Shown one piece after another: positions 1 to 38,069 of a stretch of DNA of 38,069 nucleotides (the stretch's first letter is position 1; every line of letters starts with the position of its first letter). The DNA is taken from NCBI GenBank assembly GCA_001303955.1, contig LJUP01000010.1, positions 1-38,069 of the forward strand. The letters run 5' to 3'. This DNA is from Bacteroides sp. SM23_62. Lineage in GTDB: Bacteria; Bacteroidota; Bacteroidia; Bacteroidales; SM23-62. The notes under the pieces were generated by a model that saw only the letters and a list, made by a program, of their open reading frames with translations, did not search any database and was not told where the DNA came from. The position numbers and the translations under genes are program-made.

Positions 1-1726
1 CCCACATCACCACCGATTCACCCACGATCTCTTCAGGGGTGCTGCCCAGCATTTGAACGGCCGCTTCATTCAAAAGGACACCTGACCTGTCAGAAATCCT
101 GCCGGGATCAAAAAACCTGCCATTTTTCAGGGTGAATTGATACAGATCGCAGAGACCGGGCAGGATCCGGTACTCGGAAATTGTTTTACTCTGGCTCGGT
201 GAATCGCCATATTTCCTGATTCCCTGACCACTGTATCCTAATCCGATGAAATGCCCCGATGCTGCCACCTGTTCCACGCCGGGAAGGTTCAGCAGCCTGT
301 CACGTAAGGCGGGATAATGATTGATGAGCTGTTCGTTAAGATTATGAATCAGTACAATATTTTCCGGATTGTACCCGGGTGATAGGTGCTTCAGATACCT
401 GGTCTGGGCATTGATCCCGAACAGGGTGGTCAGCAGAAAGATGGTTATGGAGATCTGAAATACACTGACGATCTTGAGCAGCATTTTCTTTTCCCCGGCC
501 GGATTTACGGTTCCCTGGATCAGTGGAATCACTTCCGATCTGCTCAGCAAGAGAGCCGGGTAGAATCCCGAAATCAGGATGGTTGCCAGGTAAACAGCCA
601 GCAGTATGAAATAAAGGCTTGGATTGGTTAAAACGGAAATGAATGATTCCCTTTGCATGATCCTTCCGAAATCGGGGATAAGGACCATGGTGATAACAAT
701 TCCTGCTAAAAAGGAGATGGTAACGATGACCAGGGTTTCCAGGTAAAACTGACCGATCAGGGTCTTGCGTTCGGCACCGTTAACTTTCCTGATACCGATC
801 TCCCTTGAGCGCTTGGCCCCATTCAGGATACACAGGTTGATGAAATTAGATAATGCAAGCACCATCACAATGATTGCGATGGTCAGCATAATTAATATGG
901 TTTTCATGTTCCCAGAGGGGGTCAGGTCTTTGATGGCTTCGGTATACAGGTGAAGCCTTTCCAGTGGTTCTGTGCTTGAAGAGAAGATGGAACTCTCGTA
1001 ATTGGCAAACCTCTGTGTAAGCAGCCTGGAATTCTGGTCACGGATGATTTTAAGCACCGACTGGTGATCGGAACCGTCTTTCAACATAAAGTAAGTGAAG
1101 AATTCCAGACCACCCAACCGCTCCAGGTTTGGAAGCGCTTCCATGGGCATCAGTATATCGAATTGAAAATGCGTATTGGCCGGTATGTTTTCGATAACCG
1201 CGGTTACCATGTAAGACTGCTTCTCCATTTCAATACTCTCCCCGACAATGTTATCAGTGCCAAAGATCCGGCGGGCAATTTTTTCTGTAAGGACCACTTC
1301 ATTGATCCCTGTCAGGGCATCCTCCAGGTTCCCGTATATCGGTTTCAGCTCAAAAAGTTCGAAAAATCCGGGATCCGAATACAATAGTCTGATGTCCTTA
1401 AACCTGTTGTTACCGTGATACACTTCCGGACGTCCTGCCTGGTAGACCTGAATGGTTTTCTCTACACCTGCGAGCTGTGGTGCAATATCGGTATAGGCTG
1501 TCCGGAGATTGATGGGGAGGACCAATGACTCTCCCTTATCCGTCCATATGGAATTCAGCCGATAGATCCGTTCGGAGTTTTTAAAATGTTTGTCAAAGCT
1601 CAGTTCATATTGGATAAATACGGTGAGTAGTATGGCTGCGGCCAGACCAAAAGAAAGTCCGGTCATGTTGGTGATAAGTGATACGGAATCACGTTTGATA
1701 ATTCGGAAAATGGTTGTCAGGGACAT
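1..1726 (-). CDS. ABC transporter permease, FtsX/MacB type (3' end outside the window)
   Basis: This is an integral membrane permease of the MacB/FtsX group, which works with a separate ATPase and usually moves lipoproteins, peptides or drugs, or transmits force across the envelope. About 575 codons are visible and the frame stays open to the left edge. After ATG at 1726 a first membrane helix (around residues 17-37) precedes a long extracytoplasmic domain (MacB_PCD type, with the stretch NEVVLTEKIARRIFG). A helix near residue 280 is followed by the FtsX signature LNGAKRSREIGIRKVNGA, then two further helices and the start of a second extracytoplasmic domain. Family members of this layout are about 780-800 residues, so roughly a quarter is missing. 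No ATPase gene is visible, so the substrate cannot be inferred. Confidence 0.9.
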   Translation of the reverse strand, partial: MSLTTIFRIIKRDSVSLITNMTGLSFGLAAAILLTVFIQYELSFDKHFKNSERIYRLNSIWTDKGESLVLPINLRTAYTDIAPQLAGVEKTIQVYQAGRPEVYHGNNRFKDIRLLYSDPGFFELFELKPIYGNLEDALTGINEVVLTEKIARRIFGTDNIVGESIEMEKQSYMVTAVIENIPANTHFQFDILMPMEALPNLERLGGLEFFTYFMLKDGSDHQSVLKIIRDQNSRLLTQRFANYESSIFSSSTEPLERLHLYTEAIKDLTPSGNMKTILIMLTIAIIVMVLALSNFINLCILNGAKRSREIGIRKVNGAERKTLIGQFYLETLVIVTISFLAGIVITMVLIPDFGRIMQRESFISVLTNPSLYFILLAVYLATILISGFYPALLLSRSEVIPLIQGTVNPAGEKKMLLKIVSVFQISITIFLLTTLFGINAQTRYLKHLSPGYNPENIVLIHNLNEQLINHYPALRDRLLNLPGVEQVAASGHFIGLGYSGQGIRKYGDSPSQSKTISEYRILPGLCDLYQFTLKNGRFFDPGRISDRSGVLLNEAAVQMLGSTPEEIVGESVVMW

Positions 1727-2301
1727 CGGTGTATTTTATTGGTCTATTCAAAAGATTCAGGTATTGGGGCTTAAGACTATAAAATACAGGAAAATTGAGA
1801 TATAAATCAAGTGAGCACCCTTTTCCGGAGTGTACTCATTAATAGGTCAATAAATTGGACTGCTCATTAATGATCTGACAAAAGTACTCAGTGAGACCGC
1901 AATTTGCAGTCAGGATTAATGATTTCTGGTGAAATTCTGTCGAATAAAAAAATAAACCCCGCAAAGCATTGATTTGCAGGGCATTGTAACCCAAATATTG
2001 CAGTTCGACAGGGAATCGGGACAGGATTGCAGTAGGCAGATTATCAGCATTTTGAAAGTTGAAACACAATTATTGCAAATAACTTCTTTTTACAGATCAA
2101 TAATTGGGTGAAAGTGGACTATTGTTATTTTGGGCTGGCAAACAGTCTTTCGCTTTCTTGATTATGGTAAACCAATCTGCTTCTGTTTATCTGGATCGGT
2201 GGCTATCCTATGAAAATAACATAAGTATTTGATCCCTAAACACCTATGAGATCAAAGATTGTAACAGTATGTCTCCAGATCATATGCAAATCTCATACGA
2301 T
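1727..2301. other. long non-coding stretch (575 bp) at the edge of the accessory block
   Basis: No convincing gene is present. The stretch holds a minus-strand terminator-like hairpin (1943-1981) and, next to it, a sequence that resembles the 3' end of the tRNA-Glu gene located at 6050-6124. The remainder (2020-2301) is AT-rich with nothing recognisable. A 76-codon open frame over the hairpin is not believed to be coding. Confidence 0.6.
1943..1981 (-). terminator. rho-independent terminator-like hairpin
   Basis: On the minus strand a 9-bp stem (1973-1981 with 1957-1965, one G-U pair) closes a 7-nt loop and is followed by a T-rich tract (1943-1956). The only known minus-strand gene upstream ends at 2302, about 320 bp away, so it may end the cassette transcript with a long 3' region, or it may be a relic of a tRNA terminator: its sequence resembles the one behind tRNA-Glu at 6009-6044. 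Confidence 0.65.
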
Positions 2302-2814
2302 TCAGTTCTTAAATCTAAGGATTACTTTAAGCTCCTCATATACATTGAATACTATAGGGCAGACCGAATAATTATCGATAACCCCTAATAATCTGTAGGT
2401 GAATCCCTTTTTGTGCATATGAGGATATGATCTGCATTCATATGGACGGTCACGGTATATTGCACATTTTTTATTTTCCAGGAACCTGCAAGGCAGATCC
2501 TTAAGTACCCGATCTCCCTCCATGTTTATTTCACTATATTCTCTCATGAACTCTTCAGCTGACATGTTCAGGGATCTGATAATTCTTTTAATATCTTTCT
2601 TTGATATTAATGTTTGAAGCACAATACAGCAATTGGCGCAGGTTGTGCAATCAATTGCTGAGGTATATTTCTGGTACAACCCGTTGACAATTATATCAAT
2701 CCTGTCGGGATCCTGCATTTTCAAATAGCTTCGGAATCTGAAGTTTTCATTCTCATTCAAATTACCAAGCTGTTGTATTTTTACTAGGTCTTTTATCATA
2801 TCATGACTTAACAT
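2302..2814 (-). CDS. YkgJ-family cysteine-cluster protein (CxxCxxCC)
   Basis: A 170-residue soluble protein with the pattern of the YkgJ family (putative zinc- or iron-chelating domain). Eight cysteines are present: C56, C59, C62 and C63 form the CX2CX2CC motif, followed by C109, C117, C127 and C152; the segment CAIYRDRPYECRSYP is typical. The family is thought to bind a metal or Fe-S cluster, but no general reaction is established. It is the last gene of a three-gene minus-strand unit, 31 bp after the 220-residue protein, which itself follows a radical-SAM enzyme. A role in metal supply or in the same modification pathway is inferred from position only. ATG codons at 2814 and 2799 are both possible starts. 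Confidence 0.85.
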   Translation of the reverse strand: MLSHDMIKDLVKIQQLGNLNENENFRFRSYLKMQDPDRIDIIVNGLYQKYTSAIDCTTCANCCIVLQTLISKKDIKRIIRSLNMSAEEFMREYSEINMEGDRVLKDLPCRFLENKKCAIYRDRPYECRSYPHMHKKGFTYRLLGVIDNYSVCPIVFNVYEELKVILRFKN

Positions 2815-2845
2815 TAACTTGTAAGTAATTTCCGGATCATTGTCA

Positions 2846-3508
2846 TTAGATTTCTATACAGGATAACAATTCCTGAATTTCTTCGGGTAATTCTGAATTT
2901 TCTGCAGAACCTTCAGGAAGGTTTACCAGGGTTTCTTCCATTGCATACAAATCAATTATCCCCTTTAGAAGCCTGTAGTCTCCTTTCATTAAATATTCCC
3001 TGTTTTTTTCCAGCAGTCTCAACAGATTGTCAATGCTGTTATCTGCCTCACCATAATCATCGTCGTCATAATCAGAATATTCATCGTAACTATTTTTATC
3101 CTCAGTTATTAAAGCATCCAGTCTGCAGTCAATTGATATTATCAAACGATTATTCCTATGATATATGTTGATCCCCACATCATCTCCGCCCGTGAAATCA
3201 AATTGCGCCATTTTTTGAATGGTTGCCGTATCTGTATTCCATGCCATAACCAGATTCCACCAACCGTAACTTTCCGACCACATGACATCGTAATACTTTT
3301 CCATAAGTGGTTCCCAGCCACCCGGGAGGTCCGCCCACTCGCCATGATAGATAAAACTGGCCCTTCTTTCGGTAGGATTAGCCCGGCTTGATAATCGTGA
3401 AACCGCAGCCTTTTCCTTCGATCCGAGTATCTTATCGATAGCATAGAATTCATAGGATGTAGAGCTGTGATCAGCTGCAAATCCTTTTCTTATGCTGATT
3501 ACCTTCAT
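2846..3508 (-). CDS. uncharacterised protein with N-terminal KGFAADHSSTSYEF motif; candidate radical-SAM substrate or partner
   Basis: A 220-residue protein that I cannot assign to a named family. The first 21 residues contain KGFAADHSSTSYEF (residues 8-21). From memory this resembles an unexplained N-terminal motif (GFVSNSSSSSF-like) shared by otherwise unrelated hypothetical proteins. The body is rich in aromatic residues (around 72-90, several Trp and Tyr), has an acidic Asp/Tyr stretch (about 138-155) and a helical acidic C-terminus. There is no signal peptide or membrane segment, and only two cysteines (C128, C217). It starts 11 bp after the stop of the radical-SAM gene and is followed 31 bp later by a YkgJ-type gene, so the three are probably co-transcribed. 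The position makes it the natural candidate for a protein modified by the enzyme; this is inference. Confidence 0.75.
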   Translation of the reverse strand: MKVISIRKGFAADHSSTSYEFYAIDKILGSKEKAAVSRLSSRANPTERRASFIYHGEWADLPGGWEPLMEKYYDVMWSESYGWWNLVMAWNTDTATIQKMAQFDFTGGDDVGINIYHRNNRLIISIDCRLDALITEDKNSYDEYSDYDDDDYGEADNSIDNLLRLLEKNREYLMKGDYRLLKGIIDLYAMEETLVNLPEGSAENSELPEEIQELLSCIEI

Positions 3509-3519
3509 AATGATATGAA

Positions 3520-5340
3520 TTATGTATTGTAACGGTGACTGTTAAAGATCCATTCCGGATAATCATCTGCTTCCTTTTCAAGCCATTCTTCAATCTCTTC
3601 GGAGGATACAAATGGAACACCACCCGGGGTGCAGCCAATGACATACTGGATTTCAGATATAATATCATACCCCGGAAGGGTATATCCGAATTTGGGTGAT
3701 CTGTTAACTGATCTTGTAATTGAATTCAATTCTTTGATGGCTTTTCTTTCTCCGACACCGTAACGCTCCATATACTCTCTGGCAGTTATAGTGCCTGTTT
3801 TTTTAAGATAATCCAGGATATCAACTGACCTGCCGTTCTTTCCTAATTGTCTAAGTGGTGCAGGCAGGGGTTCAGGACAACCTGGGTCTCCCCCGAGGGG
3901 ATTATGTGCAAAGACCCTGCAACCTCCACACATATTTTTTCGCATACAGATGCCACACCAGCTTTCCTTAATCTGTCTGCCATTCCTAAAATACCGGTAT
4001 TTCTTTAGGATCTTCGATTTGTCCCAGACATCCTGCACGTCATCCGTAAGAATATTACCCGCCTTCATTGCTGGATACACAAGTTGAGAACAGGGATACA
4101 TATCTCCGGATGGAGAGATGGCCAGTATCCTGTCAGCGGCTACACATCCCTTGTATCCAATGTATTTTGCGACATTCTCAGGAACATAGCGTTGTAAAAA
4201 ACCAAGGGCACAATCCGTCCTCAGGTCCAGTTCAGGGTATTTCTTCCTGATTGAAATCAGGTTACTGTGCAGATATAATAATTGTTCCCGGTCAGGCTTA
4301 TCCTGTTGCCAAAGGTTTCTTGAAACCGGGGGTTTATACCTTATAAAAACGATGCGCTTAAAGCCTGATGATAAAATTTTAGATAGGATTTCTTCCAGCT
4401 TTTCGATGACCGATTTGCTGAGTATAATATTTACGCCGGGAGAAATCCCTGTATCTTTCAGAGCGAGAGTGGTATTTTCCAGTGGCCCTTTTAAATCAGC
4501 AAAAGCCTTTCCAAGCAATTCATCGATTGAGAAACCTATCTGAAGATTTTTAATAATCCCGGAATACGGGGATATATCTTTGAATTTCAGATTTTTTAAT
4601 CCGGTTGTTACATGGACGAGCAGACCGGATGCCGCTGCATGGGAAACAATTTCAGGAAGCCCTTCTTTTTCAAAAGGCTCTCCACCGCCAATAGCCAATT
4701 GGAATATGCCCCATCCGGCCAGTTTGTCAACCACCTTATGTGCCTCCTCAGTGGTTAATTCATCACCAGTATGGGGGAATCGCCTGGTGTAGCATTCAGG
4801 ACAGTCTTGCTGGCAACGGTAAGTAAAAGCCCAGTGGACAGTTTCCGGTGCTGAGAGCCATTGTCGCGGGGGATTTTCCTTTAAGGATTTAATGAGAGTA
4901 TGCTTCTTTGCAGGCTCCGTGAAAATATCTGAATCTGTATAATTGCGCTGACAGATCAATCCATTCTGTTGTAATGATAACAGTATCGCCTCAAACTGGG
5001 CATTATTGTCCCGCAGAAGATTATTCTCAACCAGGACAGATTCCAGGTCATTATTCGTCAAAATCCCCTGCTCAAGGATTGTAAGCATTGCAAACGCTTC
5101 TCTGTCAAGTTCAACAATATTGCCATTCCAGGTATTAAAAACCAGTCCACCGAAATACTCCCTGCGCAACCTGACTTTATCAGAAAGACTGAGTATATTA
5201 ACGGATTCTTGATTATCGTTAAGATGCTGTCTCAATTGGAATATCTGATTTTCAGCTTTAATGGCATCAATAGGATAAATCTTCCTAATAACCAACTTTC
5301 CTGATAAAGATAACTTAAAACTGTTATTGCAGGAATGCAA
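3520..5340 (-). CDS. radical SAM/SPASM protein with N-terminal PqqD-like domain
   Basis: A 606-codon frame. Residues about 57-130 look like a PqqD-type peptide-recognition domain (YFGGLVFNTWNGNIVELDRE). The radical-SAM core follows, with the 4Fe-4S motif C176-x3-C180-x2-C183 and GGGEP at 218-222. A SPASM-type auxiliary cluster region carries C399, C417, C462, C465, C471, C474 and C488. A C-terminal extension (about 505-606) has a winged-helix-like part and an acidic end. This order is that of enzymes that modify ribosomally made peptides or proteins. The first in-frame ATG is codon 85, inside the PqqD-like region, so translation must begin at a non-ATG codon: TTG at 5340 (used here), or TTG at codon 16 or 36. 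It leads a unit with the KGFAADHSSTSYEF protein and a YkgJ-type protein. The exact chemistry cannot be told from sequence. Confidence 0.9.
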   Translation of the reverse strand: MHSCNNSFKLSLSGKLVIRKIYPIDAIKAENQIFQLRQHLNDNQESVNILSLSDKVRLRREYFGGLVFNTWNGNIVELDREAFAMLTILEQGILTNNDLESVLVENNLLRDNNAQFEAILLSLQQNGLICQRNYTDSDIFTEPAKKHTLIKSLKENPPRQWLSAPETVHWAFTYRCQQDCPECYTRRFPHTGDELTTEEAHKVVDKLAGWGIFQLAIGGGEPFEKEGLPEIVSHAAASGLLVHVTTGLKNLKFKDISPYSGIIKNLQIGFSIDELLGKAFADLKGPLENTTLALKDTGISPGVNIILSKSVIEKLEEILSKILSSGFKRIVFIRYKPPVSRNLWQQDKPDREQLLYLHSNLISIRKKYPELDLRTDCALGFLQRYVPENVAKYIGYKGCVAADRILAISPSGDMYPCSQLVYPAMKAGNILTDDVQDVWDKSKILKKYRYFRNGRQIKESWCGICMRKNMCGGCRVFAHNPLGGDPGCPEPLPAPLRQLGKNGRSVDILDYLKKTGTITAREYMERYGVGERKAIKELNSITRSVNRSPKFGYTLPGYDIISEIQYVIGCTPGGVPFVSSEEIEEWLEKEADDYPEWIFNSHRYNT

Positions 5341-5414
5341 AAAACAGATAATATTTAGTTATAAAATAGAACAGGGCATTTAGATATTTGGCCCATTAAA
5401 ATGAAGGAATGGTT

Positions 5415-5612
5415 TTAAGAAAGGTCGGATTTTATCAGGGATTCAATTCCTTTCAAGTAAAGTATAGCACTTACTGCATAAAAACATGCATAATAAAGCC
5501 TGTTAACACATGAATTCATGCTTTTATGCTCTGCTAGCAGTTTTGCATCTTTGAAAGTCTCAAATGATCTTTGAATCCGGTAGTTCAGACAATCCGACAG
5601 GTTTTCCGTCAT
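5415..5612 (-). pseudogene. truncated HEPN-domain protein (HepT-like antitoxin/toxin partner)
   Basis: Only 65 codons. The N-terminal helix and the RLYYACFYAVSAILYLKGIE stretch match the first half of HEPN domains paired with MNT nucleotidyltransferases. Full HEPN partners are about 120-135 residues and carry a catalytic RX4HXY motif in the second half, which is missing here. No continuation was found in the next 74 bp in the same frame after the stop. The start overlaps the end of the MNT gene by about 53 bp, the usual arrangement for such pairs. The remnant ends just before the radical-SAM cassette, which may mark an old insertion or deletion junction. It could still be translated as a short protein. 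Confidence 0.65.
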
Positions 5613-5931
5613 GTATTTTTTTCCCTTCTCTCTTGATGCTTTTATAAAAAGGAGTTATATAATACTTGTTTTCCCAATCCTTTTTTGAATAAACGAATAC
5701 CGAAATAGGTTCACCAATTTCCAGCTCCAGGTCAAATAAGTGGTGCCTGAAACTCTGCTCGATTCTTTTATCAACCGTAACATTTTTCAACAGGATTAAG
5801 ATATCCCAATCAGATTCCTTATGTGGGGTTCCTCTTGCATGTGAACCGTACAGGATCACTTCTGCAGCAGGATCCTTCTCCAAAATCCTGTTGTGAATTA
5901 ATTTAATTATATGTTGTTCTTTCTCAGTCAT
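5560..5931 (-). CDS. MNT-type nucleotidyltransferase (MntA-like)
   Basis: A minimal nucleotidyltransferase of about 123 residues. It shows the Pol-beta fold signature GS-x10-DxD in GSHARGTPHKESDWDILI, containing both catalytic aspartates. Proteins of this family paired with HEPN proteins form a toxin-antitoxin pair in which MntA transfers AMP groups to the HEPN ribonuclease. Here the partner is cut short, so the pair is unlikely to work in the usual way. The ATG at 5931 is preferred over an upstream TTG because family members start with a similar helix, and because a TAnnTTTG promoter box (5936-5943) lies immediately before it, implying a nearly leaderless message. Confidence 0.85.
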   Translation of the reverse strand: MTEKEQHIIKLIHNRILEKDPAAEVILYGSHARGTPHKESDWDILILLKNVTVDKRIEQSFRHHLFDLELEIGEPISVFVYSKKDWENKYYITPFYKSIKREGKKIHDGKPVGLSELPDSKII

Positions 5932-5935
5932 ATTA

Positions 5936-5943
5936 CAAAGGTA
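5936..5943 (-). promoter_or_regulatory. Bacteroidetes -7 box upstream of the MNT gene
   Basis: Minus-strand TACCTTTG, an exact TAnnTTTG match, lies 4 bp from the ATG at 5931. If used, the transcript would begin almost at the start codon. Confidence 0.5.
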
Positions 5944-6008
5944 AAAAAACCTGTAATATACAGACCCGAGTCGTAACAAATACAGGTGAGAATTTCATGA
6001 AGCATCAA

Positions 6009-6044
6009 GAAAAAACCTCTGCAAACATTTGATTTACAGAGGTT
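6009..6044 (-). terminator. rho-independent terminator of tRNA-Glu
   Basis: On the minus strand, AACCTCTG (6037-6044) pairs with CAGAGGTT (6014-6021), an 8-bp stem with a 15-nt loop, followed by a T tract (to 6011). It sits 5 nt behind the encoded CCA of tRNA-Glu. Confidence 0.85.
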
Positions 6045-6049
6045 TAACT

Positions 6050-6124
6050 TGGCAGTCCGTAGGGGAATCGAACCCCTGTTACCAGGATGAAAACCTGGCG
6101 TCCTAACCCCTAGACGAACGGACC
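6050..6124 (-). tRNA. tRNA-Glu (anticodon UUC)
   Basis: The minus strand folds into a complete cloverleaf: acceptor strand GGTCCGT pairs with ACGGACT (with a G-U first pair, as in other Bacteroidetes tRNA-Glu), anticodon stem CCAGG/CCTGG around loop TTTTCAT (anticodon TTC), and T-arm CAGGGGTTCGATTCCCCTA. The discriminator G is at 6053 and CCA is encoded (6050-6052). Confidence 0.97.
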
Positions 6125-6142
6125 GTTTTTTTATCGGCGGTG

Positions 6143-6172
6143 CAAATATAATTGAATTTTCGTTTTCAGCAA
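6143..6172 (-). promoter_or_regulatory. promoter of tRNA-Glu
   Basis: The minus strand carries an exact -7 box TATATTTG (6143-6150) 18 bp behind TTGC (6169-6172), matching the Bacteroidetes sigma consensus (TTG at -33, TAnnTTTG at -7). The tRNA 5' end is 18 bp downstream. Confidence 0.75.
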
Positions 6173-6223
6173 GAGCAGTAATTAAAAATATGTGTTAAAA
6201 ATCAACCAATCAGGAGGATGCTA

Positions 6224-7591
6224 TTAGTCTCCGTGGCCAATGATGGATCTGGCCATGGCCTCCAGGTCCTGTCCGTCAAAATTCCCTGATGTCATGATCA
6301 AAAGGTTGCTGTCTTTCCATTCCGAATTGAGCAGGTCTCTTACGAGTTTCCCGGCATCATTGTAAACCCAGAGGTCAGGCTGGTTAAATGCATCCTGTAC
6401 CTGGTCCGCGGAGATCTCCGGCAGTTTTTTATGGGCTACGGTCCCGGGATTGAAATATACAATGGCCTTATCCGCTGCCAGCATGGTAGCCACGTATTGA
6501 GGCAGGAAATCTGCATTCAGGCTGCTGAAGGTATGTAATTCCAGAACGGCCGTTAGCCATCGTTCTGGATATTGTTCCTTTAGGGCACGGGTGGTGGCTT
6601 TTACCTTGGAGGGGGCATGCGCAAAATCAAGGTATACGGACGTTTGTTCATTTTCTCCGAGCAATTCCATTCGTTTCCCCGCCCCTGTAAAATTTTGTAT
6701 GGCACCATAAAACCTTTCATTGTTTATGCCAAACATCTCACATACCAGTTTCGCACCGTTGATGTTTTGCATGTTATGGTGACCAAAGACGGAAAGCCGG
6801 TATTCCCTGTCATCATCGATAAGGTAGGTATTTCCCTCCCTGATCCTGTGTGGATGTTCACGGTATGGGATAAAATCTAGCAGGCGCCCGGAGGATTTAA
6901 CAAGCTTAACAACTTCCGGATCCTCACTGGCGTAGATGAGTGAGCCTCCGACTTCCGTTTTTTCAATGAAGATCCTGAACTGTTCAAGGTAATTTTCATA
7001 GGTCGGGAATACATTCATATGATCCCAGGCGATGCCTGATATCAAGGCGATATGAGGTTTGTACAAATGGAACTTGGGCCGCCTGTCCAGGACTGATGCT
7101 AGGTATTCATCGCCTTCGAAAACAGCAATTTCTGACGATTCGCTTAATCCCACCATGGTTTCAAATCCGTCAACCATGGATCCTACCATATAATCAAACG
7201 CAACACCATGATGTTTCAGCACATGCATGATCATGGATGTGATGGTGGTCTTTCCATGGCTCCCCCCTATGACGACACGTGTTTTGTTCCGGGTTTGTTC
7301 ATAAAGGAATTCAGGGAAGGACCGGATCTGCAATCCGAGCTCATTGGCCTTGGCCAGTTCAGGATTATCATCCCTGGCATGCATACCAAGGATCACGGTA
7401 TGAATGTCGCGCGTGATTTTGGAAGGGAACCATCCCTGTTCGCGAGGGAGGAGCCCGTATTGAGCCAGCCTGCCGAGGGAAGGTTCAAAGATCTCATCAT
7501 CAGATCCGCTCACCTGGTAACCCTTTTTATGCAGGGCTATGGCAAGGTTATGCATGACGGCTCCTCCAATGGCTATAAAATGGACCTTCAT
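6224..7591 (-). CDS. mpl: Mur ligase family protein, Mpl type (UDP-N-acetylmuramate:tripeptide ligase)
   Basis: A 455-residue cytoplasmic ATP-dependent ligase. Mpl joins the recycled tripeptide L-Ala-gamma-D-Glu-meso-DAP to UDP-MurNAc, returning cell-wall peptides to peptidoglycan synthesis. The N-terminal Rossmann-like domain (AIGGAVMHNLAIAL, GSDDEIFEPS) fits Mpl/MurC, the ATP-binding loop GGSHGKTT is at residues 109-116, and the central domain has the Mur-type EGDEYLAS and an SGIAWDHMN segment. The length and the DDEIFEPS pattern favour Mpl over MurC, although automated pipelines often name it UDP-N-acetylmuramate-alanine ligase. It stands alone on this strand, divergent from the hydrolase gene at 7683. 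It is accompanied in this window by dapD, which serves DAP synthesis. Confidence 0.85.
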   Translation of the reverse strand: MKVHFIAIGGAVMHNLAIALHKKGYQVSGSDDEIFEPSLGRLAQYGLLPREQGWFPSKITRDIHTVILGMHARDDNPELAKANELGLQIRSFPEFLYEQTRNKTRVVIGGSHGKTTITSMIMHVLKHHGVAFDYMVGSMVDGFETMVGLSESSEIAVFEGDEYLASVLDRRPKFHLYKPHIALISGIAWDHMNVFPTYENYLEQFRIFIEKTEVGGSLIYASEDPEVVKLVKSSGRLLDFIPYREHPHRIREGNTYLIDDDREYRLSVFGHHNMQNINGAKLVCEMFGINNERFYGAIQNFTGAGKRMELLGENEQTSVYLDFAHAPSKVKATTRALKEQYPERWLTAVLELHTFSSLNADFLPQYVATMLAADKAIVYFNPGTVAHKKLPEISADQVQDAFNQPDLWVYNDAGKLVRDLLNSEWKDSNLLIMTSGNFDGQDLEAMARSIIGHGD

Positions 7592-7650
7592 CAGTTTAAA
7601 CTTTCAGCCTGGCAGGGCAGGTAATTATATTATTATATGAAAATCTTTTC

Positions 7651-7658
7651 GATCTTTG
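7651..7658 (+). promoter_or_regulatory. probable -7 box of the metallo-hydrolase gene
   Basis: GATCTTTG matches TAnnTTTG at seven of eight positions including the TTTG, 24 bp before the ATG at 7683. No clear -33 element was seen. Confidence 0.4.
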
Positions 7659-7682
7659 CGATTTGACCAGACCTGTAAAGTT

Positions 7683-8531
7683 ATGGAAATTTATACGGTG
7701 GCAAACAGCCATATGAAGCTTGACGGGGGCGCCATGTTTGGCATTGTTCCAAAGGTTTTATGGACCCGGCAGTATGAGGCTGATGAAAACAATATGGTCA
7801 ATATATCCATGCGGAGCCTGCTGGTGGTGGATGGAGAACGCCGGATCCTGTTTGATAACGGGATAGGGGATAAGCAGGACGAGAAGTTTTTCGGTTATTA
7901 TTACCTGAATGGAACCGACACCCTGGAGGATTCGCTGGATAAGCTGGGTTATGGACTGGATGACATTACCGATATGGTGCTGACACACCTTCATTTCGAT
8001 CATTGTGGAGGGAGTATAAAATACAATGAAGACAGATCGGGATTGACAACGGTTTTCCCAAAGGCCCGCTACTGGGTGAGTAAACAACAGTGGACGCTCG
8101 CCATGGATCCAAATCGCCTGGAGGCAGCTTCCTTTCTCAGGGAGAATTTCCTGCCCATCAGGGAGTGCGGGCAACTGGAGCTTTTTGAAGGAGTATATGA
8201 TCTTACACCGAATATACAGTTTCGCCTGTTTAACGGGCATACTGCCGGACAGATCATTGCATTGATAAGGTATGGGGACCGGACCATCGTGAATGCCGCA
8301 GACCTGGTTCCATTGATGGGTAATATCCCCATGTCATGGATATGTGGTTATGATACACAGCCATTGGTCGCTCTGCTGGAAAAAGAGGATTTCCTGAAAG
8401 AGTCACTGGAAAATAATTATATCTACTACTTCTACCATGATCTGGAGAACCAGTGCTGCACACTGAAGCAAACTGAAAAGGGGATCAGGCCAGACAGGTC
8501 TTTCCCGCTGGATCAGGTCACTAACATATGA
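7683..8531 (+). CDS. metallo-beta-lactamase-fold hydrolase
   Basis: A 282-residue soluble MBL-fold enzyme. The metal-binding motif HLHFDH is at residues 102-107 (H102, H104, D106, H107); a further metal histidine is likely in NGHTAGQ and the bridging aspartate in NAADLVPL. The sequence resembles the group that includes quorum-quenching lactonases and general MBL hydrolases, but the substrate cannot be told. I use the ATG at 7683 rather than an upstream in-frame codon at 7656 because the domain begins with MEIYTVANSHMKLDGG and the region before it holds the promoter-like box. The gene is divergent from mpl and convergent with a small minus-strand lipoprotein gene. Confidence 0.85.
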   Translation: MEIYTVANSHMKLDGGAMFGIVPKVLWTRQYEADENNMVNISMRSLLVVDGERRILFDNGIGDKQDEKFFGYYYLNGTDTLEDSLDKLGYGLDDITDMVLTHLHFDHCGGSIKYNEDRSGLTTVFPKARYWVSKQQWTLAMDPNRLEAASFLRENFLPIRECGQLELFEGVYDLTPNIQFRLFNGHTAGQIIALIRYGDRTIVNAADLVPLMGNIPMSWICGYDTQPLVALLEKEDFLKESLENNYIYYFYHDLENQCCTLKQTEKGIRPDRSFPLDQVTNI

Positions 8532-8582
8532 CCGCCTGACCCGGAGCTCGATGCCTGTGTCTCATGGCCGTCAGCCTAGATC

Positions 8583-8678
8583 TCAAGAGTGCTTCCAGCT
8601 GCCAACAGGTGGGGCACAACCCTGGGAAAGCATAAACAGCGGGATCAGCAGGATCAGTGAGATTGGAAAGTGTTTCAT
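8583..8678 (-). CDS. very small lipoprotein-like peptide (31 aa)
   Basis: A 31-codon frame that starts with MKHFPISLILLIPLFMLSQGC: a short basic start, a hydrophobic stretch and a cysteine in a loose lipobox, then only ten residues. It lies 21 bp after the stop of the DUF4251 gene on the same strand, so it could be co-transcribed. It may be a genuine tiny lipoprotein, or the remnant of a longer one. No family is recognised. Confidence 0.45.
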   Translation of the reverse strand: MKHFPISLILLIPLFMLSQGCAPPVGSWKHS

Positions 8679-8699
8679 ATGGTTGCTGTTTACCGACGC

Positions 8700-9275
8700 T
8701 TACAGTATAGGGGTTCCCTTATAAACCCTTGAAAGTGTCAGGGGTACCAGTTTACCGTGATAATTCAGTTGCCCGGACCAGTTTCCCCTGATACTGGCAT
8801 CGGCATATCCCTGGGAATTTACCATCAAAGTAATGTCATATGTCCCGATTGAAGACATGAATATCAACTTTATGCTGTAGGCATCCTCTTTCTTTCCGAT
8901 TACCGAGTATTCATACTTTGTGATCTTGCCATCAACTGTTGCCCCTCCTACACCGTTATACCCGATGGTTTCTGCGGACCCAAACTGCACGGTACCGGTG
9001 AGAGAATCAATCAGGACAAAATTAATAATCGGACTGACGGGTACACGTGTGCCATATTTATTGCTCAGGTAATCGGCTTCAAGGACAAATTGATGCTGGT
9101 TGACCATAAAATTGGTCACCTCGGCCATCCTTTCCATTTCAGCCGTCTTCTCGGCCTTTCTCTGTTCTTTCTGCAGTTTCTTTAATTCTTTTTGTGAAAG
9201 TTGCTGCACATCCTCCTGGGAATATGCTCCCAGGACGAATACAAATGCTACCGCGAGTGTTAGTAAAGTTTTCAT
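8700..9275 (-). CDS. DUF4251 domain-containing exported protein
   Basis: A 191-residue protein with a signal peptide (MKTLLTLAVAFVFVLGAYSQ), then a Lys/Glu/Gln-rich helix (about residues 20-50) and a beta-rich domain with the features of DUF4251: the FVLEADYL entry, the NFVLIDS strand, and the end LVPLTLSRVYKG. DUF4251 proteins are Bacteroidetes envelope proteins of unknown role. The ATG at 9275 is used because the signal peptide begins there; twelve upstream codons would precede it otherwise. It is followed by the 31-residue lipoprotein-like peptide. Confidence 0.8.
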   Translation of the reverse strand: MKTLLTLAVAFVFVLGAYSQEDVQQLSQKELKKLQKEQRKAEKTAEMERMAEVTNFMVNQHQFVLEADYLSNKYGTRVPVSPIINFVLIDSLTGTVQFGSAETIGYNGVGGATVDGKITKYEYSVIGKKEDAYSIKLIFMSSIGTYDITLMVNSQGYADASIRGNWSGQLNYHGKLVPLTLSRVYKGTPIL

Positions 9276-9374
9276 TTCAAATTTCAATTTAATGCTACAA
9301 TAATATAACAAATTTGCGGTTTTGGAAATTGTCCATTTTTAGTTAAAAAATGTTAACCAAAATAACCGGGAATA

Positions 9375-9866
9375 TCATTTTATGGCAAACCTTATGGCAA
9401 ATCCAGCATCATATCCGAGCTGTGTACCGAAGTTATTAATGATTGTCCATTCCGGCCGCCAGTCTAATGCGAGCTGTATAAACCCAAGCGTGTAATCAAC
9501 GCCCACATTGAGGTTAACGGTGGCAAAAAAATCATTTTCAGCATATGGATACATTACCAGTCCCGCGCCTCCACCGACCCCTCCATAAAAATGGAATTTC
9601 CTTTTATTGATAATCTTCCATTGCCTGATTCCGGTGAATTTCAAGACATCCCATTGCTGTGAGGCATACCAGCCGAAATTGTATTCTGACCTTCCGATCC
9701 TCCTGACATCTTTCTGGAATGAGAATTCAGCACCGGCATACTGGTAACTGTCATACCCGAATGCTCCTCTTACTCCCACAGCCTTGGAATATTCCTGTCC
9801 GTTCAGTGTCACGACTGTAAACAACAGAACAGTTAAGGCGGATATTATGCGTGTCGTGCCAAACAT
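9375..9866 (-). CDS. outer-membrane beta-barrel-like protein
   Basis: About 163 residues with a signal peptide (MFGTTRIISALTVLLFTVVT, cut after NGQ). The mature part has alternating aromatic strands (FGYDSYQYAGAEFSF, KFHFYGGVGGGAGLVMYPYA) and ends in an amphipathic strand with FAIRFAIK, as in small outer-membrane barrels of Bacteroidetes. The start is fixed at the ATG at 9866: the earlier TTG at 9887 is inside the promoter box TATCTTTG. It is divergent from the DUF4136 lipoprotein gene. Function unknown. Confidence 0.75.
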   Translation of the reverse strand: MFGTTRIISALTVLLFTVVTLNGQEYSKAVGVRGAFGYDSYQYAGAEFSFQKDVRRIGRSEYNFGWYASQQWDVLKFTGIRQWKIINKRKFHFYGGVGGGAGLVMYPYAENDFFATVNLNVGVDYTLGFIQLALDWRPEWTIINNFGTQLGYDAGFAIRFAIK

Positions 9867-9884
9867 GGCCTGCTTGTGAAGGTT

Positions 9885-9892
9885 CAAAGATA
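9885..9892 (-). promoter_or_regulatory. -7 box of the beta-barrel gene
   Basis: Minus-strand TATCTTTG is an exact TAnnTTTG match 18 bp before the ATG at 9866. It overlaps the TTG at 9887 and so argues against that codon as a start. Confidence 0.65.
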
Positions 9893-9939
9893 AAAAATAA
9901 TTATTCCATAGCTTTTTTAATTATTCTGTCGCAGAATAT

Positions 9940-9947
9940 TAATTTTG
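9940..9947 (+). promoter_or_regulatory. -7 box of the DUF4136 operon
   Basis: TAATTTTG is an exact TAnnTTTG match 30 bp before the ATG at 9978. It includes the TTG at 9945, which is therefore not the start. It is paired back to back with the minus-strand box at 9885-9892. Confidence 0.6.
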
Positions 9948-9977
9948 TTAGCTGTTTCAAGCAAAAATAGAGTAGTG

Positions 9978-10664
9978 ATGAAGATAACAAATCCGAAGGG
10001 GATCATACCGTGGTTCCTGATCATTGCCATACCCGTATCAATCCTGTCCTGCTATCCCGGAGGACCGTCAAATGCAGAGGATATGGATCTGGTGGGAACT
10101 TCCCACGACAAGGAATTTAACTTCAGTGCCGTAAGCTCATTTTCTTTGCCTGATACGATTGTTCATATGGTCGCTGATGGGGAAGAGGACGAGCTGGGCC
10201 GGGATTATGACAGCCTGATCATAGGCAGGGTGAGGGATCAGATGATTTCACATGGTTACAATGAAGAGCCGTTGGATACCCTGAATCCGGCAGATATTGT
10301 TTTGCTCATCTCTGCCATGTCATCAACCAATTCCGGGGTATTTTTCGATCCGTCTTGGTGGTGGGGATACTGGGGCTGGTGGCCCGGCTGGGGGGGATAC
10401 CCTGGTGGCCCCGTATGGGGACCCGGCTGGGGAATGGGGTTCCCGGTGGGATTCCCGGTTTATTTAAATTATACTACGGGGACACTGTTTATTACCATGG
10501 TGGATCCTGAAAATACTGACATAGACGAAAAAACCATTGCGGTCACCTGGCTGGCAGCCATCAATTCGCTGTTACAGGGGGGCGGACAATACACGGAACA
10601 ACGGATCACGGATAACATAGACCAGGCATTCAAGCAATCTCCTTATTTGAATAATAATCAATAA
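9978..10664 (+). CDS. DUF4136 domain lipoprotein with Trp/Gly-rich insert
   Basis: A 228-residue lipoprotein. The signal peptide ends in the lipobox SILSC with the modified Cys at residue 25. A DUF4136-type domain follows (YDSLIIGRVRDQMISHGY, PADIVLLISAM, GTLFITMVDPE, WLAAINSLL). Between the two halves a tract at residues 126-160 is dominated by Trp, Gly, Pro and Tyr. DUF4136 proteins are envelope lipoproteins of unknown function. The gene is followed 13 bp later by a beta-barrel gene on the same strand, probably in one transcript. Confidence 0.82.
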   Translation: MKITNPKGIIPWFLIIAIPVSILSCYPGGPSNAEDMDLVGTSHDKEFNFSAVSSFSLPDTIVHMVADGEEDELGRDYDSLIIGRVRDQMISHGYNEEPLDTLNPADIVLLISAMSSTNSGVFFDPSWWWGYWGWWPGWGGYPGGPVWGPGWGMGFPVGFPVYLNYTTGTLFITMVDPENTDIDEKTIAVTWLAAINSLLQGGGQYTEQRITDNIDQAFKQSPYLNNNQ

Positions 10665-10677
10665 ATCCTACCGGAAG

Positions 10678-11277
10678 ATGATGAAGAACATTGGATATAT
10701 TGTTGCGGGACTGAGCCTGATGGCATCTTTGAACGGTACCGCCCAGGTAGTGGATTACTACAGCACGGTTAATTATGGGATTTCTGTTCCCCTGGGTGAG
10801 ACGCGGGACTTTATTTCAAATACCAGCTTCAGGGGATTCAGCTTTGAATTCGGGCGGTTTTTTACCGAGGAGATAAGCGTAGGATTCCTGTTTGCCTGGA
10901 GTGTGTTCCATGAAAGTTTCCCAAGGGACACCTATGAATTTGAGGAGCTTACCCTGACGGGGAATGTATACCGCTATATCAATGCTTTTCCCCTCATGGC
11001 TGTCGGGCGTTACCATTTCAGTCCCGATTCAAAATTCAGGCCTTACCTGGGACTTGCATCAGGGACTTATGTGATCAATAAGGTGTCTGATCTTGGGGTG
11101 CACCGTTACGAGCATAAGAACTGGCATTTTGGACTGGCACCGGAAGCCGGATTAATCATCGGCATAGGGGCAGAGGCCTATGTCAACATGGGGGCCCATT
11201 ATAATCATGCTTTCAAATCAGGAGGGGATACACATTCATGGCTCAGCATTCAGGCCGGCGTAACTTTTATCTACTAG
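10678..11277 (+). CDS. outer-membrane beta-barrel protein
   Basis: A 199-residue protein with a signal peptide (MKNIGYIVAGLSLMASLNGT, cleavage near TAQ). The mature protein has the repeated short strands of an eight-strand OmpW/OmpX-like barrel: FEFGRFFTEEISVGFLFAW, FPLMAVGRYHFSPDSKFRP, HFGLAPEAGLIIG, and a final strand ending IQAGVTFIY. Two ATG codons in tandem (10678, 10681) are possible starts. It probably shares a promoter with the DUF4136 lipoprotein, so the pair may form an envelope unit. Its stop is directly next to the stop of the convergent DUF2752-like gene. Confidence 0.78.
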   Translation: MMKNIGYIVAGLSLMASLNGTAQVVDYYSTVNYGISVPLGETRDFISNTSFRGFSFEFGRFFTEEISVGFLFAWSVFHESFPRDTYEFEELTLTGNVYRYINAFPLMAVGRYHFSPDSKFRPYLGLASGTYVINKVSDLGVHRYEHKNWHFGLAPEAGLIIGIGAEAYVNMGAHYNHAFKSGGDTHSWLSIQAGVTFIY

Positions 11278-11712
11278 TCAGGCGAATATCAATTTTCCCA
11301 TCGCAAGGAGCTGTCCTTTAAAACAATAGAGGAAGAGCAGGATGCTTATTGCCAGGTCTGCTGAAAACAGGTATTGTATGCGAGGTATTTGCTTATACAA
11401 GAGCAGGGTGACAAGGATTCTCTGGATAAACTGGATCAGGAAGAAGGAAAAGATAAGCAAACTGTCCGGGTTATATCCTCTGGCAGCGTCCGGATTTCCC
11501 CTGACAATCTCGGAAAATGCCCTTGAAAGCCCCGAGGAGGGGGAAGGTTCGCCGGTGATCTTCTCATAGAATGAGGGGAGAGGATGATTGTCCTTTTTCG
11601 CAGAAAAAAGGCCGGAATAAATGAATACCATCATTATGATCCCGGCCAGCGATAAGTTAACTATGCAATAAGGTCTATTGATTCTCCTCTGCCTCCTTAA
11701 GGGCTTCTTCAT
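11278..11712 (-). CDS. DUF2752-like membrane protein lacking the family cysteines
   Basis: About 144 residues. A first membrane helix (NLSLAGIIMMVFIYSGLF), then HPLPSFYEKITGEPSPSSGL and SRAFSEIVRGNPDAARGYNP, then two further helices. DUF2752 proteins normally have CPxCGxTRA at this point; here it reads SPSSGLSRA, so both cysteines are replaced by serine. The role of the family is unknown. The start is taken at the ATG at 11712, which overlaps the end of the upstream gene by 38 bp; an earlier ATG at 11751 is possible but less likely. It is convergent with the beta-barrel gene. Confidence 0.7.
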   Translation of the reverse strand: MKKPLRRQRRINRPYCIVNLSLAGIIMMVFIYSGLFSAKKDNHPLPSFYEKITGEPSPSSGLSRAFSEIVRGNPDAARGYNPDSLLIFSFFLIQFIQRILVTLLLYKQIPRIQYLFSADLAISILLFLYCFKGQLLAMGKLIFA

Positions 11713-12394
11713 ACTTTTGCTGAAGCTTCTCGAACTTCTCTCTCTGTTCATCTGTTAACCTTGGTGAAATGGCTGTAATTTTAGTTGCCAGTGCAACAGC
11801 TTTGGCTGAAACCCTGGCATACTCTGCAAGGGCATGGATATCCCCCTGATTTGCCTTTTCCACCAGTCTGACATAATCCTGGATCAGGCTTTCATAGCTA
11901 TCCAGGACCTTCTCGAATTCTTCATCGGTGATCTCATCTCCCCATTCAAAATCTGCCCAGTCGTCCTCTGATTCAAGCTCTTCCAGCTTATCTTCAAGTT
12001 CTTCACCAAGTTCCTCGAGTTCCTTGCCTATATCTTCAAAGGTCTCTTCAATATCATCCCCAAGGTCTTCATTGATCTCCTCCATGATACGGATCCCTTC
12101 ACGTCCCCACCACCTGCCACCTTCATGTGCGATGCGAGTAAAGAACAGGATCCACATCAGTGCGATGGTTGTTCCAAGAATAGAAACCACCAGCCCGGCA
12201 GTAGGCAGGCCTTTGGTCCCATTTGATTTGGTTGCCTGGGAAAGTCCCACTGCACTGAGTATTACCCCGGCTGCTCCGAGTACCAGTCCCAAAACGGAAG
12301 TACAGCCGAGGATGGCCAGTGGGATGGCAATGATCCCCATGACAAGTCCCGCTATACCCAGTCCCTGGCCAGCATTTGTTTTAGTTTCTTCCAT
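11675..12394 (-). CDS. DUF4190-like membrane protein with long acidic helical domain
   Basis: A 239-residue protein. The N-terminal part has two membrane segments in the DUF4190 style (GLGIAGLVMGIIAIPLAILG and GLVLGAAGVILSAVGLSQA) and a third (GLVVSILGTTIALMWILFF). A very acidic helical stretch follows (Glu/Asp-rich, about residues 120-165), then a helical C-terminal domain (EKANQGDIHALAEYARVSAK, ISPRLTDEQREKFEKLQQ). Its function is unknown. The ATG at 12394 is used, since the upstream TTG at 12442 lies inside the -7 box. The downstream gene overlaps its end, so the two membrane proteins are probably made together. Confidence 0.75.
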   Translation of the reverse strand: MEETKTNAGQGLGIAGLVMGIIAIPLAILGCTSVLGLVLGAAGVILSAVGLSQATKSNGTKGLPTAGLVVSILGTTIALMWILFFTRIAHEGGRWWGREGIRIMEEINEDLGDDIEETFEDIGKELEELGEELEDKLEELESEDDWADFEWGDEITDEEFEKVLDSYESLIQDYVRLVEKANQGDIHALAEYARVSAKAVALATKITAISPRLTDEQREKFEKLQQKYEEALKEAEENQ

Positions 12395-12439
12395 AACAGC
12401 ATTTTTATTAAAGACGACCTGCAAGACAAACTGCTGCTG

Positions 12440-12447
12440 CAAAGATA
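12440..12447 (-). promoter_or_regulatory. -7 box of the DUF4190-like operon
   Basis: Minus-strand TATCTTTG is an exact TAnnTTTG match, 45 bp upstream of the ATG at 12394 and just behind the mutB stop. It separates this pair from the mutase transcript. Confidence 0.6.
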
Positions 12448-12461
12448 TAAAAAAGAGTACT

Positions 12462-14606
12462 TTATATCATACCTTCAAGCAGGATCTCCAAAATTTTTTG
12501 AGCGGCAACGGAGATGGAGGTACCCGGACCGAAAATTCCTGCAACGCCTGCATTATAGAGGGACTGGTAATCCTGGACCGGGATCACCCCTCCGGCAATC
12601 ACCAGGATATCTTCCCGCCCCATTTTACGGAGTTCTTCGATCACCTGTGGCACCAGGGTCTTATGTCCGCCGGCCAGGCTGGAAACACCCAGCAGATGCA
12701 CATCATTCTCCACCGCCTGCCGGGCTGCTTCTGACGGGGTCTGGAAAAGGGGACCTATATCCACGTCGAATCCGATATCTGCATATCCCGTAGAAACCAC
12801 CTTCGCACCCCGGTCATGTCCGTCCTGTCCCATTTTGGCAATCATGATCCGTGGTTGCCTGCCTTCCTTCAGGGCAAATCTGGCAGCCATTTCTTTCGCT
12901 TTGCTGAAGGCTGTATCTTCTGTGGATTCTGAAGAATAGATCCCGGAAATGGATCGGATCACCGCCTTATACCTGCCCCATACCTTTTCCAGCGCATAGG
13001 AGATCTCCCCAAGGGTGGCCCGTTTGGTGGCAGCTTCTACGGACAGTTGCAGGAGGTTCCCGCTGCGATTTGAGGCAGCCCGGGTAATTCTGTCAAGTAC
13101 CTCCTGCACCTGTTCATTGTTCCGTTCAGCCTTCAGTTTCTTAAGCCTTTTGATCTGTGCTTCCCTCACTGCCGTGTTATCCACCTCAAGGATGTCTATG
13201 GGATCTTCTTTTTCAAGTTTGAATTTATTGACGCCGACGATGGTATCCTTCCCGGAATCGATACGGGCCTGTTTCCTGGCGGCTGCCTCTTCGATCCTCA
13301 TCTTGGGCAGGCCGGTATCTATGGCTTTTGCCATGCCGCCGAGTTGTTCAACTTCCTCGATCAACTGCCAGGCACTGCGGGCAAGCTTGTCGGTAAGGTA
13401 TTCCACATAATAGGATCCGCCCCAGGGATCTATGGTCCTGGTGATATCAGTTTCTTCCTGGAGATAAAGCTGGGTATTCCGGGCAATCCGGGCAGAGAAA
13501 TCCGTGGGCAGCGCAATGGCCTCATCGAGGGCATTGGTATGCAGGCTCTGGGTATGTCCCAGGACAGATGCCATGGCCTCCACACATGTGCGTGTAACAT
13601 TATTGAATGGATCCTGCTCGGTAAGACTCCATCCCGAGGTCTGGGAGTGGGTTCGCAGGGCCATCGATTTCGGATTCTTTGGATTGAACCGGGATACAAT
13701 TTTTGACCAGAGCAACCTGGCTGCACGCATCTTTGCTATTTCCATAAAGTGATTCATCCCGATGGCCCAGAAAAATGAGATCCTGGGAGCAAAGGCATCG
13801 ATATCCAGCCCTGCGTTGACCCCTGTACGCAGGTATTCCAGTCCGTCCGCAAGGGTGTAGGCAAGTTCCAGGTCCGCGGTAGCCCCTGCTTCCTGCATGT
13901 GGTATCCCGAAATACTGATGGAATTGAACCGGGGCATTTTCTCAGCAGTATATTTGAAAATGTCAGCAATGATCCTCATGGAAGCCTCAGGCGGGTAAAT
14001 ATAGGTATTCCTGACCATGAATTCCTTCAGGATATCATTTTGAATGGTACCACTCAACTGCTCCAGAGAAACACCCTGTTCCAGTCCGGCTACAATATAA
14101 AAAGCCATGACCGGGAGAACGGCACCATTCATGGTCATGGATACGGACATTTTATCAAGGGGGATCCCGTCAAATAAAATGTTCATATCCAGGATGGAAT
14201 CAACCGCGACACCTGCTTTGCCGACATCTCCAACGACTCTTTCGTGGTCGGAATCATACCCCCGGTGTGTGGCCAGGTCAAAAGCTATGGACAGGCCTTT
14301 CTGTCCGGAGGCCAGGTTTCTTCTGTAAAAAGCATTGGATTCTTCAGCCGTTGAAAAACCGGCATACTGCCTGATGGTCCAGGGGTGCATCACATACATG
14401 GTGGGATAGGGCCCCCTCAGATAAGGAGGTATCCCTGCTGCGTAATGCAGGTGTTCCATCCCCTCCAGGTCATCCTTTGAAAACACAGACTTTACGCTGA
14501 TATGCTCGGGGGTAAGCCATGCTGCACCGGAAGGGGACGCTCCACCGGTCGTTGCTTGTTTGATATTTATATGGCTAAAATCGGGTCTCATTCGTTTTCT
14601 TTTCAT
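12462..14606 (-). CDS. mutB: methylmalonyl-CoA mutase, large (catalytic) subunit
   Basis: A 714-residue adenosylcobalamin enzyme that interconverts succinyl-CoA and (R)-methylmalonyl-CoA; in Bacteroidetes it feeds propionate formation or uses propionate. The substrate-binding barrel covers about residues 30-560 ([40 protein letters not shown]). The C-terminal B12-binding domain has [14 protein letters not shown], with the cobalt-ligand motif D595-x-H597-x-x-G600. The ATG overlaps the mutA stop by one base (TGATG), a sign of translational coupling. Length and motifs are complete. No ATPase-chaperone (MeaB-type) or epimerase gene is visible in the window. Confidence 0.97.
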
Positions 14607-16492
14607 CAGTGGATGCCGAGCAATCCCTGGAAATGCTTCAGTTCTTCCAGCACATTTGAACCAACATGGATGAAGTGTTCAATGCCGTTTTTTTTCAGGA
14701 TTTCCAGATCTTCCTTCGGGTAACCGGCAACGACAGGGATACACCTGTCTTTCAGCAGGGGCATCACCTTGCCGGCCAGACCGGCATATTCTTCATCCGA
14801 ACTGCAGAGGACCACGATATCCGCCCCGGCATCGACGGCTTCACGGGCACCTTTTTCAGGGGATTCGAAGCCAATGTTATCGATCACCTGAAAACCTGCA
14901 CAGGCAAAAAAGTTGCAGGCAAACATGGCCCGTGCCCGGCGCATGGCCAGATTTCCCAGGGTAAGCATGAAGACCAGCGGCTTTTTGCCCGGATGGTTCT
15001 CCGTTTTTAAACGCATGTTTTCATAATCCCTGCTTCCCCGGAAAAGATCCAGTGGTTCAATGATGCACTGGTCCTCCCTAAGTTTCTTTGCTGCAAGGGG
15101 AATATCCCCGGTCTCTGCTGCCATTTCCTCCTGGAAATCAGGATACTGGTTGGTCCCAACCAGGATATCCCTGCGGGTGGCCAGGTTTTTCAACCGGGAT
15201 TCCGCTGATTGCCTGACAGCATCCTGGATGAATCCATCGATAAGTGATTTATGAAATCCCCCTTTTTCTTCCACCTCGAGAAACAGCTCCCAGGCGCCCT
15301 CAATCAGGGCAGCCGTAATATTCTCAATATAATAGGACCCCGCAGCCGGGTCAATCACCTTGTCAAGGTATGATTCCTCTTTCAGCACCACCTGGGTGTT
15401 CCTGGCTATACGGTTTGAGAATGGGTCCGATTGTCTGAAAGGAGCATCAAAAGGCCTGACAGTCAGTGAATCTGTGCCACCTATTATCGCGGACATGGAT
15501 GCTGTTGTCCCCCGGAGTATGTTCACATAAGGATCATACAACGTCTGATTCCACCCTGATGTGCTGGTGTGGATGAACATGGGATGCTTCAGGGCGGTTT
15601 CTGCAGACCAGGCTTCAACAATCTTTGACCATAGCAGCCGTGCTGCCCGCAGTTTGGCAATCTCCATGAAATAACTCGATCCGATGGAAAACTGGAACTG
15701 CATATGTGGCAGGATCTCTTCAGGTTTTGCCCCTATTTCCGTTAACTGTGCCAGGTATTCATGTCCCTGGGCCAGTGTGAAAGCCAGTGCCTGTGTTACG
15801 GAAGAACCTGCATCGTGGAACATGTTTCCCCCAACATGGATAACCCTGAAGCGGGACAGGTTTGCCGCTGCAAATTCCAGGCATTCACGCAGCTCGGAAA
15901 AGTCAGTAAACATATCCCTGGAGAAATTTCCCGTGGATGCCAGTGTCCCCAGAGGATCGAATGTGATGCTCCCCCTGACATTTTTCGCATCTTCGCCCGT
16001 ATCGTTGATATGACTGACCAGAAAATGAAGTACATCGGTGAATTGTTCCCGAAGGATAAAATTAACCGGTACACTTTCCAGGGGGAGATCATGAAGCAAA
16101 GTCTTTAGATCTGATTCCGATATACGGTCACTGGAAGTCAAATCAAATCCAATGGAATTGACCCCTTTCTGAATGATATCCAGCGCATCCTGGTTGGCCG
16201 CCCGCATATCTCTGACCATCAAATCCTGCCTGGCCAGCCAGGCATTGTCATCCGTTTTGGAGCTGCGGATGAATGGGAATTGTCCAGGTACGGCATCCAA
16301 AAAATCCAGGCCGTCAAGGTCCTCTGAACTGTAATAGGGTTTTATATGATAACCGTCCGGTGTGTGCCAGATCAGCCTTTTATCATAATCACCTTCATTC
16401 AGGACAGCCCTTATTTGTTCCTCCCATGCCCCGGTTGCGACAGGGGGAAATTCTTCAAAGAGAGATTCTCTTGCAGGCGTTGCTTTCTCCAT
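14606..16492 (-). CDS. mutA: methylmalonyl-CoA mutase, small subunit
   Basis: A 628-residue paralogue of the large subunit that forms the heterodimer and is not catalytic. The barrel part is recognisable ([33 protein letters not shown]), while the B12-domain motif DxHxxG is absent: the corresponding segment reads [14 protein letters not shown]. It starts 5 bp after the stop of a beta-barrel gene and is translationally coupled to mutB. Confidence 0.95.
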
Positions 16493-16497
16493 AATGA

Positions 16498-17205
16498 TCA
16501 GAAACGGTATGCAATACCAACATTCAGGTTGACCGTACCGACACTCATATCGTAGGTTGACTTTCCGGTGGCTCCCCCCACTGCACCATCCTCGCTGACA
16601 GAAAAGGTGGGTTTATTGTGGAAATAATCTCCGGATAGACGGATGGCGTAATTGGAATTGATATGGAACCTGATCCCGGTCCCCAGCATATAGGCAAAAC
16701 TCGCCGTACTGCCACTGCGTTTGGTAAAGTAGGTTTCTTCGGTGGTATGGACCGTTAATTCCCAGGGCGGTGACAGCAGTATGCTCAGGCCTGCCACTGC
16801 CCTGAAGTCCAGGTTCATGAAAGCGATAGGGATGGTAAAGAAAGGTCCGGCCATAAGGTTGGAATACATCCAGGAACCATGGTTAAAGATCACTTCCTCA
16901 ATTTCCGGTGGGATGGGCCCTGTGATGGCGTCGATCAGGTCCTGTTGAAGTTGATCCCTGTCAGGAGGGTTTGAACTGAAGGTAAAAGTGCCGGCGATGC
17001 CAAGATAATAATCGAATACATAGGCACCGGAAAACTCGATGACAAATCCGGGCAAGGCATAACCGCCATCCTCCGCCAGGCTTTTCTTGGCAAACTCCTC
17101 GCTGGGCAGGGATGCCCCGAAACTGAGTCCCAGGTAACTCCGCTGGCCGTAAAGGCCAATGGTCAATATTCCACCCAGGAACATAATGAATGCGATTTTT
17201 CTCAT
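16498..17205 (-). CDS. outer-membrane beta-barrel protein upstream of mutAB
   Basis: About 235 residues with a signal peptide (MRKIAFIMFLGGILTIGLYG, cut after YGQ), followed by beta strands with alternating aromatic residues (SYLGLSFGASLPSEEF, YYLGIAGTFTFSSN) and a closing strand ending LNVGIAYRF. This is typical of Bacteroidetes porin-like barrels. An in-frame ATG at 17214 is also possible. The gene is only 5 bp from mutA and seems to share its promoter (17237-17244). Why a barrel protein should precede a mutase is not clear. The gene could be a chance neighbour. Confidence 0.75.
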   Translation of the reverse strand: MRKIAFIMFLGGILTIGLYGQRSYLGLSFGASLPSEEFAKKSLAEDGGYALPGFVIEFSGAYVFDYYLGIAGTFTFSSNPPDRDQLQQDLIDAITGPIPPEIEEVIFNHGSWMYSNLMAGPFFTIPIAFMNLDFRAVAGLSILLSPPWELTVHTTEETYFTKRSGSTASFAYMLGTGIRFHINSNYAIRLSGDYFHNKPTFSVSEDGAVGGATGKSTYDMSVGTVNLNVGIAYRF

Positions 17206-17236
17206 GATTCTCATCTAAGCTTTAGAACTCCGGGCG

Positions 17237-17264
17237 CTAATATAGGGATTATTAACCTACCTAG
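17237..17264 (-). promoter_or_regulatory. probable promoter of the barrel-mutA-mutB unit
   Basis: Minus-strand TATATTAG (17237-17244) matches TAnnTTTG at seven of eight positions and lies 19 bp behind TTGAC, a plausible -33 element that overlaps the end of fumC. Confidence 0.4.
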
Positions 17265-18655
17265 TCAAGGGTGCCGGCCATCTTTGACGGATCCACCCAC
17301 CGGTCAAATTCTTCTTCGGTAACATAGCCCAGTTCTGTGGCAGCTTTTTTCAGGGTGGTATTTTCAGCATATGCTTTTTTGGCAATTTCTGCTGCCTTAT
17401 CATAACCTATATGGGTGTTCAGTGCAGTGACCAGCATCAGGGAATTGGATACATTTTCGGAGATCACTTCCCGGTTTGCCTCGATGCCCACGGCACATTT
17501 ATCACTGAAAGATATACATGCATCTGCCAGCAGTCCGGCTGACTCCAGGAGGGCGGCGATCATTACAGGTTTGAATACGTTTAACTCAAAGTGGCCATTC
17601 ATGCCCCCGGCCGTAATGGTCGCATCGTTGCCGATCACCTGGGCACAAACCATCGTCAGTGCCTCTACCTGTGTGGGATTTACTTTTCCGGGCATGATGG
17701 ATGAACCGGGTTCATTGGCAGGGATGATGATCTCTCCGATGCCGCTGCGTGGACCGGAAGCCAGTACACGGATATCATTAGCGATTTTCATCAGGCTGAC
17801 CGCCAACCGTTTTAAGGCACCTGATGCCTCAACAATGGCATCATGGGCAGCGAGTGATTCAAATTTGTTGGGTGCGGTAATGAAAGGATATCCGGTCAGA
17901 CCGGCAATTTTTTTGGCCACCAGGTCAGCATATCCATTGGGGGCATTGATCCCTGTACCTACAGCGGTTCCCCCAAGGGCAATTTCTGCCAGGTGGGGCA
18001 GTGTGTTTTTAACGGCCTGCAAGCCATGATCGAGTTGAGAGACATAACCTGAAAACTCCTGGCCAAGGGTCAGGGGGGTGGCATCCATCCAGTGTGTCCT
18101 GCCTATTTTGACTATCTTTTTAAATGCCTCTGATTTGCTGGCAAGTGTATCACGAAGTTTACTGACCCCCGGGATGGTATGCTCCATGAACGCAGTGTAA
18201 GCCGCAATGTGCATGGCTGTCGGGAAAGTATCGTTGGAGGACTGGGATTTGTTTACATCATCATTGGGATGGATCAGCCGCTGGCCCTCCCCAAGCTGAT
18301 TACCCTGCAGGACGTGTGAGCGGTTGGCAATGACCTCGTTCAGGTTCATGTTTGACTGGGTTCCTGATCCCGTCTGGAAAATCACCAGGGGAAACTGATC
18401 GTCAAGTTTCCCGCCAATGATCTCATCGCAGACCTGTGCGATCAGTTTTGCCTTTTCTTCCGGAAGCACACCAAGGTCCAGGTTGGTAAGGGCTGCCGCT
18501 TTCTTCAGATAGGCAAATGCCACGATGATCTCCTTGGGCATTTTCCTGTTGCCGATCTTGAAATTGTTCAGGGATCTCTGCGTTTGAGCTCCCCAGTACT
18601 TATCAGCCGGGACCTCAACGGGTCCCATGGAATCTTTTTCTATCCTGATATCCAT
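17261..18655 (-). CDS. fumC: fumarate hydratase, class II
   Basis: A 464-residue cytoplasmic homotetramer that interconverts fumarate and L-malate without a metal cluster. The class II signature [11 protein letters not shown] is at residues 317-327 and contains the catalytic serine. [16 protein letters not shown] (from residue 185) supplies the active-site histidine region, and [10 protein letters not shown] near 96-103 binds substrate. The length is normal. A class II aspartase would have a different substrate loop; the GRTHWMDA motif supports fumarase. It stands between a CAP-domain lipoprotein gene upstream and the mutase unit downstream, all on the minus strand. Fumarase and the mutase belong to the same succinate branch of the TCA cycle. 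Confidence 0.95.
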
Positions 18656-18694
18656 AGTGTTGGTCTTTTGGTTTTGTTTGGTATTAAATGTTAA

Positions 18695-19186
18695 TTAATC
18701 GTGGATTTTCATGAAAAAATGGGTGATGTATACCGTCCCGTCGTCTCCTTCTGCTATACCGGGTCCGGATTGGATATGGTCATCCATTAAGACGGCCCTG
18801 GATAAGCTGTTCTGAATCCAGTATTCCACTACTATCCTGGCTGCCGCTGTATCTTTACTGTTTATTGTCGCGAGGAGCACATCTACTGGATTAACCGGTT
18901 CCCAGTGTTCAATGATTTTATCCATTCGCGCATCCAATCCTTCCGTGGGATTTCCTGAATTTTTCCAGGCAGCACTCTGCTGCCGTGCCTCTACAAAAAG
19001 GTCATGGAAGAAAACCAGGTCGCTGAGTCCCTGGGATTGCCGGTACTTGTTTACATTCCTGTGGAGCTCAGTTTCAAAAGCATCCACCTGGTAAAATGGC
19101 TCATCTTTCTTACAGGATAATACTATAATGCCGACCATGCATATCGCCAGGAAGGTGTGCAGCAATTGCAATCTTGTATGTTTCAT
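18695..19186 (-). CDS. CAP-domain (SCP-like) lipoprotein
   Basis: A 163-residue lipoprotein. The hydrophobic start ends in GIIVLSCKKDE, a lipobox with the cysteine near residue 25. Its domain resembles the CAP superfamily: HRNVNKYRQSQGLSDLVFF and ARQQSAAWKN, and the end TVYITHFFMKIHD. The usual active-site residues of CAP proteins are not all present, so it may be a binding rather than catalytic protein. It lies 13 bp after the ArsC-like gene on the same strand. Confidence 0.65.
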   Translation of the reverse strand: MKHTRLQLLHTFLAICMVGIIVLSCKKDEPFYQVDAFETELHRNVNKYRQSQGLSDLVFFHDLFVEARQQSAAWKNSGNPTEGLDARMDKIIEHWEPVNPVDVLLATINSKDTAAARIVVEYWIQNSLSRAVLMDDHIQSGPGIAEGDDGTVYITHFFMKIHD

Positions 19187-19199
19187 GATGCATTTAAAT

Positions 19200-19541
19200 T
19201 TACAATAAATTATCTATATTTTCCGGTGGTTGTCCCAGCACTGCTTTATGTTCTGTAACAATGATGGGGCGCTTTATCAGCCTTGGATTTTCGGCCAGGA
19301 TGCTGATCCAGTCATCACCGGGAATATCCTTTCCTTTTAACTGTTTTTTATAATAGTCTTCCTGGGTCCTGACAAGGTTGCTTGGGGTGGTGTTCATTTT
19401 GGTTAGGATTTCCCTGATTTCCTCCTCGGTTATCCCGTTCTTGATATAGTCTATGGTCTCAAAGTCTACAGTTGTATCCCGCAGGTATTCGAGTCCGGCC
19501 CGGCTTTTCCGGCACCGTGGATGGTGGTAGATCCTGATCAT
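19200..19541 (-). CDS. ArsC/Spx-like thioredoxin-fold protein (YffB type)
   Basis: A 113-residue protein of the ArsC family. The N-terminal strand MIRIYHHPRCRKSRAGLEYL contains the single active-site-type cysteine C10 in CRKS, followed by a segment of the ArsC type (IDYIKNGITEEEIREIL), and the RPIIV motif near the end that contacts the active site. True arsenate reductases need particular arginines; whether it reduces arsenate or only has the fold is open. The start codon is 2 bp from the prfB stop, so it is translationally close to prfB. Confidence 0.85.
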   Translation of the reverse strand: MIRIYHHPRCRKSRAGLEYLRDTTVDFETIDYIKNGITEEEIREILTKMNTTPSNLVRTQEDYYKKQLKGKDIPGDDWISILAENPRLIKRPIIVTEHKAVLGQPPENIDNLL

Positions 19542-19543
19542 GG

Positions 19544-20633
19544 TTAATCTCCTCCAAATTGCATAAGGTATTCTTTAATGAAATCATTGAGGTTCCCGTC
19601 AAGTACATCATTGACATTCCCGGTCTCATGGTTGGTCCGGATGTCTTTGACCATCTTGTATGGATGCAGGACATAATTCCTGATCTGCGAACCCCATTCT
19701 ATCTTCTTTTTCTGTCCCTCGATTTCGGCCTGTTTTTCCTTGCGTTCCCTCAGCTCAAGTTCATACAGGTGGGATTTCAAAATGCGCATGGCATTCTCCT
19801 TGTTCTTCAGCTGGGACCTTGTCTCCTGGTTTTCAATGACCAGTCCTGTTGGCAGGTGCCTTAACCTGACCGCCGTTTCCACCTTGTTGACGTTTTGTCC
19901 GCCTGCACCGCTGGAACGGTAAGTCTCCCAGGTAATGTCAGCGGGATTGACGGTGATCTCTATGGAATCATCGACCACAGGTGAAACGAAGACCGATGCA
20001 AATGAGGTATGCCTGCGGTTGTTTGAGTCATAGGGGGACAGGCGGACCAGCCGGTGAACCCCGTTTTCGCTCTTCAGGTAACCGTAAGCAAAATCTCCTG
20101 AAAATTCCAGGGTAACGGATTTGATGCCTGCCTCTTCACCCGGCAGGTAATCCACTTCCCTTACCTGGTAATTATTCCTTTCCCCGTAACGGATATACAT
20201 CCGCATTAACATTTCTGCCCAGTCCTGGCTCTCGGTACCACCTGCACCGGGATTGATCTTCAACAGGGCACCCAGCGCATCCTCATCGTTCCGGAGCATA
20301 TTTCGCAATTCGAGGTTTTCAATCAGCGACAGTGTGGTCTCATATTGCTGGCTGACTTCCGCTTCTTCCGCTTCTCCCTCGTTGAAGAAATCATAGAGTA
20401 CGGACAGGTCCTCTACGCCTGACCTTACTTCATCGTAAGCACTTGTCCATGATTTCAACCTGGAAATTTCTTTCAGTTTATTTTCAGCTTCCTGCGGGTC
20501 ATTCCAGAAATTGGCTGACTGGGTTATCTTTTCTGCTTCTTTGATCTGTTCCAGCTTCCGGTCAACGTCAAAGATGCCTCCTCAGCGCCTGCTCGCGCTT
20601 CACCAGCTCCTTCATCTGTTCTGTGGTGATCAT
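19544..20633 (-). CDS. prfB: peptide chain release factor 2, with programmed +1 frameshift
   Basis: RF2 terminates translation at UGA and UAA. The gene is in two frames: codons 1-21 (20633 to 20571) end at CTT, then an in-frame TGA at 20568-20570; skipping one base continues as GAC (20567-20569) to the stop at 19544, giving about 362 residues, the normal RF2 length. The GGQ motif is in SGAGGQNVNKVETAVRLRH. The codon-recognition loop reads RLSPYDSNNRRHTSF, where SPY replaces the SPF of E. coli; this is, as far as I recall, common in Bacteroidetes. A promoter-like box lies at 20663-20670, and the arsC-like gene follows after 2 bp. Confidence 0.95.
20567..20582 (-). promoter_or_regulatory. prfB: prfB programmed frameshift site
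   Basis: Minus strand AGGAGGCATCTTTGAC: a Shine-Dalgarno-like AGGAGG, a three-base spacer, the slippery CTT, the TGA stop and C. It is the classical autoregulatory signal: when RF2 is scarce, ribosomes pause at TGA and shift +1 to make the full protein. Confidence 0.95.
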
Positions 20634-20662
20634 ATTGAATGGGTTAATGTATGCTTGGTATG

Positions 20663-20670
20663 CAAAAATA
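20663..20670 (-). promoter_or_regulatory. -7 box of prfB
   Basis: Minus-strand TATTTTTG is an exact TAnnTTTG match, 30 bp before the prfB start at 20633 and behind the recX stop at 20689. Confidence 0.5.
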
Positions 20671-20688
20671 ATAAAGATCGAAATATAA

Positions 20689-21147
20689 TCATGCTTTATT
20701 CATCTCATCCAGTACCTGAAAGATCAACCCGGATTCAAAACCGCGTTGCTGGCCGAAGCGGGCCAGTTTATTCCTAACTGTAAAAGGGTTGTCATCCTTT
20801 ATCTGACGGCGTTTCTTTGTTAATTCTTGCCTGAGGATCTCCAGGTAATTGTGATCATCAATGCCATGGATGGCATCGCTGATGATCTCTTCCGGGATCT
20901 GTTTGGCCGCAAGCATATACCGGATTTTGATCCTGCCCCAGCGGTTAAAGCGTAATTTATCGCGTACGAACATCCCGGCATACCTTGATTCATCAATGAA
21001 TCCTTCTTCCTTCAGGGTGTTCAGGACTTTTTCAATCTGTGCTCCCGGAAGCCTGAATTTCCCCAGTTTTTCCCTGATCTCACTGCAGCATTTTTCCTGG
21101 CGGCTGCAGAGATCCATGGTATATGACAGTGCTTCCTGGTAGTTCAT
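20689..21147 (-). CDS. recX: regulatory protein RecX
   Basis: A 152-residue helical protein of the RecX family, which binds and restrains RecA filaments. Three repeat-like helical modules are visible: ALSYTMDLCSRQEKC, LKEEGFIDESRYAGMFVRDK, and RWGRIKIRYMLAAKQIP. The length is typical. The ATG overlaps the prmC stop by 4 bp (ATGA). No recA is nearby. Confidence 0.9.
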   Translation of the reverse strand: MNYQEALSYTMDLCSRQEKCCSEIREKLGKFRLPGAQIEKVLNTLKEEGFIDESRYAGMFVRDKLRFNRWGRIKIRYMLAAKQIPEEIISDAIHGIDDHNYLEILRQELTKKRRQIKDDNPFTVRNKLARFGQQRGFESGLIFQVLDEMNKA

Positions 21148-22010
21148 GAACGAATGGCTTTTATCATTCTGTCTTTACCGTTGATATCCTGGCGCAGTTC
21201 CAGTCCGGAAAATCCCTCTGCCTGCAGCAGATCAATGATTTCCGGTCCGTATTTTTCGTGGATCTCCAGGTATAACTGTCCACCTTCCTTTGATTGCTGG
21301 CGGGCGAAGCCGGCAATGGATAGATAAAAGAGCAAGGGGTTATCATCCGGAACAAACAGGGCAGCCGGTGGTTCATGGGCCGCTACATGGGTGGCCATGG
21401 TTGTTTTCTCTTCTGCCGGTACATAAGGTGGATTGCTGACGATGATATCGGCCCGGGGCAGGCCTGCGGGAGGATTTTCTTCGAGGATATCATGCCGGAA
21501 AAACTGCAGGTCAAGCGCCAGCTTGCGGGCATTCATTGAGGCTACCTCAAGTACTGCTGCATCCACATCCGTTGCCATAATGTATGATCCGGGTATATGC
21601 TTTTTAAGGGCCAGGGCAATGCAGCCTGAGCCGGTGCCGATATCCATGATCACGGACCGGGGATGCGGGATTTCGTCAATGATCCATCGGACAAGTTCCT
21701 CGGTTTCGGGCCTGGGGATAAGGACATCCGGTGTGACATCCAGTACCAGGCCGTAAAATTCAGCCTGGCCGGTGATATATTGGACCGGGTAACCGGCCTT
21801 AAGGTTCATGATGGCCCTGTCAAACCATTGCTGATCCTTTTGGGCCAGGATCTCATTCCGCTTCAGACCGACCTCATATTTTTGAAGGTGCAGCCTCGCC
21901 TGGAAAAGAATATCGGTCATGGCATCGATTTCCCTGTCAGGATACTGTTCCCTGAGTTCTTTTTTAATATTTTCGCGTATGGTCTGTATGGTGAGGGATT
22001 CATAGGCCAT
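21144..22010 (-). CDS. prmC: release factor glutamine methyltransferase
   Basis: A 288-residue methyltransferase that methylates the glutamine in the GGQ motif of RF1 and RF2 with S-adenosylmethionine. An N-terminal helical domain is followed by PETE at 101-104, the SAM-binding loop MDIGTGSGCIALAL (GTGSG at 125-129), and the catalytic NPPY at 193-196. Two downstream minus-strand genes include its substrate prfB, a sensible functional grouping (prmC-recX-prfB). It is divergent from ribD with a gap of 30 bp. Confidence 0.95.
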   Translation of the reverse strand: MAYESLTIQTIRENIKKELREQYPDREIDAMTDILFQARLHLQKYEVGLKRNEILAQKDQQWFDRAIMNLKAGYPVQYITGQAEFYGLVLDVTPDVLIPRPETEELVRWIIDEIPHPRSVIMDIGTGSGCIALALKKHIPGSYIMATDVDAAVLEVASMNARKLALDLQFFRHDILEENPPAGLPRADIIVSNPPYVPAEEKTTMATHVAAHEPPAALFVPDDNPLLFYLSIAGFARQQSKEGGQLYLEIHEKYGPEIIDLLQAEGFSGLELRQDINGKDRMIKAIRS

Positions 22011-22040
22011 GATGTGGTAAAGTTAAAAATTCCGGTGATC

Positions 22041-23114
22041 ATGAGGACTGCAAAGGCAGATATGTTGTATATGGACCGGTGCCTGGAGCTGGCTCGCAAG
22101 GGACTTGGCAGTACGGCCCCGAATCCGATGGTAGGTTGTGTCCTTGTGGCCGAGGGAAGGATCATCGGCCAGGGTTACCACCGTGAATTTGGCAAGGCAC
22201 ATGCAGAGGTCAATGCCATACAATCGGTAAAGTCAGCGGGAATGCTGGCTTCTTCCACCCTGTATGTGAATCTTGAGCCCTGCTCTCATCACGGAAAAAC
22301 GCCTCCCTGTACAGGATTGATCCTGGACAGGGGTATACCAAGGGTCGTTATTGGAACCAGGGATCCGAACAAGGCGGTTTCCGGCAAGGGGATCTCCCGG
22401 CTGCGTGATAACGGGGTGGAAGTCAGTGTTGGCATCAGGGAAAAGGAATGCCTTGAGTTGAACCGCAGGTTTTTTACCTATCATGTAAATAAGCGGCCCT
22501 ATATTATCCTGAAATGGGCACAGACAAAAGACGGATTTATTGATCGCGAACGGGGGCAAGGAACCGACGAAAAGATCAACTGGATCACCGGGACACTGGA
22601 ACGGCAGCTTGTCCACAAATGGAGGAGTGAAGAACAGGCCATACTGGTAGGTACACGAACTGCACTGACAGATGATCCGGAGCTTACAGTGAGGGACTGG
22701 TCCGGCAGGCAGCCGCTTAGACTGGTGATTGACCGCCAGGGGAAACTGCCGGGAAGCCTGAAACTCCTGGATGGTAAAACACCGACAGCAATCTTCTCTC
22801 ATAAAACGCTCAAACCGGCTGAGAATATCCGGCAGGTGAAGATTCCGGATCACAAGGATATGGTAGATGGTATTCTGGATTTTCTTTATGAAAGTGAAAT
22901 TCATTCCCTGATCGTTGAAGGGGGCAGGGAGACACTGGAAGGTTTCATCAGACGAAACCTGTGGGATGAGGCAAGGGTGTTTACAGGGGACCAGTTATTC
23001 AGAAGCGGTATCAGGGCACCCCGGCTGGAAGCAGATGCATCAGCTGAACATCAGGTTGCCGGCAGCATGCTCAGCATTTTCAGGAATAAAACTTTATCCA
23101 TTCATGCTGAGTAG
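22041..23114 (+). CDS. ribD: bifunctional riboflavin biosynthesis protein RibD
   Basis: A 357-residue enzyme that carries out two steps of riboflavin synthesis: deamination of diaminohydroxy-phosphoribosylaminopyrimidine and reduction of the resulting ribose. The N-terminal zinc deaminase has HAE at residues 54-56 and the PCSHHGKTPPC cysteines C81 and C90. The C-terminal reductase begins near residue 150 (RPYIILKWAQTKDGFID) and contains the NADPH-binding GGRETLEGF. The ATG at 22041 (or 22062, MLYMDRC) is chosen; the open frame extends upstream into prmC, but that part is antisense to it. No other rib gene is in the window. Confidence 0.95.
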   Translation: MRTAKADMLYMDRCLELARKGLGSTAPNPMVGCVLVAEGRIIGQGYHREFGKAHAEVNAIQSVKSAGMLASSTLYVNLEPCSHHGKTPPCTGLILDRGIPRVVIGTRDPNKAVSGKGISRLRDNGVEVSVGIREKECLELNRRFFTYHVNKRPYIILKWAQTKDGFIDRERGQGTDEKINWITGTLERQLVHKWRSEEQAILVGTRTALTDDPELTVRDWSGRQPLRLVIDRQGKLPGSLKLLDGKTPTAIFSHKTLKPAENIRQVKIPDHKDMVDGILDFLYESEIHSLIVEGGRETLEGFIRRNLWDEARVFTGDQLFRSGIRAPRLEADASAEHQVAGSMLSIFRNKTLSIHAE

Positions 23115-23133
23115 TTTGGCATGATTTTTTCAA

Positions 23134-23141
23134 TATATTTG
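23134..23141 (+). promoter_or_regulatory. -7 box of the TPR-caspase gene
   Basis: TATATTTG is an exact TAnnTTTG match 45 bp upstream of the ATG at 23187. A TTTG at 23115-23118 is closer than the ideal -33 spacing. Confidence 0.55.
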
Positions 23142-23186
23142 CATAGATCTTCCTGCTAATCTGAAAGATATTAAATTTAACAGTAA

Positions 23187-25535
23187 ATGAAGAACCTTGT
23201 CATCTGCATATTCGCAGCGTTTTTTTTAACCGGCCTGACCACCCAGGCCCAGAATCCCAAGAGATTTTTCAAGACAGGGGAAGATTTTATGCTGGCAGGA
23301 AATTACCGGGATGCCGTTGAACAATTAACAAGAGCCATTGAATTGCAACCGGATTATGACAGGGCTTACCTGGCCAGGGCGGATGCTTACGAAAAGTTGG
23401 GTATGCTCAGGGAGGCGGCAGAAGATTATGACAGGGCAGCTACTTTCCTGGATAAAAAACCGGAAGTGTTTTACGAAGCGGGAAGGCTGTATTACGAGCT
23501 GGCGGATTACGATAAGGCGATAGACAGGCTGGACAAATCCATTTCACTGAAGCGGAATTATGTCGAGCCCTACCAGGTAAAGACAAATGTACTGATGGCA
23601 CAGGAGAGGTATGAAGAAGCCCTGGAAGTGAGTGACAACGCCCTGACACTGAAAGAAACCACTTATCATTTCTACCTCCATGGAACGGTAAATGAAAAAT
23701 TAGGCAGGCTTGAGTACGCTGAAGCTGACTTTATCAATGCCGTTTCAGAGGATCACCGTCATGTACCTTCCCTGCTGGCACTGGCCGATGTCAGGCTCAG
23801 GCTGGGGAAGACGGATTTTGCCCTCCAGCATGTCAACAGGGCCATCCAGCTTGATAATGACAACCAGCAGGCCTATGTGATAAGAAGCAAGGTGTATGTC
23901 AAAAAGCTGGATTATCCCAATGCCATTGATGATGTTTCAAGAGCCATTTTGCTGAATCCTGAGGATACCGACATGTATTTTCTGAGGGGCGTTTTTTACC
24001 AGGATTTCACACAACATGCCAATGCCCTGGGTGATTTTACCAAGGTATTAATGCTGCAACCTGACAATGCCGATGCATTGTATAAACGAGCCTGGTCATA
24101 CGAACAGGTTGGCAACTACCAGGATGCCATCAAGGATTATGAAAAACTGGTCAGCCTGTCGCAATTTGATGGTAAGGCCCAGAAACTCCTGAAGGAGGCC
24201 AATGTAAGATTGTTTGAACTCTACCGGGAGGGAAACAAACCCGACCTGGTAATCCTGGATCCAAAGCCACGCGACAAGCAATTATTACAATACCCGAAAG
24301 ATTCAAAGATCGTCAGCCTGAAGGGACGGATCATTGATGAGAGTGATATCAAATCACTTAAGATAGACGGTATAGCCTATCCTGTTGTACAGACAGAGGA
24401 GGGCTGGGAATTCCTGGCAGCCCTGGATATTGAAGACAGGGGGGAAATTTATATTCAGATCGCCGATGTTTACGATAATGAATCAATCATTCGTTATACC
24501 ATTAACCTTACCGAAGTGAATGCCCCCTATATAACCATCATTGCCCCATATGCTTCAGACAACGGTGAAATATTCCTCGATTCAAATGATCCTGATATTT
24601 ACGTTGAAGGTAGGATCCGGGACGAAAGCCTGATCCAGACCATCATGATCAATGGTGTACTGGCCTCGTATTACCCCGACGAACTGAATCCGAGTTTTAC
24701 CGCCAACCTGAACATACTGAACCAGAACAGGATCATTGTTACCGCTGAGGATATCTATGGCAACCGGATCGAGCAGGAATTCCGGCTGAACCGGGATGCG
24801 GCACTCATGTCTGAGAACAATCCCATGGGTAAAACCTGGGCCGTGTTTATCGAAAACTCCAGATATGAAACGTTTGCCAGCCTGGAGGGACCCTCCAGGG
24901 ATGTGACACTGATGCGTGCGGCACTGGCCAAATACCAGATACACAATGTGATCCATAAGAAGAACATGACCAAGAGCGATATGGAAAGGTTCTTCTCCAT
25001 TGAATTGCGCGACCTTGTCCGAAGCAACAGGGTGAATTCCATCCTGATCTGGTATGCCGGCCATGGGAAATTCATCAATGAAACGGGATACTGGATCCCC
25101 ACCAATGCACTACGTAATGACGAGTTTACCTATTTCAACATCAATGCCCTGAAGGCATCATTGCAATCCTATTCCAATTACGTGACCCATACCCTGGTGA
25201 TCACAGATGCCTGTGAATCCGGACCGACTTTCTACCAGGCCATGCGGTCAACTCCCCAGGAGAGGAGCTGTGATGACTGGCAGGCCACAAAATTCAAATC
25301 ATCACAGGTCTTTTCATCTGCCGGATATGAATCAGCCGCGGATAATTCACAATTTACCCGGACCTTCGCCAATTCCCTGGCCAATAATCCGGATGCCTGT
25401 CTCCCTATCGAAAACATTGTGAACAAGGTGACAAGTGCCGTTGAGAACGACAACCAGCAAAAACCCAAGTTTGGTAAAATAGATGGTCTGGAGGATGAGG
25501 ACGGTACTTTCTTCTTCATATCCAGGAATTACTAG
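23187..25535 (+). CDS. secreted TPR-repeat protein with C-terminal caspase-like peptidase
   Basis: A 782-residue exported protein with a signal peptide (MKNLVICIFAAFFLTGLTTQ, cut after QAQ). Residues about 25-325 hold eight or nine TPR-like helical pairs (AVEQLTRAIELQPDY, AIDRLDKSISL, AIDDVSRAILLNPED). A beta-rich middle (370-540) has two similar segments (KGRIIDESDIKSLKIDG and EGRIRDESLIQTIMING). The C-terminal domain (about 548-782) looks like a C14 caspase-type peptidase, with the catalytic histidine in WYAGHGKF (H626) and cysteine in ITDACESGP (C676). It is transcribed alone. The partner peptides or a proteolytic trigger are unknown. Confidence 0.85.
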   Translation: MKNLVICIFAAFFLTGLTTQAQNPKRFFKTGEDFMLAGNYRDAVEQLTRAIELQPDYDRAYLARADAYEKLGMLREAAEDYDRAATFLDKKPEVFYEAGRLYYELADYDKAIDRLDKSISLKRNYVEPYQVKTNVLMAQERYEEALEVSDNALTLKETTYHFYLHGTVNEKLGRLEYAEADFINAVSEDHRHVPSLLALADVRLRLGKTDFALQHVNRAIQLDNDNQQAYVIRSKVYVKKLDYPNAIDDVSRAILLNPEDTDMYFLRGVFYQDFTQHANALGDFTKVLMLQPDNADALYKRAWSYEQVGNYQDAIKDYEKLVSLSQFDGKAQKLLKEANVRLFELYREGNKPDLVILDPKPRDKQLLQYPKDSKIVSLKGRIIDESDIKSLKIDGIAYPVVQTEEGWEFLAALDIEDRGEIYIQIADVYDNESIIRYTINLTEVNAPYITIIAPYASDNGEIFLDSNDPDIYVEGRIRDESLIQTIMINGVLASYYPDELNPSFTANLNILNQNRIIVTAEDIYGNRIEQEFRLNRDAALMSENNPMGKTWAVFIENSRYETFASLEGPSRDVTLMRAALAKYQIHNVIHKKNMTKSDMERFFSIELRDLVRSNRVNSILIWYAGHGKFINETGYWIPTNALRNDEFTYFNINALKASLQSYSNYVTHTLVITDACESGPTFYQAMRSTPQERSCDDWQATKFKSSQVFSSAGYESAADNSQFTRTFANSLANNPDACLPIENIVNKVTSAVENDNQQKPKFGKIDGLEDEDGTFFFISRNY

Positions 25536-25576
25536 CAATCCTGTCCGGGGTGAATCAAAGCGATAGAATGATCTAC

Positions 25577-26161
25577 CTAGGCAGGGGCATATTTGATGGC
25601 AGATCCGTCCCAGGCGGGTGAATGCTCGATGGCTTTAACCACATCCCCGGGATCTTCAATGACCTGCCAGATATCCTGGTGGATCTCCCTCATGAACTGT
25701 TCCTCCACCATTTTTCGAAGCATCTCCAGGAAGGGATCGAAGAAATGATTGGCATTGATGATGATGATGGGCACCAGGACCTGCCCGAGCTGTTTATGTG
25801 TCATCATTTCGAGCAATTCTTCCAGTGTGCCTACACCGCCAGGCAGGGCTATGAATGCGTCAATGTTTTCGGTGAGTTTTTTCTTCCGTTCATGCATATC
25901 CTCTACGATGAGCATATCTTTCAAAAGCGGATGATTCCAGCCCTGATCTACCATGAATTGGGGGATGATACCGCGGATCGATCCACCCGCATTTATCATG
26001 GTATCGGCCAGCATTCCCATAAGACCAATTCCCCCGCCGCCATAATTGGCAGCAATGCCATCAGCGACAAGCGCAAGCCCGAGTTTGCGGGCGGCCTCAA
26101 AATAGATTTTATCTACCTTGTTGCTGGATGCACAGAAGACGGATACCCGGTGGTGAATCAT
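25577..26161 (-). CDS. LOG-family (TIGR00730) phosphoribohydrolase
   Basis: A 194-residue Rossmann-like enzyme of the lysine-decarboxylase-like/LOG family. It carries GGGGIGLMG (41-49) and PGGVGTLEE at 107-115, the motif that binds nucleoside 5'-monophosphate. Known members release free cytokinin bases or hydrolyse AMP-like nucleotides; the bacterial substrate here is not known. It starts 6 bp after the trxA stop on the same strand, so the two are co-transcribed. Confidence 0.88.
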   Translation of the reverse strand: MIHHRVSVFCASSNKVDKIYFEAARKLGLALVADGIAANYGGGGIGLMGMLADTMINAGGSIRGIIPQFMVDQGWNHPLLKDMLIVEDMHERKKKLTENIDAFIALPGGVGTLEELLEMMTHKQLGQVLVPIIIINANHFFDPFLEMLRKMVEEQFMREIHQDIWQVIEDPGDVVKAIEHSPAWDGSAIKYAPA

Positions 26162-26167
26162 TGATTT

Positions 26168-26485
26168 TCAGAATAAGGCTTCAAGCTTGTTTACCAGGTT
26201 GCTCTTGGGAACTGCCCCAACCTGCTTGTCAGCTACTTCACCATTCTTAAAGAAGAGGACTGTGGGGATATTGCGGATGCCATACTTCCTCGTGACATTG
26301 GGATTGCTGTCAACATCAAGCTTACCAACAACGGCTTTTTCGGCATAATCATTTCCAATTTCTTCGACGATAGGCCCGACCATATGGCAGGGTCCACACC
26401 ATTCAGCCCAAAAGTCTACGATAACCGGTTTGTCTGAATGAAGAACAACCTCATCGAAATTCTGATCTGTCAATTCTAGTGCCAT
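26168..26485 (-). CDS. trxA: thioredoxin
   Basis: A 105-residue cytoplasmic thioredoxin with the redox motif WCGPC (C30, C33) in DFWAEWCGPCHMVGPIV, and the conserved cis-proline region IRNIPTVLFFKNGE. It reduces protein disulfides and typically supplies ribonucleotide reductase and others. It lies between dnaE (upstream) and the LOG gene (downstream), and has its own promoter-like box at 26535-26542. Confidence 0.97.
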   Translation of the reverse strand: MALELTDQNFDEVVLHSDKPVIVDFWAEWCGPCHMVGPIVEEIGNDYAEKAVVGKLDVDSNPNVTRKYGIRNIPTVLFFKNGEVADKQVGAVPKSNLVNKLEALF

Positions 26486-26534
26486 TTTCTAAGTGTTATA
26501 TGAGTGATAATGATAATGTGCTTAAAATTGATGC

Positions 26535-26542
26535 CAAAAATA
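26535..26542 (-). promoter_or_regulatory. -7 box of trxA
   Basis: Minus-strand TATTTTTG is an exact TAnnTTTG match, 50 bp before the trxA start at 26485. Confidence 0.5.
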
Positions 26543-26565
26543 ATGCATATTCACCAAACGATTTG

Positions 26566-29500
26566 TTAATTAAGTTTAAAATCTATTTCTGGCTGTTCCT
26601 GAAGGTACTGAATTAGTTCATCGTCAATATGGATCCTTTTTGTCCTTGAGAACATTTCGATATAAATGTTCTCCTCCCTGTCATGAACCATGAATTTTAA
26701 GCGGGCCGATCCCTTTTTCAGGTCTGCATATTTGTCAATCTCATTGATCATTTGTTCGTCAAGGCTGCTGAGCGGGAGGGTAACCAGCAGGCTGCTGATC
26801 ATTTCTTCCCTCACATCGGCCAGCATTTTGATCTCTTTTACTTTTAATTCATAATCAACAGTCCCATTATTGAATGGCCTGGGTTGTATCTGTCCCCTGA
26901 TCAGCAAAGCGTAACCAGGGGTAAAATAATTCTGAAAGGCAATATAATCTTTATTGAACAACATCAGCTTGAAGGAATCCGTGTAATCCTCCAGTATGAT
27001 GGTCCCGAAAGGTTTATTGTTCTTTGTGTAGGCTTGCTTGTGAGATCTTACCAGTCCCGCAACCATTACCTCCTGTCCGTTCAGGTTACTAAGATTATCC
27101 AGGTTGGCCAGGCTATGCGTACAAAAATGTTCGATCTCAAGTTTATAGCTGTCCAGCGGATGGGCTGAAAGATATATTCCGATCAACTCTTTTTCCCTGT
27201 CCAGCTTTACCAGTTTTGGCCATGCTTCCTCCTTGGTTATGACCGGTTTGTTAATTTCCAGTTTACTCGTCTCACCGAACAGGGATTGCTGGGAAGTCAT
27301 TTTCTCACCATGGATCTTATGGCCGTACCGGATCAGTTGTTCAATAAAAGTGATCCCCCTGTCATCAATCCCGAAGTATTGTCCCCGTTTGATATCCCCA
27401 AGACTGTCAAGGGCCCCGGAACCTGCCAGCGCTTCCAGGCTTTTTTTGTTTACTGCCTGCAGGTCTATCCGCTCCACCAAATCATAAATATCCGCGTAGA
27501 CCCCGTTGCTTTCCCTCTCCTGTATGATCCTGGAAGCAGCTGCTTCACCGAGCCCCTTGATGGCACCCAGACCGAAACGGATATTGCCTTCCGCATTAAC
27601 CGCAAATTTGATCCGGCTTTCATTAACATCCGGTCCGAGAACTGACAGACCCATGCGGCGGCATTCATTCATGAACTGGGTGATCTTTTTGATATCACTG
27701 ATATTCCGGCTTAATACCGCGGCCATAAATTCTGCAGGGTAGTGGGCCTTTAACCACCCCGTCTGATAGGAAACCTGGGCGTAACATGTGCTGTGGGATT
27801 TATTAAATGCATACTGGGCAAATGCCTCCCAGTCAGTCCAGACCTTTTCTGCTTGCTTTTGCTGGATGCCGTTGGTGGCACAGCCTTCGATGAACTTTTC
27901 CTTGAGTTCGTCCATCATCTTTCGTCGTTTCTTTCCCATGGCCTTCCTGAGGCTGTCCGCCTGACCACCGGTAAATCCTGCCATTTCCTGGGAAAGCAGC
28001 ATCACCTGTTCCTGGTACACAGTAATCCCGTAAGTGTCTTTCAGGTATTTTTCCATCTGGGGCAGGTCATACCGGATCTTTTCCCTGCCGTGCTTACGGT
28101 TGATGAACCGGGGGATGTATTCCATGGGACCCGGACGGTAAAGTGCATTCATGGCGATAAGGTCCTCGAAGCGATTGGGTTTTAATTCCCGGAGATATCT
28201 TTTCATCCCGTCAGATTCGAACTGGAACAGACCGGTCGTCTCACCCCGGCTGTAAAGTTCAAAGGTTTTCTCGTCGTCGAGAGGAATATTATCAATATCA
28301 ATATTGATGCCTTTTGATTCACTGACCATTTCCACGGCATCCTTGATGATGGACAGTGTTTTGAGTCCCAGGAAATCCATTTTAAGCATCCCGACGGATT
28401 CAACATGATTACCATCAAACTGGGTCACCCAAAGATCCGTGTCTTTGGATTTGCAAACAGGGATATGCTCCATCAAATCATCCTTGCCGATAATGATCCC
28501 GCAGGCATGAAGTCCCGTATGCCGTACGGATCCTTCCAGGGTTTCGGCATATCGCAGGGTCCGCTGGGCAAGTTCCGTACCTTTTGATTTTACGTCATTC
28601 AGTTCCCTGACCTCGGCATAGGCTTTTTTCAGTGTGGTTCCGGGACGCTCGGGTACCAGCTTGGCAAGCTTATCGGCTTCCGGCAGGGGCAATTTCTCGA
28701 TCCTGGCCACATCACGTATGGCCATCTTCGCGGCCATGGTACCGAAAGTGATGATGTGGGCTACCTTGTCTTTACCATATTTTTCAACTACATATTGCAA
28801 AACCTCGTCCCGCCCGTCTTCATCGAAATCGATATCAATATCGGGCATGGATATCCTGTCAGGATTCAGGAAACGTTCAAACAGCAGGTCATATTTGATA
28901 GGATCGATATCAGTGATACGGTTGCAATAGGCAACCACGGATCCTGCAGCACTGCCCCGGCCTGGGCCGACACTCACATTCATCTTTCGTGCCGCTTCAA
29001 GGAAATCCTGTACGATCAGAAAATACCCCGGGAAGCCCATCTTTTTAATGACCCCTAATTCATAGTCAATACGTTCCTGCAACTCATTGGTGATCTCACC
29101 GTATCTTTTCCTGGCACCTTCCATGGTGAGGTAATAGAGGTAATCATCCGCGTCTTTATATTCTTCAGGGATCGGGAAATCAGGCATGATCGGGTCATGG
29201 TTCAGGTCGTAGGATTCAATCTTGTCTACTATTTCCTGTGTGTTCTCCAGCGCCTGGGGTATGTCAGTGAAAAGTTCTGCCATTTCTTCACGGGTCTTGA
29301 ACCATTCCTGCTTGGTATATCTCAGCCGTGTGGGATCGTCAAGATCTTTCCCGGTATTCAGGCAGATCAGCCTGTCATGTGCTTCGGCATCCTCCTGGTT
29401 CACGAAATGCACATCATTGGTCGCTATTAGCTTTATTCCTATATCGAGGGCGATCTCCATCAACCTGCTGTTGACTTTCTTCTGTTTTGCCAATGTGTCA

Positions 29501-30057
29501 TCATCAAAAAACGGATCGCCGGTAGGATGACGCTGCAACTCCAGGTAGAAGTCATTTCCGAATGTCTCCAGGTAATATGCCAGGGATGCTTCCAGTCCCG
29601 ATGCACTTTCATTCAGGATCTGCGAAGGTATATCCCCGCCGAGACAGGCAGTTGAAGCAATCAGTCCCTCGCTGTATTCCTTCAGGATCTCTTTGTCAAT
29701 CCTGGGTTTATAATAATGTCCTTCGATCCACCCTGTTGATACAAGTTTTACCAGATTCCGATATCCTGTACGGTTCTTGGCCAGCAGGATCAGGTGATAA
29801 CCACCCCTGTCTTCCTTGGTGGTGTTATTGAAGCGGTTTCTGCGTGCCAGGTAAACTTCACAGCCTATGATGGGTTTTAGGCCGTGACTTTTGGCTTCAT
29901 TGCTGAATTCCTTGGCGCCAAATAGGTTCCCGTGATCCGTGATGGCGATGGCATTCATTTCATCTTCTTTGGCCTTCTTTATGAGGGCCGGAATACTGGA
30001 TGCGCCGTCCAGGATAGAATACTGTGTATGTACATGAAGATGCGTGAAGCCCATCAT
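26566..30057 (-). CDS. dnaE: DNA polymerase III subunit alpha
   Basis: The replicative polymerase, 1163 residues. The N-terminal PHP domain begins with FTHLHVHTQYSILDG (H6, H8, H10). The polymerase core follows: GPGRGSAAGSVVAY (from 364) and the catalytic aspartates in MPDIDIDFDEDG (405-410 region). The fingers contain YQEQVMLLSQEMAGF and the segment FNKSHSTCYAQVSYQTGWL. A helix-hairpin-helix region (LGEAAASRII), then the OB fold with VMVAGLVRSHKQAYTKNN, complete the protein. The length is standard for the DnaE1 type; there is no exonuclease domain. A promoter with a hairpin lies upstream (30084-30122). Confidence 0.97.
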   Translation of the reverse strand: MMGFTHLHVHTQYSILDGASSIPALIKKAKEDEMNAIAITDHGNLFGAKEFSNEAKSHGLKPIIGCEVYLARRNRFNNTTKEDRGGYHLILLAKNRTGYRNLVKLVSTGWIEGHYYKPRIDKEILKEYSEGLIASTACLGGDIPSQILNESASGLEASLAYYLETFGNDFYLELQRHPTGDPFFDDDTLAKQKKVNSRLMEIALDIGIKLIATNDVHFVNQEDAEAHDRLICLNTGKDLDDPTRLRYTKQEWFKTREEMAELFTDIPQALENTQEIVDKIESYDLNHDPIMPDFPIPEEYKDADDYLYYLTMEGARKRYGEITNELQERIDYELGVIKKMGFPGYFLIVQDFLEAARKMNVSVGPGRGSAAGSVVAYCNRITDIDPIKYDLLFERFLNPDRISMPDIDIDFDEDGRDEVLQYVVEKYGKDKVAHIITFGTMAAKMAIRDVARIEKLPLPEADKLAKLVPERPGTTLKKAYAEVRELNDVKSKGTELAQRTLRYAETLEGSVRHTGLHACGIIIGKDDLMEHIPVCKSKDTDLWVTQFDGNHVESVGMLKMDFLGLKTLSIIKDAVEMVSESKGINIDIDNIPLDDEKTFELYSRGETTGLFQFESDGMKRYLRELKPNRFEDLIAMNALYRPGPMEYIPRFINRKHGREKIRYDLPQMEKYLKDTYGITVYQEQVMLLSQEMAGFTGGQADSLRKAMGKKRRKMMDELKEKFIEGCATNGIQQKQAEKVWTDWEAFAQYAFNKSHSTCYAQVSYQTGWLKAHYPAEFMAAVLSRNISDIKKITQFMNECRRMGLSVLGPDVNESRIKFAVNAEGNIRFGLGAIKGLGEAAASRIIQERESNGVYADIYDLVERIDLQAVNKKSLEALAGSGALDSLGDIKRGQYFGIDDRGITFIEQLIRYGHKIHGEKMTSQQSLFGETSKLEINKPVITKEEAWPKLVKLDREKELIGIYLSAHPLDSYKLEIEHFCTHSLANLDNLSNLNGQEVMVAGLVRSHKQAYTKNNKPFGTIILEDYTDSFKLMLFNKDYIAFQNYFTPGYALLIRGQIQPRPFNNGTVDYELKVKEIKMLADVREEMISSLLVTLPLSSLDEQMINEIDKYADLKKGSARLKFMVHDREENIYIEMFSRTKRIHIDDELIQYLQEQPEIDFKLN

Positions 30058-30083
30058 CTAAATTTTTGAATATGTGTGGGTTG

Positions 30084-30110
30084 AAAAAAGCAGGCAATAG
30101 ATATGCCTGC
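30084..30110 (-). other. stem-loop with T tract at the 5' end of the dnaE transcript
   Basis: On the minus strand GCAGGCA (30104-30110) pairs perfectly with TGCCTGC (30090-30096), with a 7-nt loop, followed by six Ts (30084-30089). By form it is a rho-independent terminator, but it lies directly after a -7 box (30115-30122) and before dnaE, so it would sit at the very 5' end of the dnaE mRNA. It could protect the 5' end, attenuate, or end a read-through transcript. Confidence 0.6.
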
Positions 30111-30114
30111 CTGT

Positions 30115-30150
30115 CAAAGTTACGAAATTGAGATTTCAGACACCAAGGTG
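30115..30150 (-). promoter_or_regulatory. promoter of dnaE
   Basis: The minus strand shows TAACTTTG (30115-30122), an exact TAnnTTTG match, about 20 bp behind TTGG (within 30143-30146), a fitting -33 element. A small inverted repeat (CACC-AA-GGTG, 30141-30150) covers the -33 area. Confidence 0.6.
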
Positions 30151-30262
30151 TTAATAATTATTTCAAAAGTTTCATCAAGTGGCTCGAATCATCGTGCCAG
30201 TATGGTCTAGGACAGGGTACTAAAAATTCATTAAAAACTCTTTCCCGAATAGATTTATTATT

Positions 30263-30270
30263 TATCTTTG
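30263..30270 (+). promoter_or_regulatory. -7 box of rpsP
   Basis: TATCTTTG is an exact TAnnTTTG match 40 bp before the rpsP ATG at 30311. Confidence 0.65.
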
Positions 30271-30310
30271 CACCTCCAAAATAGTAGGAGTATTTTAATC
30301 ATTCGAGATT

Positions 30311-31237
30311 ATGCCAGTTAAATTAAGATTAGCAAGACATGGTAGGAAGAAGTTTGCATTCTATCACATTGTAGCTGCAGACGGAAGGGCGCCACGGGAT
30401 GGCAAGTTCATTGAAAAACTGGGGATCTATAATCCCAATACAAATCCAGCCACCATTGAGCTGGATTTTGAAAAGTCTTTGAACTGGCTTGAAAAAGGTG
30501 CACAACCTACGGAAACGGTAAGAGCCATTCTCTCTTACAAAGGAGTACTCATGAAAAGGCATCTCATGACAGGTGTCAGGAAAGGAGCTTTCTCAGAGGA
30601 GGAAGCAGAAAAGAGATTTGCATCCTGGTTGAAGGAAAAGGAAGGAAAGATCCAGGCTAAAAAGGATGGATTGGACAAGGCGAAAGAGGAAGATATTAAG
30701 CAAAGACTTGAAGCTGAATCAAGGATCAGCGAGGCCAGGGCTGCAGAAATATTGAAGAAAAAATCCGCGCTCGCAGAGGCAGTGGAAAATGAAGCATCAG
30801 CTGAAGGAGAAGAGGCCGTAGCGGAAAAGGCTGAAGCTGTTGGGACAACTGTTGAAGAACAGGCAGAAGCCTCAGCGGAAGAGAACAGGGAAATAGAGAA
30901 GCCTGCTGAAGAGCCTGTGGCCGGAGAAACGTCCGGAGAAGCAGAAGCAGCAGCGGAAGAGAGCAAGGAAGCAGAGAAGCCTGCTGAAGAGCCTGTGGCC
31001 GGAGAAACTGTGGAAGAGGAACCAGTTGCGGAAGCAGCTGCCGTTGAGGAGGAAAAGAAATCGGAACAGAAGGACGCCAGGGCAGAAAAAGAAGAGCCGA
31101 AGAGAAAGGAAGCAGGAAAGGAATCAGATGGGAAGAAACCGGACCAGGCCAAGGCTGCAGGTAAAAAGGCAGCGAAACAAACAGCGGAAGCACCCAAGGA
31201 TTCAGGGGAGACCGGGGAAGAGAAATCAGCATCGTAA
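30311..31237 (+). CDS. rpsP: ribosomal protein S16 with long Glu/Ala-rich C-terminal extension
   Basis: The first 80 residues are S16 (MPVKLRLARHGRKKFAFYHI, FIEKLGIYNPNTNP, AQPTETVRAILSYKGV), a small-subunit protein of the 30S assembly. Residues about 115-308 form a charged, low-complexity tail of Glu, Ala, Lys and Val. Bacteroidetes S16 usually carries an extension, but a 308-residue total is at the long end. The tail contains a 78-bp tandem duplication (see findings). rimM, a ribosome-maturation factor that binds the same 30S region, follows 10 bp later. The tail is probably disordered, with unknown role. Confidence 0.93.
   Translation: MPVKLRLARHGRKKFAFYHIVAADGRAPRDGKFIEKLGIYNPNTNPATIELDFEKSLNWLEKGAQPTETVRAILSYKGVLMKRHLMTGVRKGAFSEEEAEKRFASWLKEKEGKIQAKKDGLDKAKEEDIKQRLEAESRISEARAAEILKKKSALAEAVENEASAEGEEAVAEKAEAVGTTVEEQAEASAEENREIEKPAEEPVAGETSGEAEAAAEESKEAEKPAEEPVAGETVEEEPVAEAAAVEEEKKSEQKDARAEKEEPKRKEAGKESDGKKPDQAKAAGKKAAKQTAEAPKDSGETGEEKSAS
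30873..31008 (+). repeat. tandem 78-bp duplication inside the rpsP extension
   Basis: Bases 30873-30930 recur at 30951-31008 with four mismatches in 58 positions, including a perfect 35-base match (30896-30930 and 30974-31008). The offset is 78 bp, which keeps the reading frame and repeats EKPAEEPVAGET in the protein. Confidence 0.9.
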
Positions 31238-31247
31238 AACTTCAATA

Positions 31248-31757
31248 ATGACCAGGGAAGATTGTTTACTCCTTGGTACTATCTCAAAAACCCATGGTAT
31301 CCGTGGTGAGTTGATCATCCGGATTGCGAACCCCGCCATTGAACCAGATGAAAACTGGGAATCATTATTCCTTCAGATTGATGGAATTTTGGTTCCTTTT
31401 TTTATATCATCCCTGCATGCCCCAAAAGCAGACGAATGGTTGGTCTGCTTTGACGATTATGATAACAAGGACAGTGCACAAAACCTTGTCGGATCACCTG
31501 TCTGGATCCTTAGAGAATTAATAGTCGCGGGTGAAAAAGAAATCTATTGGGATGAACTTACCGGGTATGCATTAATCAATGCAACGACCGGGAGGCAGGG
31601 TTTGATAGCTGACTTTATGGATATCCCGGGCAATCCGGTATTTGAAGTAACAATTGCTGAAGATAAAGTAATGGTGCCTGCACAGGATGACCTGATTGAA
31701 GAGATCGATCAGGTGAACCAAAGGCTGATCATGCGCCTGCCAGAGGGGATTATGTAA
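31248..31757 (+). CDS. rimM: 16S rRNA processing protein RimM
   Basis: A 169-residue protein that assists 30S maturation by binding S19/16S rRNA head. The N-terminal barrel contains LLLGTISKTHGIRGELIIRI, and the C-terminal PRC barrel contains YWDELTGYALINATTG and the end MVPAQDDLIEEIDQVNQ. The ATG at 31248 is chosen, 10 bp after the rpsP stop; the longer open frame over rpsP is antisense-like in composition. The rpsP-rimM order is conserved in many bacteria. Confidence 0.92.
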   Translation: MTREDCLLLGTISKTHGIRGELIIRIANPAIEPDENWESLFLQIDGILVPFFISSLHAPKADEWLVCFDDYDNKDSAQNLVGSPVWILRELIVAGEKEIYWDELTGYALINATTGRQGLIADFMDIPGNPVFEVTIAEDKVMVPAQDDLIEEIDQVNQRLIMRLPEGIM

Positions 31758-31834
31758 AAGCATGCATGGTTTTGCAGCACCCGGATAATTTAATCGTCTT
31801 TGTAACAATAACCCTCACTAAAACTTATAGCCTT

Positions 31835-32527
31835 ATGAAAAGCAACATGCTTAGATCCTTGTTCGCCATAACCCTGGTCTCTGCCACCCTGATTACCTTC
31901 GGCCAGGGCAAGGAAGAGCGGGATTTATCTTCCTTCACCGGTATTTCACTGGGCATCTCAGGTGATCTTTACCTTACCCAGGGAAGCCCCCAAAAGGTAG
32001 TTATCCAGGCAGAGAACAATCTGGATAAGATCGAGACGGTGGTCAGGGATGGTGTTTTACAGATCAAGACAGATAATTGGAGCTCAAAAATCAAGGGAGT
32101 TAAGATCTGGATCACCATGCCTGAAGTGGAAGCACTGACTGTTTCGGGCTCCGGGAATTTACTTGCCGAAACATCCATTGATGCTGACGAACTTGAATTG
32201 AAGGTAAGCGGGAGCGGAAAGATAGAAATACCCGCACTAGAGGGGGATGAAATTGAGGCAGCCATATCGGGATCAGGTGATATGATCCTGGCAGGAACTG
32301 CAGATGAAATGGAAATCCGTGTCAGTGGTTCCGGGAGTGTCTTTGCAGAGGGATTGAAAGTGAATGAATGCGGCATCAAGATCAGTGGCTCGGGAAGTTG
32401 CAGGATAGATGTCACTGGAGAGCTTGATGCCTCCATCTCAGGCAGCGGAAGGGTCACCTATTACGGGAATCCGCAAGTTGATGCCCGTGTATCCGGTTCA
32501 GGGAATGTTAAAAAAGGAGACAGGTAA
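31835..32527 (+). CDS. DUF2807 (head GIN domain) exported protein
   Basis: A 230-residue protein with a signal peptide (MLRSLFAITLVSATLITFGQ). The mature protein has seven SGSG-containing repeats (VSGSGNLL, VSGSGKIE, ISGSGDMI, VSGSGSVF, ISGSGSCR, ISGSGRVT, VSGSGNVK), spaced about 20-23 residues, as in the right-handed beta-helix-like DUF2807 domain. Its role is unknown; such proteins are frequent in Bacteroidetes envelopes. The ATG at 31835 is chosen because the signal peptide follows. It is convergent with the TsaC-type gene. Confidence 0.85.
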   Translation: MKSNMLRSLFAITLVSATLITFGQGKEERDLSSFTGISLGISGDLYLTQGSPQKVVIQAENNLDKIETVVRDGVLQIKTDNWSSKIKGVKIWITMPEVEALTVSGSGNLLAETSIDADELELKVSGSGKIEIPALEGDEIEAAISGSGDMILAGTADEMEIRVSGSGSVFAEGLKVNECGIKISGSGSCRIDVTGELDASISGSGRVTYYGNPQVDARVSGSGNVKKGDR

Positions 32528-32537
32528 ACCTTGCCGG

Positions 32538-33101
32538 TCACTTCCTGATCACTTCGATCCCGCCATTAAGTTTAACCTTCAGGATGCCTGAAGGTTTTCT
32601 TTTGATATGGTCATTCTGGCGCCAGGTAACCGTATAGTCAACCATCGATTTTATTTCTGCGGATATTTCCCTGTATATGGCAGGGGCCGGTAGGCCGGCT
32701 ATATTTGCCGAGGTTGAAACAAGCGGTTTGCGGAAGCGGTGTATTAATGCTTCGCAGAATGGGTCTGAAGTGATCCGTATACCTATCGAGCCATCCGGGG
32801 ATAATAAATTCCCGGCCAGGTTCCTGCCTGAAGGGTAGATGATGGTCAGGGGGGCATCATTGATCTTAATGATTTCTCGCGCCATATCCGGGATCTCCTC
32901 GACATACCTGGAGAGCATATCCATGGAATTAACCAGGACCAGCATGGCCTTTGCATCCTCCCGTTGTTTCAGCCGGTAAACTTTTTGAATGGCATGGGAA
33001 TGCGTAGCATCACAACCGATCCCCCATATGGTATCGGTAGGATACAAAATTATTCCGCCAGTTGCCAGAACTTCAATGCATTTCTGTATATCCTGGTGCA
33101 T
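32538..33101 (-). CDS. tsaC: L-threonylcarbamoyladenylate synthase (TsaC/Sua5 type)
   Basis: A 187-residue enzyme that makes threonylcarbamoyl-AMP from threonine, bicarbonate and ATP, the precursor of t6A in tRNAs reading ANN codons. The YrdC domain features are GGIILYPTDTIWGIGCDA, KVYRLKQREDAKAMLVLV, and the later KPLVSTSANIAGLPAPA. The length is that of the short TsaC type, without the Sua5 C-terminal domain. The ATG is immediately next to the stop of the upstream glycosyltransferase gene. Confidence 0.92.
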   Translation of the reverse strand: MHQDIQKCIEVLATGGIILYPTDTIWGIGCDATHSHAIQKVYRLKQREDAKAMLVLVNSMDMLSRYVEEIPDMAREIIKINDAPLTIIYPSGRNLAGNLLSPDGSIGIRITSDPFCEALIHRFRKPLVSTSANIAGLPAPAIYREISAEIKSMVDYTVTWRQNDHIKRKPSGILKVKLNGGIEVIRK

Positions 33102-34217
33102 CTACAATACCTTCCTGTAAACTTCCATTAGATTGTGAGCAATGATCTCGTCTGTGAATTTCCGGGCGTGGTTATATCCCTTTTCCTGCATTTCGGTTCG
33201 CAGTTTTTCATTTTCCAGGACACTCCGGACGGCATGGATCAATTCATCCGTATCATCCGGATCAACATACATGGATGATTTGCCTCCGGCTTCTTCAAAA
33301 CAGCCTCCTGTGGAGGTAATCACCGGTGTACGTGAGAAGAGGGCTTCCAGAATGGGTATGCCAAATCCTTCAAACCGGGATGGGTAGATAAATGCATCTG
33401 CCATCTGGTAAATCCCCGGCAGGTCTTCGTTTGGAACATCCTGCAGGAAAGTGATGTTTTTCAAAGAATTGTCAGCGATGTATTCGTGGATCTGCTTGAT
33501 ATATTTGGTGCTGCGACCGATTACTATCAGGGGGATGTCCAGCTTCCCCCTGTGCCGGGCCTTTATTACCTGCAGCAGGTTCTTCCGTGGTTCAATGGTC
33601 CCCACATAAAGAAGATATGAAGCCGGCAGGTGGTATCTCTGTTTAAGCTTTTGTTTTTCTGCTTCGGTCCATTGCTCATAAAAATCAGGATCACAGCCCT
33701 GGTATACCACATCGATTTTTTCTTCAGGGGTCCTGAAATAATGGATAATGTCAGACCGGGTCTGTTCAGATATGGCGATTACCCTGTCTGCATTCGTGCA
33801 GGAGAATTTTGCCTTCCTGCCATAAATCTTCCTGTCTACGGGTTTATACCATTCCGGGTACCGCAGGAAAATAAGATCATGAATGGTAACTACCGAAGGC
33901 ACATGGTTTTTCATAATATCAAATGGGATCTCATTGCTGAGTCCATGATACAACTGGATTCCGTCCCGGACCAGTTGTTTCCCCAGCCAGTAACTGCGCC
34001 ATAAGGATGAAAAATTCCTTCCTTTCCAGGATTGCGGATATACAAGGGTATGGTTATTTAATGCACCGTTTGGGATCTGGTTCTTCTTTTTGGGGATGTA
34101 AAGGTAGAATTCGTTATCCGGGAACTTATGGCTGAGGTAGCGAATGGTATTCCTGCTGTAGTTGCCCAGTCCGCTGTAATTGAAATAAGCCCGTTTTGCA
34201 TCAAATCCAATACGCAT
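33102..34217 (-). CDS. glycosyltransferase, GT4 family
   Basis: A 371-residue GT-B-fold protein. The N-terminal domain has FNYSGLGNYSRNTIRYLS, and the C-terminal domain has LLYVGTIEPRKNLLQVIKA, and the nucleotide-sugar site FEGFGIPILEALFSRTPVIT with STGGCFEEAGG. It transfers a sugar from a nucleotide donor, most likely in envelope polysaccharide or glycolipid synthesis; donor and acceptor are unknown. It is in the same run as dapD (15 bp) and the TsaC-type gene (adjacent). Confidence 0.92.
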   Translation of the reverse strand: MRIGFDAKRAYFNYSGLGNYSRNTIRYLSHKFPDNEFYLYIPKKKNQIPNGALNNHTLVYPQSWKGRNFSSLWRSYWLGKQLVRDGIQLYHGLSNEIPFDIMKNHVPSVVTIHDLIFLRYPEWYKPVDRKIYGRKAKFSCTNADRVIAISEQTRSDIIHYFRTPEEKIDVVYQGCDPDFYEQWTEAEKQKLKQRYHLPASYLLYVGTIEPRKNLLQVIKARHRGKLDIPLIVIGRSTKYIKQIHEYIADNSLKNITFLQDVPNEDLPGIYQMADAFIYPSRFEGFGIPILEALFSRTPVITSTGGCFEEAGGKSSMYVDPDDTDELIHAVRSVLENEKLRTEMQEKGYNHARKFTDEIIAHNLMEVYRKVL

Positions 34218-34232
34218 AAACCTGGAGTATAA

Positions 34233-35051
34233 TCAGAATGCAATATTATATTCCCTCAATGCATCATTGAGGGATGTTTTCTTATCGGTTGATTTTTTCC
34301 GTTTCCCGATGATCAGCGCACAGGATACCCCGTATTCACCAGCCGGGTATTCCCTGGGGTAGGTTCCGGGGATCACCACCGAACGGGAGGGTACCGTGCC
34401 CCTGTATTCAACCGGTTCTTTCCCGGTGACATCAATGATCCTGGTGGATTTGGTGATGACCACATTGGCGGCCAGGACAACTTCTTTTTCAAGGTAGGCT
34501 CCTTCGACGATTATGCACCTGGAACCGATGAAGCAATTGTCCTCCACAATGACCGGTGCGGCTTGAACCGGCTCCAAAACCCCTCCAATACCCACCCCTC
34601 CGCTGAGGTGCACATTTTTGCCGATCTGTGCACAGGATCCGACCGTAGCCCATGTATCTACCATTGTCCCTTCATCCACATAGGCCCCGATGTTGACATA
34701 TGAAGGCATCAGGATAACTCCTTTGGCCAGATAAGACCCGTGCCGGGCAACTGCATGAGGGACCACCCTTACCCCGAGGCCTTTGTAGTTTTTTTTCAGT
34801 CCTATCTTATCGTGAAATTCAAAAGGCCCGACTTCCGTCACACTCATCTGTTGGATCGGGAAATATAGGATAACCGCCTTTTTCACCCAATCGTTGACTT
34901 TCCAGCCATCCGGCCCCCGTTCTGCTACGCGCAGCCTACCTGCATCCAGTTCATCTATGATAAAGCGGATTGATTTCTGGACATCACCGTCCTTGAGCAG
35001 TACCCTGTTCTCCCACGCTTCCTGAATGACTGTCTGGTGAATTGTATACAT
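34233..35051 (-). CDS. dapD: tetrahydrodipicolinate N-succinyltransferase
   Basis: A 272-residue trimeric enzyme of lysine and meso-DAP biosynthesis that succinylates tetrahydrodipicolinate. A left-handed beta-helix is seen in hexapeptide repeats (VNIGAYVDEGTMVDTWATVG, VGIGGVLEPVQAAPVIVEDN, CFIGSRCIIVEG). DapD and DAP production serve peptidoglycan, which fits the presence of mpl. The ATG at 35051 is used (MYTIHQTVIQEAWENRV); the frame extends to 35096 but the domain starts at 35051. It lies 34 bp after the metal-exporter gene stop. Confidence 0.93.
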   Translation of the reverse strand: MYTIHQTVIQEAWENRVLLKDGDVQKSIRFIIDELDAGRLRVAERGPDGWKVNDWVKKAVILYFPIQQMSVTEVGPFEFHDKIGLKKNYKGLGVRVVPHAVARHGSYLAKGVILMPSYVNIGAYVDEGTMVDTWATVGSCAQIGKNVHLSGGVGIGGVLEPVQAAPVIVEDNCFIGSRCIIVEGAYLEKEVVLAANVVITKSTRIIDVTGKEPVEYRGTVPSRSVVIPGTYPREYPAGEYGVSCALIIGKRKKSTDKKTSLNDALREYNIAF

Positions 35052-35085
35052 ATTCGGGGTTTTCGTACAAAAGTAAAATGATTTT

Positions 35086-36174
35086 TTAAAACCCAAACAG
35101 GACTCCCGCTAATCCTATGATCAATCCAAGCAGGAGATTGACCCCTTTCATGCGCAGGAAGTCCTTCCTGGTTTCTGCCAGGAGCGGAAGCGATCCGTGG
35201 CCATCCTGGGTGATTGAATTGGCCATCAGGATACTCAGCGGGATGCTCCCGGTAGCATAAAGGGTGATAAACAGGATATGTGGTCCCGATTCAGGAATGA
35301 TCCCTACCATTACAGCCAGTATTAAGATACTGAGGAGGTTCTCCCGGACCAGATCTTCCAGGTGCAGGAATTCCAGTCCCACATGAATCACGAAAAATGC
35401 GCCGAATGTCCAGGCAAAAATCCGCAGGAAATGTCTGCGGATTACATGTCCCCACAGGTGCTTTCCAAGGAAATGATCAGGAACAGTCAGGACAATGAAC
35501 AATTCCAGGGAGGTGACGATGAGGAAAATGATCCTTTTCCAGTTCCAGGTATCGGGGCCAATATCCCCGCTCAGCAACAGGACCAGGAACAATAATCCTC
35601 CACTGATGAGTACCGCCCGCTCAAAACCAATATGGCGTATCTGCGTGATTAGCTGAGAGGGAATGAGAACCTGGCAATCCTCGTCCTGTTCATGCAGCTG
35701 CATGTGGTTTACGGTTAGTTTCATCCTGCGTTTCCCCAGGGGAAACAGATAGAGTAATAATCCCGAGATGACCGCAAGTAAAAACAACAGCAACATGATG
35801 ATGACAGCTTTTCCGGGGATCATGGCAAACATGACAAATGCTTCATCTCCCGATGTAGCGACCATGGCTGCGGTGAGGGCTGCAAAATGGAAGATCCTGT
35901 GGACATAGAGTGAAACCACCAAATATACACCCAGGCAACCGGGTGTGAGTCCCAGTAGTGCAGCGACCAGGATCTGCAAGAGGGGATATTTCTCAAATCG
36001 CCCGTGCCATCTGCCACGGGACTGTACCGAAAGGTATTCCATCAGCAGCATCATGATGATCACAAAGGCAGTGATGACCAGTGCATGCTTGAATATTTCC
36101 ACCCCGAACTGGTATGCATTTACAAAATGGATCTCACTGCCAAAAAAGCCTAAATTATGGTCTTGATCATGCAT
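35086..36174 (-). CDS. putative 10TM metal exporter (ArsP_2 family; putative manganese transporter)
   Basis: A 362-residue integral membrane protein with about ten hydrophobic helices. Two related halves have TPGCLGVYLVVSLYVH near the first and GIIPESGPHILFITLYATGS in the second; ATSGDEAFVMFAMIPGKA is another conserved stretch. This matches the family often annotated as putative manganese transporter or 10TM heavy-metal exporter. A histidine-rich loop (MHLQEQDED-like, from QLHEQDEDCQV) separates the halves. The neighbour cobW-type gene supports a role in metal balance, but the metal is not known from sequence. Confidence 0.72.
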   Translation of the reverse strand: MHDQDHNLGFFGSEIHFVNAYQFGVEIFKHALVITAFVIIMMLLMEYLSVQSRGRWHGRFEKYPLLQILVAALLGLTPGCLGVYLVVSLYVHRIFHFAALTAAMVATSGDEAFVMFAMIPGKAVIIMLLLFLLAVISGLLLYLFPLGKRRMKLTVNHMQLHEQDEDCQVLIPSQLITQIRHIGFERAVLISGGLLFLVLLLSGDIGPDTWNWKRIIFLIVTSLELFIVLTVPDHFLGKHLWGHVIRRHFLRIFAWTFGAFFVIHVGLEFLHLEDLVRENLLSILILAVMVGIIPESGPHILFITLYATGSIPLSILMANSITQDGHGSLPLLAETRKDFLRMKGVNLLLGLIIGLAGVLFGF

Positions 36175-36189
36175 GGCTGCAGTCCGTGT

Positions 36190-36474
36190 TCAGTTTTTCA
36201 TCTTGCTGATCTTTATGATCCTGTCGGGCTTAGGCGGAACAGGATCATAACCATGAGTCCCCCAGGGGTGGCAGCGCAGAATTCTGCGGGCCGACAGGTA
36301 TGTCCCCCGGAAAATACCATGCACCCTGAGTGCCTCAATGGCATATTGTGAACAGGTTGGCACATGCCTGCAGGAAGTGGGCAGTAAAGGGGAAATGGTA
36401 TACTGGTATATCCTGATGGGGATGATGGTTATCCAGATCAACGCATTGCGTAATATTCGAATCAATTTTTTCAT
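36190..36474 (-). CDS. yidD: membrane protein insertion efficiency factor YidD
   Basis: A 94-residue protein. The family core is [20 protein letters not shown] followed by [12 protein letters not shown] and [19 protein letters not shown], with three conserved cysteines. It is a peripheral membrane protein that assists YidC-mediated membrane insertion. In many genomes it neighbours rnpA and yidC; here it is instead between the CobW-type gene (10 bp upstream) and the metal-exporter gene (15 bp downstream). Confidence 0.93.
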
Positions 36475-36484
36475 TTCCCGATGC

Positions 36485-37504
36485 TTAACACATGAGGCTT
36501 TCCAGTGCTTCCCGTATGTCTGAATAGGGAATTTCCTTCCCGATAAAGATCAGCCGGTTGACACGTTCTTCCCCCACCTCCCAGAATTCCCAATCCTCCA
36601 GCAGATATGAACTCCGCACTGTTTGCAGGATCATTTTCTGCGGATTACCGGCAAAACTGAGGATGCCTTTGATCCTAAAGATACTGGCCTGATTAATATA
36701 TAAAAAATACTCAATCCAGTAAGAGAATCTTTCAATATCAAAATCACCCGGGAACTGAAAACTAAAGGAGGAGATCGAATGATCCGGCCGTGGATCCCTG
36801 ACCAGCAGGTGACCTCCCTGACCCTGCTGATGGTATCCGGCCCGAAAAAAAGTTTCTGGATCCAGTGTAAATGATCCGACCCTGTCCCTCCGGTAAGCAT
36901 GTCTGTCAAGTAACCGTTGGTTCCTTATATCGGCATGGTCGGTCTGGATTATCTCGGCATGAGGATTCATGGTTTGCAGGACCTTCCTGGTACCGGACAG
37001 GGATTTTTCATCGACATCTTCCGCTTTATTAAGCAGCACAAGGTCGGCCATGGCCACCTGCCGGTGCACTTCCTCCTGCTGCTTGACATAATGTTTAAAA
37101 TGGATGGCATCAACCAGGCAGATGACACTGTCCATGGTGAAAGACGAACGGATATCCGGATCGGAAAAGAACGGCTGAACCACGGATGATGGATCTGCTA
37201 TCCCTGTGGTCTCAACCAGGAGGTAGTCAAAGGGCGTGCCCGTATGTAACAGGTCCTTGACCAGGCCAGCCAGATCATCATTCAATGTACAGCAGATGCA
37301 TCCGTTGGCAAGTTCACAAATATTGCTGTTATCAACATTCAGGACAAGTTCACTGTCGAGCCCGATCTCCCCGAATTCATTTTCTATAATGGCGAACCTT
37401 TTTCCAGGATATTCCCTGATCAGATTATTCAAAAGGGTTGTCTTTCCGGCACCCAGGAATCCGGTGATTACCCCGACCCGTATTTTATCCTGCAATGGCT
37501 CCAT
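36485..37504 (-). CDS. CobW/COG0523 G3E GTPase (putative metal chaperone)
   Basis: A 339-residue G3E-family GTPase. The P-loop GFLGAGKTT is at residues 15-23, the family metal-binding motif CICC at 69-72, and the G-domain features [20 protein letters not shown] and LNKAEDV follow. A CobW_C-type domain ends the protein. Members deliver zinc or other metals to target proteins, or support cobalamin synthesis. It is the first gene of the metal run (cobW-type, yidD, 10TM exporter, dapD). A -7 box lies only a few bases before its ATG. Confidence 0.92.
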
Positions 37505-37515
37505 AATGATCTCTG

Positions 37516-37523
37516 CAAAAGTA
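37516..37523 (-). promoter_or_regulatory. -7 box of the cobW-type operon
   Basis: Minus-strand TACTTTTG is an exact TAnnTTTG match, 11 bp before the ATG at 37504, so the leader would be only about five bases long. Confidence 0.6.
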
Positions 37524-37605
37524 TAAAAACGTCCATTTTATGAATAAAAATAAATACTATATTTACCGTTCATTCTCATAACTAATTTATTAAGTGCAGA
37601 TCAAA

Positions 37606-38069
37606 ATGGCGAATGTAAAAAAGACAAAAGGAACCATTGCCATCCTTACCGGGGGTGGAGATGTACCTGGACTGAACCCGGCGATCCGGGCCATTACCAT
37701 CAGGGCCCTCAGGGAAGGATACAGGGTTATCGGCCTGCGAAGGGGCTGGGCTGGGATCATGGAACTGCAGCGTGACAAAAAGGCCGATACCAGTAATTTT
37801 TTTATGGTCCTCACGGAAGAAATAGTAAATCGCGCGGGTCGTACAGGAGGTACATTCCTTCACACTTCAAGGACCCGCCCCAGCCATGTGCCGAAGGACC
37901 TGGTCCCCATTCATCTGAAAGATGAGTATACGAAGGAGGAGAATGACCTGACACCGGAGATCATTAAAAACCTCGACTACCTTGGTGTTGATTTTCTGAT
38001 CCCGATCGGCGGGGATGACACATTGAGCTACGGTGTCAGGATGTACCAGGAGGGTGTTAAAGTGATCGC
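37606..38069 (+). CDS. 6-phosphofructokinase, N-terminal part (runs off the right edge)
   Basis: About 154 codons of the glycolytic phosphofructokinase. The N-terminal phosphate loop is TIAILTGGGDVPGLNPAIRA, and the later motif DFLIPIGGDDTLSYG. The GGDDT rather than GGDGS at the second site is typical of PPi-dependent or mixed enzymes, where aspartate replaces the glycine found in ATP-dependent forms. That would make the enzyme reversible. The C-terminal half and thus the exact subfamily are outside the window. The ATG at 37606 is the first good start; a near -7 box (TATATTTA) is at 37558-37565. Confidence 0.92.
   Translation, partial: MANVKKTKGTIAILTGGGDVPGLNPAIRAITIRALREGYRVIGLRRGWAGIMELQRDKKADTSNFFMVLTEEIVNRAGRTGGTFLHTSRTRPSHVPKDLVPIHLKDEYTKEENDLTPEIIKNLDYLGVDFLIPIGGDDTLSYGVRMYQEGVKVI

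Follow-up and report, generated by a model that had tools for sequence, protein, structure and literature searches.

The window, a stretch of DNA of 38,069 nucleotides, contains a gene for a radical-SAM/SPASM enzyme that is directly followed by a gene for a 220-residue protein, here called P220, and the locus raises the question whether this protein is what the enzyme modifies. As the earlier note had described, three open reading frames lie on one strand with gaps of 11 and 31 bp, the third one encoding a CxxCxxCC (YkgJ-type) protein (Table 1). The enzyme and P220 form a real, widespread and apparently undescribed two-gene unit, of the kind made up of an RRE-SPASM maturase and a dedicated substrate. 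Our main reading, to which we give a probability of roughly 0.6, is that the enzyme is the dedicated maturase of P220, docking on its N-terminal motif and modifying it.

Table 1. Features of the locus, with positions in the window.
Feature	Position	Strand	Basis
Radical-SAM/SPASM enzyme, 606 aa	3520..5340	-	PF04055, PF13186; AlphaFold model like SuiB
RRE/PqqD-like domain, residues 48-125, R-x-E-x-F-G-G motif	4966..5199	-	Model; SuiB alignment; invariant residues
Radical-SAM cluster motif C176-x3-C180-x2-C183	4792..4815	-	Invariant in enzyme alignment (24 sequences)
SPASM region, invariant C399, C417, C462, C465, C471, C474, C488	3877..4146	-	PF13186; invariant columns
Family-specific C-terminal tail of enzyme (IQxxIGxTxGGxPFxxxEEIxxWL...YPxW)	3550..3648	-	Conserved in enzyme alignment
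P220, probable protein substrate, 220 aa	2846..3508	-	34 homologues aligned; hhalign to wider family; AlphaFold model
P220 motif GFxxDHSSTSYEF, residues 9-21	3446..3484	-	Conservation in 35 sequences
CxxCxxCC (YkgJ-type) protein, neighbour, probably outside the system	2302..2814	-	PF03692

The enzyme starts with an uncertain TTG codon, most homologues beginning about 45 residues later. The radical-SAM and SPASM domains that had been proposed from the sequence are both recognised by Pfam: PF04055 matches residues 172-246 above its cut-off and PF13186 matches residues 399-465 with a score of 36 bits, against a cut-off of 21.5. The PqqD-like domain, proposed at the same time, has no Pfam match, but is present in the AlphaFold model of the enzyme (pLDDT 76.8). 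There, residues 48-125 form strands followed by helices, with some extra short strands; this is the beta-beta-beta, alpha-alpha-alpha order of an RRE (PMC12710340), and the region is included in the structural alignment with SuiB described below. The RRE is followed by the radical-SAM barrel, the SPASM region, an optional helical segment and a conserved C-terminal tail. The tail is peculiar to the family and is kept even in members that lack the preceding helical segment. In an alignment of 24 enzyme sequences, the three cysteines of the CX3CX2C radical-SAM motif (C176, C180 and C183) are invariant, as are R59, E61, G64 and G65 of the RRE and seven cysteines of the SPASM region. Seven SPASM cysteines have also been reported for AlbA, QhpD, MftC and the KW cyclase (PMC5491770).

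The best structural match of the enzyme model is SuiB, to which residues 49-490 can be aligned with a Z-score of 27.3 over 398 residues, at a sequence identity of 19%. PqqE, SkfB and anSME follow (Z-score of 22 for anSME), and sequence profiles agree with this ranking. No NCBIfam equivalog fits the enzyme: it scores 84, 82, 87 and 79 bits with MftC, GeoRSP, NirJ2 and PqqE, against cut-offs of 265, 400, 500 and 381 bits, and because it is about equally similar to NirJ2 and to the mycofactocin maturases, homology does not fix its chemistry. A role in defence was considered and rejected, the radical-SAM core being only weakly similar to viperin and P220 showing no such similarity.

P220 consists of an N-terminal extension, a domain formed by residues 18-135, an acidic linker and C-terminal helices. 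In its AlphaFold model (pLDDT 78.6), residues 1-13 are disordered and the first beta-strand is made up of residues 17-22. P220 has no match in Pfam or NCBIfam, and a structure search returned no PDB match below an E-value of 0.01; the best re-aligned match, with a Z-score of 5.1, is not meaningful. Together with the lack of a fitting NCBIfam equivalog for the enzyme, this agrees with the earlier note, which could put no name to the system. In the open-access literature, no paper was found with the P220 motif, nor one combining radical SAM, PqqD and YkgJ. A suspected link to other N-terminal serine-rich motifs (NSSSSHS) was dropped when a literature search gave no paper.

The motif that had been noticed within the first 21 residues of P220 turns out to be exceptionally conserved. 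Residues 8-21 read KGFAADHSSTSYEF, and the consensus of the N-terminal tail is MKIISxRKGFxxDHSSTS. In an alignment of 35 sequences, G9, F10 and D13 to F21 are invariant, although the invariance of residues 13-20 is partly built in, since DHSSTSYE was the search pattern for most loci. Members found by profile, and thus unbiased by the motif, contain DHSSTSYQF in genome G535 and DHSSTSYEF in about eight others. Outside the search handle, residues 1-12 have a mean pairwise identity of 0.66, versus 0.54 for residues 21-135; conservation is seen in the C-terminal part of P220 as well. Synonymous codons vary freely over D13-F21, so the conservation is at the protein level. The class of serine codon is fixed, being always AGY at S15 and always TCN at S16 and S18, as it would be if intermediate residues were not tolerated. 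The motif sits at P220 in all 39 genomes in which it was scanned, with a single pattern match per genome, except for G454, which has two paralogues with it, and two genomes with one extra match each, where the extra match reads through a stop or is out of frame. There is no cysteine in the tail, and C128 further along the chain, the only near-invariant cysteine, is missing from the proteins of loci L031, L034 and L035.

The 39 P220 loci were obtained by scanning 84,980 species genomes, most of them with the pattern DHSSTSYE; the search patterns were steered by the alignment of P220 and one made-up variant, used as a probe only. Going by the titles of their records, the loci span several groups of Bacillota, Elusimicrobia, Aminicenantes, KSB1, Lentisphaerae, Omnitrophota, Aerophobetes, Poribacteria, Mcinerneyibacteriota, Armatimonadetes, Actinomycetota and one deltaproteobacterium, so that the pair is found in about a dozen phyla, mostly in anaerobes. 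Most are from metagenome assemblies, the isolates being Paradesulfitobacterium, Fuchsiella and two Natroniella. An enzyme homologue (33-45% identity) is located directly upstream of P220 on the same strand in 36 of the 39 loci, far beyond chance, as one would expect of the dedicated partners that the earlier note had proposed. The two genes usually overlap by up to 44 bp or are separated by up to 54 bp, with a spacing of about 0.2 kb in L025. Of the three exceptions, L039 begins at a contig edge, L042 has a 44-residue P220 fragment, upstream of which a remnant of the C-terminal tail of the enzyme survives, and L028 is a P220 paralogue in G454, the enzyme of which is on another contig. A decaying copy is seen in L038 (9880-10130), where, through an internal deletion, the enzyme gene runs from its middle straight into the beginning of P220.

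Co-occurrence was analysed with profiles (E-value of at most 1e-5 for P220 and at most 1e-50 for the enzyme) in sets of genomes chosen independently of the motif. In one phylum (299 genomes), P220 and the enzyme occur in the same five genomes and 294 have neither, a result that mostly restates linkage, since four of the five positive genomes carry linked pairs. In G535, the enzyme and P220 are on different contigs, which shows that the association is not only a matter of operon inheritance. Among 83 genomes of one class, five have an intact P220 (two of these reads being truncated or interrupted towards the end of the gene), and all five have the enzyme. In the same class, G977, G995 and G990 lack the enzyme and retain only short P220 fragments among stop codons, while in G994 the enzyme is intact and P220 degenerates after some 47 residues. 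In a third phylum (199 genomes), neither gene occurs outside the seed genome; one other radical-SAM protein, at 169 bits and with no P220, looks like a distant relative. In the samples searched, no intact P220 was found in enzyme-free genomes, the wide occurrence of P220 without a radical-SAM neighbour, together with no mass change, being one of the two outcomes that the earlier note had named as speaking against its proposal. The distance matrices of the two proteins correlate with a Spearman coefficient of 0.68, reached in none of 5000 permutations, and their trees share 11 of 19 splits. Pairing, co-occurrence and congruent distances thus make the enzyme and P220 a functional couple, beyond mere neighbourhood. 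P220 was used as a single-sequence query against viral contigs, phages, 60 relatives and 395 genomes from the phylum of the window; no other member turned up, so in that phylum the gene is rare or transferred.

The domain of P220 is shared with a wider family of proteins of about 370 residues (MSEYQYYEFQAIDRPL...; loci L002, L003, L004 and L053), which occurs in cyanobacteria, Streptomyces, Sinorhizobium and Poribacteria and has no Pfam or NCBIfam model. With hhalign, columns 18-223 of the P220 alignment match the first 188 residues of this family with a probability of 99.6% and an E-value of 5e-24. The wider family lacks the motif: its proteins start at a position corresponding to roughly residue 13 of P220, and residues 1-17 have no counterpart. 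No radical-SAM gene was found near its genes in the three plasmid neighbourhoods examined. As the alignment starts at residue 18, the SYEF end of the motif corresponds to the first strand of the shared domain, and about residues 1-17/18 of P220 are an addition particular to the enzyme-linked branch.

In the mechanism that we propose, the RRE of the enzyme would recognise the flexible tail of P220 (residues 1-12), and docking would place D13-H14-S15-S16-T17-S18-Y19 at the radical-SAM site. The 5'-deoxyadenosyl radical would abstract a hydrogen from the motif and the auxiliary cluster would accept the second electron, for a net two-electron oxidation of P220. The likeliest product would be a short C-C cross-link, for example from His14 to the C-beta of Ser16 or via Tyr19, or else an oxidised serine or threonine; oxidation of a serine, the reaction performed by anSME, would change the mass by -2 Da just as a cross-link would. 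Thioether chemistry is unlikely, since the tail contains no cysteine. The modified tail would remain on P220 and may equip its domain for a role. A fuller version of this proposal, to which we give even odds, is that the DHSSTSY segment of a folded, cytosolic P220 permanently acquires a cross-link or an oxidised residue through the RRE-guided SPASM enzyme, giving rise to a new protein-derived functional group, and that the module has spread by transfer through about a dozen phyla.

Peptides or proteins were the substrates of the SPASM enzymes that had been characterised by 2017 (PMC5491770), while some SPASM enzymes use small molecules, AhbD among them (PMC10452713). The latter count against a maturase, as do the paralogues of G454, two of which keep the motif away from the enzyme while one has DRSSSSYEF and one has lost the motif. 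The existence of small-molecule SPASM enzymes also leaves room for P220 to be an obligate partner of the enzyme, be it an adaptor, an electron-transfer protein or a scaffold, with its tail docked on the RRE and the true substrate elsewhere or a small molecule. Pairing and co-occurrence would look identical in that case, and conservation of the C-terminal part of P220 would fit as well. Nevertheless, no third conserved gene accompanies the pair, the tail motif is rich in residues that are known radical-SAM targets (Phe, His, Ser, Thr and Tyr) and is missing from the enzyme-free relatives, and the strict conservation of D13-Y19 is not obviously needed for docking alone. We therefore regard P220 as a mere partner as rather unlikely, and modification of P220 itself as the better reading.

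An RRE combined with a SPASM enzyme is a usual architecture of RiPP pathways (PMC7470986), in which case the N-terminus of P220, or the product of an overlooked short gene, would be released as a modified peptide. Within 1.5 kb of the pairs there are 1071 small open reading frames, and conservation among them is confined to one cluster from three loci that looks like an antisense frame of a flanking gene; the lack of a short precursor gene that had been remarked on in the window thus extends to the homologues. Nor is a conserved peptidase or exporter present near the pairs, and the motif is N-terminal, ahead of a folded domain that is itself conserved, all of which makes a released peptide quite improbable. 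The flanks of the pairs contain an accessory-genome mix that includes toxin-antitoxin and restriction families. A recurring neighbour, a protein of 360-480 residues starting with MLVLNCTKKL..., is located near four pairs (L034, L038, L040 and L020), and two flanking proteins of those pairs match PRiA4_ORF3.

The third protein in the window matches PF03692 with an E-value of 2.5e-13. In the earlier note it was counted as part of the system, with a possible role in handling the metal or cluster. The tight spacing in the window would suit such a triad, and a related YkgJ protein (37% identity) adjoins the pair in L015, in a different gene order. These are the only two loci in which YkgJ adjoins the pair, which makes it at most an occasional companion; it is missing beside the other loci, and a relative on a Streptococcus plasmid has no radical-SAM neighbour in the 10 kb examined. 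The idea of a three-gene system, already weakened by these observations, is very unlikely to hold. Two unrelated genes might also have been transferred together by accident in a mobile island, as the AT-rich window locus beside a tRNA-Glu gene and the toxin-antitoxin or restriction genes near some homologues could suggest; this is contradicted by co-occurrence of the unlinked genes in G535, by the decay of P220 in genomes that lack the enzyme and by congruent trees, and may be set aside as highly improbable.

When compared with known systems, the enzyme has the same order of RRE, radical-SAM and SPASM domains as SuiB/StrB, the KW cyclase of streptide. However, SuiB makes a Lys-Trp cross-link in a short peptide, while the partner of our enzyme is a protein of 220 residues without that motif, and the enzyme has the conserved C-terminal tail in addition. 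PqqE/PqqD and MftC/MftB likewise combine a recognition unit with a SPASM enzyme, and MftC and PqqE are among the best NCBIfam matches, but their systems act on short peptides and their equivalog cut-offs are far above the scores of the enzyme. The SPASM enzyme anSME does target a serine or cysteine of a full-length protein; it has eight SPASM cysteines where our enzyme has seven conserved ones, and P220 contains neither a sulfatase domain nor CxPxR or SxPxR, its motif being DHSSTSYEF. To our knowledge, anSME has no RRE. The cross-links made by the SPASM enzyme QhpD, too, are in a protein and not in a released peptide (PMC11002830). QhpD and the ranthipeptide and sactipeptide maturases need substrate cysteines for their thioethers, unlike what the tail of P220 offers, with C128 not being universal. 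The cyclophane synthases of triceptides (XncB, OscB, MscB and HaaB) join an aromatic residue i to the C-beta of residue i+2, in pairs that include Phe-Ser, His-Ala and Tyr-Asp (PMC11002830). By their sequence, H14-S15-S16 and Y19-E20-F21 of P220 could fit this spacing, although the triceptide synthases act on short precursor peptides and P220 is a full-size protein.

The enzyme/P220 unit is unusual in having a folded protein as its apparent substrate. Among the SPASM radical-SAM enzymes, few cases of action on a full-size protein are known, those named here being anSME and QhpD. If a change to P220 is found, it would be a new protein modification, would give meaning to a family without a Pfam or NCBIfam model and would mean that RRE guidance is used beyond short-peptide pathways. 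The compact two-gene module and the fixed 13-residue motif make the question of modification testable. The Clostridiales assembly G454 (loci L028, L039, L054, L055 and L069) has four P220 paralogues, two with the motif, one with DRSSSSYEF and one without the motif, a natural experiment on which residues are important.

Directly upstream of the enzyme gene in the window, a gene pair for an MNT-like nucleotidyltransferase and a HEPN protein (5415-5979, minus strand) is a candidate toxin-antitoxin unit, and nucleotidyltransferase-type genes also adjoin the enzyme/P220 pair in L036/L061 (G470). The region 1501-6124, which includes the cassette, has a GC content of 0.37-0.43, versus about 0.44-0.52 elsewhere in the window; it ends at a tRNA-Glu gene (6050-6124) and resembles a small transferred island.
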